Source: Hymenobacter sp. 15J16-1T3B
GTDB lineage: Bacteria > Bacteroidota > Bacteroidia > Cytophagales > Hymenobacteraceae
Direction of reading: 5' to 3'
DNA length: 64,000 nucleotides
Assembly: GCF_020711235.1 (NCBI RefSeq)
Contig: NZ_JAJFAV010000001.1
Span: 186,001-250,000, forward strand
The notes beneath the pieces are model-generated. The model was given only the letters and a program-made list of their open reading frames with translations, had not been told where the DNA came from and did no database searches. Numbering within the stretch: the first letter of the stretch is position 1; the number at the start of each line of letters is the position of its first letter. The position numbers and the translations under genes are program-made. This document shows, piece after piece, positions 1 to 64,000 of this stretch.

Positions 1-1126
1 CCAAGTCGAGGCCGGCCAGGGCCTGCTGGGTTTCCAGGGTGCTGAATTCGATGCGGTTGTTGTAGTTGAAGGCCGCGGCGGCTTGGGGCGGCCGGGCGCC
101 GGACAGGGCCGTTTGCTGGTCCTGGCGGGCTTGGTCGGCGGCGTTGCCGGTGCTCGGGGCCGGAGCCGTGGGCACGCTGCCCAGGCTACGGTCGCCGCCG
201 CCGGTGTTGAAGTCGGCCACGCCGAGGCGCTGGCGCAGGGAGTTGGCGTCCACGAGGGCGCCGTCGAGCTGGTCGGTCAGCACCACGGGCTGCTCCTGGG
301 GCAGGCCCATCTGGAACTTGAGCAGGGCCACGCTCAGCTCGGTCAGGCGCTGGGCTTTCTGCTGCTCCACCACCAGGTTGTTGCGCTGCACGCGCAGGCG
401 GTCCACGTCGAGCTTCTCCACGAAGCCCTCCTTATAGGTGGCATTCGTTTGGTAGAGCAGCGTGTCGAGGCGCTGCACGTTGCGGGCCAGCAGGTCGAGG
501 CGGGCGCGGGCCACCAGCGTGCTGTAGTAGGCCTTCTGCACCTGCTCCACCACGTCGATTTCGGCTTGCTGGGTTTGCTTCTTGGCCAGGTCTTCGTACA
601 CCTTGGCGGCCTTCAGGCCAATCAGGTAGGAGCCGTCGAAGAGCAGCTGCGACACCGAGGCGCTGGTGTTGCCGGCCCACTGCAGGCCGAAGGCAATGGC
701 CTGGGGCGGCACCGGCGTGCGCTCCACTTGCACTTGCTGCAGGTTCACGCTCTGGCCGCTCTGGGCCTTGGTCACGTCGGCTTGGGTGAGTTGGGTGGCG
801 GTGGAGCCCCCGAAGGCGCCCACGTCCACCAGCGACTTCTGCAGCTTGAAGTTGTCGGCCAGGTTGGCAGCCACGTTCACCTGCGGCAGGCCCGCCGAGC
901 GGATTTCGCCGACGCGGGCGTGGGCCGTTTGCTCGCCCAGGCGGGTGGCCATCAGCGAGGACTTGTTCTTAAGGGCAAAATCGACGGCCTGCTGCAGGCT
1001 CAGCGACATGGGCACGCCCGAGGCCACGGGCGCCTGGCCCGGAGCGGGCGTCTGGGCCAGTAGTTCGTGCAGCCCCAGGAAGCCCAAAGCGGCTAGCAGC
1101 AGCAATAGGCGAAACGCTTTGTTCAT
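1..1126 (-). CDS. TolC family outer-membrane efflux protein (partial, C-terminus beyond window)
   Basis: Translating the minus strand from ATG at 1126 gives about 375 residues with no stop before the window edge. It starts with a hydrophobic signal peptide (MNKAFRLLLLLAALGFLGLHELLAQ), followed by a segment typical of outer-membrane efflux proteins (SLQQAVDFALKNKSSL) and long Ala/Gln/Val-rich coiled-coil stretches (QVQKAYYSTLVARARLDLLA). Known role of the family: trimeric outer-membrane exit duct for RND or ABC efflux pumps and type I secretion. It lies 40 bp downstream of the TetR-type gene on the same strand, so the two probably form one transcript. A membrane fusion protein and an inner-membrane pump would be expected further left, outside the window; this is inference. 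The family call is firm; the substrate is unknown. Confidence 0.88.
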   Translation of the reverse strand, partial: MNKAFRLLLLLAALGFLGLHELLAQTPAPGQAPVASGVPMSLSLQQAVDFALKNKSSLMATRLGEQTAHARVGEIRSAGLPQVNVAANLADNFKLQKSLVDVGAFGGSTATQLTQADVTKAQSGQSVNLQQVQVERTPVPPQAIAFGLQWAGNTSASVSQLLFDGSYLIGLKAAKVYEDLAKKQTQQAEIDVVEQVQKAYYSTLVARARLDLLARNVQRLDTLLYQTNATYKEGFVEKLDVDRLRVQRNNLVVEQQKAQRLTELSVALLKFQMGLPQEQPVVLTDQLDGALVDANSLRQRLGVADFNTGGGDRSLGSVPTAPAPSTGNAADQARQDQQTALSGARPPQAAAAFNYNNRIEFSTLETQQALAGLDL

Positions 1127-1166
1127 AGCGAAACGAAATGGGTGTAGAGAGCGGGTTTGGAGGAGG

Positions 1167-1781
1167 TTACTCAGCTTCCGTCAGCTGACGGTACTGGTTG
1201 ATGAGGCGGTGCCCCTTCAGGGTGCAGATGCCGTAGAGAAAGTGCTCGATGGTGACCGTGTGCAGGCGCTGCAGGTCGAACTGCTTGGGCGAGAACGTGT
1301 TCGGGTCAAAAATCAACTGAATTTCGGCCAGGCGCAGGCGGGCCAGCACGTCCACGTCGAGGTCGGCGCGGAACACGCCTTCTTCGATGCCGCGGCGCAG
1401 GTTGTCGGTGATTTTGCGGAGGATAAACGTGTGCTTGTGCTGCTCGAACAGCGCCCAGGCTTCGGGGTAGTACTTCTGCAGTTCGTGGAAGATGCTGGGG
1501 TTGATGCCGGCCAGCATGTTCTTGTGCCACTGCATCAGGTTGTAGTTTTCTTCCAGGGCGTTGGCCCCGGTCGCAAACACCACCTCGCAGTCCGATTCTT
1601 CCTTCACCAAGTGCTGTTGCATGGTGGCCAGCACAATCTGGTCTTTGTTATCGAACCACTTGTAGAGGGTCTTTTTCGACATGCCGAGCTGGGCGGCAAT
1701 GTCATCCATCGAAACGCTGCGGATGCCGTGGCGCATAAACAGCTCGACGGCAGTCTGCATGATCCGGTCCTTGATTTCCAT
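1167..1781 (-). CDS. TetR/AcrR family transcriptional regulator
   Basis: A 204-residue protein. The N-terminal helix-turn-helix is clear at about residues 20-50 (SVSMDDIAAQLGMSKKTLYKWF), with the helical ligand-binding domain behind it. The upstream reading frame allows a start 7 codons earlier, but ATG at 1781 gives the usual N-terminus MEIKDRIMQTAVELF and leaves room for the -7 element at 1792-1799. The gene reads into a TolC-type efflux gene, the common layout for a local repressor of a multidrug efflux operon. A perfect 9-bp inverted repeat overlaps its promoter, so autoregulation is likely. The inducer cannot be told from the sequence. Confidence 0.9.
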   Translation of the reverse strand: MEIKDRIMQTAVELFMRHGIRSVSMDDIAAQLGMSKKTLYKWFDNKDQIVLATMQQHLVKEESDCEVVFATGANALEENYNLMQWHKNMLAGINPSIFHELQKYYPEAWALFEQHKHTFILRKITDNLRRGIEEGVFRADLDVDVLARLRLAEIQLIFDPNTFSPKQFDLQRLHTVTIEHFLYGICTLKGHRLINQYRQLTEAE

Positions 1782-1791
1782 ACTCACGCCA

Positions 1792-1831
1792 CAAAGGTAC
1801 AACGGAAACTTTCAGTGACTCCAAAGTTTCC
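1792..1831 (-). promoter_or_regulatory. Promoter and palindromic operator of the TetR-tolC operon
   Basis: Reading on the minus strand, a TACCTTTG box (1792-1799) matches the Bacteroidetes -7 consensus TAnnTTTG and ends 10 nt before the ATG at 1781, so the leader would be very short. Directly upstream is a perfect inverted repeat, GGAAACTTT (1804-1812) and AAAGTTTCC (1823-1831), with a 10-bp spacer. Its size, symmetry and place between the -33 and -7 regions fit a TetR-dimer operator that blocks RNA polymerase. That function is inferred. Confidence 0.65.
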
Positions 1832-1980
1832 ATCAGTTTTTTTGCTGACATAATCATGTGCGGCTTGGTTCCCGACAACCGGTTGTGCGCGGGCAGACGC
1901 CGACGGGGCGGAAATACTTTATCGAGGAACCTGAATTTTTATCACCGGGCTGGCTGCGGGCGTCAGTCGGCTAAATGAGC

Positions 1981-2173
1981 CCGTCATCCTGAGCAGCGCG
2001 AAGGACCTTTCCCGCCTCCCGCACTACCCAAGAAGCGCAGCCACCAACGCCTTTTCATCCGGGCTGCGGAGCTGCGCCTACTGGTCACTTCGACTTCTGA
2101 ATAAGGCCTCACTTCGTCGGCAGCGATGGTACAGGGTGCGAGGAAGGTCCTTCGCGCTGCTCAGGATGACGTT
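1981..2173. repeat. ~190-bp palindromic intergenic element, copy 1
   Basis: This stretch has no gene. A perfect 27-bp inverted repeat (1983-2009 and 2144-2170) bounds a 134-bp centre. The arms start with GTCATCCTGAGC and contain GAAGGACCTT. A related element lies at 27169-27360: its arms are similar, and inside them both copies share a block near GCGCAGC.ACCAACGCC on the left and a block near CAGCGA with .CAGGG on the right. The shared interior shows that the two descend from one element rather than from two chance hairpins. No open reading frame within it resembles a known protein. The element fits a non-autonomous MITE-like or REP-like repeat. The remaining intergenic sequence (1832-1980 and 2174-2247) shows nothing else. 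Confidence 0.7.
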
Positions 2174-2247
2174 CTTTTCCCCTCGTCGTACCTTGCGCCC
2201 CGGTGCCTCGCTCACCCTTTCGCCCACTCCCCACTTCACTCTTGCTC

Positions 2248-2727
2248 ATGCGCATCCGTACCGGCTTCGGCTACGACGTTCACCAACTGCAGGAAGGCCT
2301 GCCGTTCTGGCTCGGCGGCATTCAGGTACCGCACACCCACGGCGCCCTCGGCCACTCCGACGCCGACGTGCTCATCCACGTCATCTGCGACGCCCTGCTG
2401 GGCGCGGCCAACCTGCGCGACATCGGCTTCCACTTCCCCGACACCGACCCGCAGTACAAGGGCATCGACTCCAAGCGCCTGCTGGCGGAGGTGGTGCGCC
2501 TGCTGCGTGAGCGGGGCTACCAGATCAGCAACATCGACTCGACCATCTGCCTCGAAGCGCCCAAGGTGAATCCGCACATTCCCGAGATGCAGCGCGTGCT
2601 GGCCGAGGTCATGGGCATCGATGCGGACGACGTGAGCATCAAGGCCACGACAACCGAAAAGCTGGGCTTCGTGGGCCGGCGCGAGGGCGTGGCCGCTTAC
2701 GCCGCGGTGCTCATCACCAAGGAATAG
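2248..2727 (+). CDS. ispF: 2-C-methyl-D-erythritol 2,4-cyclodiphosphate synthase
   Basis: A 159-residue protein, the usual length for IspF. It catalyses ring closure of CDP-methylerythritol 2-phosphate in the non-mevalonate isoprenoid pathway, as a soluble trimer. The metal-binding residues Asp10 and His12 are in GFGYDVH and His44 is in GHSDADVLIH; the C-terminal signature TTTEKLGFVGR is complete. The frame is open further upstream, but ATG at 2248 gives the canonical start MRIRTGFGYDVH. It stands alone: no other isoprenoid gene is adjacent. A strong hairpin follows it. Confidence 0.96.
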   Translation: MRIRTGFGYDVHQLQEGLPFWLGGIQVPHTHGALGHSDADVLIHVICDALLGAANLRDIGFHFPDTDPQYKGIDSKRLLAEVVRLLRERGYQISNIDSTICLEAPKVNPHIPEMQRVLAEVMGIDADDVSIKATTTEKLGFVGRREGVAAYAAVLITKE

Positions 2728-2776
2728 CCCGCACCGCCGCGTAGGATTTAGCCGCTCGGCTTACATTTAGCCAACG

Positions 2777-2815
2777 CCGCGCCCGCCGCAACCCTCGGCG
2801 GGCGCGGCCGTCTTT
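2777..2815 (+). terminator. GC-rich hairpin after ispF
   Basis: A perfect 12-bp stem (CCGCGCCCGCCG at 2777-2788 with its complement at 2796-2807) and a 7-nt loop, followed by a short CCGTCTTT tract. The T-run is weak, so this is a probable rather than certain intrinsic terminator. It separates ispF from the peptidase cluster. Confidence 0.55.
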
Positions 2816-2888
2816 GCCCCTGCTCATTCCATTCCCCTCACCAAAACCCCGCCGCCCCTCCCCGGGCGGCGTCCTCACTCCTCATTCT

Positions 2889-4577
2889 ATGTCCTACAAA
2901 CTGATGCCGGCGCTGCTGGCCGCCGCGCTGCTGGCCAGCCCGGCCCTGGCCCAGGACGCCAAGCAGAAAGTCAAGGTGAAGCGCAAGGCCAAGACCGAGG
3001 CGCCCGCTGCCCCCGACGCGGCCCCGGCCGCTGCGGGCCCCACCAGGCAAGCCCCGGTGCCCGTCGACAACGCCCGCATTTACGCCGACGGCATCACGCA
3101 GGCCGATCTGCGCAAGCACCTATCGGTGCTGGCCTCCGACGAGTACGAAGGCCGCGAAACCGGCGAGAAAGGCCAGAAAATGGCGGCCGAGTACATTGCC
3201 AACCGCTTCAAGGAGCTGGGCCTGGTGGGCCCGGTACAGGGCTCCGACAACCCCTACCTGCAGCACTTCACCATGGAGCGCAGCACCTGGCCCGGCGACG
3301 GCACCCTGAAAGTGGGCAGCCAGAGCTACCAGTGGATGAAGGACTTCTACGCCTACGGCAACTCGCCCTTCGACAAAGCCACCACGCTGCAGCCGGTGTT
3401 TGCCGGCTACGGCATCGAAGAAGGCAGCTACAACGACTACGCGGGCCTCGACGTGACCGGCAAGGACCTCATCGTGCTGATGGGCGAGCCGCAGAAGGAC
3501 GGCAAACCGGTGCTCAGCAAGGACGGCAACCCGACCAAGTGGGGCAACGACTACCGCGCCAAGGCCGCCCTGGCCACCCAGAAAGGCGCCCGCTCGGTGT
3601 TCTTCGTCAACTTCAACCCCAAAGACGACTTCGGCAAGACCATGGCGCGGCTGCAGCCCTACCTGAGCCGACCGAGCATCAGCTTCCTCGACAAAAAAGA
3701 GGCCCGCGCGGCCACGTTCTTCGTGTCGCCGGCCCTGGGCTACAAGCTGCTGGGCACCACCGAAGCCGCCGTGCGCAAGTACGAAGCCGCCGCGGCCGCC
3801 GCGACGGGCAAGCCGGCCAGCTCCTTCAAGCCGGCCTCGTTCACGGTGACGGCGCCGAAGAAGCGGGAGCAGTTCACCACCGAAAACGTGCTGGGCTTCC
3901 TCGAAGGCTCGGACAAGAAAGACGAAATCCTGGTGGTGTCGGCGCACTACGACCACATCGGCATCATCGGCGGCGAGGTGCACAACGGGGCCGACGACGA
4001 CGGCTCGGGCACGGTGTCGGTGCTGGAAATGGCCGAGGCCTTCACCCAGGCCAAAGCCGCCGGGCAGGGCCCGCGCCGCAGCATCCTGTTTCTGACGGTG
4101 ACCGGCGAAGAGAAGGGCCTGCTCGGCTCGGAGTACTACACCGACCACCCCGTGTTTCCGCTGGAGCGCACCATTGCCGACCTGAACATCGACATGGTGG
4201 GCCGCACCGACAAGGAGCACGAGGGCAAGCCCGACTACGTGTACGTCATCGGCTCGGACAAGCTTTCCTCGGAGCTTTACAACATCGTGGAAAACGCCAA
4301 CAAGCAGTACACCACCATCGACCTGGACTACCGCTTCAACGACCCCGGCGACCCGAACCGCTTCTACTACCGCTCCGACCACTACAACTTCGCCAAGCAC
4401 AAAATCCCGGTGGCCTTCTTCTTCAACGGGGTGCACGCCGACTACCACGGCCCCAAGGACGAGGTGGACAAGATTGAGTTCCCGAAGATGGAGAAGCGCG
4501 CCCGCCTGGTGTTCTACTCGGCCTGGGACCTGGCCAACCGCGACCAGCGCATCGTGGTGGACTCCAACAAGCCCTAA
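2889..4577 (+). CDS. M28 family metallopeptidase, paralog 1 of 3
   Basis: A 562-residue exported peptidase. ATG at 2889 gives a good signal peptide (MSYKLMPALLAAALLASPALAQ); the longer in-frame start at 2814 would bury it. A Lys-rich KVKVKRK tract and a Pro/Ala linker follow. The middle carries a PA-like insert region (PVFAGYGIEEGSYNDY, KDLIVLMGEP). The M28 zinc site is complete: SAHYDH (about residue 353), NGADDDGSG, TGEEKGLLGSEYY with the catalytic Glu, NIDMVGR and HADYHGPKD. Family members are co-catalytic zinc aminopeptidases acting on peptides outside the cytoplasm. No T9SS sorting domain is present, so it is probably periplasmic or lost to the medium. The next two genes are close paralogs on the same strand, which indicates tandem duplication. 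Confidence 0.92.
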   Translation: MSYKLMPALLAAALLASPALAQDAKQKVKVKRKAKTEAPAAPDAAPAAAGPTRQAPVPVDNARIYADGITQADLRKHLSVLASDEYEGRETGEKGQKMAAEYIANRFKELGLVGPVQGSDNPYLQHFTMERSTWPGDGTLKVGSQSYQWMKDFYAYGNSPFDKATTLQPVFAGYGIEEGSYNDYAGLDVTGKDLIVLMGEPQKDGKPVLSKDGNPTKWGNDYRAKAALATQKGARSVFFVNFNPKDDFGKTMARLQPYLSRPSISFLDKKEARAATFFVSPALGYKLLGTTEAAVRKYEAAAAAATGKPASSFKPASFTVTAPKKREQFTTENVLGFLEGSDKKDEILVVSAHYDHIGIIGGEVHNGADDDGSGTVSVLEMAEAFTQAKAAGQGPRRSILFLTVTGEEKGLLGSEYYTDHPVFPLERTIADLNIDMVGRTDKEHEGKPDYVYVIGSDKLSSELYNIVENANKQYTTIDLDYRFNDPGDPNRFYYRSDHYNFAKHKIPVAFFFNGVHADYHGPKDEVDKIEFPKMEKRARLVFYSAWDLANRDQRIVVDSNKP

Positions 4578-4598
4578 CGGCTGCGTTGCCCCGGATGG

Positions 4599-4635
4599 AT
4601 GGCCGGTTGTTCTGAACAGCAGAACCGCCGGCCAT
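4599..4635 (+). terminator. Hairpin between M28 paralogs 1 and 2
   Basis: ATGGCCGG (4599-4606) pairs with CCGGCCAT (4628-4635), with additional inner pairing TTCT/AGAA. There is no long T-run, so it may be a weak terminator or a processing or stability hairpin in a shared transcript. Confidence 0.35.
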
Positions 4636-4694
4636 TTATTCGTTTTGCCCCCTTTCTCTCAACAACCAGCACCGCCTTACCCCCCGTTGCAGTT

Positions 4695-6365
4695 ATGCCC
4701 AAACCCTTTGTTCCCCTGCTGCTGGCGGCCCTGGCCCTTGGCAGCGCGCCCGCCCTGGCCCAGAAAGCCAAGGTGAAAGTCAAAAGCAAGGCCGAGAAGA
4801 CCGAGCCGGTGGCCGCGCCCGCCCCGGCGGCGCCCACCGACTGGTCGGTGACCTACGCCAGCACCATCACGCCGGAGGATTTGCGCAAGCACCTGTCGGT
4901 GCTGGCTTCCGACGAATACGAGGGCCGCGAAACCGGCGAGAAGGGCCAGAAAATGGCCGCCGAGTATTTGGCCAAGCAATTCGCCGCCTTGGGGCTGGCG
5001 GGGCCGGTCAAGGACTCGGACAACCCTTACATCCAGCACTTCACCCTGGAGCGCAGCAGCTGGGACGCGGCGGGCATGAAGCTGCAGATCGGCAAGCAGC
5101 AGTACCAGTGGCTGGCCGACTACTACGCCAGCGGGGACTTGCCCTTCGCGCAGGAAACCGCGCTGCAGCCGGTGTTTGCCGGCTACGGCATCGAGCAGGA
5201 AGGCTACAACGACTACGCCGCCCTGCCCGACCTGACCGGCAAGGACGTGGTGGTGCTGGTGGGCGAGCCGCTGAAAGACGGCAAACCCCTGCTCGGCAAG
5301 GACGGCAAACCCAGCAAGTGGGGCTTCGACGCGCGCAGCAAAGTGGCCGCGGCCACCAAGCGCGGGGCCCGCAGCATCGTGTTTGTGCACCCGGACGCGG
5401 CCAAGTTCACCGAAATCCTCGCCCGCTACAAGCCCTACCTGAGCCAGCCGCGGGTGAGCATGCTCGGCAAGCCCGGCACCGCGCAGCCGCCCCGCGCCGC
5501 CGCCCTGACCCTTTCGCCGGCGGCCGGCTACGCCCTGCTCGGCACATCGGCCGACGGCGTGGCCAAGTACCAAGCCGCCGTGGGCGCCGCCGGTCAGCCG
5601 GTAAAAGCCTCGTTTAAACCCACGAAGCTGCTGATTAAGTCGCCGCGCAAAACCAGCACTTTCTCCACCGAAAACGTGATGGGCCTGCTGGAAGGCAGCG
5701 ACAAAAAAGACGAAGTGCTGGTGCTGTCGGCGCACTACGACCACCTGGGCGTGCAGGACGGCAAGGTGTACAACGGGGCCGACGACGACGGCTCGGGCAC
5801 GGTGTCGGTGCTGGAGCTGGCCGAGGCCTTCACCAAAGCCAAAGCCGAGGGCCACGGCCCGCGCCGCAGCATCTTGTTTCTGACGGTGACCGGCGAGGAA
5901 AAGGGCCTGTTTGGCTCGGAGTACTACACCGACAACCCCGTCATTCCGCTCGCCCAGACCATTGCCGACCTGAACATGGACATGGTGGGCCGCTACGATG
6001 ACCAGCACAAGGCCGGCGACCAGTACGTGGAATTGGTGGGCTCGGACAAGCTCAGCTCGGAGCTGCACGCCATCAACGAGGAGGCCAACAAGAAGTACAC
6101 CCAGCTGGACCTGGGCTACCGCTACAACGACCCCAACGACCCGGAGCGCGTGTACTACCGCTCCGACCACTACAACTTCGCCAAGCACAAGGTGCCGGTC
6201 ATTTTCTACACCACCGGCGACCATGCCGACTACCACCAGCCCACCGACGACGTCGACAAAATCGAGTTTCCGCTGATGGCCAAGCGCGGGCAGCTGGTGT
6301 TTCACACCGCCTGGGAGCTGGTCAACCGCGACAACCGCATCGTAGTCGACTCCAACAAGCCGTAG
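4695..6365 (+). CDS. M28 family metallopeptidase, paralog 2 of 3
   Basis: A 556-residue protein closely related to its neighbours. ATG at 4695 gives the signal peptide MPKPFVPLLLAALALGSAPALAQ; the frame is open from 4599, but that region forms an intergenic hairpin. KAKVKVKSK follows the signal. All zinc-site motifs are present: SAHYDHLG (about residue 347), NGADDDGSG, TGEEKGLFGSEYY, NMDMVGRY and HADYHQPTD. Like paralog 1 it ends in RIVVDSNKP. The near-identical blocks around the active site (NGADDDGSGTVSVLE) and the variable middle suggest conserved catalysis with diverged substrate preference; the latter is inference. The family call is secure. Confidence 0.92.
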   Translation: MPKPFVPLLLAALALGSAPALAQKAKVKVKSKAEKTEPVAAPAPAAPTDWSVTYASTITPEDLRKHLSVLASDEYEGRETGEKGQKMAAEYLAKQFAALGLAGPVKDSDNPYIQHFTLERSSWDAAGMKLQIGKQQYQWLADYYASGDLPFAQETALQPVFAGYGIEQEGYNDYAALPDLTGKDVVVLVGEPLKDGKPLLGKDGKPSKWGFDARSKVAAATKRGARSIVFVHPDAAKFTEILARYKPYLSQPRVSMLGKPGTAQPPRAAALTLSPAAGYALLGTSADGVAKYQAAVGAAGQPVKASFKPTKLLIKSPRKTSTFSTENVMGLLEGSDKKDEVLVLSAHYDHLGVQDGKVYNGADDDGSGTVSVLELAEAFTKAKAEGHGPRRSILFLTVTGEEKGLFGSEYYTDNPVIPLAQTIADLNMDMVGRYDDQHKAGDQYVELVGSDKLSSELHAINEEANKKYTQLDLGYRYNDPNDPERVYYRSDHYNFAKHKVPVIFYTTGDHADYHQPTDDVDKIEFPLMAKRGQLVFHTAWELVNRDNRIVVDSNKP

Positions 6366-6392
6366 GGGTTTTGTTAACTTGCTTACCGCTTT

Positions 6393-6447
6393 GACTGGCT
6401 GGTTGGCGTGCCTTCGTAAGAGGCCGGCAACCAGCCAGTCGGTTTTT
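6393..6447 (+). terminator. Intrinsic terminator after M28 paralog 2
   Basis: A perfect 13-bp stem, GACTGGCTGGTTG (6393-6405) with CAACCAGCCAGTC (6428-6440), followed by GGTTTTTC. Together with the separate signal peptide downstream, it suggests that paralog 3 has its own promoter. Confidence 0.75.
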
Positions 6448-6479
6448 CGTCCCTTCCGGCGGCTTTTCGCTTCGATTCA

Positions 6480-8156
6480 ATGTTTCGCATTCCCTTCCTG
6501 ACGCTGCTGCTGGCCGGCGGCCTCGGACTCAGCAGCTTCTCGGCCCAGGCCCAGGGCAAGGTCAAAGTCAAGACCAAAACCAGCGCCGCCGCCCCTACGG
6601 CCGACGACGCGGCCGTGACCTACGCCGGCACCATCAGCGCCGCCGACCTGCGCCAGCACCTGAGCATTCTGGCCTCGGATGCCTACGAAGGCCGCGCCAC
6701 CGGCGAAAAAGGCCAGAAGATGGCCGCCGATTACCTGGCGGCCCGCTTCAAAGAGCTGGGCCTCACCGGGCCGGTGCCGGGCGGGGTGAGCCCCTACCTG
6801 CAGCCGTTTGGGCTGGTGCGCTACGCCCCGGATGGGCCGGGGCAGCTGCGCGTGGGCCCGCAGACGTTTACGGCCGGCCGCGACTTTGTGGGCTTCGGCC
6901 CCTCCCCCTTCCGCACCGAAACCAAAGCCGAGCCGGTGTTCCTCGGCTTCGGTATCGAAACCGACAAGTACAACGACTACGCCGGCCAGGACGTGAAGGG
7001 CAAGGACCTCATCGTGCTGCAGGGCGAGCCGACCGACGGGCGTGGGCATTACCTGCTCTCGGGCGCCAAGCAGGAATCGGAGTGGAGCTCTACCTTCCGC
7101 AAGGCCGCCCTGGCCCGCGACAAGGGCGCCCGCAGCATCTTCATGATAACTTTCGCCCCGGGCGCGGCCTTTGCCCCCATGGCCGAAAGCATGGGCGAGG
7201 CCCTGAGTGAGCCCGGCTACGAGCTGACGGCCCCGGTGCGCCAGCCGCTCACCGGCTTCATGCTCACCGAGGCGCCGCCCACCGGCATCGGCTCCTACCT
7301 CACCTCGCTCGACCTCGGCGCGGCCCTGCTCGGCATCGGGCCGCAGGAGCTAGGCCAATACGTGCTGGCCACGTACCAGAATCAGCAGCCGCCCAAAACC
7401 AGCTTCACGCCGCGCGCCTTCACGGCCACCGTGCCGCAGTTACGCGTCGAGCTGGCCTCCGAAAACGTGCTGGGTTTGCTCGAAGGCACCGATAAGAAAG
7501 ACGAAGTCGTGGTCATTTCGGCGCACTATGACCACGTAGGCATTCAGCACGACACCATTTACAACGGGGCCGACGACGACGGCTCGGGCACCTCGGCGGT
7601 GCTGGAGCTGGCCCAGGCCTTCAGCAAAGCCAAGGCCGAGGGCCACGGCCCGCGCCGCAGCATCCTCTTCCTGCTCAACGCCGGCGAGGAGCGCGGCCTG
7701 CTCGGCTCCGACTACTACACCGGCCACCCGGTAGTGCCGCTGGCCCAGACGGTGACGGACCTGAACATCGACATGGTGGGCCGCACCGACAAGCGCCACT
7801 CGGCCACCGAGCGGTACCTCTACCTCATCGGCTCGGATAAGCTCAGCTCAGGCCTGCACGCGCTCAGCGAGGCGGCCAATGCGAGGTACGCCAAGCTCAA
7901 GCTGGACTACTTCTACAACGACCCCAGGGACGAGGAGAAGCTCTATTACCGCTCCGACCACTACAACTTCGCCCGGCACGGCATTCCGGTCATCTTCTAC
8001 ACCAGCGGCCTGCACCAGGACTACCACAAGGCCACCGACGACGTGGACAAGATTGAATTCGATAAGCTGGCCGACCGCGCCCGGCTGGTGTTCTACACCG
8101 CCTGGGAACTGGCCAACCAGGACCAGCGCCCGGTTGTCGACTCGAACAAGCCTTAA
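6480..8156 (+). CDS. M28 family metallopeptidase, paralog 3 of 3
   Basis: A 558-residue protein and the most diverged of the three. The signal peptide is MFRIPFLTLLLAGGLGLSSFSAQAQ, followed by KVKVKTK. The zinc-site motifs remain: SAHYDHVG (about residue 347), NGADDDGSG, NAGEERGLLGSDYY (Arg in place of the Lys seen in the other two), NIDMVGR and HQDYHKATD. The C-terminus ends in VVDSNKP as in both paralogs. The central region between the PA-like part and the catalytic block differs most (EAPPTGIGSYLTSLD is absent from paralogs 1 and 2). Its stop codon overlaps the stop of the convergent small gene within a shared TTAA (8153-8156). Confidence 0.92.
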   Translation: MFRIPFLTLLLAGGLGLSSFSAQAQGKVKVKTKTSAAAPTADDAAVTYAGTISAADLRQHLSILASDAYEGRATGEKGQKMAADYLAARFKELGLTGPVPGGVSPYLQPFGLVRYAPDGPGQLRVGPQTFTAGRDFVGFGPSPFRTETKAEPVFLGFGIETDKYNDYAGQDVKGKDLIVLQGEPTDGRGHYLLSGAKQESEWSSTFRKAALARDKGARSIFMITFAPGAAFAPMAESMGEALSEPGYELTAPVRQPLTGFMLTEAPPTGIGSYLTSLDLGAALLGIGPQELGQYVLATYQNQQPPKTSFTPRAFTATVPQLRVELASENVLGLLEGTDKKDEVVVISAHYDHVGIQHDTIYNGADDDGSGTSAVLELAQAFSKAKAEGHGPRRSILFLLNAGEERGLLGSDYYTGHPVVPLAQTVTDLNIDMVGRTDKRHSATERYLYLIGSDKLSSGLHALSEAANARYAKLKLDYFYNDPRDEEKLYYRSDHYNFARHGIPVIFYTSGLHQDYHKATDDVDKIEFDKLADRARLVFYTAWELANQDQRPVVDSNKP

Positions 8157-8554
8157 CCAGTGCCGCCCGGGGCGTCGAGCACCTGGGCGGCCGCGGCGGT
8201 GAGCGGCAGGCCGCGGTTGCGGAAGAACTGCAGCAGGTCCCGCTCGACGGCGGCGGAGCCGAGCGTCAGGTAGTAGCGGGCCCCGTCCTGGCAGCGCAGC
8301 TCGATTTTGGCGCGGCTCAGAAACCGCTCGGGCCGGTACCCGACTTGCCGCAAGGCTGTATATTCGTACTGGCTGGTCCCGATTACCTTGATGGCAAGGT
8401 GAGCCGGGTACAGCACCAACCGCGGGCTTAGGCTGTTGCGGGAGTGCACCGGGAAAAACCCCAGTAAAAACGCCCGGTACTCAATGCCATCGACCGGGAC
8501 GGCAAAACCTTCGAAGGGCAACGGCTGTGGTATACGTGGGTACGGCATGGACAT
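8153..8554 (-). CDS. Conserved-looking hypothetical protein, 133 aa
   Basis: I do not recognise the family. The protein has no signal peptide or obvious transmembrane helix; it has several alternating hydrophobic stretches (LVLYPAHLAIKVIG, AKIELRCQDGARYYLTLG) that look like beta strands, and a basic Tyr-rich centre. The gene is supported by its fit: its stop shares TTAA with the stop of the M28 gene, and its start sits only 37 bp from the divergent lutB start. ATG at 8548, two codons in, is an equally good start. Because only 37 bp separate the divergent starts, the promoters must overlap each other's coding sequence if both are real. Confidence 0.6.
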   Translation of the reverse strand: MSMPYPRIPQPLPFEGFAVPVDGIEYRAFLLGFFPVHSRNSLSPRLVLYPAHLAIKVIGTSQYEYTALRQVGYRPERFLSRAKIELRCQDGARYYLTLGSAAVERDLLQFFRNRGLPLTAAAAQVLDAPGGTG

Positions 8555-8591
8555 TTCCGCCGGGCGGCTTCATTTTCAGGCAATTGATCCT

Positions 8592-9980
8592 ATGATTTCT
8601 TCTGGTAAAGCGGCGCAGTTTCTGACCGACTCCGATTCGAAGGCTTTCGACCTGGAGCACCGGCGCAAGATTCGCTTCAACATCGGCAAGTACAACGCGG
8701 CCGTGCAGACGGGCCTGGGCTGGTACCGCGACCATGAGCTGGCCCGTTCCCGCGCCGCCTACCGCAAGTCACAGATTGTCAACAATCTTGACCAGTACCT
8801 GCTGCAGTGGGAAGAAAACTTCACCAAGCGCGGCGGCAAGGTCATCTGGGCGCAGGACGCGAAGGAGGCGCTGACGGAAATCGGCAAAATCGTGGCGCGT
8901 AAGCGGGCCCGCGCCGTGGTGAAGGCCAAGAGCATGACCACGGAGGAAATCCACCTCAACCACTTCCTGGAGCAAAACGGGGTGGAATCGGTGGAGACGG
9001 ACCTGGGCGAGTACATCGTGCAGCTCAACGGGGAGCGGCCCTATCACATCGTGACGCCGGCCATGCACCTCTCCAAGAAGGACATTGCCGACATCTTCGT
9101 CAAGCACCTGCACATCGAGCCGACGGACGACGCGCAGAAGCTGGTGTACACGGCCCGCAAGCTGCTGCGCGGCAAGTACACCTCGGCCGAAGTGGGCATC
9201 ACCGGCGGCAACTTCCTGGTGGCCGACGTGGGCGGGGTGGCCGTGACCGAAAACGAGGGCAACGCCCGCCTCTCGGCCACCTTCCCGCGCACCCACATTG
9301 CCGTCGTCGGCATCGAAAAGCTGATTCCCTCGCTGCAGGACCTGGACCTGTTCTGGCCCCTGCTGAGCACCAGCGGCACCGGGCAGCAGCTCACCGTGTA
9401 CAACACCGTGTACTTGGGCCCGCGCCAGCCCCTGGAAAAAGACGGCCCCGACGAAATGTACGTGGTGCTGCTCGACAACGGGCGCACCAACCTGCTGGCC
9501 CAGCCCGACAAGCGCGAGGCCCTGCAGTGCATCCGCTGCGGCGCCTGCCTGAACGTGTGCCCCGTCTACAAAAACATCGGCGGCCACACCTACGAAGCCA
9601 CGTACTCGGGGCCTATCGGCTCGGTCATCACCCCGCACCTGGCGGGCTTCGAGGAAAACAAACACCTGAGCTACGCCTCGTCCTTGTGCGGGGCCTGCTC
9701 CTCGGTGTGCCCGGTGCGCATCCCCATCCACAACATCCTGCTGCTCAACCGCCAGCAGGCCGTGAAAGAGCACTTCAACGACAAGGAGGAGGAGCGCGGC
9801 ATCAAGCTCTGGCTCTACGGCATGAAGCACCGCTGGACCTGGGGGCTGGCCCCGACCTCGGCCAAAAACTGGGTGCTCGACCGCCTGCTCGGCCAGGTGG
9901 GCTGGAGCAAGCGCCGCGAATCTATGCAGCTGGCGCCCAAGTCGTTTCGGCAGCAGTGGAAGGAGCGGGCGAAGAAGTAG
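8592..9980 (+). CDS. lutB: LutB/LldF-type L-lactate utilization iron-sulfur protein
   Basis: A 462-residue protein, the usual length. The N-terminal two thirds are the LUD domain (RKIRFNIGKYN, HIVTPAMHLSKKDIADIF, GITGGNFLVADVGG, RTHIAVVGIEKLIPS). Two [4Fe-4S] cysteine clusters follow at about residues 313-323 (CIRCGACLNVC) and 365-373 (CGACSSVC). Known role: electron-transferring subunit of the LutABC complex that oxidises L-lactate to pyruvate. The frame is open from 8436, but ATG at 8592 gives the canonical start MISSGKAAQFL and avoids most of the divergent gene. lutA and lutC are not adjacent, which is unusual: downstream is a terminator and an unrelated lipoprotein. They may lie elsewhere. 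Confidence 0.92.
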   Translation: MISSGKAAQFLTDSDSKAFDLEHRRKIRFNIGKYNAAVQTGLGWYRDHELARSRAAYRKSQIVNNLDQYLLQWEENFTKRGGKVIWAQDAKEALTEIGKIVARKRARAVVKAKSMTTEEIHLNHFLEQNGVESVETDLGEYIVQLNGERPYHIVTPAMHLSKKDIADIFVKHLHIEPTDDAQKLVYTARKLLRGKYTSAEVGITGGNFLVADVGGVAVTENEGNARLSATFPRTHIAVVGIEKLIPSLQDLDLFWPLLSTSGTGQQLTVYNTVYLGPRQPLEKDGPDEMYVVLLDNGRTNLLAQPDKREALQCIRCGACLNVCPVYKNIGGHTYEATYSGPIGSVITPHLAGFEENKHLSYASSLCGACSSVCPVRIPIHNILLLNRQQAVKEHFNDKEEERGIKLWLYGMKHRWTWGLAPTSAKNWVLDRLLGQVGWSKRRESMQLAPKSFRQQWKERAKK

Positions 9981-9981
9981 T

Positions 9982-10023
9982 GCACGAAAAAAGGCCGGAA
10001 GTACTTCCGGCCTTTTTTCGTGC
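9982..10023. terminator. Perfect palindromic bidirectional terminator
   Basis: A 42-bp perfect palindrome without a loop spacer: GCACGAAAAAAGGCCGGAAG and its complement meet at the centre, so both strands have a GC stem followed by TTTTTT. It serves the convergent lutB (+) and lipoprotein (-) genes. Confidence 0.9.
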
Positions 10024-10035
10024 CGGCCGGCACTG

Positions 10036-10824
10036 CTACATGCGCTGCTGGTGGATCAGCATGGCGGTGAGGGCGGCGGCCACCGGGCCTTTCACGGCGG
10101 GCGTGAGCGTGGGCGCCACCCACACCCGGCCGCGGCCCATCAGCTCCACGGCGGCCACCACCGAGCCGTCGGGGCGGGCAAACTCGTAGCCGACAGGCAC
10201 GCCGAAGGGCAAGGTCATTGGCTTGCCGTCGCGGCGCAGCAGCTGGGCAATGGGGCGCACCTGCAGCACCGAGTCGCCGTTGGAGAGCGTGCCGCGCGCA
10301 AATTGCGGCCGGTCGCCGAGCTGGTTTTTGCTTTCCAGGATCAGCTGCCAGGTGGGCTGGTTCGGCGCCTTGATAATGCTGCTGTAGAATTCCTCGCTGA
10401 ACAGGGTCACGCCCACGTTGCTGTTGGGCGTAGGGCTGAGGCGCAAATCGTCGCTGTGGGCGAAGAAGGCGCACTGGGCCTCCCAGGCCGTGCCGGCCAC
10501 CGGCTGCATGGTAAACGAGCTTTTCTGTTTGGCGCGGGTCTGGTCAAACCACACCGGGGCGGGCAGCCAGCCATTGGCCACGTTGCCCCAGGTGCCCGAG
10601 GAGGTGCTAAACCAACCCTGCTTGACCTGCGCGGTGGCAAACTCGCCGAACTGGTAGCTGTGCTTGAAGCCCTGCTTGCCGGTGACGGGCAGCGGCTGCG
10701 CGGCCGACAGCTGGGCCGGCACCTGCATGGAAATGCGGCTAGTGGTGGAGCAGCTGCTCAGGGCCAGCATGGCGCCGCCCAGCAGCGCCAGGCTTGGGAA
10801 GGCGGAGGTCAAAAAGCGGTTCAT
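10036..10824 (-). CDS. Hypothetical lipoprotein, 262 aa
   Basis: Unrecognised family. ATG at 10824 gives the lipoprotein signal MNRFLTSAFPSLALLGGAMLALSSCS with the lipobox Cys at residue 25; the longer frame from 10872 would spoil it. The mature part begins with TTSRISMQVPAQL and includes GFKHSYQFGEFATAQVKQGW and AVELMGRGRVWVAPTL. Many short beta-strand-like segments and no catalytic motif are visible. It is likely anchored in the outer membrane or its inner face. It stands alone between two convergent or divergent neighbours. Confidence 0.78.
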   Translation of the reverse strand: MNRFLTSAFPSLALLGGAMLALSSCSTTSRISMQVPAQLSAAQPLPVTGKQGFKHSYQFGEFATAQVKQGWFSTSSGTWGNVANGWLPAPVWFDQTRAKQKSSFTMQPVAGTAWEAQCAFFAHSDDLRLSPTPNSNVGVTLFSEEFYSSIIKAPNQPTWQLILESKNQLGDRPQFARGTLSNGDSVLQVRPIAQLLRRDGKPMTLPFGVPVGYEFARPDGSVVAAVELMGRGRVWVAPTLTPAVKGPVAAALTAMLIHQQRM

Positions 10825-10991
10825 CAGAGGTAGTCGTTTGTTTTCGTTGGTACGAGCGGAGGCAACAAGCACCAGGCCAAAGCCCGGCCCGGCGCATCAC
10901 ATCTTCGGGGATAAGTACCTGCTGCTCAACAGTGGGCCGCCTAAGCCGTAGAACGTTGTATGCCGCACCGCCTTAGCCTGCTTTCCGCCTG

Positions 10992-12062
10992 ATGTCCTGG
11001 GACTTATTGTTACGCGCCGCGGTGCTGCTGGCCGGGCTGCTGTTGATGGTCCTGACCCTATCGGCTGCTATCCGCTCATTTGTCTTACCGCGCAACCAGT
11101 CGGTGCTCATCAACGGTTGGCTGTTTCAGGCCGTGCGCTGGGTGTTTCACGGCGTGGCGGCCCGGGCCCGCACCTACGGCGCCCGCGACCGGGTGCTGGC
11201 CATGTACGCCCCGGTGGCCCTGGTCGCGCTGCCCATTTTCTGGCTGACGCTGCTCTCGGTGGCGTACGCGGGCGTGTTCTGGGCCCTAGACGAGGGCTCT
11301 TGGGCCCGCTGCTACCGCATCAGCGCCAGCTCCCTGCTCACCATCGGTGCCGACGAGCCCAGCCGCGGCCTCGTGGCCTCGGCCCTCTCCTACTCCGAGG
11401 CGGCGCTGGGTCTGCTGCTGCTCACCCTGCTGATATCTTACCTGCCCACCATCTACCAGTCGTTTTCGCGGCGGGAGTTGGTGGTGGCCCGCCTGGAACT
11501 GCGCGCCGGCACGCCGGGCTCGGTTACAGCCCTGCTGACCTGGCTGCAGCAGGCCGGTTGCCTCAGCGACAACCCTGAGCCCTGGCAGCGCTGGGAAGAG
11601 TGGTTTGTGGAAATCGAGGAGTCACACACCTCCCTGCCCATTCTCTCGTTTTTTCGCTCGCCGCAGCCCGGCCGCTCCTGGGTGACGGCCGCCGGCGTGA
11701 TTCTCGACGCCAGCGCCCTGCTCGCCAGCAGTGTTGACCTGCCCGGCAGTGCCCACCGCGACGCCTGCTTCAAGGCCGGCTGCATGGCGCTGGACCACGT
11801 GCACCGTTTTTTCACCGAGCGTATGCACACCCGGCCCAACCCTCGCCTCAACCACGGCCACAGCCCCGCCACCGACGAGCCCCGGCGCGAGGACTTTGAA
11901 ACCGCCCGGCGCCAGCTGGCCGACTGCGGCCTGGCCATTGCGCCCGACGCCGACGCGGCTTGGCAGCAGTACATTGCCTTGCGCCAGCACTACCGCGAGG
12001 CCTTGTTGTTTCTGGCGCAGCTCACAGTGGCGCCCGCTGCCAAAGCCCTGATCAGTACCTGA
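10992..12062 (+). CDS. Membrane protein with ion-channel-like pore loop
   Basis: A 356-residue protein. An N-terminal transmembrane helix (about 5-28) is followed by a loop, then a helix (VALVALPIFWLTLLSVAYAGVF, about 76-97), a re-entrant-looking segment with SASSLLTIGADEPS (about 111-124), and another helix (AALGLLLLTLLISYLPTIY). This helix-pore-helix order resembles two-TM ion channels, and TIGAD sits where K+ channels carry TxGYGD or TIGFGD. The rest is a soluble helical domain of about 190 residues (RELVVARLELRAGTPGSV onwards). The filter lacks the second Gly, so selectivity for K+ is doubtful. An alternative is a non-channel membrane protein of unknown role. Confidence 0.6.
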   Translation: MSWDLLLRAAVLLAGLLLMVLTLSAAIRSFVLPRNQSVLINGWLFQAVRWVFHGVAARARTYGARDRVLAMYAPVALVALPIFWLTLLSVAYAGVFWALDEGSWARCYRISASSLLTIGADEPSRGLVASALSYSEAALGLLLLTLLISYLPTIYQSFSRRELVVARLELRAGTPGSVTALLTWLQQAGCLSDNPEPWQRWEEWFVEIEESHTSLPILSFFRSPQPGRSWVTAAGVILDASALLASSVDLPGSAHRDACFKAGCMALDHVHRFFTERMHTRPNPRLNHGHSPATDEPRREDFETARRQLADCGLAIAPDADAAWQQYIALRQHYREALLFLAQLTVAPAAKALIST

Positions 12063-12122
12063 GCCGGCACCCGCATGCAGTTATCTTATAGTCAGATAGC
12101 CGTAAGACTAATTGAAGCGGAT

Positions 12123-12549
12123 ATGCTAATACTAGCAAGCCGGGCGGGACCTCCGTTCAAAACAACCTACAGAGGCCTGCTGCTGGTCTTGCTGACGCTA
12201 CTGGGCACGCCAGTGGCCTGGGCGTAAAGCTCGGTCGGCTCGACCTCGGACCGCCACTGCCGGCTTCGTGCACCGCGAAGCCGGCAAGCAGGGCCTGCGG
12301 CGCTACTACCGCCTGCGCCAGTTGGACCTCGACGGCTACTACGGCTCTGTTCGGCACGCGCACCGGGCCGTTCGAGCAGTGACCAAGCTGGCCGTCGTGG
12401 CTTTCGCCGGCCCAGAGCTGGTGCGGCTGGACGCCGTGGGCCGGGTGGCGCTGCGCCAGATGGCCACGCTGCAGGCCGGCGCCCCACGCCTGCCGCTGCG
12501 CCTGGCCCCGGCCGGCCAGACCGGCACGGGACGCGTGGTGAAGTCGTAA
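12123..12549 (+). pseudogene. Remnant of a T9SS-secreted protein gene
   Basis: Two pieces of a secreted cargo gene survive. At 12123 an ATG opens a 34-codon frame that ends as a signal peptide (RGLLLVLLTLLGTPVAWA) and stops at TAA 12225. After it, another frame (from about 12268) encodes LRRYYRLRQLDLDG, almost the same as the LRYYRLRQLDLDG block just before the sorting domain of the 2199-residue cargo protein downstream, and then a degraded tail (RLDAVGRVALRQ) ending at 12549. The central portion of the ancestral protein is missing. A terminator still follows. The simplest reading is a deleted and decayed T9SS cargo gene; the frames do not join. Confidence 0.6.
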
Positions 12550-12566
12550 GCACTGCGCTTGCCTTT

Positions 12567-12606
12567 GCAAAAAGCCTCACCGGTTCTGCCGGCGGGGCTT
12601 TTTTGC
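12567..12606 (+). terminator. Terminator of the decayed cargo gene
   Basis: GCAAAAAGCC...CCGG pairs with CCGG...GGCTTTTTTGC across a short loop, giving a stem with a T6 run. It stands 18 bp after the remnant's last stop, as expected if a real gene once ended here. Confidence 0.75.
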
Positions 12607-12772
12607 ATTTGGCCCCGGACGACTGAAATGCCCCGGGCCGCCGACCGCACAACTGGGGCGGCGGCCCCCGAACCCATCGCCGCCATAAGCGCCTGGCCCA
12701 TGCGGCGCACCACATTATCGTGTGAGGCGGCAGGCACATTCTCATGTGATAAGCGCCGCCCTGGGGCCCCTC

Positions 12773-12780
12773 TACTTTTG
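12773..12780 (+). promoter_or_regulatory. Candidate -7 element for the 2199-aa cargo gene
   Basis: TACTTTTG matches TAnnTTTG and lies 168 bp before the ATG at 12948. No TTTG -33 box is at the expected distance. An imperfect inverted repeat (12715-12726 and 12741-12752, 9 of 12 positions) just upstream might be a regulator site. The rest of 12607-12947 shows nothing recognisable. Confidence 0.35.
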
Positions 12781-12947
12781 TTGCGGCCCGATGGTACTGT
12801 ACCGAGGTACTTGTCGGGTGCTGCCAGCGGCGCTGGCCCGGGCGGCTGCGGCCGCCCTGTTTTCCCTGCTTTTTCCTCCGTCCGAACCGGTCCCGCGGGC
12901 CCGGGCGGCGCGGTGTTGCCCTTTCCGTTCCCTTTCCCTACCCTGCT

Positions 12948-15900
12948 ATGAAACACGTATTCCCGCGTTCGGCGCGGCCTCCCGGTGCCGGGCGCTTCTT
13001 GCGGCGGCGCGGCGGCTTGCTCACGCTGCTGGCGGCCCTCTGGGCGCAGCTGGCCTCGGCCCAAACCACGCTCGTCAACGAGTCGTTCGAGGGCGGCTCG
13101 TTCGGGTCATTCGTCGCCGTCAACGGCGGGCTGACCAACCGCTGGGTGGCCGGCGCCAACGCCGGCAACGGCCCTTCGGCCACTGGCGCGGGCGCGGCCT
13201 ACATCAGCAACAACCCCGCTACCCTGCCCCACGGCTACTCCACCGGTTCGTCCGCGGTGGTGCACCTGTACCGCGACGTAGCGTTTCCGGCCGGCGAAAC
13301 GGCCATCCGCTTTTCTTTCGACTGGCGTGGCGTGGGCGAGGGCGTCTACGACCACCTGCGCGTGTACCTAGCCCCGACGTCGTTTGTGCCGGTGGCCGGC
13401 ACGTTGCCCGCGGGCACCGGCGTGACGCTGCTGCTGACCAACCTGCACACCCAGAGCGCCTACACCACGGCCGACCTGACCTTGCCCAACGCCCTGGCAG
13501 GCAGCAGCCAGCGCCTGATCTTTACCTGGACCAACGACGGCAGCGGCGGCGCCCAGCCCCCGGCGGCCATCGACAACGTACTGCTGACCAGCCAGGTACC
13601 TACCGGACTGAGCGGCACCTACACCATTCGGCCGGCCGAGCCTGCCAGCGCCACCAATTTCCGCAGCCTCACGGCGGCCATCAATACCCTGAACGCCAAC
13701 GGCGTGACCGGGCCCGTTACCGTGGAGCTGGCCGCCGGGCTGACGCTGAGCGAAACCACCCCGGCCCTGACGGTGTCGGGCACCAGCACCCGTCGCATCA
13801 CCTTCACCCGCACCGGCACGGGCGTCAACCCGGTGCTGCAGTCCACCGCCGGCACCGAAGCCGGCATCGACCTGCTCGGCGCCGACTACGTGACCTTCGA
13901 CGGCATTGATGTGACGGGTGGCGCCACCTACGGCTACCGGGTGCGCAGTGCCTCGGGCACCAACGGGGCCGCCTACAATATCATCCGCAACGCCAGCATC
14001 ACGCTCAGCGGGGCCAACACCACCATCGGCGTGGTGCAGGTGTCGAACGGGCAACTGGGCAGCGCCGCGGCCAGCGCGGCCACCGGCCTCAACCAGGGCA
14101 ACCGCTACCTGAACCTGACCGTGGCCCGCGCCCAGAGCGGCATCGTGGCCCTGAGCACGGGCTCCAGCTGGCCGGAATACGACCTGGAAATCAGCGGCTG
14201 CACCCTGGGCTCGGCCGACGCGAGCGGGCCCATCGGCAACAACGGCACGACGGCCTACGGCATCCGCACCTTCATGGTGCGCCGCCTGAGCGTGCACGAC
14301 AACCGCGTGCAGAACGTGAGCGGCGCCCCGGGGCACGGCATCTACCTGGAGTACTGCTCGGGCAAGGGCACCAACCTGACCAGCGCCACCGACGCGGGCG
14401 CCGGCAACGACGCCTCCAACGTGTACGGCAACGTGGTGACGGGCATCCGGCAGTACTACAACCACAGCACGCCCTCCTACGGCCTGTACGTGACTACCTA
14501 CGACAACAACGGGCAGATTCTCAACATCTACAACAACGCCATAGCCGACGTAACGGCCGCGCCCTACCTCGGTTCGGCCACGATTTCGCGCCTGATTACG
14601 GGCTTCGGCCTGGGCACCAGCGGCGGCTACAACAACGAGGTGAACGTGTGGCACAACTCGGTGCGCATCGACGGCTCGGCCTCGCTCAACGCCTCGAATA
14701 CCTGCTTCGAGCTGGCCAACAGCAGCGTGGCCAAGCTCAACTTCCGCAACAACGTGCTGTCCAACCACACCGGCGCCGGCCAGGGCAAGCACTACTGCTG
14801 GATTACGCCCTACTCCTCCGTTACCACGCCCTTCGGCGGCGCGGGCTCGGTATCGGACTACAACGACCTGTTCGTGGCCACCGCCAGCAACGGCTTCGTG
14901 GGCGCCGCGGGCAACCCGCAGCTCAACAGCAGCACGGCCGACAAAACCCGCATCGAGGACTGGCGCCCGGCCGTGAACCAGGACCTGCACTCCCTGAGCG
15001 CGGACCCGATGTTTCAATCGGCCACCGTGCTGCGGCCCAGCAACACCCTGCTGAACAACCAGGCCACGCCGCTGGCTTCCATTACCACCGACCTCAGCGG
15101 CACCGCCCGCGGCAGCGCCCCCGACCCCGGCGCCTACGAGTTCAGCCCCGCCGCCATCGACATGGCCGTGGATGCCCTGCTCTACCCCACCGCCACCAGC
15201 TGCTACAGCCCCACCGACGAGCCGGTGATGGTGCGCCTGCGCAACAACGGCACCGCCCCCATCACCTTCTCGCCCAGCCAGCCCATCACCATCACGGTGC
15301 AGATTACGGGCCCGACCACGCAGACACTCACGACCACCTACACCGCCAACACCACCGTGCCCGCGGGCAGCATGTGGCCGGTGGGCCTGGCCGGCCCGGT
15401 GCCCATGGCCCAGCCCGGCACCTACGCGTTCAGCGTGAGCATCAGCACGCCCGGCGACGCGGTGGCCGGCAACAACACCCTCACGCCCGCCCCCACTCGC
15501 ACGGTGCTGCCCACGGCCGCCCTGCCCCAGGACGTGAGCTTCAGCGGCTTCAACGGCACCAACCTGACCACGGCCTTCCCGAACTGGACCGAAGCCAGCG
15601 GCGGCAGCCTGCCCGGCGCCACCGGTTCTTCGCTGTGGGAAGCGACGACCACGGCCGTGCCCGGCAACACGGTGGCCCGCCTCAACCTTTATACCGGCAG
15701 CCGCCAGGAGTGGCTGGTCGGCCCGAAAGTCGTGGCCACGGCCAGCACCGTATTCCGCTTCAAAGCCGCCATTTCGGAGTACAACAGCCCCGCCACCACG
15801 CCCGACAACACCGGCGGCATGGCCAACGGCACCGACGACGCCCTGCAGGTGCTCGTGTCGACGGACTGCGGCAACTCGTTTGCGCCGGTCTTCACCATTT

Positions 15901-18900
15901 CGGCCGCCAACAACAACGTGCCCGCCAACGGCGGCGGCTTCGTTGACTTCGTCGTGCCCCTCGACGCCTACGCCGGCCAGCAGATCATCGTGGCCCTGAA
16001 AGCCACCGACGGCCCCATCGACAACACGCCCGACTACGACCTGCTGCTCGACGACCTGTTTATCGGCACGCTCACGGCCGACGTGGGCGTGGTGGCCCTG
16101 ACCAGCCCGCTGACCACGGGCTGCTACTCCAACGCCGAAAACGTGACGGTGCGGGTGCAGAACTACGGCGCCAGCCCGGTGAGCAACGTGCCGGTGCAGG
16201 TGACGGTGGGCGGCCCGGTGCCGACCACGCTCACGGCCACCGTGCCCGGTCCCATCCCGGCCAACGGCACCGCCGACGTAGTCGTGGGCCAGCTGAGCCT
16301 GACCGCCGCCGGCCTCTACACCTTCGACGCCACGACCCAGCTGACCGGCGACGTGACGAGCGGCAACGACGCGCTGCCCCAGCAGACGCGCCGCCAGAAC
16401 GGCGTGGCCGCCCTGCCCCAGCAGCTGCCCTTCACCGGCTTTGCCGACAACCTGCCCACGCTCTACCCGGGCTGGTTTGAATCGACCGACCTGGTGACCA
16501 GCGGCAGCTCCTACTGGGTGGCCAACTCCGGTGCCCAGCGCGCGGCCCTCACCGAAACGGCCAAAGTGAACATCTACAGCGCGGGCCGCGAAGCCTGGAT
16601 TGTCGGGCCGCGCATTCTGGCCACGGCCACCACGCGCCTCTCCTTCCGCGCCGGCGTCACGGAGTACAACCAGGCCGGCGCCGACCCGCTGGGCATGGCC
16701 GGCACCGACGACGCGGTGTACGTGGGCGTGTCGACCAACTGCGGCGGTAGCTACGCGCACGTGCTGACCTTCAACGCCGGCAACCTGCCGCTCAACGACG
16801 GCACGCTCGGCCTCTACGACGTGGACCTGAGCGCCTACGCCGGCCAGGAAATCATCGTGGCCTTCGGCGCCACCTCGGGCTCGGTCAGCAACGCGGCCGA
16901 CTACGACTTCCACCTCGACGACGTGTACCTGCGCAACGGCGCTAGCCTCGACGTGCGCCCCGTGACGCTGGCCGCGCCCCAGCTCGGCGGCTGCTTCGGC
17001 CCGGCCGAGCCGGTGCTGGTGACGGTGAAAAACGACGGCGCCGCCACCCTCGACCTCAGCCTGAACCCCGTGACCGTGACGGCCGTGGTAACCGTGCCGG
17101 GCGGCGGCACCCGCACCCTGAGCAGCACGCTGAACACCGGTACCCTGGCCGCCGGCGCCACGCTGGACGTGCAGGCCGGCACCCTCGACATGAGCGCCAC
17201 GGGCAGCTACTCCTTCGCCCTCACGGCCACTGCCAGCGGCGACGCCAACCCGGCTAATGACCCGCTCGGCACCGCCATTGTGCGCACGGTGGCCGTGCCC
17301 ACGGCCGGGGCTATTTCGCCCAGCAGCACCGGCGTGTGCGAAAACACCAGCGTGCAGCTCACCCTGGCCGGCTCGGCCAACGGGCAGGTGCAATGGCAGC
17401 AGTCGACTGACAACGTGACCTTTACCGACATCAGCGGCGCCGCCGGCCTGACGTATACCTCGCCGGCCCTGACCGTTAACACCTGGTTCCGGGCCCAGAC
17501 GCGCTGCCTGAGCCGCGTGGCCACCACTTCGGCCGTGGCCGTGACGGTAGGCACCCCGCGCGTGGTCAGCGCCGCCTCGCCGGTGCGCCGCTGCGGCTCC
17601 GGCAACGTGGGCCTCTCGGCCACGCTGAGCGGCGGGGCCGCCGCCCGCTGGTACGACGCGCCCACCGGCGGCACGGTGGTATCGAACAGCAGCTCCTTCA
17701 TCCTGAGCGTGAGCAGCAGCCGCACCTACTACGTGGCGGCGGTGGTGACCAACGGCAGCGGCGGGGAGTGCGAAAGCGCCCGCACCGCAGTGCAGGTGCT
17801 CATCGACGAAGCCCACACCGCCGATGCCGGCCCGGCCACGGCCACGGTGTGCGGCGGCGGCAACTACGCCCTCAGCGGCAGCATCGGCGGCGGGGCCAGC
17901 AGCGCCACCTGGACGAGCACCGGCTCGGGCACCTTCACGCCCAATGCCGCGGCCCTGAACGCCACCTACCAGCCTTCGGCGGCCGACCGCACCGCCGGCA
18001 CCGTGACCTTGAAGCTAACTACTGACGCGGCCGGTGCCTGCAGCACGGCCCAGGACCAGATTGTCCTGACCCTCGGCGGCACCGTGAGCACCTGGACGGG
18101 CGCGGTGAGCAACGACTGGTTTGACGCCGGCAACTGGACCGACTGCGTGCCCGACGCCAGCACCGACGCCTACATCCCGGCCGTCGTTGGGCGGCCCAAC
18201 CCGAGCATCAGCGGCGGCACGGCAGCCGTGCGCCACCTCACCGTTGACGGCACCGGCGGCCTGCTGATGAGCGGCGGCACCCTGCGCGTGTGGGGCAGCT
18301 GGCAGCACTCGGCCGGCAATACCAGCGCCCTGAGCGGCGGCACGGTGCAGTTCGACGGCGACGTGAACCAGCCGCTGACCGGCGACGTGCACTTCGCCAA
18401 CCTGACCATCAACAAAACCAGCGGCGCGGCGCTGCTGCACACCGGGCACATCTTCGTCAGCGGCACGTTGCGCTTTGTGAGCGGCCGCATTTCGGCCGGC
18501 ACCGACCCGGTGACGCTGGCGCCCGGCGCCCAGCTCGTGGGCGAGTCGGAAACGGCGTACGTCGACGGCCGCATCCAGACCACGCTGAACCTGAACGCCG
18601 CCGACGTGGCCAGCACCTGCGCCGGCCTGGGCCTCAAGCTCACGCCCCACGGCAGCACCCTGCCCGGCCTGACCACCGTGCTGCGCAGCACCGGCTTCTA
18701 CTACAGCCGCAACGACGGCCCGATGCGCCTGAGCATCCGCCGCACCTTCGACATCCGCCCGGCCGTGGACCAGGGCCTGAACGTGGATATGGAAGTGCGC
18801 TACCTCGACGCGGAGCTGAACGGCCTGAACGAGAACAGCCTGACGCTGTTCAGCTCCTCGAACAACGCCACGTCCTGGAACCAGGAGTACCACCAAAGCC

Positions 18901-19547
18901 ACGACACCGGCACCAACACCCTGCTGCAGCGCGGCCTGAGCCACTTCTCGCTCTGGACGCTGGCCGAGGGCAGTGGTCCGCTGCCAATTTCGCTGGTCTC
19001 TCTCACGGCCCAGGCCCAGGCCGCCGGCACGGTGCTGGTGCGCTGGGAAACGGCCCAGGAGCTCGACGTGCTGCGCTACGAAGTGCAGGTATCTACCGAC
19101 GGGCAGCAGTTCCGCACCATCGGCACGGTGCTGCCCGCCGCGCCCACCTCGACCAGCCGCCGCCAGTACAGCTTCGTTGACCGAGACGCCCAGCAGCCCG
19201 GCCTGCGCTACTACCGCCTGCGCCAGCTCGACCTCGACGGCACCGAGGCCCTGTTCGGCCCGCGCACGGTGCAGATGGGCCGGGCGCAAGCCGCGCAGCT
19301 CAGCGCCCACCCGAACCCGTTTGGCTCGGAAGTACGCCTGCGCCTGAGCAGCCCCACGGCCCAGCCCGCCACCGCCCTGCACCTGCTCGATGCCAGCGGC
19401 CGCGTGGTTCTCACCCGCACCATCGACGTGCCGGCCGGCACGTCGGAGCTCACGCTGACGGAGCTGGACCGCCTGCCTGCCGGCCTCTACACCCTGCAGC
19501 TGACCCTCGACGGCCGGCCGCAGCGCCTGAAGCTGATGAAGCAGTAG
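12948..19547 (+). CDS. Giant modular T9SS type A cargo protein, 2199 aa
   Basis: Signal peptide at residues 1-38 (LLTLLAALWAQLASAQ). A jelly-roll-like anchor domain comes first (NESFEGGSFGSF ... FSFDWRGVGEG ... IDNVLL), then a beta-helix-like region (about 230-730) with repeated short Asn-rich strands (NNEVNVWHNSVRID). Three Cys-containing CARDB-like modules begin near residues 751, 1058 and 1348 (CYSPTDEPVMVRLRNNG, CYSNAENVTVRVQNYG, CFGPAEPVLVTVKNDG), separated by two related anchor-like domains ending in DYDLLLDD and DYDFHLDD. Ig-like modules follow near 1463 and 1548. The C-terminus has VRWETAQELDVLRYEVQ, LRYYRLRQLDLDG and the sorting domain from HPNPFGSEV (about 2120) to the end. This protein should cross the outer membrane by T9SS and stay on the surface or be released. 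Its ligand is unknown; adhesion is a reasonable guess. Confidence 0.9.
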   Translation: MKHVFPRSARPPGAGRFLRRRGGLLTLLAALWAQLASAQTTLVNESFEGGSFGSFVAVNGGLTNRWVAGANAGNGPSATGAGAAYISNNPATLPHGYSTGSSAVVHLYRDVAFPAGETAIRFSFDWRGVGEGVYDHLRVYLAPTSFVPVAGTLPAGTGVTLLLTNLHTQSAYTTADLTLPNALAGSSQRLIFTWTNDGSGGAQPPAAIDNVLLTSQVPTGLSGTYTIRPAEPASATNFRSLTAAINTLNANGVTGPVTVELAAGLTLSETTPALTVSGTSTRRITFTRTGTGVNPVLQSTAGTEAGIDLLGADYVTFDGIDVTGGATYGYRVRSASGTNGAAYNIIRNASITLSGANTTIGVVQVSNGQLGSAAASAATGLNQGNRYLNLTVARAQSGIVALSTGSSWPEYDLEISGCTLGSADASGPIGNNGTTAYGIRTFMVRRLSVHDNRVQNVSGAPGHGIYLEYCSGKGTNLTSATDAGAGNDASNVYGNVVTGIRQYYNHSTPSYGLYVTTYDNNGQILNIYNNAIADVTAAPYLGSATISRLITGFGLGTSGGYNNEVNVWHNSVRIDGSASLNASNTCFELANSSVAKLNFRNNVLSNHTGAGQGKHYCWITPYSSVTTPFGGAGSVSDYNDLFVATASNGFVGAAGNPQLNSSTADKTRIEDWRPAVNQDLHSLSADPMFQSATVLRPSNTLLNNQATPLASITTDLSGTARGSAPDPGAYEFSPAAIDMAVDALLYPTATSCYSPTDEPVMVRLRNNGTAPITFSPSQPITITVQITGPTTQTLTTTYTANTTVPAGSMWPVGLAGPVPMAQPGTYAFSVSISTPGDAVAGNNTLTPAPTRTVLPTAALPQDVSFSGFNGTNLTTAFPNWTEASGGSLPGATGSSLWEATTTAVPGNTVARLNLYTGSRQEWLVGPKVVATASTVFRFKAAISEYNSPATTPDNTGGMANGTDDALQVLVSTDCGNSFAPVFTISAANNNVPANGGGFVDFVVPLDAYAGQQIIVALKATDGPIDNTPDYDLLLDDLFIGTLTADVGVVALTSPLTTGCYSNAENVTVRVQNYGASPVSNVPVQVTVGGPVPTTLTATVPGPIPANGTADVVVGQLSLTAAGLYTFDATTQLTGDVTSGNDALPQQTRRQNGVAALPQQLPFTGFADNLPTLYPGWFESTDLVTSGSSYWVANSGAQRAALTETAKVNIYSAGREAWIVGPRILATATTRLSFRAGVTEYNQAGADPLGMAGTDDAVYVGVSTNCGGSYAHVLTFNAGNLPLNDGTLGLYDVDLSAYAGQEIIVAFGATSGSVSNAADYDFHLDDVYLRNGASLDVRPVTLAAPQLGGCFGPAEPVLVTVKNDGAATLDLSLNPVTVTAVVTVPGGGTRTLSSTLNTGTLAAGATLDVQAGTLDMSATGSYSFALTATASGDANPANDPLGTAIVRTVAVPTAGAISPSSTGVCENTSVQLTLAGSANGQVQWQQSTDNVTFTDISGAAGLTYTSPALTVNTWFRAQTRCLSRVATTSAVAVTVGTPRVVSAASPVRRCGSGNVGLSATLSGGAAARWYDAPTGGTVVSNSSSFILSVSSSRTYYVAAVVTNGSGGECESARTAVQVLIDEAHTADAGPATATVCGGGNYALSGSIGGGASSATWTSTGSGTFTPNAAALNATYQPSAADRTAGTVTLKLTTDAAGACSTAQDQIVLTLGGTVSTWTGAVSNDWFDAGNWTDCVPDASTDAYIPAVVGRPNPSISGGTAAVRHLTVDGTGGLLMSGGTLRVWGSWQHSAGNTSALSGGTVQFDGDVNQPLTGDVHFANLTINKTSGAALLHTGHIFVSGTLRFVSGRISAGTDPVTLAPGAQLVGESETAYVDGRIQTTLNLNAADVASTCAGLGLKLTPHGSTLPGLTTVLRSTGFYYSRNDGPMRLSIRRTFDIRPAVDQGLNVDMEVRYLDAELNGLNENSLTLFSSSNNATSWNQEYHQSHDTGTNTLLQRGLSHFSLWTLAEGSGPLPISLVSLTAQAQAAGTVLVRWETAQELDVLRYEVQVSTDGQQFRTIGTVLPAAPTSTSRRQYSFVDRDAQQPGLRYYRLRQLDLDGTEALFGPRTVQMGRAQAAQLSAHPNPFGSEVRLRLSSPTAQPATALHLLDASGRVVLTRTIDVPAGTSELTLTELDRLPAGLYTLQLTLDGRPQRLKLMKQ

Positions 19548-19568
19548 CGGCCTCCCGAGTCGCGCATC

Positions 19569-19605
19569 AAAAAAGCCCCGAATCGATTTGATTCGGGGCT
19601 TTTTT
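19569..19605 (+). terminator. Intrinsic terminator after the 2199-aa cargo gene
   Basis: AAAAAAGCCCCGAATC pairs perfectly with GATTCGGGGCTTTTTT over a 5-nt loop. It lies 21 bp after the stop and works in both directions. Confidence 0.92.
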
Positions 19606-19676
19606 GCGTCAATCAGCTAGCAGCAGTAGATTCAGAACCGTAACGCCTGCCGCTTCGCCTGAACAGCCAGAAAAAG

Positions 19677-19838
19677 AACGTCATGTCGAGCCCAGTCGAA
19701 ACATCTCGCGGGCTTCGTTGCACGATGACAATAGAACGTCATGCTGAGCCTGTCGAAGCATCTCTACCGCTTCATCAGGACTCGTTCAATGAAGCAGTAG
19801 AGATGCTTGGACTGCGCGGACGCCAGATAAGGCATGAC
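19677..19838. repeat. REP/MITE-like palindromic repeat cluster
   Basis: The gene-free stretch 19606-19888 holds two direct copies of a motif starting GAACGTCATG.(C)TGAGC, with GTCGAA and CATCTC inside (19677-19711 and 19735-19770). The second copy is part of a palindrome: a 19-bp arm at 19757-19775 (AGCATCTCTACCGCTTCAT) pairs with 19789-19807 at 18 of 19 positions, and the outer ends GTCATG and CATGAC also mirror each other. The opening GTCAT.CTGAGC resembles the arms of the elements at 1981 and 27169, so these may be one superfamily of intergenic repeats. No protein is encoded. Confidence 0.6.
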
Positions 19839-19888
19839 GAAATGGTCTTCAGACACCGTCATTAGCCCCTGGCAACGAATGAACAGGC

Positions 19889-20794
19889 TCAGGCTTCCGG
19901 CTGGTCGGGCAAGATCTGAATGTCCTGCACCAGCACTTTCTGCTCGATTTGCCGGGCGCGAGGTGTGTTGGCCAGGCCGCCCAGAGCGGTTTCTTTGTAG
20001 CGCGTTTCCATGCTTTCCCCCACTTCGCCCAGGGCCGCCACGCACTGGTCGACGGGGATGACCGGGTCGACGCCAGCAATGGCAATCTGGGCCGAGGAGA
20101 AGGCAATGGCCGAAGCCGAGGCGTTGCGCACCACACAGGGCACTTCCACCAAGCCGGCCACTGGGTCGCACACCAGCCCGAGCATGCACTGAATGGTAAT
20201 GGCCACGCCGGCAAAGGTTTCCTCCACCGAGCCGCCGAGGCAGTACACGATGGCGGCGGCCCCCATGGCGGCGGCCGAACCGGTTTCGGCCTGGCAGCCG
20301 CCCACAGCCCCGGCCAGGGAGGCGTTCTGCTCAATGATGAGGGCCACGCCGGCCGCAATCAGCAGGCCTTCGAGGATGCGGCGGTCGTCGAGCTTGTGCA
20401 GCTCCTGCAGGGTGGTGAGGATGCCGGGCAGGATGCCCGAGGCGCCAGCCGTGGGCGCGGCCACCACGCGGCCCATGCAGGAGTTGACTTCCTTGGCCCC
20501 GAGGGCGCGGGTCACCAGCATCTTGAACTCGGGCGAGAGGACAGTAACGGGCGAGGCGGCCACTTTCTTGGCGCCGTTCTTAATCATACCCGAGCGCGAG
20601 GTCATGTCGGCCGAGAGGCCGGTGTGGACGGCGTCGCGCATCACGTCGTAGGCGCGCTGCAGGCCGTCCCAGATTTCCTGCTCGGAGCGGCCCTTCTGCT
20701 CCATTTCGTAGGTCAGCACGGGCTGCCACAGGGCCTCGCCGGTGCTGGCGCAGTGCTGCTGCCAGGAAGCGAAATCGGTGAATAACAAAGACAT
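19889..20794 (-). CDS. sdaAA: L-serine ammonia-lyase, iron-sulfur type, alpha subunit
   Basis: A 301-residue protein matching the alpha (catalytic, [4Fe-4S]) part of bacterial L-serine dehydratase, which converts L-serine to pyruvate and ammonia. Visible signatures are SGMIKNGAKK, NSCMGRVVAAPTAGASGILPG, GGCQAETGSAAAMGAAA and CMLGLVCDPVAGLVEVPC; the conserved cysteines that hold the cluster are in these motifs. The beta domain is absent, and no beta-subunit gene is adjacent, so this is the two-subunit type with its partner elsewhere. No operon partner is seen: the next gene on the same strand is 201 bp upstream and is a T9SS protein reading toward it. Confidence 0.93.
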   Translation of the reverse strand: MSLLFTDFASWQQHCASTGEALWQPVLTYEMEQKGRSEQEIWDGLQRAYDVMRDAVHTGLSADMTSRSGMIKNGAKKVAASPVTVLSPEFKMLVTRALGAKEVNSCMGRVVAAPTAGASGILPGILTTLQELHKLDDRRILEGLLIAAGVALIIEQNASLAGAVGGCQAETGSAAAMGAAAIVYCLGGSVEETFAGVAITIQCMLGLVCDPVAGLVEVPCVVRNASASAIAFSSAQIAIAGVDPVIPVDQCVAALGEVGESMETRYKETALGGLANTPRARQIEQKVLVQDIQILPDQPEA

Positions 20795-20939
20795 GGTCGG
20801 GTGGGGAAAGGGGGAATGGGGGACGAAAAAGAACCGGGCCCCAGCTGCTTCAAACGCAGGCCGCCGGGCCGAGGTGCCGCCGGGGCCGGCGAATTTCGGT
20901 ATTTCCGCCCGGCCGGCGGCTGGCCGGGGCTAAACGCAC

Positions 20940-20972
20940 AACCGCCGGACCTGGCAAACAGATCCGGCGGTT
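20940..20972 (-). terminator. Hairpin after the YD-repeat-like gene
   Basis: AACCGCCGGA (20940-20949 region) pairs with TCCGGCGGTT around a 13-nt loop. There is no T-run on the minus strand, so termination is uncertain. Confidence 0.4.
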
Positions 20973-20995
20973 GGCAAATGCGGGGGCGGGGCGGC

Positions 20996-22225
20996 TTAGC
21001 GCACCAGCAGCCGCTGCGTCTGGCTGCTGCCGGCAGCCGAGAGGCGCACGGTGTACACGCCCGCGGGCAGGGGCTGGCGCAGGGTGAGCTGCTGGGCACC
21101 GGCGCCCTGCGACTGGGCCGGCAGCGGCGTGGCCACCACCCGGCCCAGCACGTCGAGCACCTCCACCGACGCCACGGCGGCCTGCGGCAGCTGGTAGCTT
21201 ACCTGCGCGGCACCGACGCTGGGGTTGGGGTACACGCGCAGACCGGCGTCGAGGCGGCGCGGGGCGGCCACGGCCAACACCCGCTGGTAGGTGTACTGGT
21301 ACCGTTCGTCGTCGGCGTAGGCGCCGTTGCGGTACTGCTGGCTGAGCTCCTGGGTCAGATTGCCATCGGCGTCGTAGGTGTTGATGCCCTGCATAAACGG
21401 CTGCCAGGTAGTAGCGCTGGCCGCTTTTTCCAGCACGTAGCCGGCGGTGAGCCCGGCGGTGGTGTAGCTGCTAACGGTGCGGTAGGTGTTGACGAAGGCG
21501 CCGTTCACGTACTGCTGCTGCACGTCGGAGGTGCGCTGCCCCAGCGCGTTGTAAGTAAATACGTCGCGGACGAAGGGCGTGAACGACGCGCCCGAGGCGT
21601 CAGCCAGCTCAAAATCGGCCATGGCCACCCGGCCCTGCGTGTCGTAGGTGAAGACTTCCTGGTCGTCGGCCAGCCACGCCGAGCCGAAGTAGGACTCGTC
21701 CAGAATGCGCGTGTTCTGGCCCTGGGCGTTGTAGAAGTAGGTAGTGCGGCCGTAGGGGCGCCAGGAGCCACTTACGCGCAGGGTCGTGACTTCCTGCTGC
21801 AGGCGGCCCTGCACGTCGTAGGCGTAGTTGACGGCCAGCGTCGGGGTGGTGCTCAGCGTGCCGTTGGTGTACACGTAGGTCGTGTCCGAGAGCAGTTTGT
21901 CCGCGGCGCTGTAGCGGTAGTTTTGCTGCCGCAGGGGGCGCAGCACCGCGCCGCGGGTGGGAGCGTTTTCGCGCAGTTGGCGCATGGGCAGGCCCGCCGC
22001 GTTGAAGCTGGAGTTGGTGAAGCGCAGCGTGTCGAGCCAGGCCCCGCCGCGGTACTGCTGCTTCAGTATGCTGAGGAGCCGGGCGCTGGAGGTGGCGGCG
22101 GGCCGTTGCGCGGCCGGGCTTGGGGCAGTGGTGGGCTGACGCGGGCTGTGCCGCGGGGTCGTCGACGTCTGGGCCGAGCCGGCCAAGGTGCCTAGGAGCA
22201 AAGCCGGGAGTAGCAGTGCCTTCAT
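20996..22225 (-). CDS. YD-repeat-like T9SS type A cargo protein, 409 aa
   Basis: Signal peptide MKALLLPALLLGTLAGSAQ, then a Thr/Pro/Ala-rich linker. The body (about 50-310) has repeated Tyr-rich strands of the form Y.YDxxGR/NL (VNYAYDVQGRLQQEV, EVFTYDTQGRVAMA, DVFTYNALGQRTSD, GINTYDADGNLTQEL), similar to RHS/YD repeats though shorter. The end is a T9SS type A sorting domain: RVYPNPSVGAAQV, VEVLDVLGRVVA, LPAGVYTVRLSA and a basic tail RLLVR. The role is unknown; surface or secreted location is expected. A hairpin at 20940-20972 (AACCGCCGGA with its complement) lies just after the stop. Confidence 0.88.
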   Translation of the reverse strand: MKALLLPALLLGTLAGSAQTSTTPRHSPRQPTTAPSPAAQRPAATSSARLLSILKQQYRGGAWLDTLRFTNSSFNAAGLPMRQLRENAPTRGAVLRPLRQQNYRYSAADKLLSDTTYVYTNGTLSTTPTLAVNYAYDVQGRLQQEVTTLRVSGSWRPYGRTTYFYNAQGQNTRILDESYFGSAWLADDQEVFTYDTQGRVAMADFELADASGASFTPFVRDVFTYNALGQRTSDVQQQYVNGAFVNTYRTVSSYTTAGLTAGYVLEKAASATTWQPFMQGINTYDADGNLTQELSQQYRNGAYADDERYQYTYQRVLAVAAPRRLDAGLRVYPNPSVGAAQVSYQLPQAAVASVEVLDVLGRVVATPLPAQSQGAGAQQLTLRQPLPAGVYTVRLSAAGSSQTQRLLVR

Positions 22226-22260
22226 GAAGGGAATGTAGGAGAATGAAAAATTGGGGTTTC

Positions 22261-22268
22261 CAAATATA
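22261..22268 (-). promoter_or_regulatory. -7 element of the YD-repeat-like gene
   Basis: On the minus strand TATATTTG fits TAnnTTTG and lies 36 nt before the ATG at 22225. No TTTG is at the -33 place. It sits back to back with the promoter of the divergent GNAT gene. Confidence 0.5.
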
Positions 22269-22287
22269 CCGCTTCCCGGCCCGGTCG

Positions 22288-22317
22288 TTTGCTAGTCGGG
22301 TAACGGCCGTACTTTAC
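22288..22317 (+). promoter_or_regulatory. Promoter of the GNAT gene
   Basis: TTTG (22288-22291), 18 nt, then TACTTTAC (22310-22317), which differs from TAnnTTTG only in the last base. The start codon follows 18 nt later. This supports ATG 22336 rather than the longer in-frame start at 22243, which would lie upstream of the promoter. Confidence 0.5.
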
Positions 22318-22335
22318 CCGGCCATTTCGCCTTTC

Positions 22336-22776
22336 ATGTCTCCCGAACAGTTCACCCTCAGCACCGATCCGGCCCGCCTCGACGTGGCCCTGATTCACGA
22401 CTTCCTGAGCAACCACTCCTACTGGGCTCCGGGCATCAGCCGGGAGCTGGTGGAGCGCAGCATCCGCCATTCGCTGTGCTTCGGTCTCTATGCCCCCGAT
22501 GGCCGGCAGGCCGCCTTCGCCCGCATCATCTCCGACCGCGCCACCTTCGCCTACCTCTGCGACGTGTTCGTGCTCGAAGAATTCCGCGGCCGGGGCCTGG
22601 GCAAGCTGCTGATGCAGCACATCAGCGCGCACCCCGAACTGCAGGGCCTGCGCCGCTGGATGCTCGCCACCCGCGACGCCCACTCGCTTTACGCGCAGTT
22701 CGGCTTCACGCCGCTGGCCAACCCGCCGCGCTTCATGGAAAACGCCAAGCTCGACCCGTACCGGCCGGCGCAGTAG
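22336..22776 (+). CDS. GNAT family N-acetyltransferase
   Basis: A 146-residue protein with the acetyl-CoA-binding motif A, CDVFVLEEFRGRGLGKLLMQHI (V..E.RG.G.GK), at about residues 76-97. The C-terminal part ARDAHSLYAQFGFTPL-like segment (ATRDAHSLYAQFGFTPLA) is the usual motif B region. The overall pattern (YWAPGISRELVERSIRHSLCFGLY) matches small stand-alone bacterial GNATs whose substrates are mostly unknown. It is a single gene with its own promoter and terminator, divergent from the YD-repeat-like gene. Confidence 0.92.
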   Translation: MSPEQFTLSTDPARLDVALIHDFLSNHSYWAPGISRELVERSIRHSLCFGLYAPDGRQAAFARIISDRATFAYLCDVFVLEEFRGRGLGKLLMQHISAHPELQGLRRWMLATRDAHSLYAQFGFTPLANPPRFMENAKLDPYRPAQ

Positions 22777-22840
22777 CCGCTGTTGTTGCTTGTGCTTCTG
22801 AACGCACCGAAAGCTCTGCCTCGTACTCCGCACCAACGCC

Positions 22841-22882
22841 AAAGCGCCGCTGCCAACGGAGGAAGTTGGCAGCGGCGCTTTT
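22841..22882. terminator. Strong bidirectional hairpin after the GNAT gene
   Basis: AAAGCGCCGCTGCCAAC pairs perfectly with GTTGGCAGCGGCGCTTT around GGAGGAA, followed by a further T. It serves the GNAT gene and perhaps the convergent msrB. Sequence from 22883 to 22984 has a fragment starting AGAACGT that might be a decayed intergenic repeat; nothing else is seen. Confidence 0.85.
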
Positions 22883-22984
22883 CGCCCTAGGCAGATAGCA
22901 AAAGAACGTCTGCTCGTTGTGGTCAGCGGCGGGGCAAGGAGCGGAGCAAGGTCTTTGCTTTGCCCAGGATGCCGGTTCTCACGT

Positions 22985-23449
22985 TCAGCTCTGCACCTTT
23001 TCGTCTTCGGCCACTAGCTTGAGGGAAGCCGAGTTGATGCAGAAGCGCAGGCCGGAGGGCCGCGGGCCGTCGGGGAAGACGTGGCCCTGGTGGGCGTCGC
23101 ACACGTTGCAGAGCACTTCCACGCGCACCATGCCGAAGCTGGTGTCCTTCTTGTATTTCACCACGTTGTCCTTTACCGGCTCGGTAAAGCTCGGCCAGCC
23201 CGTGCCCGACTCAAACTTGGTGCGCGAGTCGTAGCAGGGCGTGCCGCAGCACACGCAGGCGTAGAGTCCCGGGTCGTGGGCTTCGCAGTATTCGCCGGTG
23301 CCGGGGCGCTCGGTGCCGTGCTGGCGGGTCACGTAGTACTGCTCGTCGGTGAGCTGCTGGCGCCACTCAGCATCGGTTTTCTCGACGCGGTGGTCGGGGG
23401 CGGGGGTGCCGTTGTTGGCTTCGCGGATGACGTCGGCCCAGGTGTACAT
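22985..23449 (-). CDS. msrB: Peptide-methionine (R)-S-oxide reductase
   Basis: A 154-residue cytosolic-type MsrB that reduces methionine-R-sulfoxide in proteins. The zinc-binding Cys pairs are in ACVCCGTPCYD and CNVCDAHQGHVF; the core motif GTGWPSFTEP and the catalytic Cys of RFCINSASL (about residue 137) are present. The frame is open 56 codons further upstream, but that part has no MsrB similarity, and ATG at 23449 gives the usual short N-terminus before EWRQQLTDEQYYVTRQHGTE. No msrA is fused or adjacent. The upstream 263 bp show no other feature. Confidence 0.95.
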   Translation of the reverse strand: MYTWADVIREANNGTPAPDHRVEKTDAEWRQQLTDEQYYVTRQHGTERPGTGEYCEAHDPGLYACVCCGTPCYDSRTKFESGTGWPSFTEPVKDNVVKYKKDTSFGMVRVEVLCNVCDAHQGHVFPDGPRPSGLRFCINSASLKLVAEDEKVQS

Positions 23450-23712
23450 AAGCTTGGCAGGTAACAGTTGAGTACTACAAACGGCCAACCTGCCCGATGG
23501 TTTTTGCCGCGCTGCGGTGGCCCAGCGCCCCTCCGCTTCGGCGGCCGCTGCGCTTATTCCGGGGTGCTTATACTCCTGCAAAACATTGCCTCCCAAAAAT
23601 TGCCATTGGTTCGGCAAATCCGGAAGTTTAACGAAAGGCGCCGGCGTTCATTCGTGCCCCACCCATTGACAGCGTACCGACGCGCAATCAGTTCACCCTT
23701 TTTGGCTCGGTT

Positions 23713-25521
23713 ATGTCTGTTTTTTATCTGCTTTCCCTGCCGCATCTGGGCAATGCAGCCCGCCGGGGCGCGTGGGTTCTCGTGCTCGGACTAGCGGTCC
23801 TCCTATTCCCCCGCGGGCTCGTGGCGCAGACCGTTGCCTGGACCGACTACTCGGTCGGGGTGCAACTCGCCTACGCCCCGTACACGAAGTGCGTCGATAT
23901 GAAAGTGGACGCGAGCGGCAATGTATACCTGACCTACACCTACCTGGGCAGCGGGCGGGTTGATTACATCACGGTCAAGGTAGGGGCGACGGGCATTCTG
24001 CAGTGGACGGCCGAATACAACGGCACCGGCAATGGCACCGACCGCGCCGCCGCCCTGGCCGTGGATGCCAACGGCAACGTGTACGTCACGGGCACGTCGA
24101 TGGGGCCCTACGGGCTCAACGAGTTTGCTACCGTGAAATACAACGCCGCCGGCACAGAGCAATGGGTACGCCGCTACGGCGCCAACGGCTTTGAATGCCG
24201 GGCCAAGGCCATGGCCATTGACGGTGCCGGCAACATCTACATCACCGGCATCACCCCATCGGCCAACGACTTTTCGACCAAGCGCTTCGACGACGTCATG
24301 ACCCTCAAGTACAGCTCCGACGGGGTGCTGCGCTGGGCCGTGCGGGGCGGCAGCAACACCAAAGCCGACGACCCGGTGGGCATAGGCCTCGACGGCGCCG
24401 GCAACGTGTACGTAGCCGGCTCCAGCGTGGAAGAAGCCGCTGCCCCCAGTGGCACCTGGCGAGTGGAAACCGTATACCTGATCGAGAAATACCTGCCCAA
24501 TGGCATTCGGCAGTGGTCCGCGCGGCACATTTTCCCGCGCGGTGGCGGCCGGCACGAAGCCCGGGCCATGACCGTGGACGCGGCCGGCAATACCTACGTG
24601 ACCGGAACCATGATGCTGGCCGGCGGCAGCTACCCCGCCTACTATACCGTCAAGTACAACTCCAGCGGTGCGCTTCAGTGGTTCGACAACTATGCGCCGC
24701 AGGACAACGACTATTCGAGTGCCAACGCCATTGCCGTAAGCAGCGTGGGCAATGTCTACGTGACGGGGCGCCTGTCGCTGCGCGGGGTGGGCAACTACTA
24801 CGGCACCCTGAAATACAGCCCGACCGGCCTGCTCTTGTGGGGCAAGTACTACGGCTACGGGGGTAACAACGAGGCCCTGGGGGTGGCCGTGGACGCCAGC
24901 GACAATGCCTACGTGACCGGCCTGACCACCGGCAGCGCCAGCGTGACCACCGACTACACGACCCTGAAATACCACGCCGACGGCCCCCAGCTCTGGGTAA
25001 AAAGCTTCAACGGCTACGGCAAAGGGGACGACCGCGCAGAAACCATCGTGGCCGACCGCGCCGGCAATGTATTCGTAACGGGCACTTCCAACGACGGCGG
25101 GCCGTATTACGACGCGGTAACCATTAAATACGCGCCCGCTGCCGGCCTCAAATCCCCCTCGGCACTGGTGCCGGGCGTACCGAATTCCAGCCCGCTGCCT
25201 TCGGGTGCACCCAGGGCCACGGGCACCTCGCCTACCGCGCCGGGTCCGGCCGGGTTGGCCGATGAGCTATCCGCCTTTCCGCTGCCGTTTACCAGCGCCA
25301 CCACCATCCGCTTTGGCCTTGCCGCCGACGCTGCCCAAGCGCGCCTGCAGGTGTTCGACGCGCTGGGCCGCGTGGTAGCCACGCTGCACGAAGGCCCCCT
25401 GACCGCCGGGCGGCGGTACAGCGTGCAGCTGCCCGGCGCCACGCTGGCCGCCGGGCTTTACGTATGCCGCCTGAGCACGCCGACCACGACGCAGCAGATC
25501 CGGCTGACCCGGAGCCGCTAG
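23713..25521 (+). CDS. SBBP-repeat T9SS type A cargo protein, 602 aa
   Basis: A signal region ends near residue 39 (VLVLGLAVLLFPRGLVAQ). The body is a series of beta-propeller-type (SBBP) repeats of about 50-55 residues with the core D.xGNVYVTG followed by T.KYN..G..QW (for example VDANGNVYVTGTSMG, TVKYNAAGTEQWVRRYG, VDAAGNTYVTGTMM, TLKYSPTGLLLWGKYYG). About seven to eight units are seen. A Pro/Ser/Gly linker leads to a T9SS type A sorting domain from FPLPFTSATTIRFG (about residue 520) to the C-terminus, including VFDALGRVVATL and LAAGLYVCRLS. The gene is distantly related in design to the giant SBBP protein at 32.8-37.5 kb, but the repeats are of a different type. Function unknown. Confidence 0.88.
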   Translation: MSVFYLLSLPHLGNAARRGAWVLVLGLAVLLFPRGLVAQTVAWTDYSVGVQLAYAPYTKCVDMKVDASGNVYLTYTYLGSGRVDYITVKVGATGILQWTAEYNGTGNGTDRAAALAVDANGNVYVTGTSMGPYGLNEFATVKYNAAGTEQWVRRYGANGFECRAKAMAIDGAGNIYITGITPSANDFSTKRFDDVMTLKYSSDGVLRWAVRGGSNTKADDPVGIGLDGAGNVYVAGSSVEEAAAPSGTWRVETVYLIEKYLPNGIRQWSARHIFPRGGGRHEARAMTVDAAGNTYVTGTMMLAGGSYPAYYTVKYNSSGALQWFDNYAPQDNDYSSANAIAVSSVGNVYVTGRLSLRGVGNYYGTLKYSPTGLLLWGKYYGYGGNNEALGVAVDASDNAYVTGLTTGSASVTTDYTTLKYHADGPQLWVKSFNGYGKGDDRAETIVADRAGNVFVTGTSNDGGPYYDAVTIKYAPAAGLKSPSALVPGVPNSSPLPSGAPRATGTSPTAPGPAGLADELSAFPLPFTSATTIRFGLAADAAQARLQVFDALGRVVATLHEGPLTAGRRYSVQLPGATLAAGLYVCRLSTPTTTQQIRLTRSR

Positions 25522-25613
25522 CGCGGCCGCCACGCCGGAATTGGCCGTTGGGGGTACCCATCCGCGCGGCAGGAGCGTAAGGACGATAGGTTTCCTGTCG
25601 TCGATTGTCGTCC

Positions 25614-27137
25614 ATGAAAATTCTCACCGCCGCCCAAACCCGCCAGGCCGACGCCGCCACCATCAACGCGGAAGGCATCCGCTCGGTGGCCTTGATGGAG
25701 CGCGCCGCTACCGCCTTCACCGACTGGCTCACGGCCCGCCTCTCCCCCGCCGACGCCGGCGACCTGCTGGTGCTCTGCGGCCCCGGCAACAACGGCGGCG
25801 ACGGACTGGTGGCCGCCCGCCGGCTGCACGAGCAGGGTTACCGCGTGCGGGTGGGCCTGCTACCGGCCGACAAGCATTCCGCCGACTTCGAGCACAACCG
25901 CCAGCGCCTGCCGGCCGAAGTGCCCGTGGCCGAATGGGGCCCCGGGCAGCTGCCGCCCATCGAGCCAAGCACGGTGGTCATCGACGCGCTGTTCGGCACC
26001 GGGCTGAGCCGGCCGCTCGATGGCGCCGCTGCGGCCGTGGTGCAGCACTTAAACGCGGCCCGGTCCCGCGTCGTGAGTATCGATCTGCCCTCCGGCCTCT
26101 TTGCCGACGCCCCGCAACCCCAGGACAGCCCGGTGGTAGAAGCCCGGCACACCGTGACGTTTGAGCTGCCCAAACTGGCGCTGCTGCTGCCGCAAAACGC
26201 CCGCTATGTGGGCCGCTGGCACGCGCTGCCCATCGGGCTGAGCCCGCGGTTTCTGGCCGACGTCGAAGCGGACCGGCACCTGGTGGACGCCGCGCTACTG
26301 GCCTGCCGGCTGCCTGCACGGCCTACGTTTGCCCACAAGGGCACCTTCGGGCACGCGCTGCTGCTAGCGGGCAGCAAGGGCAAAATCGGGGCGGCAGTGC
26401 TGGCGGCCCGCAGCTGCTTGCACGGCGGGGTGGGCCTGCTCACGGTGCAGGTGCCCGCCGTGGGCTACGCCGTGCTGCAAACCGCCGTGCCCGAGGCCAT
26501 GTGCCTGGCCGACGCGTGCAAAAGCCACCTCAGCGAATTGCCCGAGTTGAAAGCCTACAACGCCGTGGGCATGGGCCCCGGCATCGGGCAGGACGACGAA
26601 ACCCGCGCCGTGCTGGAGGAGCTGCTCTGCACCGCCCAAGTGCCGCTGGTGCTCGATGCCGACGCGCTGAACCTGCTCGGTGCCAACCGCCCGCTCCTCG
26701 ACCTGCTCCCACCCGACACCCTGCTTACGCCCCACCCCAAGGAGTTTGAGCGCCTCACCGAGCCGGCCCGCGACGATTACCACCGCCTCGAGCTGCTGCG
26801 CGACTTTGCCGGCCGCTACCGCTGCTACGTGGTGCTGAAAGGCGCGTATTCCTGCCTCGCCGCGCCCGACGGGCAGCTGTACTTCAACACTACCGGCAAC
26901 CCCGGCCTGGCCACCGGCGGCACCGGCGACGTGCTCACTGGCCTCTGCCTAGCCCTGCGCGCCGACAAGCGCCTCAGCCCCCTCGACGCGGCCCTGCTGG
27001 CCGTCTATGCCCACGGCCGCGCCGCCGATTTAGCGGCTCCGCACACCGGCCAGGCCGGCCTCACCGCCGGCGCCTTGCCGCCCTACATCGGCGTAGCCCT
27101 GCAGGAGCTGACGGACCCGGAGTTTCTGGGCGGGTAG
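25614..27137 (+). CDS. nnr: Bifunctional NAD(P)H-hydrate epimerase/dehydratase
   Basis: A 507-residue fusion, full length for this repair enzyme. The N-terminal YjeF_N epimerase domain (about 1-215) has LCGPGNNGGDGLVAARRL, DALFGTGLSRPLDG and SIDLPSGL. The C-terminal ADP/ATP-dependent dehydratase domain (about 230-500) has HKGTFGHALLLAGSKGKIGA, GMGPGIGQ, VLDADALNLL, LTPHPKEFERL and the GNPGLATGGTGDVLTG signature. It turns damaged NADHX and NADPHX back into the coenzymes. ATG at 25614 gives MKILTAAQTRQAD; a TTG three codons earlier is less likely. Confidence 0.96.
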   Translation: MKILTAAQTRQADAATINAEGIRSVALMERAATAFTDWLTARLSPADAGDLLVLCGPGNNGGDGLVAARRLHEQGYRVRVGLLPADKHSADFEHNRQRLPAEVPVAEWGPGQLPPIEPSTVVIDALFGTGLSRPLDGAAAAVVQHLNAARSRVVSIDLPSGLFADAPQPQDSPVVEARHTVTFELPKLALLLPQNARYVGRWHALPIGLSPRFLADVEADRHLVDAALLACRLPARPTFAHKGTFGHALLLAGSKGKIGAAVLAARSCLHGGVGLLTVQVPAVGYAVLQTAVPEAMCLADACKSHLSELPELKAYNAVGMGPGIGQDDETRAVLEELLCTAQVPLVLDADALNLLGANRPLLDLLPPDTLLTPHPKEFERLTEPARDDYHRLELLRDFAGRYRCYVVLKGAYSCLAAPDGQLYFNTTGNPGLATGGTGDVLTGLCLALRADKRLSPLDAALLAVYAHGRAADLAAPHTGQAGLTAGALPPYIGVALQELTDPEFLGG

Positions 27138-27168
27138 CTGAGCAAATAAGCGGGTGAGCGGATAAAGA

Positions 27169-27360
27169 ACGCCATCCTGAGCAACGCGAAGGACCTTCCT
27201 CTAACCCTGCACCAATGTCGGAGCGCAGCAACCAACGCCCTGGCATTAGTAAAACTGGCCGGCGCGTCGACATACAGTACTGGTAAATAAACGTTTGCCA
27301 TTTCGTGGACAGCGACTGTGCAGGGAAGAAAAGTCCTTCGCTTAGGCTCAGGATGACGGG
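27169..27360. repeat. ~190-bp palindromic intergenic element, copy 2
   Basis: This gene-free stretch (27138-27424) contains a decayed relative of the element at 1981-2173. The left arm (27171-27197) differs from copy 1 by two bases; the right arm (27330-27357) is less preserved. The interior shares GCGCAGCAACCAACGCC and GACAGCGA...CAGGG with copy 1 in the same order and at similar spacing, while the middle has diverged. Both copies sit between genes and contain no convincing reading frame. Confidence 0.65.
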
Positions 27361-27424
27361 CAGTTTTCTCCGCTCAGCTACTCCGCCGCTGTATCCTGCT
27401 CCCTTCATCTACCCATCAAAACGC

Positions 27425-28333
27425 TCACACCGCCGCGGCCACTATCAGCACTATGGCCTGTACCAGCAGCACGCCGTCGGCCAGCAGGGCAAAGTAGTAG
27501 TCGGAGCGGGTTTCGTTGGCAAACCAAACCACCAGCGCCGTGAGCACGGCGGGCAGCAGCAGCACGAGCTGCCCGGCCGGGCTTAGGCCGGGTAGAAGCA
27601 ACGCCACCGAGGCCAAGGTGCAGGCCAGGGCCAGCCAGCGGCCGCCCTGGTAGCCCAGCAGGCCGGGCAGGGTGAGCGGGCCGTTGCGCCGGTCCCGCTG
27701 GTAGTCGCGCAGGTCAAACACCAACGCAATGGCCAGGATAAAGCAGAAGCGCCGAGCAAAGAGCAGCCACACCGGCCCGCTGCTCAGGGGCAAGTCGAGG
27801 CAGAGCGCCGGCAGCCACACCGTCACGGCCGACCACACGTAGGCAATCAGAAACGTCTTCAGGCCGGGCCAGTCGCGCAGGCCGCGGCGGCGCCCGCCGG
27901 GCTCCTTGGGCGGCAGCACCGGCCACGAATACGCCAACGAGAGCAGGGCTAGGTGCCCCAGAAAGCCCGTTAGCAGCAGCGTGAACGGGGTGAGCAGGTA
28001 CAAGCCCAGCAGCGCCAGCGCCGAAGCCGCCACAATGCCCACCAGCAGCGGCCGGTGCTGCACAATCCAGCGGCGGCGCGGCGGCACGTTGGGCGGCAGC
28101 CGCAGGCTGTGGCGCCGGGCCCCGTTGAGGTTGTACACGAACAGCGTGGCGGCCAGCACTAGGGCCGAAACCGTCCAGGGCAGGGGGCGCCGCCAGTACT
28201 GCGCCGACGAAACGGCCAGCGCCGCCGCCGAGCCGGCTACCAGCCCGTTGCTGTACAGCAGAGCATCGAGCAGGCCCTGGGCCCAGCGGACCAAATGGGA
28301 AGCAGCGGGACGGGAAACGGCGGGCTCGGCCAT
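27425..28333 (-). CDS. Polytopic membrane protein, UbiA prenyltransferase-like
   Basis: A 302-residue protein with about eight to nine hydrophobic helices. ATG at 28333 gives MAEPAVSRPAASHLVRW; the longer frame from 28420 is unlikely. The overall plan and the loop motif DLRDYQRDRRNG resemble the second Asp-rich motif (DxxDxxxD) of UbiA-type prenyltransferases. The first motif, expected as NDxxDxxxD, appears only as NLNGARRH, so ordinary prenyltransferase activity is doubtful. No quinone or carotenoid gene is adjacent. It could be a diverged UbiA relative or another membrane protein. The 217 bp upstream show nothing clear. Confidence 0.55.
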   Translation of the reverse strand: MAEPAVSRPAASHLVRWAQGLLDALLYSNGLVAGSAAALAVSSAQYWRRPLPWTVSALVLAATLFVYNLNGARRHSLRLPPNVPPRRRWIVQHRPLLVGIVAASALALLGLYLLTPFTLLLTGFLGHLALLSLAYSWPVLPPKEPGGRRRGLRDWPGLKTFLIAYVWSAVTVWLPALCLDLPLSSGPVWLLFARRFCFILAIALVFDLRDYQRDRRNGPLTLPGLLGYQGGRWLALACTLASVALLLPGLSPAGQLVLLLPAVLTALVVWFANETRSDYYFALLADGVLLVQAIVLIVAAAV

Positions 28334-28550
28334 ACAAAGTCGGGCAGGCCGGTGCGGCGGGCCTGGTTCGGAGCCGCAAAATACGCAGGGCGCGCGGCCA
28401 CGTACGCCTGCTCGTTGCAAACCTGGCGCCGGCCGCTAGTACCGCCTCGTCCGGCCGCGCGGAGCGGGCTTTGCCGGTCTTCAACGGCGCGGACAAAACG
28501 GCCCGCTGCGCAGTGCCGGCCGGTGGGTGCGGCGTTCCACCACCACGGCT

Positions 28551-29234
28551 CTACTTGCCGGTTTCGTCGTGGGCCGCGTCCACCGGCTTCGACTCGGGCG
28601 AGCCGTGCTGCCGCAGCCAGATGGTGAGCACCACGATGCTCACGATGCTCAAAAACTCGCTTTGCCAGTTCTGCAAGGACTCAAACCAGAAGCGCGAGGA
28701 GCTGAGGTAGCCCAGGTAGTCGACTTCGGGCTTGCCGTCGGCCTGCTGCTCGATGTTGTACACCTCCATGCCACCGAGCCCGTGCAGGAAAAACGCGCCG
28801 AGAAACAGCAGGAAGAACGTGATGCTCAGGGAGCGTTTGTAGAGCCAGAGCACGGCTCCGCCCTGGCGCACCGGCCAGGGTGCCCCGGGCTTGTGCGGGT
28901 CGGGCTCCCGGTCCACTTCCTCTTCTTCGTCGAGCTTCTTTGATTCGGCCGAGCCTTTCTGGCGGAGGCTCACGGTGAGCATCACGTAGAGGGCCATCTG
29001 CAGGAATTCGCTTTCCCAGTTTTCGAAGGTGGCTTCCACCCAGTGGCCGGAGGTGACGTACTGGCCCAGGCTCAGCTCGGCCAGGTGCATGTCCTGCCGC
29101 TCGTCGTTGTAGTCGTGCCAGCCGGTGAGGGTTTGCCCGCCCAGGGTCAGCAGCACCATCAGGGTGATGACCAGGGACAGGCCGTTTTGGTAGAGGAACC
29201 GCCTGAGCGGGGTCTTGGGGGTATGTTGAGTCAT
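28551..29234 (-). CDS. DUF6766 family membrane protein
   Basis: A 227-residue protein of unknown function. The start MTQHTPKTPLRRFLYQNGLSL is followed by a helix, then an acidic linker (EEEEVDREPDP) around residues 100-115 and a second helix pair. It is an internal duplication: FENWESEFLQ...LRQKGSAESKKLD in the first half matches LQNWQSEFLS...LRQHGSPESKPVD in the second half. I recognise the NWxSEF and LRQxGSxESKxVD pattern as that of a widespread DUF; its role is not known to me. It is a single gene between UbiA-like and ppa genes on the same strand. Confidence 0.8.
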   Translation of the reverse strand: MTQHTPKTPLRRFLYQNGLSLVITLMVLLTLGGQTLTGWHDYNDERQDMHLAELSLGQYVTSGHWVEATFENWESEFLQMALYVMLTVSLRQKGSAESKKLDEEEEVDREPDPHKPGAPWPVRQGGAVLWLYKRSLSITFFLLFLGAFFLHGLGGMEVYNIEQQADGKPEVDYLGYLSSSRFWFESLQNWQSEFLSIVSIVVLTIWLRQHGSPESKPVDAAHDETGK

Positions 29235-29318
29235 GGGTTTAGGACGTAGGGAAGGATGGAGTCTTTTCTACGCCCTGCCGCGGCAAAATGTGTTGCACTC
29301 TGCCAGGTAAACTCAACC

Positions 29319-29353
29319 AAAAAGCCCCAACTGCCGGGCAGTCGGGGCTTTTT
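29319..29353. terminator. Terminator of ppa
   Basis: AAAAAGCCCC..ACTGCC and its complement CAGT.GGGGCTTTTT form a strong stem with A/T runs on both sides, 38 bp after the ppa stop on the minus strand. Confidence 0.9.
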
Positions 29354-29390
29354 CAGTATTAACCCGGAAGCCGGGTGCGTACTTATCGGC

Positions 29391-29963
29391 TTACAGCATG
29401 GAAAGCTGGGCCTGGTGGTTGTTTTTGTGGCGGAAAGTCTCGTCGTAGAGCTCCAGGCTGGCCTGCACGATTTTGTAGGCTTCTTCGCGGCCCATGAACT
29501 TCTCCACCACCACTTGCTTGTGTTCCAGGGCTTTGTAGTCCTCGAAGAACTTGCGCATCTCCAGCAACGTGTGCGGGGGCAGCTCCGAAATGTCGTTGTA
29601 GTGGTTCATCGACACGTCGTTGGCGGCCACGGCAATGATCTTGTCGTCCTCCTCGTTGTTGTCGATCATCTGCATCACGCCGATAACCTTGGCCTCGATC
29701 AGGCACATGGGCACCACGTCGACCGAGCAGAGCACCAGCACGTCCAGCGGGTCTTTGTCGTCGCAGTAGGTCTGCGGAATAAAGCCGTAGGCGGCGGGAT
29801 AGTGCACGGCCGAGAACAGCACGCGGTCGAGCTTGAGCAGGCCGCTGTCCTTGTCCAGCTCGTACTTGCCCTTGGAGCCTTTCGGAATTTCGATGATGGC
29901 ATTGACAATGCCGGGAGCCTTGGAACCGTAGTTAACGTCGTGCCAGGGGTTGAAATGAGCCAT
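29391..29963 (-). CDS. ppa: Inorganic pyrophosphatase (soluble, family I)
   Basis: A 190-residue protein that hydrolyses pyrophosphate to phosphate and so pulls biosynthetic reactions forward. The family I signature is complete ([11 protein letters not shown]), as are the flanking residues [15 protein letters not shown] and [16 protein letters not shown]. The C-terminal helical part ([24 protein letters not shown]) is typical of Bacteroidetes enzymes. ATG at 29963 is the only sensible start ([10 protein letters not shown]). Confidence 0.96.
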
Positions 29964-30071
29964 TGTGGTAACTGCGGGCTGCCGGTTCGCACGCGGTGGC
30001 AGCGCGGGTAAAAGAAGATGAAATGAAGTCAGCTTGGGTCCCGAAAAACCGCCTGCGGAGCCGGGGCGTCG

Positions 30072-31808
30072 CTATTTTTTCTTGGTCAGCACGTCCTGCA
30101 GGGGTTGCCCGGTGCAGCCGTCGGGCTCCTGAATATGAAGGAACCGGGCTACCGTCGGTGCAATATCGGTAATCCGCGCCGGAAATGCCGACTCGCCCTG
30201 CGGCACGCGCCAGCCCCAGAACAGCAGCGGCACGTGGGTATCATACGCACCGGACGAGCCGTGGGTGGTGCCTTTGTTGACCGGGTAGCTGTACGACTCC
30301 AGCCAGCCGGGCTCCATCACCACCATCACGTCGCCCGAGCGGCTGGGCAGGTAGCCGTTTTCCAGGTACATCAGCAGCCCGCTTTCCCAGTGCGACTTCT
30401 GCAGATCCGTGGCCGCAATGGCGCGTGTGACGCCGGTGAATTGCACGGCCAACTCGACCACCAGTTGCTGCACTTGGTAGAGGTCCAGCTTCTTCTGGGC
30501 GATGAGCGGGCGGTTCAGGTACACCTGCTGGTTTTCGTAGCTGAGCACCCACTGTCCCGGCCCCAGCCGGCGCGTCAGACGGGCCTGCAGCGAGTCGCGC
30601 CAGAGGCGCGGACCCACCGAGCCGGCCGGAATGCGCTGGCTCTTGAGGAACTCCGGCGAGTGCGCCGCGCCGTGGTCGGCCGAGAGAAACACCAGCGCCT
30701 GGCCCTTGCCCACTTGCTGGTCCAGGGCCTTGAGCAGGCGAGCTATTTCGCGGTCGAGGCGCAGGTAGGTGTCCTCGGTTTCGATGGCGTTCGGGCCGAA
30801 GTGGTGACCCACGTAGTCGGTGGAGCTAAAGCTCAGGGCCAGAAAGTCGGTTTGCCCGCGCTGGCCCAGCTGCTCGGCCCGCAGGGCTTCGAGGGCGAAG
30901 TCCAGGGTGAGCGTGTTGCCGAAGGGCGTGGTGCGCAGCAGGCTGCGGCTTTCCCACTTGGTGCGGGGCGGCTCGCCGGCGCCGGGTTGCTTTACCGGGC
31001 CGGCCGCCGTGGCCGCCGGGCCGTTGGGGCCGAGCAGGGCGGGCAAATCGTGCGGAAACACCGGCTTGGTCTCGCCCACGAAGGTGTTTTCCCAGGGCAC
31101 GTCGTCGGCGGTGCTTTCGGTGTATTGCTCGATGGGCAGCAGCGTGGTCCAGGGCTTGGCCATGTACTGCTCGGGCAGCTTGCGGGCATTGAATTGCTGC
31201 ACCCACTCGGGCAGCTGCTGGGCGTAGAAGGTGCTGGTGATGAAGGCCCCGTTGACGTCGTCGAACCAGTACGCGGCCGAGGCGGCGTGGCCGGCGGGCA
31301 GAATGGAGCCCCGGTCCTTGATGCACACGCCGATGGTCTTGGCCTGAAAGTTCGTGGCCAGGCGCAGCTCGTCGGTGATGGTGGTGGTGAGCATGTGCCG
31401 CGGCGACATCTGCCCGGCCGCCGCGCTACCGCCCACGGCCTGCACGCTCTTGTCCTCGGTCACGTAGGTAGCCCGGCCGGCTTCGCGCACCAGCCAGTTG
31501 TTGCCGATGATGCCGTGCCCCGAGGGCGTGGTACCGGTATAAATGCTGGCGTGGCCCGGGCCGGTGTAAGTGGGCACGTAGTTGTAGTGGCAGTTTTCGA
31601 AGCTGAACCCTTCGCCGAGCAGGCGCCGGAAGCCATCCGCGCCGTACTTGTTCCAATAGCGGTACAGGTAGTCGTAGCGCATCTGGTCCACCACGATGCC
31701 CACGACCAGCTTGGGCCGGGGCAGGGGCTTGGTTTTCTGGGCCGAAGCCGCCGGGCCGCCGAGCACGGCCGTGGCGACCAGCAGGCCCGTCAAAAAGGTA
31801 TTTCGCAT
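30072..31808 (-). CDS. pafA: PafA-type alkaline phosphatase (type I phosphodiesterase superfamily)
   Basis: A 578-residue exported phosphatase. ATG at 31808 yields the signal peptide MRNTFLTGLLVATAVLGGPAASAQ; the frame upstream to 31877 crosses the promoter. Metal ligands and nucleophile region: VVGIVVDQMRYDYL (Asp41), NYVPTYTGPGHASIYTG (nucleophile Thr at about 80-82), GNNW, SSTDYVGHHFGPNA, SADHGAAHSPEFL and THGSSGAYDTHVPLLFWG. The order matches the PafA phosphomonoesterases of Bacteroidetes, which release phosphate from organic phosphates in the periplasm. No PhoB box could be recognised. PafA versus a related phosphodiesterase is a judgement from motif order. Confidence 0.85.
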   Translation of the reverse strand: MRNTFLTGLLVATAVLGGPAASAQKTKPLPRPKLVVGIVVDQMRYDYLYRYWNKYGADGFRRLLGEGFSFENCHYNYVPTYTGPGHASIYTGTTPSGHGIIGNNWLVREAGRATYVTEDKSVQAVGGSAAAGQMSPRHMLTTTITDELRLATNFQAKTIGVCIKDRGSILPAGHAASAAYWFDDVNGAFITSTFYAQQLPEWVQQFNARKLPEQYMAKPWTTLLPIEQYTESTADDVPWENTFVGETKPVFPHDLPALLGPNGPAATAAGPVKQPGAGEPPRTKWESRSLLRTTPFGNTLTLDFALEALRAEQLGQRGQTDFLALSFSSTDYVGHHFGPNAIETEDTYLRLDREIARLLKALDQQVGKGQALVFLSADHGAAHSPEFLKSQRIPAGSVGPRLWRDSLQARLTRRLGPGQWVLSYENQQVYLNRPLIAQKKLDLYQVQQLVVELAVQFTGVTRAIAATDLQKSHWESGLLMYLENGYLPSRSGDVMVVMEPGWLESYSYPVNKGTTHGSSGAYDTHVPLLFWGWRVPQGESAFPARITDIAPTVARFLHIQEPDGCTGQPLQDVLTKKK

Positions 31809-31861
31809 AATCGGAACGGTGGTGAGCGGGGCCCAAACGGCGCACGGCCGATCGGGGCCGT

Positions 31862-31869
31862 CAAAGTTA
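31862..31869 (-). promoter_or_regulatory. -7 element of pafA
   Basis: TAACTTTG on the minus strand fits TAnnTTTG, 54 nt before the ATG at 31808. A TTG lies 16-17 nt further upstream. It supports the shorter start. Confidence 0.5.
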
Positions 31870-31974
31870 CGGCCCAATCCCGCAACGCCCTACCCAAGAA
31901 TACCCCCGGCGGCGCCTGCTCCGTACACGCAGGCGGTTATCATTTGATTACCGCTGCCCTTCGCCCCTGCCCTC

Positions 31975-32703
31975 ATGCCCCTCGCTGCCTCCGACCACGC
32001 CCTGCTCTTCGACATGGACGGCGTGCTCATCGACAACACATCCTACCAGGCCCGCGCCTTCCAGCTGCTGTTCCGCGAGCTGGGCCTCGACACCAAAGCC
32101 CTGCCCCTGCTGCGGCGCCTCAACGGCATGCCCGCCACCAACATCCTCAAAACCGTGTTTCGCCACCCGGTACCGGAAAAGGACCTGAAGCAGTACGCCG
32201 ACCGCCGCGAATTCCTCTACCGCGTGCTCTACTGGGACAAGCGCCGGGAAATGCCCGGCCTCACCACGTTTCTCGACGCTGCCCGCGCCGCCGGCTTTAA
32301 GCTGGCCCTGGGCACCGGCTCGGCCTCCGAAACCATCACCTACATCATCGACCACCTCGACCTGCGCCGCCACTTCGACGTGGTGGTGGGCAAAGACGAC
32401 GTGGACCGCGGCAAGCCCCACGCCGACACGTTCACGGTAGCGGCGCGGCAGTTGGGCATCCCGCCGGAGCGCTGCGTGGTGTTCGAAGACGCTATCCTGG
32501 GCGAACAGGCCGCTTACAAAGCCGGCATGCGCTGCATTGCCGTGGCCAGCACCCTCAAGCCCGCGCAGTTTCAGGCGCCGATGACGGTCATCCAAGACTT
32601 CACCCGACTTACGCCCAACCTAGTGCTGACGCTGCTCGAAGCGCACCCCAAAGTGCCGAAGCCGAGCAAGGAGCTGGCCGGGCGGCAGTACATGCACCTG
32701 TAA
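31975..32703 (+). CDS. HAD-IA family hydrolase (phosphatase/phosphomutase type)
   Basis: A 242-residue haloacid-dehalogenase-like protein. Motif I LLFDMDGVLIDN (nucleophile Asp13, acid Asp15), motif II in ALGTGSAS, motif III Lys in GKPHADTF, and motif IV VFEDAILGEQAA are all present; the helical cap lies between (about 20-85). It resembles beta-phosphoglucomutase or sugar-phosphate phosphatase types; the substrate cannot be told. The last 12 codons, stop and terminator are repeated 5.1 kb downstream (37772-37844), which marks this 3' end as the boundary of an inserted segment. Confidence 0.9.
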   Translation: MPLAASDHALLFDMDGVLIDNTSYQARAFQLLFRELGLDTKALPLLRRLNGMPATNILKTVFRHPVPEKDLKQYADRREFLYRVLYWDKRREMPGLTTFLDAARAAGFKLALGTGSASETITYIIDHLDLRRHFDVVVGKDDVDRGKPHADTFTVAARQLGIPPERCVVFEDAILGEQAAYKAGMRCIAVASTLKPAQFQAPMTVIQDFTRLTPNLVLTLLEAHPKVPKPSKELAGRQYMHL

Positions 32704-32741
32704 CAACAAACCGGCCCGCCTCCCTAGCGGGAAGCGGGCCG
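32669..32741. repeat. 73-bp direct repeat, left copy (HAD 3' end plus terminator)
   Basis: Covers the last codons of the HAD gene (GCCGGGCGGCAGTACATG and following), its stop and the hairpin. The right copy at 37772-37844 is identical at 72 of 73 positions (C at 32698, T at 37801). The 5 kb between holds a single cargo gene. The pair looks like attL/attR of an inserted element or a recombination-generated duplication. Confidence 0.9.
32711..32741. terminator. Bidirectional hairpin, left copy
   Basis: CCGGCCCGC..CCC, TAGC and the mirrored half GGG..GCGGGCCG. It lies between the convergent HAD gene and the giant SBBP gene. There is no T-run, so it may act as an mRNA 3'-end stabiliser or be Rho-assisted. 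Confidence 0.6.
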
Positions 32742-32766
32742 ATTCTCTGTTGCTTAATCTGCAGCG

Positions 32767-35700
32767 CTATTTGTTAATCAAACGTACAGCTTTGCTTCCG
32801 CTACGCACCATGTATACGCCGGCCGGCGCGCGCACAGGCAGCCGTAAGTAGACCGCCCCTGCGGCGTCTGCCTTGGCTCGGAGTAGCAGGTGTCCCTGCG
32901 TGTCGAGCACTTCTACTTCAGCGCCTGGGTATGCTCCTGTGAGGGTAGCCGCGCCCGGTGCCGGGTTGGGGTACACGACCAGTCGGGCCATTGCCTCACC
33001 CAAGTGCACGGTCTGTACGTTGGAATAGGCAAAAGTTGCGTCTTGGTCTACGATCCGCAGGCGGTAGTACAACACCCTAGCATTGGCCGGAAACGCTGTA
33101 TCTATTAGATGATACGAGCACTGTGTTGTACTCGTGCCAACCGCTGCTACTGGCATTCCAAGAGCGGTGAACGTGCGCCCGTCGAGGCTTCGCTCCACTT
33201 GGAAATAGGCGCTGTTCTTTTCCTGTGCAGTCATCCAGGCCAAGCGTACCCCGGTCTGCCCTTGCCTCGTAGCGGTGAAGGAAGTTAGCTCCACGGGCAG
33301 TGGGGTTGCAACAGTAACGACGTTAGAGGTGGGTCCGGTCTCTCCCAGCACATTGTTCGTAGCGCGCACGCGGTAGAAATAAGAACCGACAGTGTCAGGC
33401 AAACCTGTCACCACATAATTACTAGCAGGAGCGGCTATCAGAAATGGAGAACCAGCAACGGGCGTTGCAAAATCGGCTGTAGTCGACACGTCGAGCACAT
33501 AGCTCGTTACAGTGCCGAAAGCCGGAGCTGTCCAACTAGCGGTAAACTCGTTGGCGCCTGTGCCGGACGCAGCCGTGGCAACGGGTACCACCAACGCATA
33601 GCTACTTACCCAGTTTGACGTTGTGTTGCCACTGCTCAAGGCAAAGTTCGAAAGTGCAGCGACGTACGCGTTGGGGCTCAGGTCGTAGAGCGTTGTCAGA
33701 CCAGCGTTGGCGCCACTGTTGACAGCAGCAAGAATACCTGCATCAAAGTTCAGGTACAGTTGCAGATTGGCCGACTGCGAGGGCATGACGCCTCGCAATT
33801 CGGTTTGAAGTTGTTCTAGACTGAGCGCTGCGTTGTAGATGCGAACCTCGTCGATACGGCCTGGCCAGTAGCTACCACCGCCGAGGTGGCCTATTCCCAG
33901 CTCGGCCAAAGGGCTGGCCGAGCGGTTATTGATGAGGGTGCGTTCAGCTACGCCATCCACGTAAATGGTTAGCTGGCCACCGTCGCGCACGCCGGCCAAG
34001 TGGTGCCAATGATTGTCGTTCAGTACGGAAGCTCCCTCGACAATGATGCCGCCCGAAACAGACAATGCTGCGTGCTGGTTCGTCATTCCCAACCAGTATT
34101 CTTCCCCATTGCCCGTGCTGCCCACCGCCACGTAGGTGCCACTGGTGCCGGCAGTACGTACCCAAGCTTCGATCGTGAAGTCGCCCGTACCAAAGCGGAA
34201 CGCAGGGCTGGCCGGGACACTTACATAATCGTCTAGCCCGTCGAAAGCCAGAGCATTACCGGGGGCTGGTACCGTTTGAAACAGCGTGCTAGTAGTACTA
34301 CCCGCAGTAGTACTGAGCGTGGTGATGCCGGAGGTCGGTGTGCCCGATGGCACCCGGAAGCTGATGCTGGTAGCCGTATTGTTAGTCAAGCTAGGTGTAG
34401 CATCTACCCCGTTAACGGTCAGAGCAGTAACACCGCTTAGATTGCTGCCCGTCACCGTCACCAACTGACCTACGCCGGCTGGGTTAGGATTAAAAGCACT
34501 GATGCTAGGGTCCGACAGGGTCAGCTTCGCTAGAAAGGCCGCTTGGGTAGTCGTGCCGCTCAGCGAGATACTGCCAAAGGCAGCTGGCAAGGCTACTGCC
34601 CCTCCTATCACCAGCTGATTGTTGCTATAACTAATAGAAGCGCCCAAATCGGTTCCAGCGCCCCCGCCAGCGGTAGCCCAATTATAAGTGACGTTGCTAC
34701 CCGCATCTGTGTACTTAGCCACGAACACGTCAAGATTGGCGGTGGTACCGCTGCCGCTGAGCGCTACGCCACCGAACCGCACGCCTTGGGCGTTGGTGCT
34801 AGTAGTAGAGATGTTGCCCGATACATATAGATTGTTTCCGTTAAGAGCAATACGGTTTACCCTGTCGGCGCCGGTGCCCCCACCGGCTACTGCCCAGACT
34901 CCCGTCGCGTGGCTGCCAGCGTCAGTATACTTAGCAATGAAAGCGTCAGCGGTTAATGAGCTGCTGGCTCCGTTGAGCGTCACGCCGCCAAACTGCACTC
35001 CGTTGGCATTATTGCTATTGTTATTCGCATACCCCCCCACGTACAGGGTAGTTCCACTTACCGCAATACTGTTGCTTCCATCAATGCCTGCTCCGCCGCC
35101 GGCTGTACCCCAATTGTAGGTGACGCTGTTGCCCGCGTCGGTGTACTTGGTGATGAACACATCCTGATTGGTCGAAGTACCACTGCCGCTGAGCGGCACG
35201 CCGCCGAACTGCACACTTTGGCTGTTGGCGCTGGTATTGCTCATGATACCAACCATGTATACGCTGGTCCCATTCACGGCAATGCCGATGCCTTGGTCGG
35301 AGTTGGTACCGCCCCCAGCTACGGCCCAATTGTAGGTAGCACCGTTGCCTGTATCGGTATACTTAACAAGGAACGCATCAACACTGCTCGTAGCACTGGC
35401 TCCACTGAGCGGCACACCGCCGAATTGTACGGCTTTGCTGTTTGCACTATTGTTTGTTATATAGCCTGTGACGTATACGCTGCTCCCACTAACGGCAATG
35501 CCATTGCCAACATCACCATCCGCCCCTCCGCCGGCCATGGCCCAATTGCAAATCGCGCTGCTGCCTGCATCGGTATACTTGACCACGAAAACATCCAGAC
35601 CAGAAGTGGCGCTAGCACCGGCAACGCTTACTTCACCGAACCGCACCGGAAAATCGGCACTAGCAGCTACAAATCCCGTAGCATATACGCTGTTGCCACT

Positions 35701-37515
35701 GACAGCAATACCAAACCCCATATCACCGCCGCCGCCACCACCGGATACTGCCCACGCCCACGTGCCGGTGGTCGAGCTCCATTTCGCAACAAACACATCA
35801 GAGGAGGCTTCGCTGACGAGTGTGGTGTTACCAAAGACCACTTGGCCGCTGAAATACCCTACTGAGAATACGTCACCGGCTGCGTTTGCCGCAGTGGCTT
35901 GCGTAATAGCGGTACCTGGGGCAGTACGAGAAAAGCTAGCGTACTGCCAAGCACCAGTAGCTGGATCAAGCGTGGCCTGCACAGTGCTATTGGGAGGCAG
36001 CATCTGCTCCGTATCAAAGCGATAGGAGTAAATATCAATAGCTATATTAACGTATAAAGCCGTTCGGCCCACAGCTAGGCTATAGCCAATTTCAGCACTG
36101 GCCCCACCCGTAGCAGTCACCCAGTTGCATGAGGCGTTATTACCTGCATCAGTGTATTTGGCTACGAATGCGTCAGCATTTGCAAGCCAATCCTTGCCAC
36201 TAAGCGGGATGTTGCCGAACCGTACACCCTGCCCATCAGCGCTATCGTTGTATACATAACCAGTCACATACACGCTGGTACCGTCAACGGCAACGTCATA
36301 ACTAATGTCGTTGCCAGACCCACCGCCGGTTACGGCCCAGTTATAACTCACACCGCTACCCGCATCGGTATATTTCGCGGTAAACATATTTAGGTTGGCG
36401 TTAGTCCCGCTTCCACTGAGCGGCATGCCCCCAAACTGCACCCCCTGGCTGTTAGCGCTAGTATTCGTTACGGTGCCAGTGATATACACACTGCTACCGT
36501 TGAGGGCAATGTTATTGCCTTGGTCGGCGCCAGTGCCACCGCCAGTCGTGGCCCAAGTGCACGTGGTGCTATTGCCCGCATCAGTGTATTTCACCAGGAA
36601 CGCATCCCAACTGATTGCAGTACTGGCTCCATTGACCGTAACGCCGCCAAACTGTACCGCCCTACTATTAGAGCTATTATTTGTTACTGCACCCGTAACG
36701 TACACACTATTCGCATCGGCGACAATAGCATTACCGATGTCATCACCTGCGCCCCCCCCGATGGAGGCCCAGTTGTAGGTAGCGTTGCTGCCGGCATCGG
36801 TATACTTAACTACGAACACATCTAACCCGGAAGTAGCACCGGCTCCGTTAAGTGCAGTATTGCCGAACTGCACATTCTGGGCGTTAGCAAGGTTGTTCGT
36901 TACGTTGCCCGTGATGTACACGCTGCTCCCGCTCACAGCAACGCCATTCCCAGTGTCGTTGCTAGCTCCACCACCGGTTACAGCCCAGTTATAGGTGACG
37001 TTACCACCTACGTCGGTGTATTTAGCAACAAACACGTCTCTAGTTGCGAAGCCGCTAGTTCCATTAAGTGCAGTATTGCCGAACTGCACGTTCTCGCTGT
37101 TGGCAAGACTGTTTGTCACATAGCCCGTGACGTACACGCTGCTCCCACTTACGGCAATGCCCCAACCTTGGTCGCTGCCAGTACCACCGGCGCGCACAGC
37201 CCAGACCCAGGCTCCGGAAGCCGCATTCCACTTGGCGATGAAGACGTCATTGAAACCAGCGCTGACCAGGGTGGTGCTACCGAAAGCTACCTGCCCACTG
37301 AAATGACCGACCAAGAGCACGTCTCCAGCCGCATTTACCACTGTGCCGCGCGTAATAGCTGTACCCGAAGCCCCAGTAGTCTGTTCCGACGATAAAGCTA
37401 TTTCCCAGGCTGGTGCCTGCGCCCAGCTCAATTGTGGCATAGCCAACAATAAACAAACCCCAAACCAGGACATCAGGGCCCAGTAATTCCTCCAAAGAAG
37501 GCACAAATGCTTCAT
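32767..37515 (-). CDS. Giant SBBP-like-repeat T9SS type A cargo protein, 1582 aa
   Basis: ATG at 37515 gives the signal peptide ending MPQLSWAQA; the frame is open 24 codons upstream. Residues ~100-1000 are 72-residue repeats with the consensus WAVTGGG..xD.G, AVSGSSVYVTG, VQFG, LNG and FVAKYTDAG. They form two superblocks, each opened by a related header (GTAITRGTVVNAAGDV and GTAITQATAANAAGDV) and holding about six units. An IPT/TIG domain (FNPNPAGVGQLVTVTGSNL, ~1001), a LamG-type lectin domain (LAFDGLDDYVSVPASPAF, ~1088), an FN3 domain (~1308) and a T9SS sorting domain (VYPNPAPGAATL, ~1512, to the end) follow. The gene is the only one in a 5-kb segment bounded by direct repeats, and its GC content looks lower than that of the surrounding accessory genes. 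Function unknown; surface binding is likely. Confidence 0.9.
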   Translation of the reverse strand: MKHLCLLWRNYWALMSWFGVCLLLAMPQLSWAQAPAWEIALSSEQTTGASGTAITRGTVVNAAGDVLLVGHFSGQVAFGSTTLVSAGFNDVFIAKWNAASGAWVWAVRAGGTGSDQGWGIAVSGSSVYVTGYVTNSLANSENVQFGNTALNGTSGFATRDVFVAKYTDVGGNVTYNWAVTGGGASNDTGNGVAVSGSSVYITGNVTNNLANAQNVQFGNTALNGAGATSGLDVFVVKYTDAGSNATYNWASIGGGAGDDIGNAIVADANSVYVTGAVTNNSSNSRAVQFGGVTVNGASTAISWDAFLVKYTDAGNSTTCTWATTGGGTGADQGNNIALNGSSVYITGTVTNTSANSQGVQFGGMPLSGSGTNANLNMFTAKYTDAGSGVSYNWAVTGGGSGNDISYDVAVDGTSVYVTGYVYNDSADGQGVRFGNIPLSGKDWLANADAFVAKYTDAGNNASCNWVTATGGASAEIGYSLAVGRTALYVNIAIDIYSYRFDTEQMLPPNSTVQATLDPATGAWQYASFSRTAPGTAITQATAANAAGDVFSVGYFSGQVVFGNTTLVSEASSDVFVAKWSSTTGTWAWAVSGGGGGGDMGFGIAVSGNSVYATGFVAASADFPVRFGEVSVAGASATSGLDVFVVKYTDAGSSAICNWAMAGGGADGDVGNGIAVSGSSVYVTGYITNNSANSKAVQFGGVPLSGASATSSVDAFLVKYTDTGNGATYNWAVAGGGTNSDQGIGIAVNGTSVYMVGIMSNTSANSQSVQFGGVPLSGSGTSTNQDVFITKYTDAGNSVTYNWGTAGGGAGIDGSNSIAVSGTTLYVGGYANNNSNNANGVQFGGVTLNGASSSLTADAFIAKYTDAGSHATGVWAVAGGGTGADRVNRIALNGNNLYVSGNISTTSTNAQGVRFGGVALSGSGTTANLDVFVAKYTDAGSNVTYNWATAGGGAGTDLGASISYSNNQLVIGGAVALPAAFGSISLSGTTTQAAFLAKLTLSDPSISAFNPNPAGVGQLVTVTGSNLSGVTALTVNGVDATPSLTNNTATSISFRVPSGTPTSGITTLSTTAGSTTSTLFQTVPAPGNALAFDGLDDYVSVPASPAFRFGTGDFTIEAWVRTAGTSGTYVAVGSTGNGEEYWLGMTNQHAALSVSGGIIVEGASVLNDNHWHHLAGVRDGGQLTIYVDGVAERTLINNRSASPLAELGIGHLGGGSYWPGRIDEVRIYNAALSLEQLQTELRGVMPSQSANLQLYLNFDAGILAAVNSGANAGLTTLYDLSPNAYVAALSNFALSSGNTTSNWVSSYALVVPVATAASGTGANEFTASWTAPAFGTVTSYVLDVSTTADFATPVAGSPFLIAAPASNYVVTGLPDTVGSYFYRVRATNNVLGETGPTSNVVTVATPLPVELTSFTATRQGQTGVRLAWMTAQEKNSAYFQVERSLDGRTFTALGMPVAAVGTSTTQCSYHLIDTAFPANARVLYYRLRIVDQDATFAYSNVQTVHLGEAMARLVVYPNPAPGAATLTGAYPGAEVEVLDTQGHLLLRAKADAAGAVYLRLPVRAPAGVYMVRSGSKAVRLINK

Positions 37516-37771
37516 GCGATAAGTAGAGCAACGATGTAGAACCGTAGCCAGCACCAGGGTAGCTTCACTGGCCGAAATATTTACCAATTAGAACGCCCTA
37601 AAGATAGGGTTATCCAACTGGGTGAGGTCGGCAACTTATTGGCTGACAGCAAAGCGTAATTCTTTGATGAATGGAAAGCCAGTCGCTGCAAGTAGCAAAG
37701 CCAATAATTGGACGGAGCTACCATAGCGCACTGGTCTCACTGATATTTTGCCGTATTAGTGTGGGGCTTCG

Positions 37772-37844
37772 AGGAGCTGGCCGGGCGGCAGTACATGCAC
37801 TTGTAACAACAAACCGGCCCGCCTCCCTAGCGGGAAGCGGGCCG
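37772..37844. repeat. 73-bp direct repeat, right copy
   Basis: A second copy of the HAD 3' end, stop and hairpin, here not attached to any HAD coding sequence. The 256 bp between the SBBP start and this copy (37516-37771) hold the presumed SBBP promoter region and nothing else recognisable. Right after it comes the 3' end of atpG. Confidence 0.9.
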
Positions 37845-37845
37845 G
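37814..37845. terminator. Hairpin, right copy, after atpG
   Basis: CCGGCCCGC pairs with GCGGGCCGG, with inner CCC/GGG pairing around TAGC. It ends the ATP synthase transcript on the minus strand. Before the insertion one hairpin probably served both HAD (+) and atpG (-). Confidence 0.65.
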
Positions 37846-37867
37846 CTTCGGTCTTGTAAGGCCGGTT

Positions 37868-38761
37868 CTAGCGGCTGGCTGCCAGTGCCTCAGCGCCGCC
37901 CACGATTTCGAGAATCTCGTTCGTAATGGCGGCCTGACGGCCCCGGTTGTAGGTCAGCTTAAGGGCCTTGAGCAGTTCACCGGCGTTTTCGGTGGCTTTG
38001 TCCATGGCCGTCATGCGGGCGCCGTGCTCCGAGGCGTTGCTTTCCAGCACGGCCTTGTAGAGTTGAATCTTCAGCGAGGTCGGAATCAGGCTCTCGACGA
38101 TTTCCTCCTTGCTCGGCTCGAAGATGTAGTCCACATTCGAGGTAGCAGCGGTGGTCGTAGCGGATTCAGCGGGCGGGAGGATGGGCAGTAACTGCTCGGC
38201 GCGAATGATCTGCGTGGCAACGTTCTTGAACTCGTTGTACACGATGACCACTTGGTCGAACTGTCCTTCGCGGAAACCGGCCATGGCCTGCTCCGCGGCT
38301 ACGCGCACCGTATCGAACGACAGCTGCTGGAACACGTGGGTGTAGTTGCCCACCAGCTCGCCGCGGCGCCCGAAGTAGTCATGGGCCTTACGGCCGATAG
38401 CCATGATGCTCACGCCACCGTTGGCGGCTTGGGTGGCGTAGCGCTCCTGAACAACCTGGTTCACACCCTTGAACACGTTGCTGTTGAAAGCACCGGCCAA
38501 GCCGCGGTCCGAGGTAATGGCAATGATGAGCACGCGGCGCACTTCGCGCTGCACGCCGTAGCCACCGGTCACGTCGGCATCAGCTCCCTGCGAGAGGTTG
38601 CTCAGGATGCCGTTGAGCCGCTGGGCGTAGGGCCGCATGCGCATGATGTTGTCCTGCGCGCGGCGCAGCTTGGCCGCCGCCACCATTTTCATGGCTTTGG
38701 TGATTTGCTGCGTCGAGCTGACCGACTGAATCCGGCCGCGGATTTCCTTTAAGTTAGCCAT
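37868..38761 (-). CDS. atpG: F-type ATP synthase gamma subunit
   Basis: A 297-residue central stalk subunit. The N-terminal helix (MANLKEIRGRIQSVSSTQQITKAMKMVAAAKLRRAQ) and the C-terminal one (ARMTAMDKATENAGELLKALKLTYNRGRQAAITNEILEIVGGAEAL) that form the rotor shaft are both intact, with SDRGLAGAFNSNVFKGV between. Last gene of the operon here. atpD and atpC are not next to it; in Bacteroidetes they usually lie in a separate locus. Confidence 0.97.
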   Translation of the reverse strand: MANLKEIRGRIQSVSSTQQITKAMKMVAAAKLRRAQDNIMRMRPYAQRLNGILSNLSQGADADVTGGYGVQREVRRVLIIAITSDRGLAGAFNSNVFKGVNQVVQERYATQAANGGVSIMAIGRKAHDYFGRRGELVGNYTHVFQQLSFDTVRVAAEQAMAGFREGQFDQVVIVYNEFKNVATQIIRAEQLLPILPPAESATTTAATSNVDYIFEPSKEEIVESLIPTSLKIQLYKAVLESNASEHGARMTAMDKATENAGELLKALKLTYNRGRQAAITNEILEIVGGAEALAASR

Positions 38762-38778
38762 GCTTGCTAAAAAGAGTT

Positions 38779-38863
38779 GTCAGTTGCCGGTTGTCAGTTG
38801 TTAGTCTGGACGCCGCGGAGCCGGGCTCCGACGGGTCCTAACAACCCACAACTGACAACTGAC
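38779..38863 (-). other. Imperfect intergenic hairpin between atpA and atpG
   Basis: A 26-bp arm beginning GTCAGTTG pairs with one ending CAACTGAC at 22 of 26 positions. Each arm contains the short unit TTGTCAGTTG repeated. The whole fills most of the 113-bp gap and would fold in the atp mRNA. It may adjust relative expression or be a small palindromic repeat element. Confidence 0.5.
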
Positions 38864-38874
38864 GACTAGCTAGA

Positions 38875-40458
38875 TTACTTGGCAGCGTACGAGGCCGACA
38901 GGTCGTTGATTACCTGGCGGATGGTGCCCGTGATGGTGTCGTCGAGCTTACCGGCTTTCAGGCCAGCCAGCACGTCGGCGTGACGGGTGTTCATCACCTG
39001 CGTGAACTCCTTCTCGAACTCGCGCACACGGTTTACCGGCACACGGTCCAAGAGGCCGTTAGTAGCAGCGTAGATGATGGCCACCTGGTCTTCCACCTTC
39101 ACCGGCGAGAACTGGGGCTGCTTCAGGATTTCCAGGTTGCGACGGCCACGCTCGATGGTGAGCTTGGTCGAGGCATCCAGGTCCGAGCCGAACTTGGCGA
39201 AGGCTTCCAGTTCGCGGAACTGGGCCTGGTCCAGCTTCAGCGTGCCGGCCACCTTCTTCATCGACTTGATCTGGGCCGAGCCACCCACGCGCGATACCGA
39301 AATACCCACGTTGATGGCCGGACGGATACCCGAGTTGAACAGGTTCGTCTCGAGGAAAATCTGCCCGTCGGTAATCGAAATTACGTTGGTCGGGATGTAC
39401 GCCGATACGTCACCAGCCTGGGTTTCGATGATGGGCAGAGCCGTCAGCGAACCGCCGCCCTTCACGATGCCTTTCAGGCTATCGGGCAGGTCGTTCATGT
39501 TGCGGGCAATGTCGTCCGAGGCGTTAACCTTGGCGGCACGCTCCAGCAAGCGGCTGTGCAGGTAGAATACATCGCCGGGGTACGCTTCGCGGCCCGGGGG
39601 GCGGCGCAGCAGCAACGACACTTCGCGGTAAGCCACAGCTTGCTTCGAGAGGTCATCGTACACCACGAGGGCCGGACGGCCGGTGTCGCGGAAGAACTCA
39701 CCGATGGCAGCACCGGTGAAGGGCGCGAAGAACTGCATCGGAGCGGGGTCAGCGGCCGAAGCCGAAACCACCACCGTGTAGTCCATGGCACCGCCGCGCT
39801 GCAGCGAGTTTACGATCTGGGCTACCGTCGAGGCCTTCTGGCCGATGGCCACGTAGATGCAGAATACAGGCTCGCCGCGCTCGAAGAACTCGCGCTGGTT
39901 CAGGATGGCGTCAAGCGCAACGGTCGATTTGCCGGTCTGACGGTCACCGATGATCAGCTCGCGCTGGCCACGGCCGATCGGAATCATGGCGTCGATAGCC
40001 TTGATGCCGGTTTGTAGGGGCTCGTTTACCGGCTGGCGGAAGATTACGCCCGGGGCTTTGCGCTCCAGCGGCATGTCGTACAGCTCGCCGGCAATGGGGC
40101 CGCGGCCGTCGATGGGCTGGCCCAGCGTGTTGACCACGCGGCCCACGATGCCCTCGCCTACTTTGATCGAGGCAATCTTGTTGGTGCGGCGCACGGTGGC
40201 ACCCTCGCGGATTTCCGAGTAGTCGCCGAGCATTACGGCACCTACGTTGTCTTCTTCGAGGTTCAAAACCAGTGCCTGCAGACCGTTCTCGAACTCAATC
40301 AGTTCACCCGACTGGGCTTTCGAGAGGCCGTAGATGCGGGCTACCCCGTCGCCAACCTGCAGCACCGTACCGACTTCTTCGAGTTCGGCTTCGGTCTTGA
40401 AATTGGACAACTGCTCCCGCAGAATGGCGGATACTTCATCCGGACGTACTTCTGCCAT
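38875..40458 (-). CDS. atpA: F-type ATP synthase alpha subunit
   Basis: A 527-residue protein of the catalytic F1 head (non-catalytic nucleotide sites). The P-loop GDRQTGKST, the [26 protein letters not shown] block and the C-terminal signature region ([17 protein letters not shown]) are all present. The start [17 protein letters not shown] is standard. Nine bp separate it from atpH upstream. Confidence 0.98.
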
Positions 40459-40467
40459 GATGCTGAC

Positions 40468-41025
40468 TTATAGTTGGGCTTGGAAGGGGTTCTCTTTGAA
40501 GGTGGACCGCAGGCGGTTGAGGCGCGTGCGAACCGAGTCGTCGATCTGCCGGTCGCCGAGGCGGAGGACAAAGCCCCCGATCAGCGAGGGGTCCACGTGC
40601 TCTTTGAGGAGCACCTGGCCGCCGGTTTGATCTTGTACCAGACGCTCCACGTGGGCGCGGAGTTCCGGGGTGAGCGGGGTGGCCGTGGTCACGTCCGCCG
40701 ATTGAATACCGCGCAGCTTGTTGAACTGGGCCAGGAATTCCGGGGCCACAAATTCCAACGCGTTTTCGCGGTTCTTTTGGGTAATGATGGTGAAGAACCG
40801 CATGGTCAGGTCCGACACCTTGCCGTCAAACAGCCGCCGCAGGATGGCCAGCTTCTTGTCGTGCTGCACGATGGGGTTGCGCAGCAGCAGGCGCAAATCG
40901 CGGCTGCCGTCCAAGGTGTTGCCGAACAGGTCCATGTCCTGTTTCACTGCATCCAGCGTACCCTGCTCATTCGCCAAATCCAGCAAGGACTTGGCGTAGC
41001 GGGCGGCGACTCGTAGTTCAGACAT
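40468..41025 (-). CDS. atpH: F-type ATP synthase delta subunit
   Basis: A 185-residue peripheral-stalk subunit linking F1 to the b subunit. The N-terminal helical domain (MSELRVAARYAKSLLDLANEQGTLDAV) and the C-terminal part with DPSLIGGFVLRLGDRQIDDSVRTRLNRL are typical of the OSCP/delta family. Close coupling to atpA (9 bp) suggests translational linkage. Confidence 0.95.
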   Translation of the reverse strand: MSELRVAARYAKSLLDLANEQGTLDAVKQDMDLFGNTLDGSRDLRLLLRNPIVQHDKKLAILRRLFDGKVSDLTMRFFTIITQKNRENALEFVAPEFLAQFNKLRGIQSADVTTATPLTPELRAHVERLVQDQTGGQVLLKEHVDPSLIGGFVLRLGDRQIDDSVRTRLNRLRSTFKENPFQAQL

Positions 41026-41039
41026 TGGGGAATGGTATT

Positions 41040-41109
41040 GAGTATTTGGTATTGAGTACTGAGTAGAGCGTCCCGGGAGAGAAGTCTAGCTACTCAATAC
41101 TCCATACTC
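41040..41109 (-). other. Imperfect intergenic hairpin between atpF and atpH
   Basis: A 19-bp arm (41040-41058) built of GAGTATT/GTATTGAGTA units pairs with 41091-41109 at 16 of 19 positions. It fills the 88-bp gap, as the analogous structure does between atpA and atpG. Confidence 0.5.
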
Positions 41110-41113
41110 ACTA

Positions 41114-41605
41114 CTAGTTGAGTTTTACCTCTTGCAGGTAGTCGGTCACCAGCTGCTTTTGGGCGGTGGCATCCGTGAGTTCTCGGCGCAGGATGCGCTC
41201 GGCAATGTCGATGGACAGTTGCGCGGCCGTGTTTTTCACTTCGGCCAGAGCAGCTTGTTTCTCGTTTTGGATGGCTTCGCGGGCCTGCATGATCATGCGG
41301 GCGCCTTCGTCCGTGGCCTTCTGCTTGGCCGTCTCGATGAGCTGGTTGCTCATGGCGGCGGCTTCCTTCAGGATACGGTCGCGCTCCTGCCGGGCTTCGG
41401 CCAGCAGCTTTTCGTTGCCGGCCTTCAGAGCCTGCATTTCCAGCTTGGCCTGGTCGGCCTGGCGCAGGGCGCCTTCGATGCTCTCCTCCCGCTCGCTCAG
41501 GGCGGCCAGGATGGGCTTCCACGCGAAAGCGCGCAGAATGAGCAGCAGGATGATGAAGATGGCCAGCTGCCAAAACAGCAAGCCGAAACTAGGGTTGGTA
41601 AGCAT
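41114..41605 (-). CDS. atpF: F-type ATP synthase b subunit
   Basis: A 163-residue protein with one N-terminal membrane helix (FGLLFWQLAIFIILLLILRAFAW) followed by a long charged coiled coil (ALSEREESIEGALRQADQAKLEMQALKAGNEKLLAEARQERD, about 35-130), which forms the stator stalk. Length and layout match bacterial b subunits. It is followed by atpH after a hairpin gap. Confidence 0.96.
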   Translation of the reverse strand: MLTNPSFGLLFWQLAIFIILLLILRAFAWKPILAALSEREESIEGALRQADQAKLEMQALKAGNEKLLAEARQERDRILKEAAAMSNQLIETAKQKATDEGARMIMQAREAIQNEKQAALAEVKNTAAQLSIDIAERILRRELTDATAQKQLVTDYLQEVKLN

Positions 41606-41691
41606 GGTCGCTTAGCAGATTGCTAGGTGAGAAATGGGCCCCGCGCGGCGTCGCTACGGAGCCGCCCGAAACAACCCAATAACAGCATCTA

Positions 41692-41734
41692 GCCCGGCCC
41701 ACCTGTTTTCTTGAGGAAAAGCAGGCGGCCGGGC
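41692..41734 (-). other. Strong hairpin between atpE and atpF
   Basis: GCCCGGCC (41692-41699) pairs with GGCCGGGC (41727-41734); inside, CCTG/CAGG and TTTTC/GAAAA add pairs around a TTGA loop. It lies 12 bp after the atpE stop. No T-run follows on the minus strand, so it more likely marks or stabilises the 3' end of an atpB-atpE mRNA than terminates fully. Such a site would help produce excess c subunit; this is inference. Confidence 0.6.
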
Positions 41735-41745
41735 CAGTTATGCTA

Positions 41746-42006
41746 CTACTGCAGTTTCAGAGCAATCAGCAGGCAGACTACGACGGCGAACAGAGCTGCA
41801 CCTTCAACGAGGGCCGCTACGATCAGCATAGCCGTCTGGATTTTGCCCGAAGCCTCGGGCTGGCGGCCGATAGCCTCCATGGCGCTGCCGCCAATGCGAC
41901 CGATGCCGAGGCCGGCACCCAGGATAGCCAGGCCAGCACCGATACCAGCGCCCATTACGGCCAGACCAACAGCATTAACGACCTGCAGCAACAGAGTGAG
42001 AAGCAT
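41746..42006 (-). CDS. atpE: F-type ATP synthase c subunit (proteolipid)
   Basis: An 86-residue hairpin of two membrane helices, with GAGIGAGLAILGAGLGIGRIGGSAMEAIGRQPEA as the first helix and loop and ALVEGAALFAVVVCLLIAL as the second. The ion-binding Glu is in VEGAALF; the residues that make Na+ sites (Glu followed by Ser/Thr) are not seen, so the ring should carry protons. It needs many copies per complex. The start MLLTLLLQVVNAVG is usual for Bacteroidetes. Confidence 0.97.
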   Translation of the reverse strand: MLLTLLLQVVNAVGLAVMGAGIGAGLAILGAGLGIGRIGGSAMEAIGRQPEASGKIQTAMLIVAALVEGAALFAVVVCLLIALKLQ

Positions 42007-42081
42007 AAAACAGGGGTTTGGGGAGTGTGAAAAGGAAAAATTCGAAATGAAAAGGAAAAGCGAAGTGGGGTAGGCCGCCGC

Positions 42082-43170
42082 TTAGTGGGCGTGCGACACG
42101 TGGGCCGGCGCGTCGGCGTCGTCGCCGCCGATGCCGTAGTCGTGGTCATCGTGCTCCTCCACGGCGCCGCCGATGTACATGGCGGTCAGCAGCGTGAAGA
42201 TGTAAGCTTGCAGCAGGGCCACCAGCAGCTCCAGGCAGTTGATGAACAAGCCGAAGGCCAGCGACAGCGGCGACACGGCCACCGTGTTGAAGATGAAGAT
42301 CAGCGAGATGAAGCTCAGGATGATGATGTGACCGGCCGTGATGTTGGCGAAGAGTCGGACCATCAGGGAGAAGGGCTTCGAAATCACGCCGATGAGTTCC
42401 ACCGGAATCATGATCGGGCGCAGCCACAGCGGTACCCCGGGCGTCCAGAAGATGTGGGACCAGTAGTACTTGTTGGAGCTGAACGTGGTGATGAGCAGCG
42501 TGATGAAGGCGAAAAGGAACGTGACGGCGAGGTTGCCGGTCAGGTTAGCGGCGCCCGGCAGCAAGCCCAGCAGGTTGTTGAACCAGATGAAGAAGAAGAT
42601 GGTCAACAGGTAGGGCAGGTACTTCTTGTACTTGGGCCCGATGGCCTTCTTACCGATTTCGTCGCGGACGAAGAGGATAATGGGCTCGAAGAACGACTGC
42701 AGGCCCTTGGGCGCGCGGCCGTGGTTCTTCTTGTAACCACCAGCTACCGAAGTAAATACCAGGATGAGCAGCAGCACGCTGATCAGCATCGAGGCCACGT
42801 TCTTGGTGATGCTGAAGTCGTACACGGGCGAGCCGTCGACCGACTCCAGGTGCTCGTGCTCCAGCTTCAAGCCGTCGTAGCTTTCCTTAAACTCGTGACC
42901 GAAGCGGCTCGACGAGAACACCGACAGGCCTTTGCCGGGGCGGTAGGCGATGATGGGCAGCGGCAGCGTAACGTGCGATTCGCCAATGGAGGTAAAGTGC
43001 CATTCGTGCGAGTCGCCTACGTGGTGCAGAATCATCTCGCCGGCGTTGAACTTGCCCTCTTCCGTGGCTTCAACCTGCGTGTCAGCGGTGGTGGATACCT
43101 CTACGGGGTGCTCCTGCGCGAAAACGGGCAGGGTCAAAATCCAGAAGGCAAGGGCGAGAAACCGCTTCAT
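42082..43170 (-). CDS. atpB: F-type ATP synthase a subunit
   Basis: A 362-residue protein, longer than the E. coli subunit because of an N-terminal signal-peptide-like region (MKRFLALAFWILTLPVFAQE) and a periplasmic segment of about 100 residues, as in other Bacteroidetes. The essential Arg is in PFSLMVRLFANITAGHI, and the last membrane helices ELLVALLQAYIFTLLTAMYIG end before a His/Asp-rich tail. It forms the proton half-channels. The tail EEHDDHDYGIGGDDADAPAHVSHAH is acidic and His-rich, without known role. Confidence 0.96.
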   Translation of the reverse strand: MKRFLALAFWILTLPVFAQEHPVEVSTTADTQVEATEEGKFNAGEMILHHVGDSHEWHFTSIGESHVTLPLPIIAYRPGKGLSVFSSSRFGHEFKESYDGLKLEHEHLESVDGSPVYDFSITKNVASMLISVLLLILVFTSVAGGYKKNHGRAPKGLQSFFEPIILFVRDEIGKKAIGPKYKKYLPYLLTIFFFIWFNNLLGLLPGAANLTGNLAVTFLFAFITLLITTFSSNKYYWSHIFWTPGVPLWLRPIMIPVELIGVISKPFSLMVRLFANITAGHIIILSFISLIFIFNTVAVSPLSLAFGLFINCLELLVALLQAYIFTLLTAMYIGGAVEEHDDHDYGIGGDDADAPAHVSHAH

Positions 43171-43202
43171 TCAGAATGATTTAGGGTCAGATGAGTCCAA
43201 AA

Positions 43203-43610
43203 CTATGCCTCCGAAGAGGGCTGTTTTGAAAACGGGCGCAAGTTAGTCACGACGTTCCAGACTTCAAACCCGGTATAGAGAAAATACAGAAGGAAGAACA
43301 GGCCCAAAAAAGTCCAAGTGCTGTGCCCCGCCTTGGCGCCGCCGCGCACTAAATAGGTTACAACGACTACTAAAGCGAGTACCAAGCGCAGGGCCGTGGT
43401 GCTGAACCAAGCCGTCATCAACGATTCCGGGTCGCGCTGAAAGGCCCGCCAGGTCAGCCAGAAGGTCAGCGCCGTCAGCACCACAAAGAACAGCAACAGC
43501 CAGTCCGCGCTCGGGTGCACCACCGTTTCGCCGTACTGCAGGCGCAGGCCATAGATGCCGGCGCCGAGCAGGATAGAGAAGATGAGCAAATTGCGAAGGA
43601 AGCGGTTCAT
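43203..43610 (-). CDS. Small membrane protein of the atp operon (AtpI-like)
   Basis: A 135-residue protein with four hydrophobic helices (LLIFSILLGAGIYGL, LLLFFVVLTALTFWLTW, ALRLVLALVVVVTYLV, FLGLFFLLYFLYTGFEVWNVV). The frame is open to 43811, but ATG at 43610 gives the natural start MNRFLRNLLIF. Position just before atpB and its size match the poorly conserved subunit I/assembly-factor genes; direct sequence motifs are few. Confidence 0.75.
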   Translation of the reverse strand: MNRFLRNLLIFSILLGAGIYGLRLQYGETVVHPSADWLLLFFVVLTALTFWLTWRAFQRDPESLMTAWFSTTALRLVLALVVVVTYLVRGGAKAGHSTWTFLGLFFLLYFLYTGFEVWNVVTNLRPFSKQPSSEA

Positions 43611-43695
43611 CGGGGCGTAGCGCGGGTGAGCGGCGGGCGCAGAGGTCAAAGAGCGGGACTTGGGGCAGCCGTAAGGAAATCGGCCGCTGAAGAGT

Positions 43696-43917
43696 TCATT
43701 TGTCGCTGGAAACGCTGCGAATGATCTGGTACATGGCCGCGAAGACGCCCAGTAAAGACAGCACCACCGTGGCCCAGGGGCTCCAGCCGTACTTCTCGTC
43801 GAGCCAGACACCGAGCCAGACGCTGAGGCCGATGGTGACCAGCATTTGCATGCCCACGCCGGAGTAGCGGGCCAGTTGGCTCGTGCTTTTCTTGGGCGGG
43901 GGCGTCGACTCGGGCAT
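43696..43917 (-). CDS. AtpZ/AtpI-like small membrane protein
   Basis: A 73-residue protein with two membrane helices (MQMLVTIGLSVWLGVWLDEKYG and WATVVLSLLGVFAAMYQIIRSV). GVWLDEKYG is typical of the F0F1-ATPase gene 1 (AtpZ) family, which assists ATPase assembly or Mg2+ movement. The start was set at ATG 43917 because a -7 element lies at 43937-43944, inside the longer frame that begins at 43971. It heads the ATP synthase operon. Confidence 0.85.
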   Translation of the reverse strand: MPESTPPPKKSTSQLARYSGVGMQMLVTIGLSVWLGVWLDEKYGWSPWATVVLSLLGVFAAMYQIIRSVSSDK

Positions 43918-43936
43918 GAATTTCAAATGAAGGCTG

Positions 43937-43944
43937 CAAAGGTA
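43937..43944 (-). promoter_or_regulatory. -7 element of the ATP synthase operon
   Basis: TACCTTTG on the minus strand fits TAnnTTTG, 19 nt before the ATG at 43917. A TTTG lies 12 nt upstream, closer than the optimal spacing. On the opposite strand TACTTTTA (44029-44036) might serve the divergent sprE-like gene. Confidence 0.5.
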
Positions 43945-44159
43945 CGCCAGGATTGCCAAATCAGCAGCCAACCCGCACTAAATGAGGCCGAATCCGGCAA
44001 CGCCCGGGCCAGAGCAGGTAAATTCGCGTACTTTTAGCTGATTTGCGGCGTTGTAGGTGGTCGGGAACGGCTGCTTCAGCAGCTGCCCCGTCGCTGAACA
44101 AAAGGGCTGCCCAACAGCGTTTTCCCCGCAACTCATCCATCCACCGCTTGCTGCTGCCC

Positions 44160-47129
44160 GTGCCGAATCCCGCGCGTTTTGCTTTATCCTCCGTTTGTGG
44201 CCTGTTCGTGGCCGGCACGGCCCTGCTGCTGAGCGGCTGCTCGGCCGAGCGGCACAACGTGGTGGCCCGTGCTTACCAGAACATCACGGCCCGCGACAAT
44301 GGCTACTTCCTGGCCCGCGAGAAGATGCGCGCCGAGGAAGCCAAGCTTTATAAGGAGCGCCCCAACGACTACAACCGCGTGCTGCCGCTGTTTCCGGTAG
44401 TTGACTCCGTGAAGGCGCTGAGTTTGACGGCGGCCATGGACGAGGTCGTGAAGAAGGCCTCCATCCCGGTGGTGCGCCGCAGCACCAGCGACTGGACCGA
44501 CGACGCGTACATTCTGATCGGCAAGACCCGTTTCTACAAACGCGAGTTCGAGGAAGCCACCAAGACGTTTAAGTACGTCAACACCACCAGCAAGGACGCC
44601 AACGCCCGGCACGAGGCGCTGATCTGGCTGATGCGCACCTACATGGTGACCAAGCAGTGGGATAATGCCTCGTCGGTTTCGGACTTGCTGGACAAGGAGG
44701 AAGGCACGGAAGCCAACGCCCGGGAGCTGTTTCTGACCCGTGCCGAGTACTACTTGCACGAGGGCGAAGAGCAGTTGGCCATTGCCAACATCCGCAAGGC
44801 CATTCCTTACATTCCGAAAAAGGATGAGCGCAGCCGCACGCGCTACATTCTGGCCCAGCTGTACCAAAACAACGGGCAGGACAAGGAAGCCTACGCCGAG
44901 CTGAACAAGATTCTGAAGCGCAACCCGCCCTACGAGCTGGATTTCTTCTCCAAGCTGATGCTCGGGCAGGTGTCGGACCTGAACCAGCAGGACCGGACCC
45001 GCCTCGACAAGTACTTCAGCAAGCTGCTAAAGGACCCCAAGAACAAAGAGTACCGCGACAAGATCTACTACGAAATGGCCCGGCTGGACTACCGCCAGCA
45101 GCATTTCGACTCGGCCCTCAAGCTGGTCAACCAATCGGTGCGGACCAATACCACCAACAAGGCGCAGCGCGGCTACGCTTACTTGCTGGCCGGGCGCATC
45201 TACTACGAGAACCTGCGTAAGTACCAGCTGGCGGCGGCCTACTACGACAGCACCACCCAAAGCCTGCCGCGCGAAACGCCGGGCTACGCCGCCATTCAGG
45301 AGCGGGCCACCATCCTGAAGGACTTCGCCCAGCAGCTGACCATCATCCAGACCCAGGACAGCCTGCTGACGCTGGTGCGCCTCGACACGGCGGCGCTGCG
45401 CGGCCGGCTGACGGCCTACGCCGACGCGGAAATGCTGCGCCGCAAGCGTGAAGCCGAGCGGCAGGCGGCCTTGGCCGCTCGCAGTGCCAACCAGACCGGT
45501 ACCGGCCAGGACCCGACCCGCACCGGCAACTCGGAGGTGGACCCGCTGGCCTTTGCTACCAACAACACCGGCCGGGCGTGGTACTTCGACAACCCGCAGG
45601 CGCTGAGCACGGCCCGCGGCGACTTTGAGCGCCGTTGGGGCAACCGCCCGCTCACCGACAACTGGCGCCTGAGCAGCTTGGCCACCACCGGCGCTCCGAC
45701 GCCGGGCGCGGGCGCCCCGGTAACGGTGGGTGGCGCCGGCAACTCGGCCATTAATCCCGCCGGCAACGCCTCGGCCCAGCAGGCCACGCCGCAGGACGAA
45801 CAGGCCGCACTCATCGCGGAGTACCGCCAGAGCCTGCCGTTCACGGCTTCGCAGCAGCAGCAATCCGAAGCGCAGATCCAGGAAGCCTTGTTTGCACTTG
45901 GGGCCATTTACAACCAGCAGCTGCGGGAGCCGGTCAACGCCATCCAGACCTACGAGCAGCTCCTGCAACGCTTCCCGAAGGGGCCGCACACGGTCGAAAC
46001 CTACTACTCGCTGTATTTGCTTTACAAGGAGCAGAACGACCCCAAAGCCGAGCAGTACGCCCAGCGGCTGCGCACAGAATTCCCGAATTCCTCTTACGCT
46101 CGCTTGGTGGCCGACCCCGAATACCTGCGCCGCGCCTCGCTGGCCAACGAACAGATGACCGTGCGACTCGACTCGGCATTTGCGTTTTACAAAAAGCAGG
46201 AGTTCCGCAAGGCCAACGCCACGCTGCTGCGGGCCCGCAAGCTGAACCCGCAAACCGACTTAGACGACCGCGCAGAGTATTTGGCCGCCCTGCTGATCAT
46301 TCGCACCCAGCCGCCGGCCGCCCACAAAGCGGCGCTGACCGCCTTCGTGAAGAAGTACCCCGAAAGCGCTCTGGCCCCGCGCGCCCAGGAGCTGCTGCAG
46401 AGCTACACCAAATACGAATCGGGGCAGTTGGCCGGTGCCCTGGCGTCGACGGAAAAGCCGGTAGTGTCGTTCTTCCGCCCCGGCGAGGTCGACAACCGCA
46501 TGCGCATCGACTACGACGAGCCGCTGCCCAAGCCGGTGGTGCCGACGCCGGCCCAGCCGAAGCCCGAGACGCCGAAGGAAGCAGCCCCGGCGGCGTCTCC
46601 GGCGGGCACAAGCCCCGGTGCGCAGCCGGCCGCCCCGGCTACCGGCAAGCCGACGGATAAAGCCCCCGATAAGACTGCTACGCCGCCCGCTTCGCCTTCG
46701 GTCCCGGCTTCTGCAACTCCGGCTACCGCGCCGGCACCGGCCCCTGAACCGTCCCCTTACGCCTTTAACCTCGCAGCGCCGCACGCCGTAGCCATTGTTT
46801 TCCCGAAGGATGCCGCCGCTTTCAACGACCTGCAGGCCCAGCTAACTGCGTATAACAACCGCTTCTTCAAGGCCAGCAACCTGCAGATTCAGGTGCAGCC
46901 GCTGGGTGCTACGCAGCAAGTGGTGGTGGTGCAGCCCTTTGCCAACAACAAGGTGGCGCAGAACTACGCCTTGAAGCTGCGCGGCCCCCAAGGCCCGCTG
47001 CTGAAACTGCGCAATGCGGGTTACCAATCGTTCCAGATTGGTATTGATAACCTGCCCGTGTTGCTGACGCGCGGCAATCTGGAGGAGTATCAACGCTTCG
47101 CCCAGCCTGTTTACTCTGGTAAAAATTGA
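44160..47129 (+). CDS. sprE: SprE/PorW-like T9SS lipoprotein with TPR repeats
   Basis: About 989 residues. No ATG is found near the front; GTG at 44160 gives the best lipoprotein signal (MPNPARFALSSVCGLFVAGTALLLSGC, Cys27), while TTG 44148 and TTG 44043 are also in frame. The start of the mature part (NVVARAYQNITARDNGYFLAREKMR) is characteristic of SprE/PorW, the lipoprotein that links T9SS core parts in Bacteroidetes. TPR-like helices run through ~100-330 and 560-740 (ALIWLMRTYMVTKQWDNA, YAYLLAGRIYYENLRKYQLA). A Pro/Ala-rich linker (TPAQPKPETPKEAAPAASP) precedes a C-terminal domain with VVVQPFANNKVAQNYALKL. Its place beside the atp operon, divergent, is common in the phylum. Confidence 0.85.
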   Translation: MPNPARFALSSVCGLFVAGTALLLSGCSAERHNVVARAYQNITARDNGYFLAREKMRAEEAKLYKERPNDYNRVLPLFPVVDSVKALSLTAAMDEVVKKASIPVVRRSTSDWTDDAYILIGKTRFYKREFEEATKTFKYVNTTSKDANARHEALIWLMRTYMVTKQWDNASSVSDLLDKEEGTEANARELFLTRAEYYLHEGEEQLAIANIRKAIPYIPKKDERSRTRYILAQLYQNNGQDKEAYAELNKILKRNPPYELDFFSKLMLGQVSDLNQQDRTRLDKYFSKLLKDPKNKEYRDKIYYEMARLDYRQQHFDSALKLVNQSVRTNTTNKAQRGYAYLLAGRIYYENLRKYQLAAAYYDSTTQSLPRETPGYAAIQERATILKDFAQQLTIIQTQDSLLTLVRLDTAALRGRLTAYADAEMLRRKREAERQAALAARSANQTGTGQDPTRTGNSEVDPLAFATNNTGRAWYFDNPQALSTARGDFERRWGNRPLTDNWRLSSLATTGAPTPGAGAPVTVGGAGNSAINPAGNASAQQATPQDEQAALIAEYRQSLPFTASQQQQSEAQIQEALFALGAIYNQQLREPVNAIQTYEQLLQRFPKGPHTVETYYSLYLLYKEQNDPKAEQYAQRLRTEFPNSSYARLVADPEYLRRASLANEQMTVRLDSAFAFYKKQEFRKANATLLRARKLNPQTDLDDRAEYLAALLIIRTQPPAAHKAALTAFVKKYPESALAPRAQELLQSYTKYESGQLAGALASTEKPVVSFFRPGEVDNRMRIDYDEPLPKPVVPTPAQPKPETPKEAAPAASPAGTSPGAQPAAPATGKPTDKAPDKTATPPASPSVPASATPATAPAPAPEPSPYAFNLAAPHAVAIVFPKDAAAFNDLQAQLTAYNNRFFKASNLQIQVQPLGATQQVVVVQPFANNKVAQNYALKLRGPQGPLLKLRNAGYQSFQIGIDNLPVLLTRGNLEEYQRFAQPVYSGKN

Positions 47130-47212
47130 GAATAAGCCGCCGAAAACTGGTACGCCAGTCCGGGCTCATGCTCGGGCAACTAACTGGCTACCAGTTTTTA
47201 ATTCTCAGTTTT
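47127..47212 (+). terminator. Terminator region after sprE
   Basis: AAAACTGGTA.GCCAGT (47143-47159) pairs with ACTGGCTACCAGTTTT (47183-47198), enclosed by an outer TGAGAAT/ATTCTCA stem and followed by GTTTTTC. The next gene starts at 47233. Confidence 0.65.
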
Positions 47213-47232
47213 TCAATCTTTAATTCCCCTCA

Positions 47233-49587
47233 ATGCCTACCGTTTCGCGGTCCAAACCTGCTTTTCGGGCCAAGCCCAACCGCCCCGAGCGTTTCGGCGC
47301 CCTGACGCGCACCCTGTGGGTGCTGTTCGGAGCCGGCGTGCTGGGTTCCATTCTGTACGTACTGGCCGTCAGCGTCAACTTCCTGAACCTGTTCGGGAGC
47401 ATGCCCAACCTGCGCACGCTGGAAAACCCCAAGAGCGAACTGGCGTCGGAAGTGTACTCGGCCGATGGCGTGCTGATGGGCAAGTACTTTCGCGAAAACC
47501 GCACGCCCGTCGACTATAACGACCTGCCCCAGCACCTCGTCGATGCTTTGGTAGCAACCGAAGACACGCGCTTCGAGCAGCACTCCGGCATCGACGCCAA
47601 AGCCATGACCCGCGTGGCGGGCGGCATCCTAACCGGGGGCGCGCTGGGCAAGAGCGGCGGCGGCTCGACGCTGACCCAGCAACTGGCCAAGCTGCTGTTC
47701 CGCACCCGCGAAGACCTCAACGACGGCCTGCTCAACGACGTGCCGGGCCTGCGCATGCTCATCACCAAGACCAAGGAATGGATTTTGGCGGTGCGGCTGG
47801 AGCGCAACTACACCAAGCGCGAAATCCTGCGCATGTACCTGAACCAGGCCGAGTACGGCTCCAACGCCTACGGCATCTTTACGGCGGCAAAGACCTTCTT
47901 CAACAAGAAGCCCCAAAACCTGACGCTGGAAGAATCGGCGCTGCTGGTGGGCCTGGTGAACGGCCCGACGTGGTTTAGCCCGGTGCGTAACCCCGAGCGC
48001 AGCAAAAAGCGCCGCGACTGGGTGCTGAGCCAGATGCGCAAGTACCAGTACCTCGACGAGGCGGCGTACACCAAAGCCTTGGCCAAGCCCATCAAGCTCG
48101 ATTACAAGGTCGAAAACCAGAACGAGGGCATTGCGCCCTATTTCCGAGTGGAAGTCAGCAAGATGCTGCGCTCCTGGGCCAAGGAAACCGACCATGACCT
48201 GTACGCCGACGGTCTGAAGATTTACACCACCATCGACTCGCGCCTGCAGAAGTACGCCGAAACGGCCGTGGCCGACCACATGAGCCTGCAGCAAAAGTGG
48301 TTCGACGCCCATTGGAAGGGCCAGCAGCCTTGGCGTGACGAAAACGGCCGGCTCATTCCCAACTTCCTGAGCACTTCCATCAAGCGCACCGAGCGGTACC
48401 GCGCCCTGCAGGCCCGCTTCCCCGACCACCCCGACTCGGTGAAGTACTACCTGAACAAGAAGTACCGCATGAAGGTCTTCACCTGGAAGGGCGGCGAGAA
48501 GGAAGTGCTGATGTCGCCGATGGACTCTCTGGCCTACTACAAGCGGCTGCTGCACGCCGGCTTCATGGCCATGAACCCGCTCAACGGGCAGGTGAAGGCT
48601 TGGGTGGGCGGCATCAACTTCAAGTACATCAAGTACGACCACGTCAAGCAGGGCAAGCGGCAGCCGGGCTCCACGTTCAAGCCCTTCGTGTACGTAGCGG
48701 CCATCGACCGCGGGTACTCGCCCTGCTACCAGCGCCCCGACATTGCCACCACTTTCCCGGCCGTAGCTGGCCGGCCCGCCTATACGCCCAAGAACTTCGA
48801 AGGCAGCTTCTCGGGCCGCACGTTCACCCTGCGCCAAGCCCTGGCCCGCTCCATGAACTCCATCACCGCCTGGCTGGTGAAAGAAATCGGCCCGGAAGAC
48901 GTGGTGAAATACGCCCAGCGCCTCGGCATCACCTCCCCCATCGAGGCCGTGCCCGCCGTGGGCTTCGGCTCCTCCGACGTGAGCATCTACGAGCTGTCGG
49001 GCGCTTATAGCACCTTCGTGAACAAGGGCGTGTGGACGGCTCCGATGATGGTCACGCGCATCGAGGACAAGAACGGCAACGTGCTGCGCGAATTCGTGCC
49101 GCAGACCAAAGAAGCCCTCAGCGAGGAAACGGCCTACCTGATGACCTACATGATGCGCGGCGCGGTGGAGGAAAAGGGCGGCACGTCCATCATCCTGCGC
49201 GGCGGTTTCAAGTTCCCGAACCAGATTGCGGCCAAAACCGGCACCACCTCGAATTACTCGGACGCCTGGTTTATGGGCATGACGCCGAACCTGGTGTGCG
49301 GCATGTGGGTGGGGGGCGAAGACCGTAGCGTCCACTTCCGCACCGGCGCCTACGGCCAAGGCTCCCGCCTCGCGCTGCCCATCTACGGCATCTTCATGCA
49401 GCAGGTGTACAAGAACAACAAGGCCAAGGACCTCGACATCGATACCAAAGATTTCCCCATGCCCAGCAAGCCGCTCAGCATCGAAATCGACTGCTCGAAG
49501 TACTACGGCGGCCAGCGCGACACCATTCCGTACGAGCAGAAGATGAACCAGACCGACCTGCAGGACATCGACCGGGACAACATTTAA
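47233..49587 (+). CDS. mrcA: Penicillin-binding protein 1A (bifunctional transglycosylase/transpeptidase)
   Basis: A 784-residue membrane-anchored peptidoglycan synthase. One N-terminal helix at ~26-48, then the GT51 domain with ATEDTRFEQHSGID (catalytic Glu), GGSTLTQQLAKLLF and RMYLNQAEYGSNAYGI. The transpeptidase domain has GSTFKP (catalytic Ser, ~478), SMNS (~539) and KTGTT (~669). The C-terminal tail is short, ending DLQDIDRDNI. Length fits class A PBPs. It follows sprE by 103 bp after a terminator. Confidence 0.95.
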   Translation: MPTVSRSKPAFRAKPNRPERFGALTRTLWVLFGAGVLGSILYVLAVSVNFLNLFGSMPNLRTLENPKSELASEVYSADGVLMGKYFRENRTPVDYNDLPQHLVDALVATEDTRFEQHSGIDAKAMTRVAGGILTGGALGKSGGGSTLTQQLAKLLFRTREDLNDGLLNDVPGLRMLITKTKEWILAVRLERNYTKREILRMYLNQAEYGSNAYGIFTAAKTFFNKKPQNLTLEESALLVGLVNGPTWFSPVRNPERSKKRRDWVLSQMRKYQYLDEAAYTKALAKPIKLDYKVENQNEGIAPYFRVEVSKMLRSWAKETDHDLYADGLKIYTTIDSRLQKYAETAVADHMSLQQKWFDAHWKGQQPWRDENGRLIPNFLSTSIKRTERYRALQARFPDHPDSVKYYLNKKYRMKVFTWKGGEKEVLMSPMDSLAYYKRLLHAGFMAMNPLNGQVKAWVGGINFKYIKYDHVKQGKRQPGSTFKPFVYVAAIDRGYSPCYQRPDIATTFPAVAGRPAYTPKNFEGSFSGRTFTLRQALARSMNSITAWLVKEIGPEDVVKYAQRLGITSPIEAVPAVGFGSSDVSIYELSGAYSTFVNKGVWTAPMMVTRIEDKNGNVLREFVPQTKEALSEETAYLMTYMMRGAVEEKGGTSIILRGGFKFPNQIAAKTGTTSNYSDAWFMGMTPNLVCGMWVGGEDRSVHFRTGAYGQGSRLALPIYGIFMQQVYKNNKAKDLDIDTKDFPMPSKPLSIEIDCSKYYGGQRDTIPYEQKMNQTDLQDIDRDNI

Positions 49588-49616
49588 GCCCGGCAATTCT
49601 GCTCCGCAAATAGCCG

Positions 49617-49647
49617 ACGTGGCCGGGATTTCCCGGCCACGTTTTTT
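49617..49647 (+). terminator. Intrinsic terminator after PBP1A
   Basis: ACGTGGCCGGG pairs perfectly with CCCGGCCACGT over an ATTT loop, and a T6 tract follows. Confidence 0.9.
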
Positions 49648-49740
49648 GTTTAACTCGTACCAGCTTTTACGCCGACGTGTAGGCCTCCGGCTTACAGTCA
49701 CGGCGTGTTTAGCCATCCGTTTCCGCCTAACCCTCCCTAC

Positions 49741-51561
49741 ATGGCTGCCCAAGCTCACCTGCAAGAGCAAATCCGTCAGTTGCCGCACCGCCCGGGCATC
49801 TACAAGTACTTCGACGTCGAGGATACCATTATCTACGTCGGCAAGGCCGTGGACCTCCGCAAGCGCGTTAGCAGCTACTTCACCAAGCAGGACCACAACA
49901 AAAAGACGCAGCAGCTGGTCAAGAACATCCACCGCATCGAATTCACCATCGTGGACTCGGAGTCGGATGCCTTCCTGCTTGAAAACAACCTCATCAAGCA
50001 GCACCAGCCCAAGTATAACATCCTGCTCAAGGACGGCAAGACTTACCCGTTCATCTGCATTACCAACGAGCGGTTCCCGCGGGTGCTGCCCACGCGCAAC
50101 AAAATCAACGACGGCTCGCGCTACTACGGACCCTACGCCACGGGCACGGGCCTGAACGTCATTCTGGAGCTGATACGAGCTCTGTACCCACTGCGCACCT
50201 GTACGTACAACCTGAGCCCGGAAAACGTGGCTGCCGGCAAATACAAAGTGTGCCTTGAGTACCACATCGGCAACTGCAAGGGCCCCTGTCAGGATTTGAT
50301 CGACGAGGACAGCTACAATCAGCACATCCAGCAGATCCGAAACATCCTCTCCGGCAACCTCACGGTGGCGAAGAACTACTTCAAGGACCGCATGATGCAA
50401 GCGGCCACGGAGCAGCAGTACGAGCTGGCCCATCAGTTCAAGACCAAGCTCGACAAGCTCGATGACTTCCAGGCCAAGAGCACCATCGTCAATCCGTCGC
50501 TGTCCAACATCGACGTGTTCAGCATTGCATCCAACGAGAAGTCCGCTTTCATCAATTACCTCAAGGTGATGAACGGCTCCATCATCCAGACGCAGTCGGT
50601 GGAGGTGCAGAAGAAGCTCGACGAAACCGACGCGGAAATCCTCGCGCCCATGGTCATGCAGATGCGCCAGGAGTTTGAGAGCGAGTCGAAGGATATTCTG
50701 GTTAACGTGGAGCTGCCCGAATTGCCCCTGCCCGGCGTGAAAGTGGCCGTGCCCGAAATCGGCGACAAGCGCAAACTGCTCAACCTCTCCATCAAAAACG
50801 TGCTGTACCTGCGCAAGGAGAAGGAGTCGATGAACGAGAAGTCCAAGGACGTAAACGAGGTACGCATCCTCGAAACGGCCAAGAAGGATCTGCACCTGAA
50901 GGAGCTGCCGCGCCACATCGAGTGCTTCGACAACTCCAACTTCCAGGGCGACAACCCCGTGGCAGCCATGGTGTGCTTCCGCAATGCCAAGCCCAGTAAG
51001 AAGGACTACCGCCACTTCCACATCAAGACCGTCGTCGGCCCCAACGACTTCGATTCCATGTACGAAATCGTCACGCGTCGCTACCGCCGCTTGCTCGACG
51101 AGGGTGCCAGCCTGCCCCAGCTCATCATTGTCGACGGTGGCAAGGGCCAGCTTGGCATGGGCGTCAAGGCGCTCAAAGACCTCGGCCTGTGGGGGCAGAT
51201 TCCCATCATCGGCATTGCCAAGCGCCTCGAGGAAATCTACGTGCCTAACGACCCGCTACCTCTCTACATCGACAAGAAGAGCGAGACGTTGCGCCTTATC
51301 CAGCGCATGCGCGACGAAGCCCACCGTTTCGGCATCACCTTCCACCGCTCCCGCCGCGACGCGGCCACGCTTAAAACCGAGCTTACCGACGTGAAAGGCC
51401 TCGGCCCCGTCACGGCTGACAAGCTTTTGAACAAGTTCAAGTCGGTAAAGAAGATCAAAGAACTTACCGAGTCGGAATTGATTGCCGAAATCGGCAAAGC
51501 CAAAACCAAAGTCCTGCTCGACTACTTCGCCAGCCAGGAACAATCATCCGACGCTAGCTAA
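49741..51561 (+). CDS. uvrC: Excinuclease ABC subunit C
   Basis: A 606-residue nucleotide-excision-repair nuclease. N-terminal GIY-YIG domain (RPGIYKYFDVEDTIIYVGKAVDLRKRVSSYF), central UVR helical region (MMQAATEQQYELAHQFKTKLDKLDDFQ), the RNase H-like endonuclease domain (ECFDNSNFQGDNPVAAMVCF, IVDGGKGQLGMG) and the helix-hairpin-helix end (LTDVKGLGPVTADKLLNKFKSV). The frame is open from 49705, but ATG at 49741 gives the usual N-terminus MAAQAHLQEQIRQLP. Convergent with gldN. Confidence 0.97.
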   Translation: MAAQAHLQEQIRQLPHRPGIYKYFDVEDTIIYVGKAVDLRKRVSSYFTKQDHNKKTQQLVKNIHRIEFTIVDSESDAFLLENNLIKQHQPKYNILLKDGKTYPFICITNERFPRVLPTRNKINDGSRYYGPYATGTGLNVILELIRALYPLRTCTYNLSPENVAAGKYKVCLEYHIGNCKGPCQDLIDEDSYNQHIQQIRNILSGNLTVAKNYFKDRMMQAATEQQYELAHQFKTKLDKLDDFQAKSTIVNPSLSNIDVFSIASNEKSAFINYLKVMNGSIIQTQSVEVQKKLDETDAEILAPMVMQMRQEFESESKDILVNVELPELPLPGVKVAVPEIGDKRKLLNLSIKNVLYLRKEKESMNEKSKDVNEVRILETAKKDLHLKELPRHIECFDNSNFQGDNPVAAMVCFRNAKPSKKDYRHFHIKTVVGPNDFDSMYEIVTRRYRRLLDEGASLPQLIIVDGGKGQLGMGVKALKDLGLWGQIPIIGIAKRLEEIYVPNDPLPLYIDKKSETLRLIQRMRDEAHRFGITFHRSRRDAATLKTELTDVKGLGPVTADKLLNKFKSVKKIKELTESELIAEIGKAKTKVLLDYFASQEQSSDAS

Positions 51562-51580
51562 CAACTGCGCGTTGAGCTAA

Positions 51581-51622
51581 AAAGCAAAAGCCCCCGCCAA
51601 ATCTGGCGGGGGCTTTTGCTTT
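51581..51622. terminator. Bidirectional terminator between uvrC and gldN
   Basis: A perfect 19-bp stem, AAAGCAAAAGCCCCCGCCA with its complement at 51604-51622, loop AATC. A/T-rich ends on both strands suit convergent transcripts. Confidence 0.92.
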
Positions 51623-51645
51623 GTTGGTAAGTCCGTACTGGAAGC

Positions 51646-52632
51646 TTAGAAGCTCCACAGGCTGTACTCGTAGTCAATCAGGTCCGAAGCAGCCTGCGAG
51701 GCTGCCAGAATGCCCTGACGCTGGTCACCGTAGATTTCGTCGAGACGCTGGTCACCCGGGTTCGACACCTTCACGATGTAGGAGTTGAACAGCCACAGTT
51801 CGAACGCGTCAGCCAGGTTTTTGTGCTGGGCATCGTTCTGCGGGTTGAACCAGATAGCCTTGTCCGGGTTGGCGCGGAACACTTTCACCAGGTCGCTGTA
51901 CTTGAACGTGCCGATAGGCTTATCGATACCAGCAGTGTTACCCGGAGCCGTTGCCGGCACCACCAGCGTGATGGTCTTGATGTCGTGATACATTCTCGAC
52001 CGTTTCTTGTCGAAAATCATATCCTCTTTCAGTTCCAGCTGGTACAGGTCTTTCGGACGGTACTCGTAGCTCGGGGGCGCAGCCGGCTTCGGCGGCTCCA
52101 CAGCTACGGTTTGGTAGATGATCTTACCTTTCTTGTCCTTCAACGGCTTGCCGTTGGCACCTAGCTTAGGCACGCGCTTGGTCGTAGCAGCAGCACCCTT
52201 GGAGCCCGACTTAGCCGGAGCACCCCAGGCGTCTCCGCCACCGCCACCCCAGCTGTCGTCTTCTTTCAGACCAGCTGCCTTCTCTTCATCCGACAGGCCT
52301 TGGCTCTGCTCAGCGTACGAAGAGTTGTTTTTTACCTCGTCGGAGGTAAAGGACGAGGTCAGCGAGTCGTTACGGTAAGCCGGCAGTTCACCGCGCTTCA
52401 CGGCATCCAGAATCACGCGGGTGATTTCCTTGCCTTCCGAGAACATCGGCTTGTTCTGCTTCTCGCGCAGGTCAATCTGGCGCCAGATGGTTTTGCGGAA
52501 CATAATGTCCGAGCTCGGAATCGGCCGGTAGGAACCATTGCTGCTAGCAGTGGTAGCCTGTTCCTGAGCCGACGCCGATACCGACAACGTCAGACCAACC
52601 GCCAGCGCGGCTAAGGAAGTGTACTTGTTCAT
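51646..52632 (-). CDS. gldN: T9SS ring protein GldN/PorN
   Basis: A 328-residue exported protein; ATG at 52632 gives the signal peptide MNKYTSLAALAVGLTLSVSASAQ. Typical early motif YRPIPSSDIMFRKTIWRQIDLREKQNKPMF and later FEPKDLYQLELKEDMIFDKKRSRMYHDI-like block (YRPKDLYQLELKEDMIFD). A Gly/Asp/Trp-rich insert (DDSWGGGGGDAWGAP) is in the middle. With the lipoprotein GldK it forms the periplasmic ring under the outer membrane. Last gene of the operon. Confidence 0.95.
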   Translation of the reverse strand: MNKYTSLAALAVGLTLSVSASAQEQATTASSNGSYRPIPSSDIMFRKTIWRQIDLREKQNKPMFSEGKEITRVILDAVKRGELPAYRNDSLTSSFTSDEVKNNSSYAEQSQGLSDEEKAAGLKEDDSWGGGGGDAWGAPAKSGSKGAAATTKRVPKLGANGKPLKDKKGKIIYQTVAVEPPKPAAPPSYEYRPKDLYQLELKEDMIFDKKRSRMYHDIKTITLVVPATAPGNTAGIDKPIGTFKYSDLVKVFRANPDKAIWFNPQNDAQHKNLADAFELWLFNSYIVKVSNPGDQRLDEIYGDQRQGILAASQAASDLIDYEYSLWSF

Positions 52633-52681
52633 GTGAGGAGAAAGATAAAAGGCAGCTAGTTGGTTCAACCGGCTGAGCGGA

Positions 52682-54274
52682 TTACAGCAGCGGCACGTTG
52701 AATTGCTTCGTCATGCGCACTTCCTCCTGCTCGCCGCGGAAGTTCATGCGACGCACTTCCTTCACTTCGATGTACAGACGGTCACCTTCGCGAGCCGAGT
52801 TTACAACGTTGGTCAGGTTAGCATCCGGGCCTTCGAAGGTCATCGTCGGGATGGCCGGACGACGGCCACGCACCAGCGTTACTTCGTAGCGGGTCACGCG
52901 GAAACGAGCATCTTCGGGCAAGAAGTTGGCGAAGCCCTGGTCCGGCACAGCGCGCAGGCTCAGGTTGCGCACGGCCGTAATCGGCGTGCCTTGCTTCTCG
53001 TTAGCCTCGCGGCCACCAACGATGCACTTGATGTCGGGCTTGGGAATCGGACGAACCTTGAAGGTCTGCGAACCGATGGCGTTGCCGTTGCTGCTTACGT
53101 TCAGGGTTACTTCACCCGAATTCGGCACCAGCGTTACTTCACCGGTCTTCGCACCGCTGATAACCTGGGCACCCGAAGCCGAGAAGCCCGGCTTGTAGTT
53201 AGCACCCAGCGCCGGCACAGTTACCGTCAGCTTGTTGCCGCACTTGAAGTACAGCGCCTGCACCGAGGCCGACTGGATTTGCATCACGGGCTTGGTCACC
53301 ATGTAAGGTACTTCTACCTTAAACGTGGTATCGCGGCCATTATTTTTGATGCGAACCGTACCGGTCCAAGTTTTCTTGGCAACACCCTCGGCATTGAAAG
53401 CACCCGGCGTAGCCGTGAACTCAATTTTGCCTTTGCCATCCGGGCCCACCTGCAGCGGCGAACCGTTCAGGGTCATCGAGGGACGCATGCCCGTGGCCGA
53501 AGCCGTCAGGAACAGCTCAGCCTTGTACTTGGTGCCAGCAGCTACCGTGTTCGACTCAGCGCTAGCGAAAGCACCAATTTTGTCGAATACGATGATCTGA
53601 CCACCTACCTGCTTCGACAGCTCCGACAGAGCATCTGATTCGTATTTCAGAACCTCAGCTTCTTTTTGCGACAGCACAGCTAGAGCGGCCACCAGCGGGG
53701 TGTTCTCGAAGTTCAGCTCCGCGAAGTTTTTGCTCTTCTGCGACTGTTCTGTAACACCCGGGTCTTCCTTAGCATCCAGTGCCAGAGGAGTTGCAGCCGG
53801 TACGATGTTCTTGATGTAAGACGAATAGCCATTCAGCTCGTCCTTCATCTTGTAAGCCAGACCGTTCTTGCTGGGGCCGAGCATGGTGATGGCGACTTTG
53901 TCCTCCATGCTCATGTTCTTGTAGGCATTGTTGCCTTTCCCAGCCTTACCGTTTTCGGTAGCTACGAGCAGTTTGTCGCGCACATCTTGCAGATATGCAA
54001 TAACCTGCTTCGTCTTTTCGCGCACTTCCTCGCCCTTCTTCAACACTGCCACGTCCTTGGGCAGGTTATGGTTCTTCTCGACTTGCGCTTTGATGCCTTT
54101 TACTGCACCATCGTTAGCCGTCGACACCTTTTGGTTGATGGTCGACAAGCTGTCGTCGAGGAACTTGAATTTGAGGAGAATTGCGGAGTTTACTTGCAGC
54201 GCGAGAAGGGCAGTCAGTACCAAGTACATCATGCCGATCATCTTTTGCCGCGGTGTTTCTTTACCTCCCGCCAT
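52682..54274 (-). CDS. gldM: T9SS motor protein GldM/PorM
   Basis: A 530-residue protein. A short cytoplasmic N-terminus (MAGGKETPRQKMIGMMYLVL) leads into one membrane helix (MMYLVLTALLALQVNSAIL) and a long periplasmic rod: a helical domain with the fold around LDDSLSTINQKVSTANDGAVKGIKAQVEK, then beta domains ending in EVRMTKQFNVPLL. GldM dimers join the GldL motor in the inner membrane to the GldKN ring. Length is as expected. Confidence 0.96.
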   Translation of the reverse strand: MAGGKETPRQKMIGMMYLVLTALLALQVNSAILLKFKFLDDSLSTINQKVSTANDGAVKGIKAQVEKNHNLPKDVAVLKKGEEVREKTKQVIAYLQDVRDKLLVATENGKAGKGNNAYKNMSMEDKVAITMLGPSKNGLAYKMKDELNGYSSYIKNIVPAATPLALDAKEDPGVTEQSQKSKNFAELNFENTPLVAALAVLSQKEAEVLKYESDALSELSKQVGGQIIVFDKIGAFASAESNTVAAGTKYKAELFLTASATGMRPSMTLNGSPLQVGPDGKGKIEFTATPGAFNAEGVAKKTWTGTVRIKNNGRDTTFKVEVPYMVTKPVMQIQSASVQALYFKCGNKLTVTVPALGANYKPGFSASGAQVISGAKTGEVTLVPNSGEVTLNVSSNGNAIGSQTFKVRPIPKPDIKCIVGGREANEKQGTPITAVRNLSLRAVPDQGFANFLPEDARFRVTRYEVTLVRGRRPAIPTMTFEGPDANLTNVVNSAREGDRLYIEVKEVRRMNFRGEQEEVRMTKQFNVPLL

Positions 54275-54340
54275 TGTATTGGATTCCTATAAAAGAGACC
54301 TGGGTGGATGTTGAGAACCAATTCCTAACGTGTCCAGCAA

Positions 54341-55144
54341 TTAGCTGGTAGCACGCATGGCGTTCAGCATGTTGCCGTACACGCGGTTGAGCGAGTTCAG
54401 GTTGACGGTCAGCTTGGCAACCTCGTCTTTGAACTGCTCGGTGTCTTTGCCAGCGCTTACCAGGTTTTCCATAGCCTGGCTCAGCGTGCCGTAGAACTTG
54501 TTCATGGACTTCAGGTGCGTGTTGGCGTCCTGCAGTTCCATTTCATACACTGCGTTCAGAGCGCCCAGGTTCTTGGTCACGTTCTGCACTTGCAGGTGGT
54601 ATTCTTTGGCATCAGCCGTAGCGCTCGACATAGCCGACATGGCTTCGGCAGTCTGCTTGTAAGCGGTGTTGATATTGTCCAGCGACTGAGCGGCCGAACG
54701 TACACGCTGAGTGTACTCGTCGGTAGCGTTGGTAGCGTCGCCCAGCGTGGTCAGCTGCGAAGTCGTGGTGCTCAGGCGGTTCAGGCCTTCACCCAGCGAC
54801 TTGATTGCGTCGGGAGTAACATTGGCGTCCTTCAGCATGTCGTCGAGCTTGCGGGTCAGGCCCTTGCTCGAGTTATCGGCAGCAAACGAGTTGCTATCGG
54901 TCGAAGGATCGTAACCTTCCGACAGTTGGGGGTATACCAGTGCCCAATCCGGCTCCTTGTGCTGCGGCTGGAAGGCACTCAGGAAGAAGATAAGGGCTTC
55001 CGTACCCAGACCAGCAATAATTGCAATGTCAGCACCGGGCCAGTGTTCGATTTTGAACAGTGCGCCGATGATAACGACGGCAGCACCGATGCCGTAAATT
55101 TTCGGCATCACCACGTCGAACAGGAAGTTCTCTTTTTGTGCCAT
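54341..55144 (-). CDS. gldL: T9SS/gliding motor protein GldL/PorL
   Basis: A 267-residue inner-membrane protein with two N-terminal membrane helices (VMPKIYGIGAAVVIIGALFKI and IAIIAGLGTEALIFFLSAFQP), joined by EHWPGAD, and a cytoplasmic tail rich in helices (LTRKLDDMLKDANVTPDAIKSLGEGLNRLSTTTSQL). The membrane Glu of GTEALIFF is in the position of the proton-coupling residue of GldL. GldL with GldM forms the proton-driven rotary motor of T9SS. Confidence 0.96.
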   Translation of the reverse strand: MAQKENFLFDVVMPKIYGIGAAVVIIGALFKIEHWPGADIAIIAGLGTEALIFFLSAFQPQHKEPDWALVYPQLSEGYDPSTDSNSFAADNSSKGLTRKLDDMLKDANVTPDAIKSLGEGLNRLSTTTSQLTTLGDATNATDEYTQRVRSAAQSLDNINTAYKQTAEAMSAMSSATADAKEYHLQVQNVTKNLGALNAVYEMELQDANTHLKSMNKFYGTLSQAMENLVSAGKDTEQFKDEVAKLTVNLNSLNRVYGNMLNAMRATS

Positions 55145-55215
55145 TAGTTAAGGGGGTGAAAGAAAGTGTGGGTGTTGGAGGTTAGCTAAAAAAAGAGGGA
55201 CAATCCCTTGGGTGG

Positions 55216-56232
55216 TTACAAGCGGTTGTTGGTACCCATACCGATCTGAATCAGCGCGCAGCGGAAACCGATGTAGGAACGGGCCGAGTCTTGGTATTCG
55301 AAATTGCGGGTACCCGTTTCGAGGTAGTAAGCAATATCTTTCCACGAACCACCACGCACTACTTTGCGGGGCTCGTTGTCATCCGGGTTGGTGGGGTTCA
55401 TATCCCATACCACCGGCATCGACGCTTCCATGTAGGCATCGTCGCACCATTCGGATACGTTGCCCGACATGTCGTACAGGCCAAAGTCGTTCGGGAAGTA
55501 GGAACCTACCGGCGAGGTGTAAGCGTAGCCGTCGGAAGCGTAGTCACCACGGCCGGGCTTGAAGTTAGCCAGCATGCAGCCTTTGGTGTTGCGCAGATAC
55601 GGACCGCCCCAGGGGAAAGTCGCCAGTTCGCGGCCGCCGCGGGCAGCGTATTCCCACTCAGCCTCGGAGGGCAAGCGGAAACCCGGTACGCCAGCTACGC
55701 CTTCTTCGGCAGCAGCAGCATTCTTGTTTTTCGTGCGCCAGTTGCAGAAATACTTGGCAGCAAACCAGTCGACACCAACGACGGGATAGTCGTCGAAAGC
55801 GGGGTGGCTGTAGTAGTACTCCATCAGCGGGTCACCCATGTGGTAGGTGAAGTCGCGTACCCACACCGTGGTGTCGGGGTACAGCTCCGTCATGATGTAT
55901 TCCTGCCCCAGAACGTCAACCGAATCCTGCATTACTGCGTTCATGAACTGACGGTACTCATTGTTGGTGATTTCCGTCTCGTCCATGTAAAAGCCGGCGA
56001 TGGTCACCTGCTTGTTCATGTTGACCATCGAAGCAGCAATGTCTTCGTCGGTCTGGCCCATGTGGAAGGTACCACCGGGGCAAGGAACCATCCCGAAGGG
56101 AACCTCCTGCGGGTTGAACTCCGGTCGGTCCTGAGCTCCTACCAGGTCACCCTGGGGGCCTTTGCCGAAGCTGCAAGCCCCCAACATCAAGGCCACAGAG
56201 GCGATGAGGGGCAAACCAAGAAACTTGTTCAT
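55216..56232 (-). CDS. gldK: T9SS ring lipoprotein GldK/PorK
   Basis: A 338-residue outer-membrane lipoprotein of the formylglycine-generating-enzyme (SUMF1) fold without the catalytic role. ATG at 56232 gives the lipoprotein signal MNKFLGLPLIASVALMLGACS (Cys20); the longer frame to 56334 spoils it. Typical motifs are PCPGGTFHMGQTDED, FYMDETEITNNEYRQFM, FRLPSEAEWEYAARGG and DMSGNVSEWCDD. A weak promoter-like pair (TTTG at 56292-56295, TAATCTTTG at 56268-56276) lies upstream, so gldK may have an extra start in addition to read-through from porP. Confidence 0.95.
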   Translation of the reverse strand: MNKFLGLPLIASVALMLGACSFGKGPQGDLVGAQDRPEFNPQEVPFGMVPCPGGTFHMGQTDEDIAASMVNMNKQVTIAGFYMDETEITNNEYRQFMNAVMQDSVDVLGQEYIMTELYPDTTVWVRDFTYHMGDPLMEYYYSHPAFDDYPVVGVDWFAAKYFCNWRTKNKNAAAAEEGVAGVPGFRLPSEAEWEYAARGGRELATFPWGGPYLRNTKGCMLANFKPGRGDYASDGYAYTSPVGSYFPNDFGLYDMSGNVSEWCDDAYMEASMPVVWDMNPTNPDDNEPRKVVRGGSWKDIAYYLETGTRNFEYQDSARSYIGFRCALIQIGMGTNNRL

Positions 56233-56465
56233 GTGAGGGTGAAAGTGACTGTTCAGGCGGCGATACCCAAAGATTACAATTTTGCGCTTGGCAAATTTAG
56301 CGACAATGCTTTTCGCAAACAAGCGTTTAGCCAAACCTCATTCGTTTGTCTACGAATTGGTTAGGCAACCCGTCAAACGGAAAGAGGTGCCGAGTTAGTA
56401 CACGCACACCTGTTTCCGGTTGAAAAAGCCTAGTAGCCTTGCCTAATATCGCCGGTTCCCGCGGC

Positions 56466-57479
56466 TTAGAAACTGTAGCGGGGGGTACGGATAGCGGGGC
56501 GTACAGCCGGCCCGGGCTTGGGCAGGCGGTAGGAAAGCATAATCTCGTGCGAGCTGAAAGCCCGAGCGTCCTGATTAAATGCAATCCAGTCAAAAGCGTA
56601 GCCAATACGCAGCACATTGTCCTTCATCACAGCTGCGCCGAGCATGCCCGTCAGGGATTCATCGTAGCGGTAGCCAACGCCACCCCAGAATTTGTCATTG
56701 ATAGTGGCACGGGCGCCAACTTCAAACGAATTGTTGTCGAACGAGAATTTCTTACCGTCCCCGAACTTGCCGGGCAACACCAGTTTGCCGATGGCCGTAG
56801 GCGTCAGAACAATGTTATCGGTCAGGTCGAAATTATAGCCCACCGAAAGGTAGCCGTGGTTTTCAGCCGTGGCTTTGGCCTGCTTACCCTGAGAAACGTT
56901 GCCTTCGGCCGGGACGCTTTGAAAGCTGTAGGTCGAACGAAGCAGGTTGTTCAGGCTCAAGCCCGCGTACCAGCGCGGCGACTCGTACCATACCCCAACC
57001 CCAGCGTCAAACTTGTTGTCGGAGCTGTTGGCGGGAATATTCGGGTCGAAGGGGTCAACGTAGCGGTAGTCGCCGTCGCGGTGCCAGTTGTTGTAAATGC
57101 CTTGGATACCTACGCCGAAGCGCCCTTCGTCACCCACTTTGAAGTGTTTGGAGTACGACAGCGTAGCCGAAGTAATTTTCGACTGCGCAAGTTCGTCCCG
57201 GTAGATGCTCACACCCAAACCGCCCCCAATGGCCCGAACGGGCAGGTTAGCGGAAAGCATGTAGGTCTTGGGCTCACCGCCACGGTCCAACGTCGCTTTG
57301 TAATTGAAATACTGGTAACGCCCGATAGCGGTAATTTCCCCCTGCCCTTTGATACCGGCGTAGGCGGGGTTCAAGTACATGCCGTTGAAGGCATAGTGGC
57401 TGAACTGCGGTTGCTGTTGGGCAACAGCCGAGCCTGCCACTGCTGAAAGCAGGAGGGTGGCAAGTAAATTTCCCTTCAT
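56466..57479 (-). CDS. porP: PorP/SprF family T9SS membrane protein
   Basis: A 337-residue outer-membrane protein. Signal peptide MKGNLLATLLLSAVAGSAVAQ, followed by the hallmark QQPQFSHYAFNGMYLNPAYAG. The remainder is beta-barrel-like with alternating strands (ANLPVRAIGGGLGVSIYRDELAQ, VGARATINDKFWGGVGYRYDESLTGMLGAAV) and ends in DARAFSSHEIMLSYRLPKP. PorP/SprF proteins assist export or attachment of T9SS cargo and interact with PorK-type lipoproteins. First gene of the porP-gldKLMN group. Confidence 0.95.
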   Translation of the reverse strand: MKGNLLATLLLSAVAGSAVAQQQPQFSHYAFNGMYLNPAYAGIKGQGEITAIGRYQYFNYKATLDRGGEPKTYMLSANLPVRAIGGGLGVSIYRDELAQSKITSATLSYSKHFKVGDEGRFGVGIQGIYNNWHRDGDYRYVDPFDPNIPANSSDNKFDAGVGVWYESPRWYAGLSLNNLLRSTYSFQSVPAEGNVSQGKQAKATAENHGYLSVGYNFDLTDNIVLTPTAIGKLVLPGKFGDGKKFSFDNNSFEVGARATINDKFWGGVGYRYDESLTGMLGAAVMKDNVLRIGYAFDWIAFNQDARAFSSHEIMLSYRLPKPGPAVRPAIRTPRYSF

Positions 57480-57536
57480 AGGAAGCGACTGAGAGGTGGG
57501 TGGTTACGGTTGATGGGTGGGTCAGCGTAAGTTTTT

Positions 57537-57567
57537 CAAATGTATAGAAAAATCACCCCCCAACAAA
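57537..57567 (-). promoter_or_regulatory. Consensus Bacteroidetes promoter of porP-gldKLMN
   Basis: On the minus strand TTTG (57564-57567), exactly 19 nt, then TACATTTG (57537-57544), which matches the TTTG/TAnnTTTG consensus fully. The porP ATG is 57 nt downstream. It sits right after the hemD terminator, which insulates the T9SS transcript. Confidence 0.8.
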
Positions 57568-57577
57568 TCCCCCTAAA

Positions 57578-57619
57578 AAAACAAGCGGTAAGCATAATTA
57601 CATGCTTACCGCTTGTTTT
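57578..57619 (-). terminator. Intrinsic terminator of hemD
   Basis: A perfect 18-bp stem (AAAACAAGCGGTAAGCAT and its complement at 57602-57619) with a 6-nt loop. On the minus strand it is followed by a T-run (57575-57580). It lies between hemD and the porP promoter. Confidence 0.92.
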
Positions 57620-57638
57620 GTCGCTGAGCTACGCTGCG

Positions 57639-58469
57639 TTACGCTTTCTGTTTGTTGTTGCGCGCCTGCTCTTTGGCTATTTCCGCACCATGATGGAGGC
57701 GAATGTAAGCCTCGATGGCGCCGGTCATGGAAGGCGCATTGGGCTGGGGAGCCTCGATATCCAGCTCTAGGCCGGCATCGCGCACGGCTTTGGCGGTGGT
57801 GGGGCCGAAAGCAGCGATACGCGTGCCTTCTTGCACAAAATCCGGAAAGTTGATAAACAGCGAGCTAATGCCGGACGGGCTGAAGAACGCCAAGCAGTCG
57901 TACTTCACGTCGGACAGATCGGAAAGGTCGCTGGCGACGGTGCGGTAGATAACAGCTTCGGTGAACTTGAAGCCGTTGGCCCGCATGAACTCCGGAATGT
58001 CGTCTTTGCGGATGTCAGAGCACGGGTAGAGGAATTTCTCGCTCTTGTGCTTCTTAATAACATCGAAGAGGTCAGCAGCGGTGCGCTGGCCAATGAATAG
58101 CTTGCGCTTGCGCAACACAATGTACTTCTGCAGGTAATTAGCCGTTTGCTCGGAAATACAGAAGTATTTCATCTCGGCCGGCATTTCCAGTTTAGCCTCC
58201 TGACAGATGCGGAAGAAGTGGTCGACCGCGTTGCGGCTGGTGAAAATTACCGCCGTATGCTCGAGGATGTTGACTTTTTCCTTGCGGAAGTCCTTGTAGG
58301 AAACGGGCTCTACTTGGATGAATTCGCGGAAATCCACCTTAATGCCGTATTTCTCGGCAATAGCAAAATACGGCGACACGTCGTTGGCCGGCTTGGGCTG
58401 CGTCACCAAGATGCTGCGAATGCGCTTGGCGTGCCGACCGGTACCCGGCTTGTCTGTGCTTTCGGCCAT
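57639..58469 (-). CDS. hemD: Uroporphyrinogen-III synthase
   Basis: A 276-residue protein that closes hydroxymethylbilane to uroporphyrinogen III in haem synthesis. The two-lobed HemD fold is suggested by RSILVTQPKPANDVSPYF at the front, TAVIFTSRNAVDHFF, YPCSDIRKDDIPEFMRANGF in the middle, and FFSPSGISSLFINFP and IAAFGPTTAKAVRDAG late. The family is poorly conserved, but these stations are typical. It follows the DUF4271 gene by 70 bp on the same strand, a pairing seen in other Bacteroidetes. Confidence 0.93.
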   Translation of the reverse strand: MAESTDKPGTGRHAKRIRSILVTQPKPANDVSPYFAIAEKYGIKVDFREFIQVEPVSYKDFRKEKVNILEHTAVIFTSRNAVDHFFRICQEAKLEMPAEMKYFCISEQTANYLQKYIVLRKRKLFIGQRTAADLFDVIKKHKSEKFLYPCSDIRKDDIPEFMRANGFKFTEAVIYRTVASDLSDLSDVKYDCLAFFSPSGISSLFINFPDFVQEGTRIAAFGPTTAKAVRDAGLELDIEAPQPNAPSMTGAIEAYIRLHHGAEIAKEQARNNKQKA

Positions 58470-58539
58470 AAGGAGAAGAGGGTAAAACTAAGCGATACGA
58501 AGGGGCAGGGTGTGGACGAAGCCCCTGAACGCGGCGTTA

Positions 58540-59754
58540 TCAGGAGGTGATTACCAACAACTTGAGCAACACCGTCAAGGGAATGATTTCGGTGGTGCAA
58601 AGGTACGAAAACAAATGCAGATTTAGCAGGGAGGTTCGGCGGTGCAGCGTGCGCGCCACGCGAAACACGGTGGCCATTAACATCAACGAAACCACCCCGT
58701 TGGACACCCAGAGCACGCCTTCCGGCCAGGTCTGATTGAGCACCAAGTAGAGCAGCATTACGATGGGCAGGAACAAACCCATGAACAAGAGGCTGCGCAC
58801 GAACTCGCGGTACTGAACCAAGACCAGGGAGGACACATTAAATATATAGCCCATCAGCGACAGGTACACCACCTTGGCCAGGACAAAACTTGCGACGAGC
58901 AAAGCGTACGTAAATACCCGCAGCACCAACCCGGATTCAGACACCGCAAAGAGCCGGCGCAGCAGGACTAGGCTCTGCACATTCGTGTGGATGGCAACGA
59001 TGAGCAGCCCTAGCGACAGGGAGAAAATGAGCACCAACAGCAGGTTGAGCCAGGTGATGGTGGGCCGGGAGAGAAAGTTCTGTTCGCCGGCGGCATTGCT
59101 CCACAGCTCATAGATACGGGCAAAGCCGGGGCGGTAAATAGTGCGGATGGCCCCGTAAAGCAGCCCAATCAGCAGCAAAAAGCACAAAAAGATGTTTTCG
59201 CCTTCGTGGCCGGTGAGGCGGGGCTGAGGCAACCAGCGTGCACTCCCCTTGGCACGCTGGGCTGTGGGCTCTGGAGCAGCCGCATTGGCGAAGGAAGCGT
59301 AGTTGGGGGACTGCTCCGGGTGCCACACACACAGCAGATGGGTGGTGGTTTTGCTGCCGGGGGGTAGCAATTCGGCTAAGTCCAGCGTGTATTTGGCCGT
59401 GCTGGGCGCTCGAAATACCAGTTGATTATCGAGGAATAAAGTCAGCTGCTGCCGCGCCGTGAATGTGATGCGAAACGGCTGGCCGGGGCGAATATTGACC
59501 CACTGGTAGTAGGCCCGGGCCGGAGCGTGGTAGCCCGGCAGGTACAGCACGAGCTTGTTGCTGGCGGGAGTATAGATTAGCCAGTCGCTGCCGAGGCCGG
59601 TGGGCGCGGGCGGCGGCAAGGGGCGGTACTCAGCGGCCGCGGCGGGGCGGCTCAGCCCAAGCAGCAGGCTGAGGGCGCTAAGCAACAGGCAGCAGGTCTT
59701 ACGAAGCCACCCGCTGCCGGGCGCTGCGGCTACGATAGGTACCGAGGAATACAC
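58540..59754 (-). CDS. DUF4271 membrane protein
   Basis: A 404-residue protein. An N-terminal signal sequence (CCLLLSALSLLLGLSRPAAAA) leads into a periplasmic beta-rich domain (~45-170: YYQWVNIRPGQPFRITFTARQQLTLFLDNQLVF), then about seven to eight membrane helices (IFLCFLLLIGLLYGAIRTIY onwards). The pattern of an N-terminal domain plus DUF4271 helices is what I recognise. Its start overlaps the 3' end of the upstream WecA-like gene by 56 nt (59699-59754), which is more than the usual few-base overlaps; no better ATG lies inside the frame. Its role is unknown. Confidence 0.82.
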   Translation of the reverse strand: MYSSVPIVAAAPGSGWLRKTCCLLLSALSLLLGLSRPAAAAEYRPLPPPAPTGLGSDWLIYTPASNKLVLYLPGYHAPARAYYQWVNIRPGQPFRITFTARQQLTLFLDNQLVFRAPSTAKYTLDLAELLPPGSKTTTHLLCVWHPEQSPNYASFANAAAPEPTAQRAKGSARWLPQPRLTGHEGENIFLCFLLLIGLLYGAIRTIYRPGFARIYELWSNAAGEQNFLSRPTITWLNLLLVLIFSLSLGLLIVAIHTNVQSLVLLRRLFAVSESGLVLRVFTYALLVASFVLAKVVYLSLMGYIFNVSSLVLVQYREFVRSLLFMGLFLPIVMLLYLVLNQTWPEGVLWVSNGVVSLMLMATVFRVARTLHRRTSLLNLHLFSYLCTTEIIPLTVLLKLLVITS

Positions 59755-60772
59755 TGAGCAACAACGAGAAGGCCAGCAAAGCGACTATTAGGATAGTATT
59801 ACCCTGCTCGGCGAAGTTGATGACGAACAGAATCACCACCAAGTTCAGCAGCGCCAACAGCAGCACGGTGCTGATTTGCTGAAAGCCCATGGCAAGGATG
59901 CGGTGGTGGATGTGGTTTTTATCGGGCGTGAAGGGCGAAGTACCGTTCAGCACGCGTACCGTGAATACGCGGATGGTATCAAACAGTGGCACGAATAGCA
60001 CACCGATGGCCACCGAGGGGTTGGCCGATTGAAACGGGTGCGGCGCCTGCGGATCGGCGCCCATTTCGATGAACTTGATGGTCAGGATAGACACGATGAA
60101 CCCGCAGAGCAAGGAGCCCGTGTCGCCCATGAAGATGGTGGCCTTGTGGAAGTTGTAGCGCAGAAAGCCCAGCATCCCGCCGATGACGCACACCGACACG
60201 AACACGTAGTTGCCGTATTCGGCGCCGCCGTAGCGGAAAAAGTAGTAGCCGAAAGTGCTGACGATGATGATGACGATGGAGCCGGCCAGCCCATCAAGGC
60301 CGTCGATGAGGTTGATGGCGTTGGTGATACCGGCAATGGCCAAGAACGTGAAGGCGTAGCTGATGCCGTCGGGCAGTTCGTGGATGCCTAGTATGCCCTG
60401 AAAGCTGGTGATGCGGATATCGGCCATGAACATGACGATACCGGTAGCCAGTAGTTGCCCGACGAGTTTCTTAGCCGGCGAAATGGAAACCAAATCGTCC
60501 TTCAAGCCCACGAAAAACAGCACAATGCAGCCGGCCAGCAGCTGTTGAATGCCGTTGCGCAAATCGGCAAAGATGGTCAGGGCCGACATGAATCCGGCGA
60601 AAATGGCCACCCCACCCAAGCGGGGCGTGAGCACGGCGTGCACGGTCCGCTTGTTGGGCAGATCGAGCATGTTCTTGAGGTGGGCGATGTAAATGACGGA
60701 GGGCACCGCAAACAGGGCCACCAGAAATGCCCAGAGGAAGGCCAACCCCAATGTCACGCCGTTAGGACTCAT
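59699..60772 (-). CDS. WecA/MraY-type undecaprenyl-phosphate sugar-1-phosphate transferase
   Basis: A 357-residue protein with about eleven membrane helices. The signature motifs of the polyprenyl-phosphate N-acetylhexosamine-1-phosphate transferase family are complete: FVGLKDDLVSI, ITNAINLIDGLDGLAG, FMGDTGSLL and NHIHHRILAMG (the His motif typical of WecA rather than MraY). It attaches the first sugar of a lipid-linked surface glycan. In T9SS-bearing bacteria a glycan of this kind (A-LPS) may anchor cargo; whether it does here is inference. MSPNGVTLGL is the only start. A TACCTTTA box resembling the -7 element lies 20 bp upstream. Confidence 0.92.
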   Translation of the reverse strand: MSPNGVTLGLAFLWAFLVALFAVPSVIYIAHLKNMLDLPNKRTVHAVLTPRLGGVAIFAGFMSALTIFADLRNGIQQLLAGCIVLFFVGLKDDLVSISPAKKLVGQLLATGIVMFMADIRITSFQGILGIHELPDGISYAFTFLAIAGITNAINLIDGLDGLAGSIVIIIVSTFGYYFFRYGGAEYGNYVFVSVCVIGGMLGFLRYNFHKATIFMGDTGSLLCGFIVSILTIKFIEMGADPQAPHPFQSANPSVAIGVLFVPLFDTIRVFTVRVLNGTSPFTPDKNHIHHRILAMGFQQISTVLLLALLNLVVILFVINFAEQGNTILIVALLAFSLLLSVFLGTYRSRSARQRVAS

Positions 60773-60827
60773 AGATCGGTAGTGAGAGGGGTAAAGGTAC
60801 GGAACTACGGACGAAGCCGGACGCCCG

Positions 60828-61244
60828 TTAGCTGTGCAACACGCCCTCGCGCCCTAGCAGCCCGATGGGAATCAGGTTGTCCGCTACGATGGAATCGGGC
60901 ACGAAGATGAATTTCTTGTCGAAAATCTGCGTGTCGCGGTAGTAGCTGACCCAGTATTGGTTGTTCAGGTGAAACAGGGCTGGGTCGATGGGCTCCACGG
61001 GCACGGCCGACTGCGCCGCTACTTCTGGGAAGTGGTGGCGCAGGGTGGAGGTGCGTACGGTGTGGCCTTCGGCGTCGAGGCCGTAGCCGTTGGAGCTGAC
61101 GATGACGTTCTGAATGGGGAAACGGTTGTGGTTGAGCAGGTATACCAGCCAACCAGCTTTGCCGACTTCCACGGCGGCGGCGTCATCAGGGACAATGGCC
61201 ACGGCCACGCCCTCTACGGGTTCAAAGTTAATGTCTGCTTTCAT
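60828..61244 (-). CDS. Conserved-looking hypothetical protein, 138 aa
   Basis: Unrecognised. The soluble protein starts MKADINFEPVEGVAVAIVP, contains VYLLNHNRFPIQNVIVSSNGYG and YWVSYYRDTQIFDKKFIFVPDSI, and ends near GREGVLHS. It has no signal peptide or membrane helix. The alternating strand pattern suggests a small beta domain. It lies between wecA-like and lipB genes on the same strand and may be cotranscribed with either. I cannot assign a function. Confidence 0.7.
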   Translation of the reverse strand: MKADINFEPVEGVAVAIVPDDAAAVEVGKAGWLVYLLNHNRFPIQNVIVSSNGYGLDAEGHTVRTSTLRHHFPEVAAQSAVPVEPIDPALFHLNNQYWVSYYRDTQIFDKKFIFVPDSIVADNLIPIGLLGREGVLHS

Positions 61245-61295
61245 GCGGGGCTGCTCCGATGGTTGAGCTAGCTCAGTGAGGGCCGAAGCCCGGAA

Positions 61296-62099
61296 TTATT
61301 CAACGAATTCGGCCTGCAGGAGTTCGGCCAAGTGCCGGAGCAGCCGGTCCTCCACTTCGCGCAGCGGCACGGCCCGGCCCAGCTCCTGCGCTAGTGACGT
61401 TACGGCTTTGTCGGTGATGCCGCAGGGCACGATGTGACCGAAATATGCTAGGTCGGTATTGACGTTCAGGGCAAAGCCGTGCATGGTTACCCAGCGGCTG
61501 CACTTCACGCCCATGGCGCAAATTTTGCGCGGGTTGGGCGCGCCCTCTTCGAAATCCAGCCAGACGCCGGTCAGGCCCGCAATGCGGCCCGCCATCAGGC
61601 CGTAGTCGGCCAGCAGGCGAATAACGGCTTCTTCGAGCGTGCGCAGGTAAAAGTGGATGTCGGGGCGGAAATTGTCGAGGTCGAGGATGGGGTAGCCGAC
61701 GAGCTGGCCCGGGCCGTGGTAGGTGATGTCGCCGCCGCGGTTGATGCGGTGGAACGTGGCCCCGTGCGCAGCCAAGGCGGCTTCGTCGAGCAACAGGTGC
61801 TCGGGCTTGCCGCTTTTGCCCAGGGTATACACGTGCGGATGCTCGCAGAGCAGCAAGTGGTTAGGCGTGGCCTCGGGCGCCGCACCGCTGGCTTCGCCTT
61901 GGCGGTTGCGGGTCTTGATAGCCACGGTAGCCGCCAGCAGTTCTTCTTGCCGGTCCCAGGTCGGCACGTAGGCCACCTGTCCCAAGCGCTGCACCAACAC
62001 GCGGCGGTTAGTAGCGGCCGAAGGAGCAAGTTCGGCCACGGCCGCGCCATCGGCGGGAGCAGCGGGCTGAATGCAGGCAGAAAGGAAGTCGGGTTCCAT
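61296..62099 (-). CDS. lipB: Lipoyl(octanoyl) transferase
   Basis: A 267-residue protein that moves octanoyl groups from ACP to lipoate-dependent enzymes. Family motifs are RGGDITYHGPGQLVGYPI, KICAMGVKCSRWVTMHGFALNVN with the catalytic Lys region, and HIVPCGI. There is an Ala/Pro-rich N-terminal extension of about 35 residues before VLVQRLGQVAYVPTWDRQEELL. ATG at 62099 was preferred to that at 62123 because a -7 element (62106-62113) lies between them. The Cys of VPCGI is the usual acyl-accepting residue. Confidence 0.94.
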   Translation of the reverse strand: MEPDFLSACIQPAAPADGAAVAELAPSAATNRRVLVQRLGQVAYVPTWDRQEELLAATVAIKTRNRQGEASGAAPEATPNHLLLCEHPHVYTLGKSGKPEHLLLDEAALAAHGATFHRINRGGDITYHGPGQLVGYPILDLDNFRPDIHFYLRTLEEAVIRLLADYGLMAGRIAGLTGVWLDFEEGAPNPRKICAMGVKCSRWVTMHGFALNVNTDLAYFGHIVPCGITDKAVTSLAQELGRAVPLREVEDRLLRHLAELLQAEFVE

Positions 62100-62105
62100 A
62101 GAGTG

Positions 62106-62113
62106 CAAATTTA
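62106..62113 (-). promoter_or_regulatory. -7 element of lipB
   Basis: TAAATTTG on the minus strand ends only 6 nt before the ATG at 62099, so the message may be leaderless or nearly so. No TTTG -33 box is at standard spacing, hence moderate certainty. Confidence 0.45.
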
Positions 62114-62222
62114 CGAAACCCAAACCATCGGTGCGGGCTACCGGTTCGCCGCCGGCGCCGACCGGGCTACTGCTGCTCGCGCAAAAGCACTAGTTTCCGG
62201 TCCAAGCCATTCGTCTGCTACC

Positions 62223-62576
62223 ATGCCCTCCCCTACCCTCGGCGCCGCCGGCGAGCAAGCCGCGGCAACCTACTACCAGGACCGTGGTTACGCGGTGGTC
62301 GCGCGAAATTACCGCCACGGCCGGGCCGAAATTGACCTGATTGTGGAGCAGGCGCAGCCGCCGCGGCTGGTATTTGTGGAGGTGAAAGTGCGCACCGACC
62401 TGCGCTACGGCTTTCCCGAAGAATTCGTGACGCCGGCGCAGCAACAGCGCATCCGCCGGGCCGCCGAGCAGTTTATTCTGCACCGCGACTGGCAGCACGA
62501 TATCCGCTTCGACATTCTCAGCCTCACGCCCAACTCCCAAGGCTTCCGTATCGACGCGTTCGAAGATGCGTTTTGA
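62223..62576 (+). CDS. yraN: YraN family protein (UPF0102, nuclease-like)
   Basis: A 117-residue protein with the fold of PD-(D/E)xK-type nucleases. The family stations are GAAGEQAAATYYQDRGYAVVARNYR, GRAEIDLIVEQ (active-site Asp) and RLVFVEVKVRT (E-x-K). ATG at 62223 gives the natural N-terminus; the open frame further upstream crosses the divergent lipB. The biochemical role is not established. A perfect hairpin follows the stop. Confidence 0.93.
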   Translation: MPSPTLGAAGEQAAATYYQDRGYAVVARNYRHGRAEIDLIVEQAQPPRLVFVEVKVRTDLRYGFPEEFVTPAQQQRIRRAAEQFILHRDWQHDIRFDILSLTPNSQGFRIDAFEDAF

Positions 62577-62585
62577 GTGAAGGAG

Positions 62586-62653
62586 CGGAATGCGGAAAGG
62601 TGGACCGCGTGACCAATAAATAGCTCACGCGGTCCACCTTTCCGCATTCCGCG
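62586..62653. terminator. Perfect 28-bp stem hairpin between yraN and the MORN-like gene
   Basis: Arms at 62586-62613 and 62626-62653 are exact complements around a 12-nt AT-rich loop (CCAATAAATAGC). It lies between convergent stops. There is no T-run at either end, so it could be an mRNA 3'-end stabiliser or a small palindromic element rather than a classical terminator. Confidence 0.8.
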
Positions 62654-62663
62654 TATTTGCAGC

Positions 62664-63635
62664 TCAATTGCGGCGGGGCTGGGCTGGGTTCTTGGCGTCA
62701 GCCTCGCGCTTGTCGAGCTTGTCCTTTTCGTAGATGAGCACGCCGTTGCGGTTGTACTCCTTCACCAATACCGGTTCGGTTTCGGGCTCGTAGCCGGATT
62801 CGCCGTACTCGTATTCGTAGTGGCGGCGGCTGCGGAAGCCCCAGTATTTGGTCCAGGTACCGATTTTCTTGCCGTTTTCGAACTGCCCGTGCCAGTCGGG
62901 CTGGCCGTCGTTCTTGAAGCTCATGTACTCGCCCTCCAGCTTGCCGTCGATGTAGGGTACCACCTCTTTCACCATGGTGTTGCCGCCGTCGTAGTAGGTG
63001 ATGTTGGCGTCGCGCGGGAAGCCCTGTTCGTAGTGGACCTTGCTGATGAGGATGTTGTCCTTGTTGAACCGCTCCCAGCGCAGGTGGCGCGTGCCGATGT
63101 AGTAAAACCCCGTCTCGACCACCTTGCCGCCCTGCATCTTCTTGTAGGGCCCGTGCAGGATTTTGTATTTGCTCAGGTCGATTTCAGCCAGGGTGGCCGT
63201 CTTTTCCAGCCGCTTCTTGGCGGGGTTAAACAGCCATTTGGTCGGCGCGTACTGGTTGGGCTGCTTGGGCGTTTTGAGGTAGTAGAACACCTCGATGACC
63301 TGGTTGCGCCCCTTCGGCCCCGATTTGGTATAGCCTTTTTTGATCCGCTCGCCCATGAAGATGCGCTTCTTCTTCTTGGCCATGGACTTGCGCTGCGCGG
63401 CCTTTTCCTTTTCCAAGGCTTTGCGCTGCTCCTCTTTGCTGAGCTTTTTGGCCGTGCTCAGCGACGGGGCGTTGACGGTGTCGCGGGCCGTGGCGAGGGT
63501 GTCGGTGCCACCGGCGAGGCTGGCCGTGGCCGGGGGCTCGGGCTTGCTGTTGAAGGAAACCGTTTTTTTGGCGCAGGCACTGAGCAGCAGAAACGGCAGC
63601 AGCAACAGCGTGGGCGACAGACGGACTAAACGCAT
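62664..63635 (-). CDS. Lipoprotein with MORN-like repeats, 323 aa
   Basis: ATG at 63635 gives the lipoprotein signal MRLVRLSPTLLLLPFLLLSAC (Cys21); a TTG two codons upstream is possible. A linker and a Lys/Glu-rich helix (KEEQRKALEKEKAAQRKSMAKKKKR) follow, then from about residue 150 repeated strands of the kind G.Y..GxxG.W..Y (VPYIDGKLEGEYMSFKNDG, GQFENGKKIGTWTKYWGF), typical of MORN or YwqK antitoxin-type repeats. The protein probably sits in the outer membrane. Function unknown. Confidence 0.82.
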   Translation of the reverse strand: MRLVRLSPTLLLLPFLLLSACAKKTVSFNSKPEPPATASLAGGTDTLATARDTVNAPSLSTAKKLSKEEQRKALEKEKAAQRKSMAKKKKRIFMGERIKKGYTKSGPKGRNQVIEVFYYLKTPKQPNQYAPTKWLFNPAKKRLEKTATLAEIDLSKYKILHGPYKKMQGGKVVETGFYYIGTRHLRWERFNKDNILISKVHYEQGFPRDANITYYDGGNTMVKEVVPYIDGKLEGEYMSFKNDGQPDWHGQFENGKKIGTWTKYWGFRSRRHYEYEYGESGYEPETEPVLVKEYNRNGVLIYEKDKLDKREADAKNPAQPRRN

Positions 63636-63758
63636 CGGCAAAGACAGGCAGGAGGTTCTGGGGAGCGAAACGTAAATATAGGACCAGATAGTGCCCGGCT
63701 TTTAAGCGGGGAACCGGGGAGCGGGGAAGTTGCGGAACAGCCGAGCCGGCCCCGCTAA

Positions 63759-63804
63759 CGCCAAACGGCTCCGGCAGCAGTAGCCACCGGAGCCGTTTCT
63801 GGCG
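63759..63804 (-). terminator. Hairpin downstream of htpG
   Basis: CGCCA.ACGGCTCCGG pairs with CCGGAGCCGT.TGGCG-like complement (63789-63804) around a 13-nt loop. It lies 44 bp past the htpG stop. The T-run is short. Confidence 0.55.
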
Positions 63805-63848
63805 AAAAGTGCTTGGCAACAGCCTTTCGGCTGCGCGCCCGCGGCCGC

Positions 63849-64000
63849 TTACTCCGCGGCCAGCAGCTCGGCGCTGCGCTTCACGAATTGCGTCAGGGCT
63901 TCGCCTTTCAGCATGCCTTGGGCCAGCAGGGCCAGGTCGAAGGCTTGCTTGGCCAGCTTGGTAGCGGCTTCTTCGTCGGCCTTGAGCACGCGCTGGGCTA
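63849..64000 (-). CDS. htpG: HtpG chaperone (partial, C-terminal end only)
   Basis: The last 50 codons are in the window. They encode ADEEAATKLAKQAFDLALLAQG and LKGEALTQFVKRSAELLAAE, then a stop at 63849. The DLALLAQGMLKGEALT..VKRS pattern is the C-terminal dimerisation end of bacterial Hsp90 (HtpG). The rest of the gene lies beyond the right edge. The match is short, hence reduced certainty. Confidence 0.75.
   Translation of the reverse strand, partial: AQRVLKADEEAATKLAKQAFDLALLAQGMLKGEALTQFVKRSAELLAAE

Follow-up and report, generated by a model that had tools for sequence, protein, structure and literature searches.

Integrative elements that use the 3′ end of a tRNA gene or of another gene duplicate this 3′ end and keep the gene whole. 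Exchange hotspots that do without an integrase are also already known, and the route by which genes enter them has mostly been deduced from statistics. Hotspots without mobility genes, with recombination raised in the flanking core genes, are described (PMC5635113). Experimental data come from E. coli, where plasmid DNA was taken up under selection (PMC3240628): a duplication was diagnosed by PCR in 56 of 60 clones, 14 sequenced clones carried 109–950 bp of the homologous end in duplicate, and the authors inferred that a circle, after being shortened, had integrated by one crossover. In the same paper, a target deletion beside the insert is named as a feature of homology-facilitated illegitimate recombination, and microhomology at the illegitimate joint is reported for most earlier cases, with none in three of four E. 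coli clones.

The locus analyzed here lies in a stretch of 64,000 bp of Hymenobacter DNA (the window), in which one long gene is located between a HAD-family hydrolase gene and atpG; a literature search found no title or abstract on this HAD–atpG locus. It resembles the hotspots of PMC5635113 in its high turnover between two conserved genes and in having hardly any mobility gene in the inserts, whereas here the cargo belongs mostly to one functional class with one orientation and duplicated ends of the flanking genes mark some of the exchanges. Recombination in the flanking core genes is a feature of those hotspots; our comparisons concern terminators and spacers. As in the E. coli data, the insert of our locus has a short gene end repeated directly on its two sides (109–950 bp there, 39–281 bp of gene end here), which for our locus is deduced from genomes and not from plasmid DNA under selection. 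Like integrative elements at 3′ ends, it shows a duplicated gene 3′ end next to an intact gene, but there is no integrase among the families listed, no fixed core, and two target genes instead of one. We consider it somewhat more probable than its negation that the locus is an integrase-free exchange hotspot, mostly for genes of T9SS-type exported proteins, into which cargo enters by general recombination via short gene-end homology. Hotspot and scar are real, and the mechanism is the uncertain part.

A scan of named genomes with the HAD gene yielded 28 Hymenobacter loci, one Hymenobacteraceae metagenome bin and one distant Calothrix match. Among 200 genomes of the family, the gene was found in 117, confined to two of six genus groups. 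After 22 of these had been set aside due to contig breaks or another gene order, HAD and atpG were convergent and close in 95 genomes, of which 45 were empty (gap of 63–264 bp) and 50 filled (0.6–19 kb). The 50 filled loci analyzed below comprise 48 surveyed loci, the window and L031 from the named-genome scan, while the filled genome G064 (21.5 kb with flanks) was left out. In the inspected empty sites, HAD and atpG were 65 to 258 bp apart with one hairpin between them. Thus, the empty arrangement of HAD, hairpin and atpG that an earlier note on this DNA had expected in relatives does exist, in 45 of 95 genomes. All four nearest relatives were filled with other cargo and none was empty; DNA matches between their gaps and the window insert were short or weak. 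Gaps larger than 500 bp occurred in 15 of 26 measured HAD–atpG loci compared to 3 of 152 cases in six neighboring gaps; in three further loci atpG lay beyond the sequence taken in. A tree of 70 rows, built by a quick method from the 5′ parts of HAD and atpG and with 20 of the 45 empty loci on it, requires no fewer than 11 switches between the empty and the filled state, with gain and loss indistinguishable. The HAD–atpG interval is therefore a real hotspot, in which the same gap between core genes is filled differently between genomes. The low GC content proposed earlier holds for the window, where the gap has 56% GC compared to 63% for HAD and atpG, but not as a general trait, because in 35 of 49 other filled loci the gap was equal to or richer in GC than its flanks.

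The repeat search of the window recovered two direct repeats of 73 bp with 72 identical positions (Table 1). The single mismatch (C at 32698, T at 37801) changes CTG to TTG, both encoding leucine. The pair scored 70 in a seed-and-extend script, in which the second-highest score of 40 letter shuffles was 11. The left copy includes the HAD stop codon, and the right copy carries the final 35 nt of HAD without a gene attached, as the earlier note had described. HAD and the cargo gene converge across the left hairpin, whereas the right hairpin belongs to atpG and, as judged by eye, also adjoins atpG in inspected relatives. Both hairpins fold at −30.1 to −40.4 kcal/mol on both strands, and for each of the four folds none of 200 shuffles was as good. 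An ordinary dispersed repeat was ruled out: a 101-bp query (E 0.001) found in the own genome only the two repeat copies and two 36-bp pieces of 89% identity over the terminator part. The repeats confirmed the proposed insert, but its right bound, formerly placed at 37771, is better drawn six bases earlier. GCTTCG stands on both sides of the right copy, and a six-base match equally good occurs at four of 5,018 other insert positions. From the sequence, the structure therefore appears better drawn as a direct duplication of 79 bp with a 5,024-bp insert inside the first copy.

Table 1. Coordinates of the features at the HAD–atpG locus of the window.
Feature	Position	Strand	Evidence
HAD-family hydrolase gene, left core flank	31975..32703	+	Pfam HAD_2 1.5e-29; beside atpG in 95 surveyed genomes
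Left direct-repeat copy, last 35 nt of HAD and hairpin	32669..32741	+	Repeat search
Left hairpin, between HAD and cargo 3′ end	32712..32741	.	−31.6 (+), −40.4 (−) kcal/mol; z −6.6, −8.9
Inserted cargo segment as better drawn, 5,024 bp	32742..37765	.	Repeat bounds; empty loci in relatives
1,582-aa repetitive protein, Laminin_G_3, weak T9SS-like C-terminal domain	32767..37515	-	ORF open from 37587
GCTTCG, read as end of first 79-bp copy split off by the insert	37766..37771	.	Equals 37845–37850
Second, intact copy of the putative 79-bp unit (73-bp repeat 37772–37844 and GCTTCG)	37772..37850	.	Repeat search
Orphan HAD 3′ end, 35 nt including stop	37772..37806	+	Repeat search, own-genome search
Right hairpin, next to atpG	37814..37845	.	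−30.1 (+), −38.6 (−) kcal/mol
atpG, ATP synthase gamma subunit, right core flank	37868..38761	-	TIGR01146 2.1e-96

The insert of the window consists of one long gene, which is not an integrase. Its product had been called a giant SBBP protein of the T9SS. SBBP gave no Pfam match up to E 10, although five other ORFs within the surveyed gaps matched this family, and the best-supported domain was Laminin_G_3 (2.7e-26). The T9SS label can be kept in weak form only, because it relies on a Por_Secre_tail match of 16.0 bits, below the cut-off of 27, and on a C-terminus resembling those of other cargo; no T9SS model including TIGR04183 matched up to E 10 in NCBIfam, so that no T9SS sorting domain above a curated cut-off was found in this protein. 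Its best matches in the 200 family genomes had 41–47% identity over parts of the protein. Distantly related proteins were found in 37 plasmid records, 21 of them from Hymenobacter, none spanning 80% of the query.

Of the 50 filled loci, 40 contained one or more ORFs whose C-terminal domain is T9SS-like, according to our own profile model, which was seeded with the window protein and iterated on these gap ORFs, so that the window counts as T9SS-like by construction. All 69 ORFs with this domain were located on the atpG strand, and one shared orientation would be expected from exchange at one locus. Independently of this model, TIGR04183 matched 42 of 126 ORFs at E 0.01. Other genomes do carry different cargo at the same place, as the earlier note had suspected: it falls into several families, which include long repetitive proteins, a group near 600 aa in length, small proteins of some 120 aa and genes of the helix-turn-helix type. 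Por_Secre_tail, FG-GAP, Big_5, SBBP and HTH_31, plus single other genes, were among the families listed by Pfam and NCBIfam. Among Hymenobacter-type bacteria, genes mostly resembling those of exported surface proteins are repeatedly acquired, lost and exchanged at this spot between two ordinary genes. At 20 other T9SS-like loci, flanking repeats comprised one clear repeat outside genes (L136) and a partial one of 45 bp (L145). The remaining inspected repeat rows at these loci were mostly between related genes.

Orphan 3′ ends of the flanking genes in direct orientation were present in 9 of the 50 filled loci, two from HAD (window, L103) and seven from atpG (L075, L081, L086, L101, L102, L107, L109), and absent from the other 41. 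The profile search gave eight of them, the window only at E 0.066, and BLAST added L107; inverted, terminator-only and short coding-region matches (e.g., in L096, L101 and L108) were not counted. At least one further direct copy of a flanking terminator was found in 12 of the 50 filled loci, where rows were read by hand. The idea of a duplication generated by recombination is supported by these data, and most likely the near-perfect repeat of the window is the scar of incoming DNA that recombined with a neighboring gene end. The incoming fragment would comprise a cargo gene, a short end of the neighboring gene and its terminator; its ends would be joined together, and one crossover in the short homology would integrate it. 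An equivalent route would be unequal exchange of a filled with an empty allele. Either way, the cargo would come to lie between two direct gene-end copies, the flanking gene would stay whole and one copy would be orphaned. For the window, the fragment would start 35 nt before the HAD end, include the terminator and the cargo, and finish with GCTTCG towards atpG, so that the joined ends would read GCTTCG/AGGAGC and the crossover would yield two copies of 79 bp. This junction would fit end-joining of one fragment, and no microhomology was seen there by eye. In the window, L075 and L101, the homologous end stands in direct copies on both sides of the insert, whereas a target deletion beside the insert, as in homology-facilitated illegitimate recombination, was not found; the window shows a duplication. 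What we infer is the donor, the step via a circle or an unequal exchange, and the relative age of the two copies. General recombination is supported by the empty and filled states and the switches between them on the tree, the variability of the gap, the restriction of orphans to filled loci among those tested and the one-way orientation, with the E. coli duplications and the known hotspots without mobility genes as precedents.

The same 79-bp unit could also have arisen in two steps, with slippage at the hairpin producing a tandem duplication and cargo entering later between GGGCCG and GCTTCG of the first copy. Strong hairpins provoke slippage, and GCTTCG fits this order of events exactly. 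However, no tandem self-duplication was present in any of the 20 empty loci tested (of 45), and gene-end copies occurred in nine filled loci, which makes slippage first an unlikely course.

Sister loci give further insight into the origin of the copies. In the cleanest before-and-after pair, L101 differs from L095 by a 1.85-kb insert with one gene and a duplication of about 150 bp of terminator and atpG end. To the left of the insert, a block shows just 78% similarity to L095, compared to 90–92% for the rest, so that the history of L101 was not one clean step. L078 and L091 were rejected as a further insertion pair, since they differ by a deletion inside a giant gene. In the coding part, orphan and real atpG agree at 133 of 134 positions in L086 and 95 of 98 in L101, while terminator and spacer differ. 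In coding sequence, the own gene is the best match for the orphans of L101, L086, L081 and L107, whereas it ranks 4, 9 and 4 for those of L075, L102 and L109, with differences of 0 to 4 bases. When terminator and spacer are compared, the rank of the own locus is 28th for L101, 12th for L102 (scores of 57 for L066, 51 for L092 and 27 for the own locus), 7th for L086, 5th for L107 and 3rd for L075, and with the spacer included the L101 and L102 orphans match other loci best. A foreign origin of these two orphans was thus weakened, as the coding part of L101 fits its own gene best, though the spacers still disagree. Because coding parts agree while terminator and spacer differ (L086, L101) and the L102 terminator and spacer fit L066 and L092, two lineages seem to be mixed in orphan-bearing loci, as judged from these sequences. 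Drift after a plain self-copy should not erase the spacer and spare the coding part. A mixture of lineages, or conversion of the coding part at a later time, gives this result, and conversion after duplication could mimic the pattern of L086 and L101. In the window, terminator and spacer of both copies are identical and only one synonymous base differs, without a sign of a second lineage.

These comparisons also bear on transposition or repair of a staggered break with an unusually long and variable target duplication. An insert between short direct repeats of target sequence that vary in length would suit it. The L086 and L101 copies are unlike a plain self-copy, and among inverted repeats (arms of at least 20) none but the terminators connect the two ends of the insert; such an event is quite improbable here.

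Breakpoints varied in both genes. In HAD, the breaks preceded the stop by 35 and about 284 nt, and in atpG all seven preceded it by about 40 to 134 nt, the orphan starting 8–47 bp after the cargo-gene stop in six cases and 140 bp after it in L109. The atpG breaks of L081, L086 and L109 fall within a few bases of GGTGGC and the other atpG breaks elsewhere, so no constant attachment core was found in the two genes. The Pfam scan covered 126 ORFs of 140–1000 aa (best 25 of 74 families), with 54 ORFs rescanned (best 25 of 32); ORFs below 140 aa, 22 ORFs above 1000 aa and genome G064 were outside the recombinase scans. No tyrosine or serine recombinase family was among those listed for the 126 ORFs, and the sole mobility family listed was rve in one ORF, an IS3 transposase. 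The integrase-type element at the HAD end suggested earlier is therefore unlikely, also because only two of nine orphans derive from HAD. Site-specific integration with an integrase acting in trans would explain why gene 3′ ends are duplicated and genes remain whole, and could make use of GGTGGC, but two target genes, variable breaks and the lack of listed recombinases leave it very little probability.

A left junction common to the window and L031 was rejected, as the contiguous BLAST match comes down to similarity at the family level next to an unrelated spacer. That the cargo is old at the locus and the near-identity stems from conversion between two diverged terminators would agree with the four filled nearest relatives and with the similar terminators on either side of the L031 cargo, but is the least credible reading, as terminator conversion alone puts no HAD end on the right side and window and L031 share only 10 of 25 spacer and 309 of 478 cargo 3′-end positions.

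General recombination via short gene ends also has observations against it. Neither a circle nor a donor nor a clean-insertion allele was seen, the atpG breaks are tighter than random fragment ends unless these were trimmed, and the L075, L102 and L109 orphans, for which the own gene is not the best fit, the many filled loci without an orphan, the uniform window copies and the complex history of L101 count on the same side. A tentative, rather doubtful extension is an orientation-locked, recombinase-free cassette locus, in which genes for exported proteins, some trailed by a terminator and a gene-end copy, would be taken in, stacked and lost through homologous recombination between copies, with terminator and gene ends serving as exchange handle for reshuffling the surface proteins of the genus.

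At this locus, single exchanges can be recognized, together with their breakpoints, from the duplicated ends of two core genes, and sister genomes in the filled and the empty state form natural before-and-after pairs. If general recombination via short gene ends is true, the locus would be a simple place in a non-pathogenic genus to test integration by short homology, and it would offer a view of how Bacteroidota may diversify their exported surface proteins.

In the filled HAD-atpG loci, of which 50 were analysed, our own model recognised a T9SS-like C-terminal domain in 69 cargo open reading frames (ORFs), each of them encoded on the atpG strand; the 13 clustered helix-turn-helix ORFs were located on the opposite strand.

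At locus L107, additional terminator-like copies were present between the cargo genes; three of these matched the terminator adjoining atpG at L085, and one of the three also carried 41 bp of atpG. Three direct extra copies of the atpG 3′ end, found in different species (L081, L086, and L109), were truncated within a few bases of GGTGGC. The loci L078 and L091, from near-identical genomes, differed by about 2.8 kb within a giant gene, with an overlap of 17 bp at the junction.

Long gaps also occurred at neighboring intervals, namely 1,401 bp between atpG and atpA at L037 and 881 bp between an alkaline-phosphatase-like gene and HAD at L030. At L136, one of 20 other T9SS-like loci checked for flanking repeats, a T9SS-like gene in another genome was located between direct repeats, the left copy of which overlaps the beginning of an ABC-transporter gene.

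Coordinates of the repeat-flanked gene at locus L136
Feature	Position	Repeat length and match
Direct repeat, left copy	3348-3420	74 bp, 88%
T9SS-like gene	3951-7238	
Direct repeat, right copy	7469-7542	74 bp, 88%
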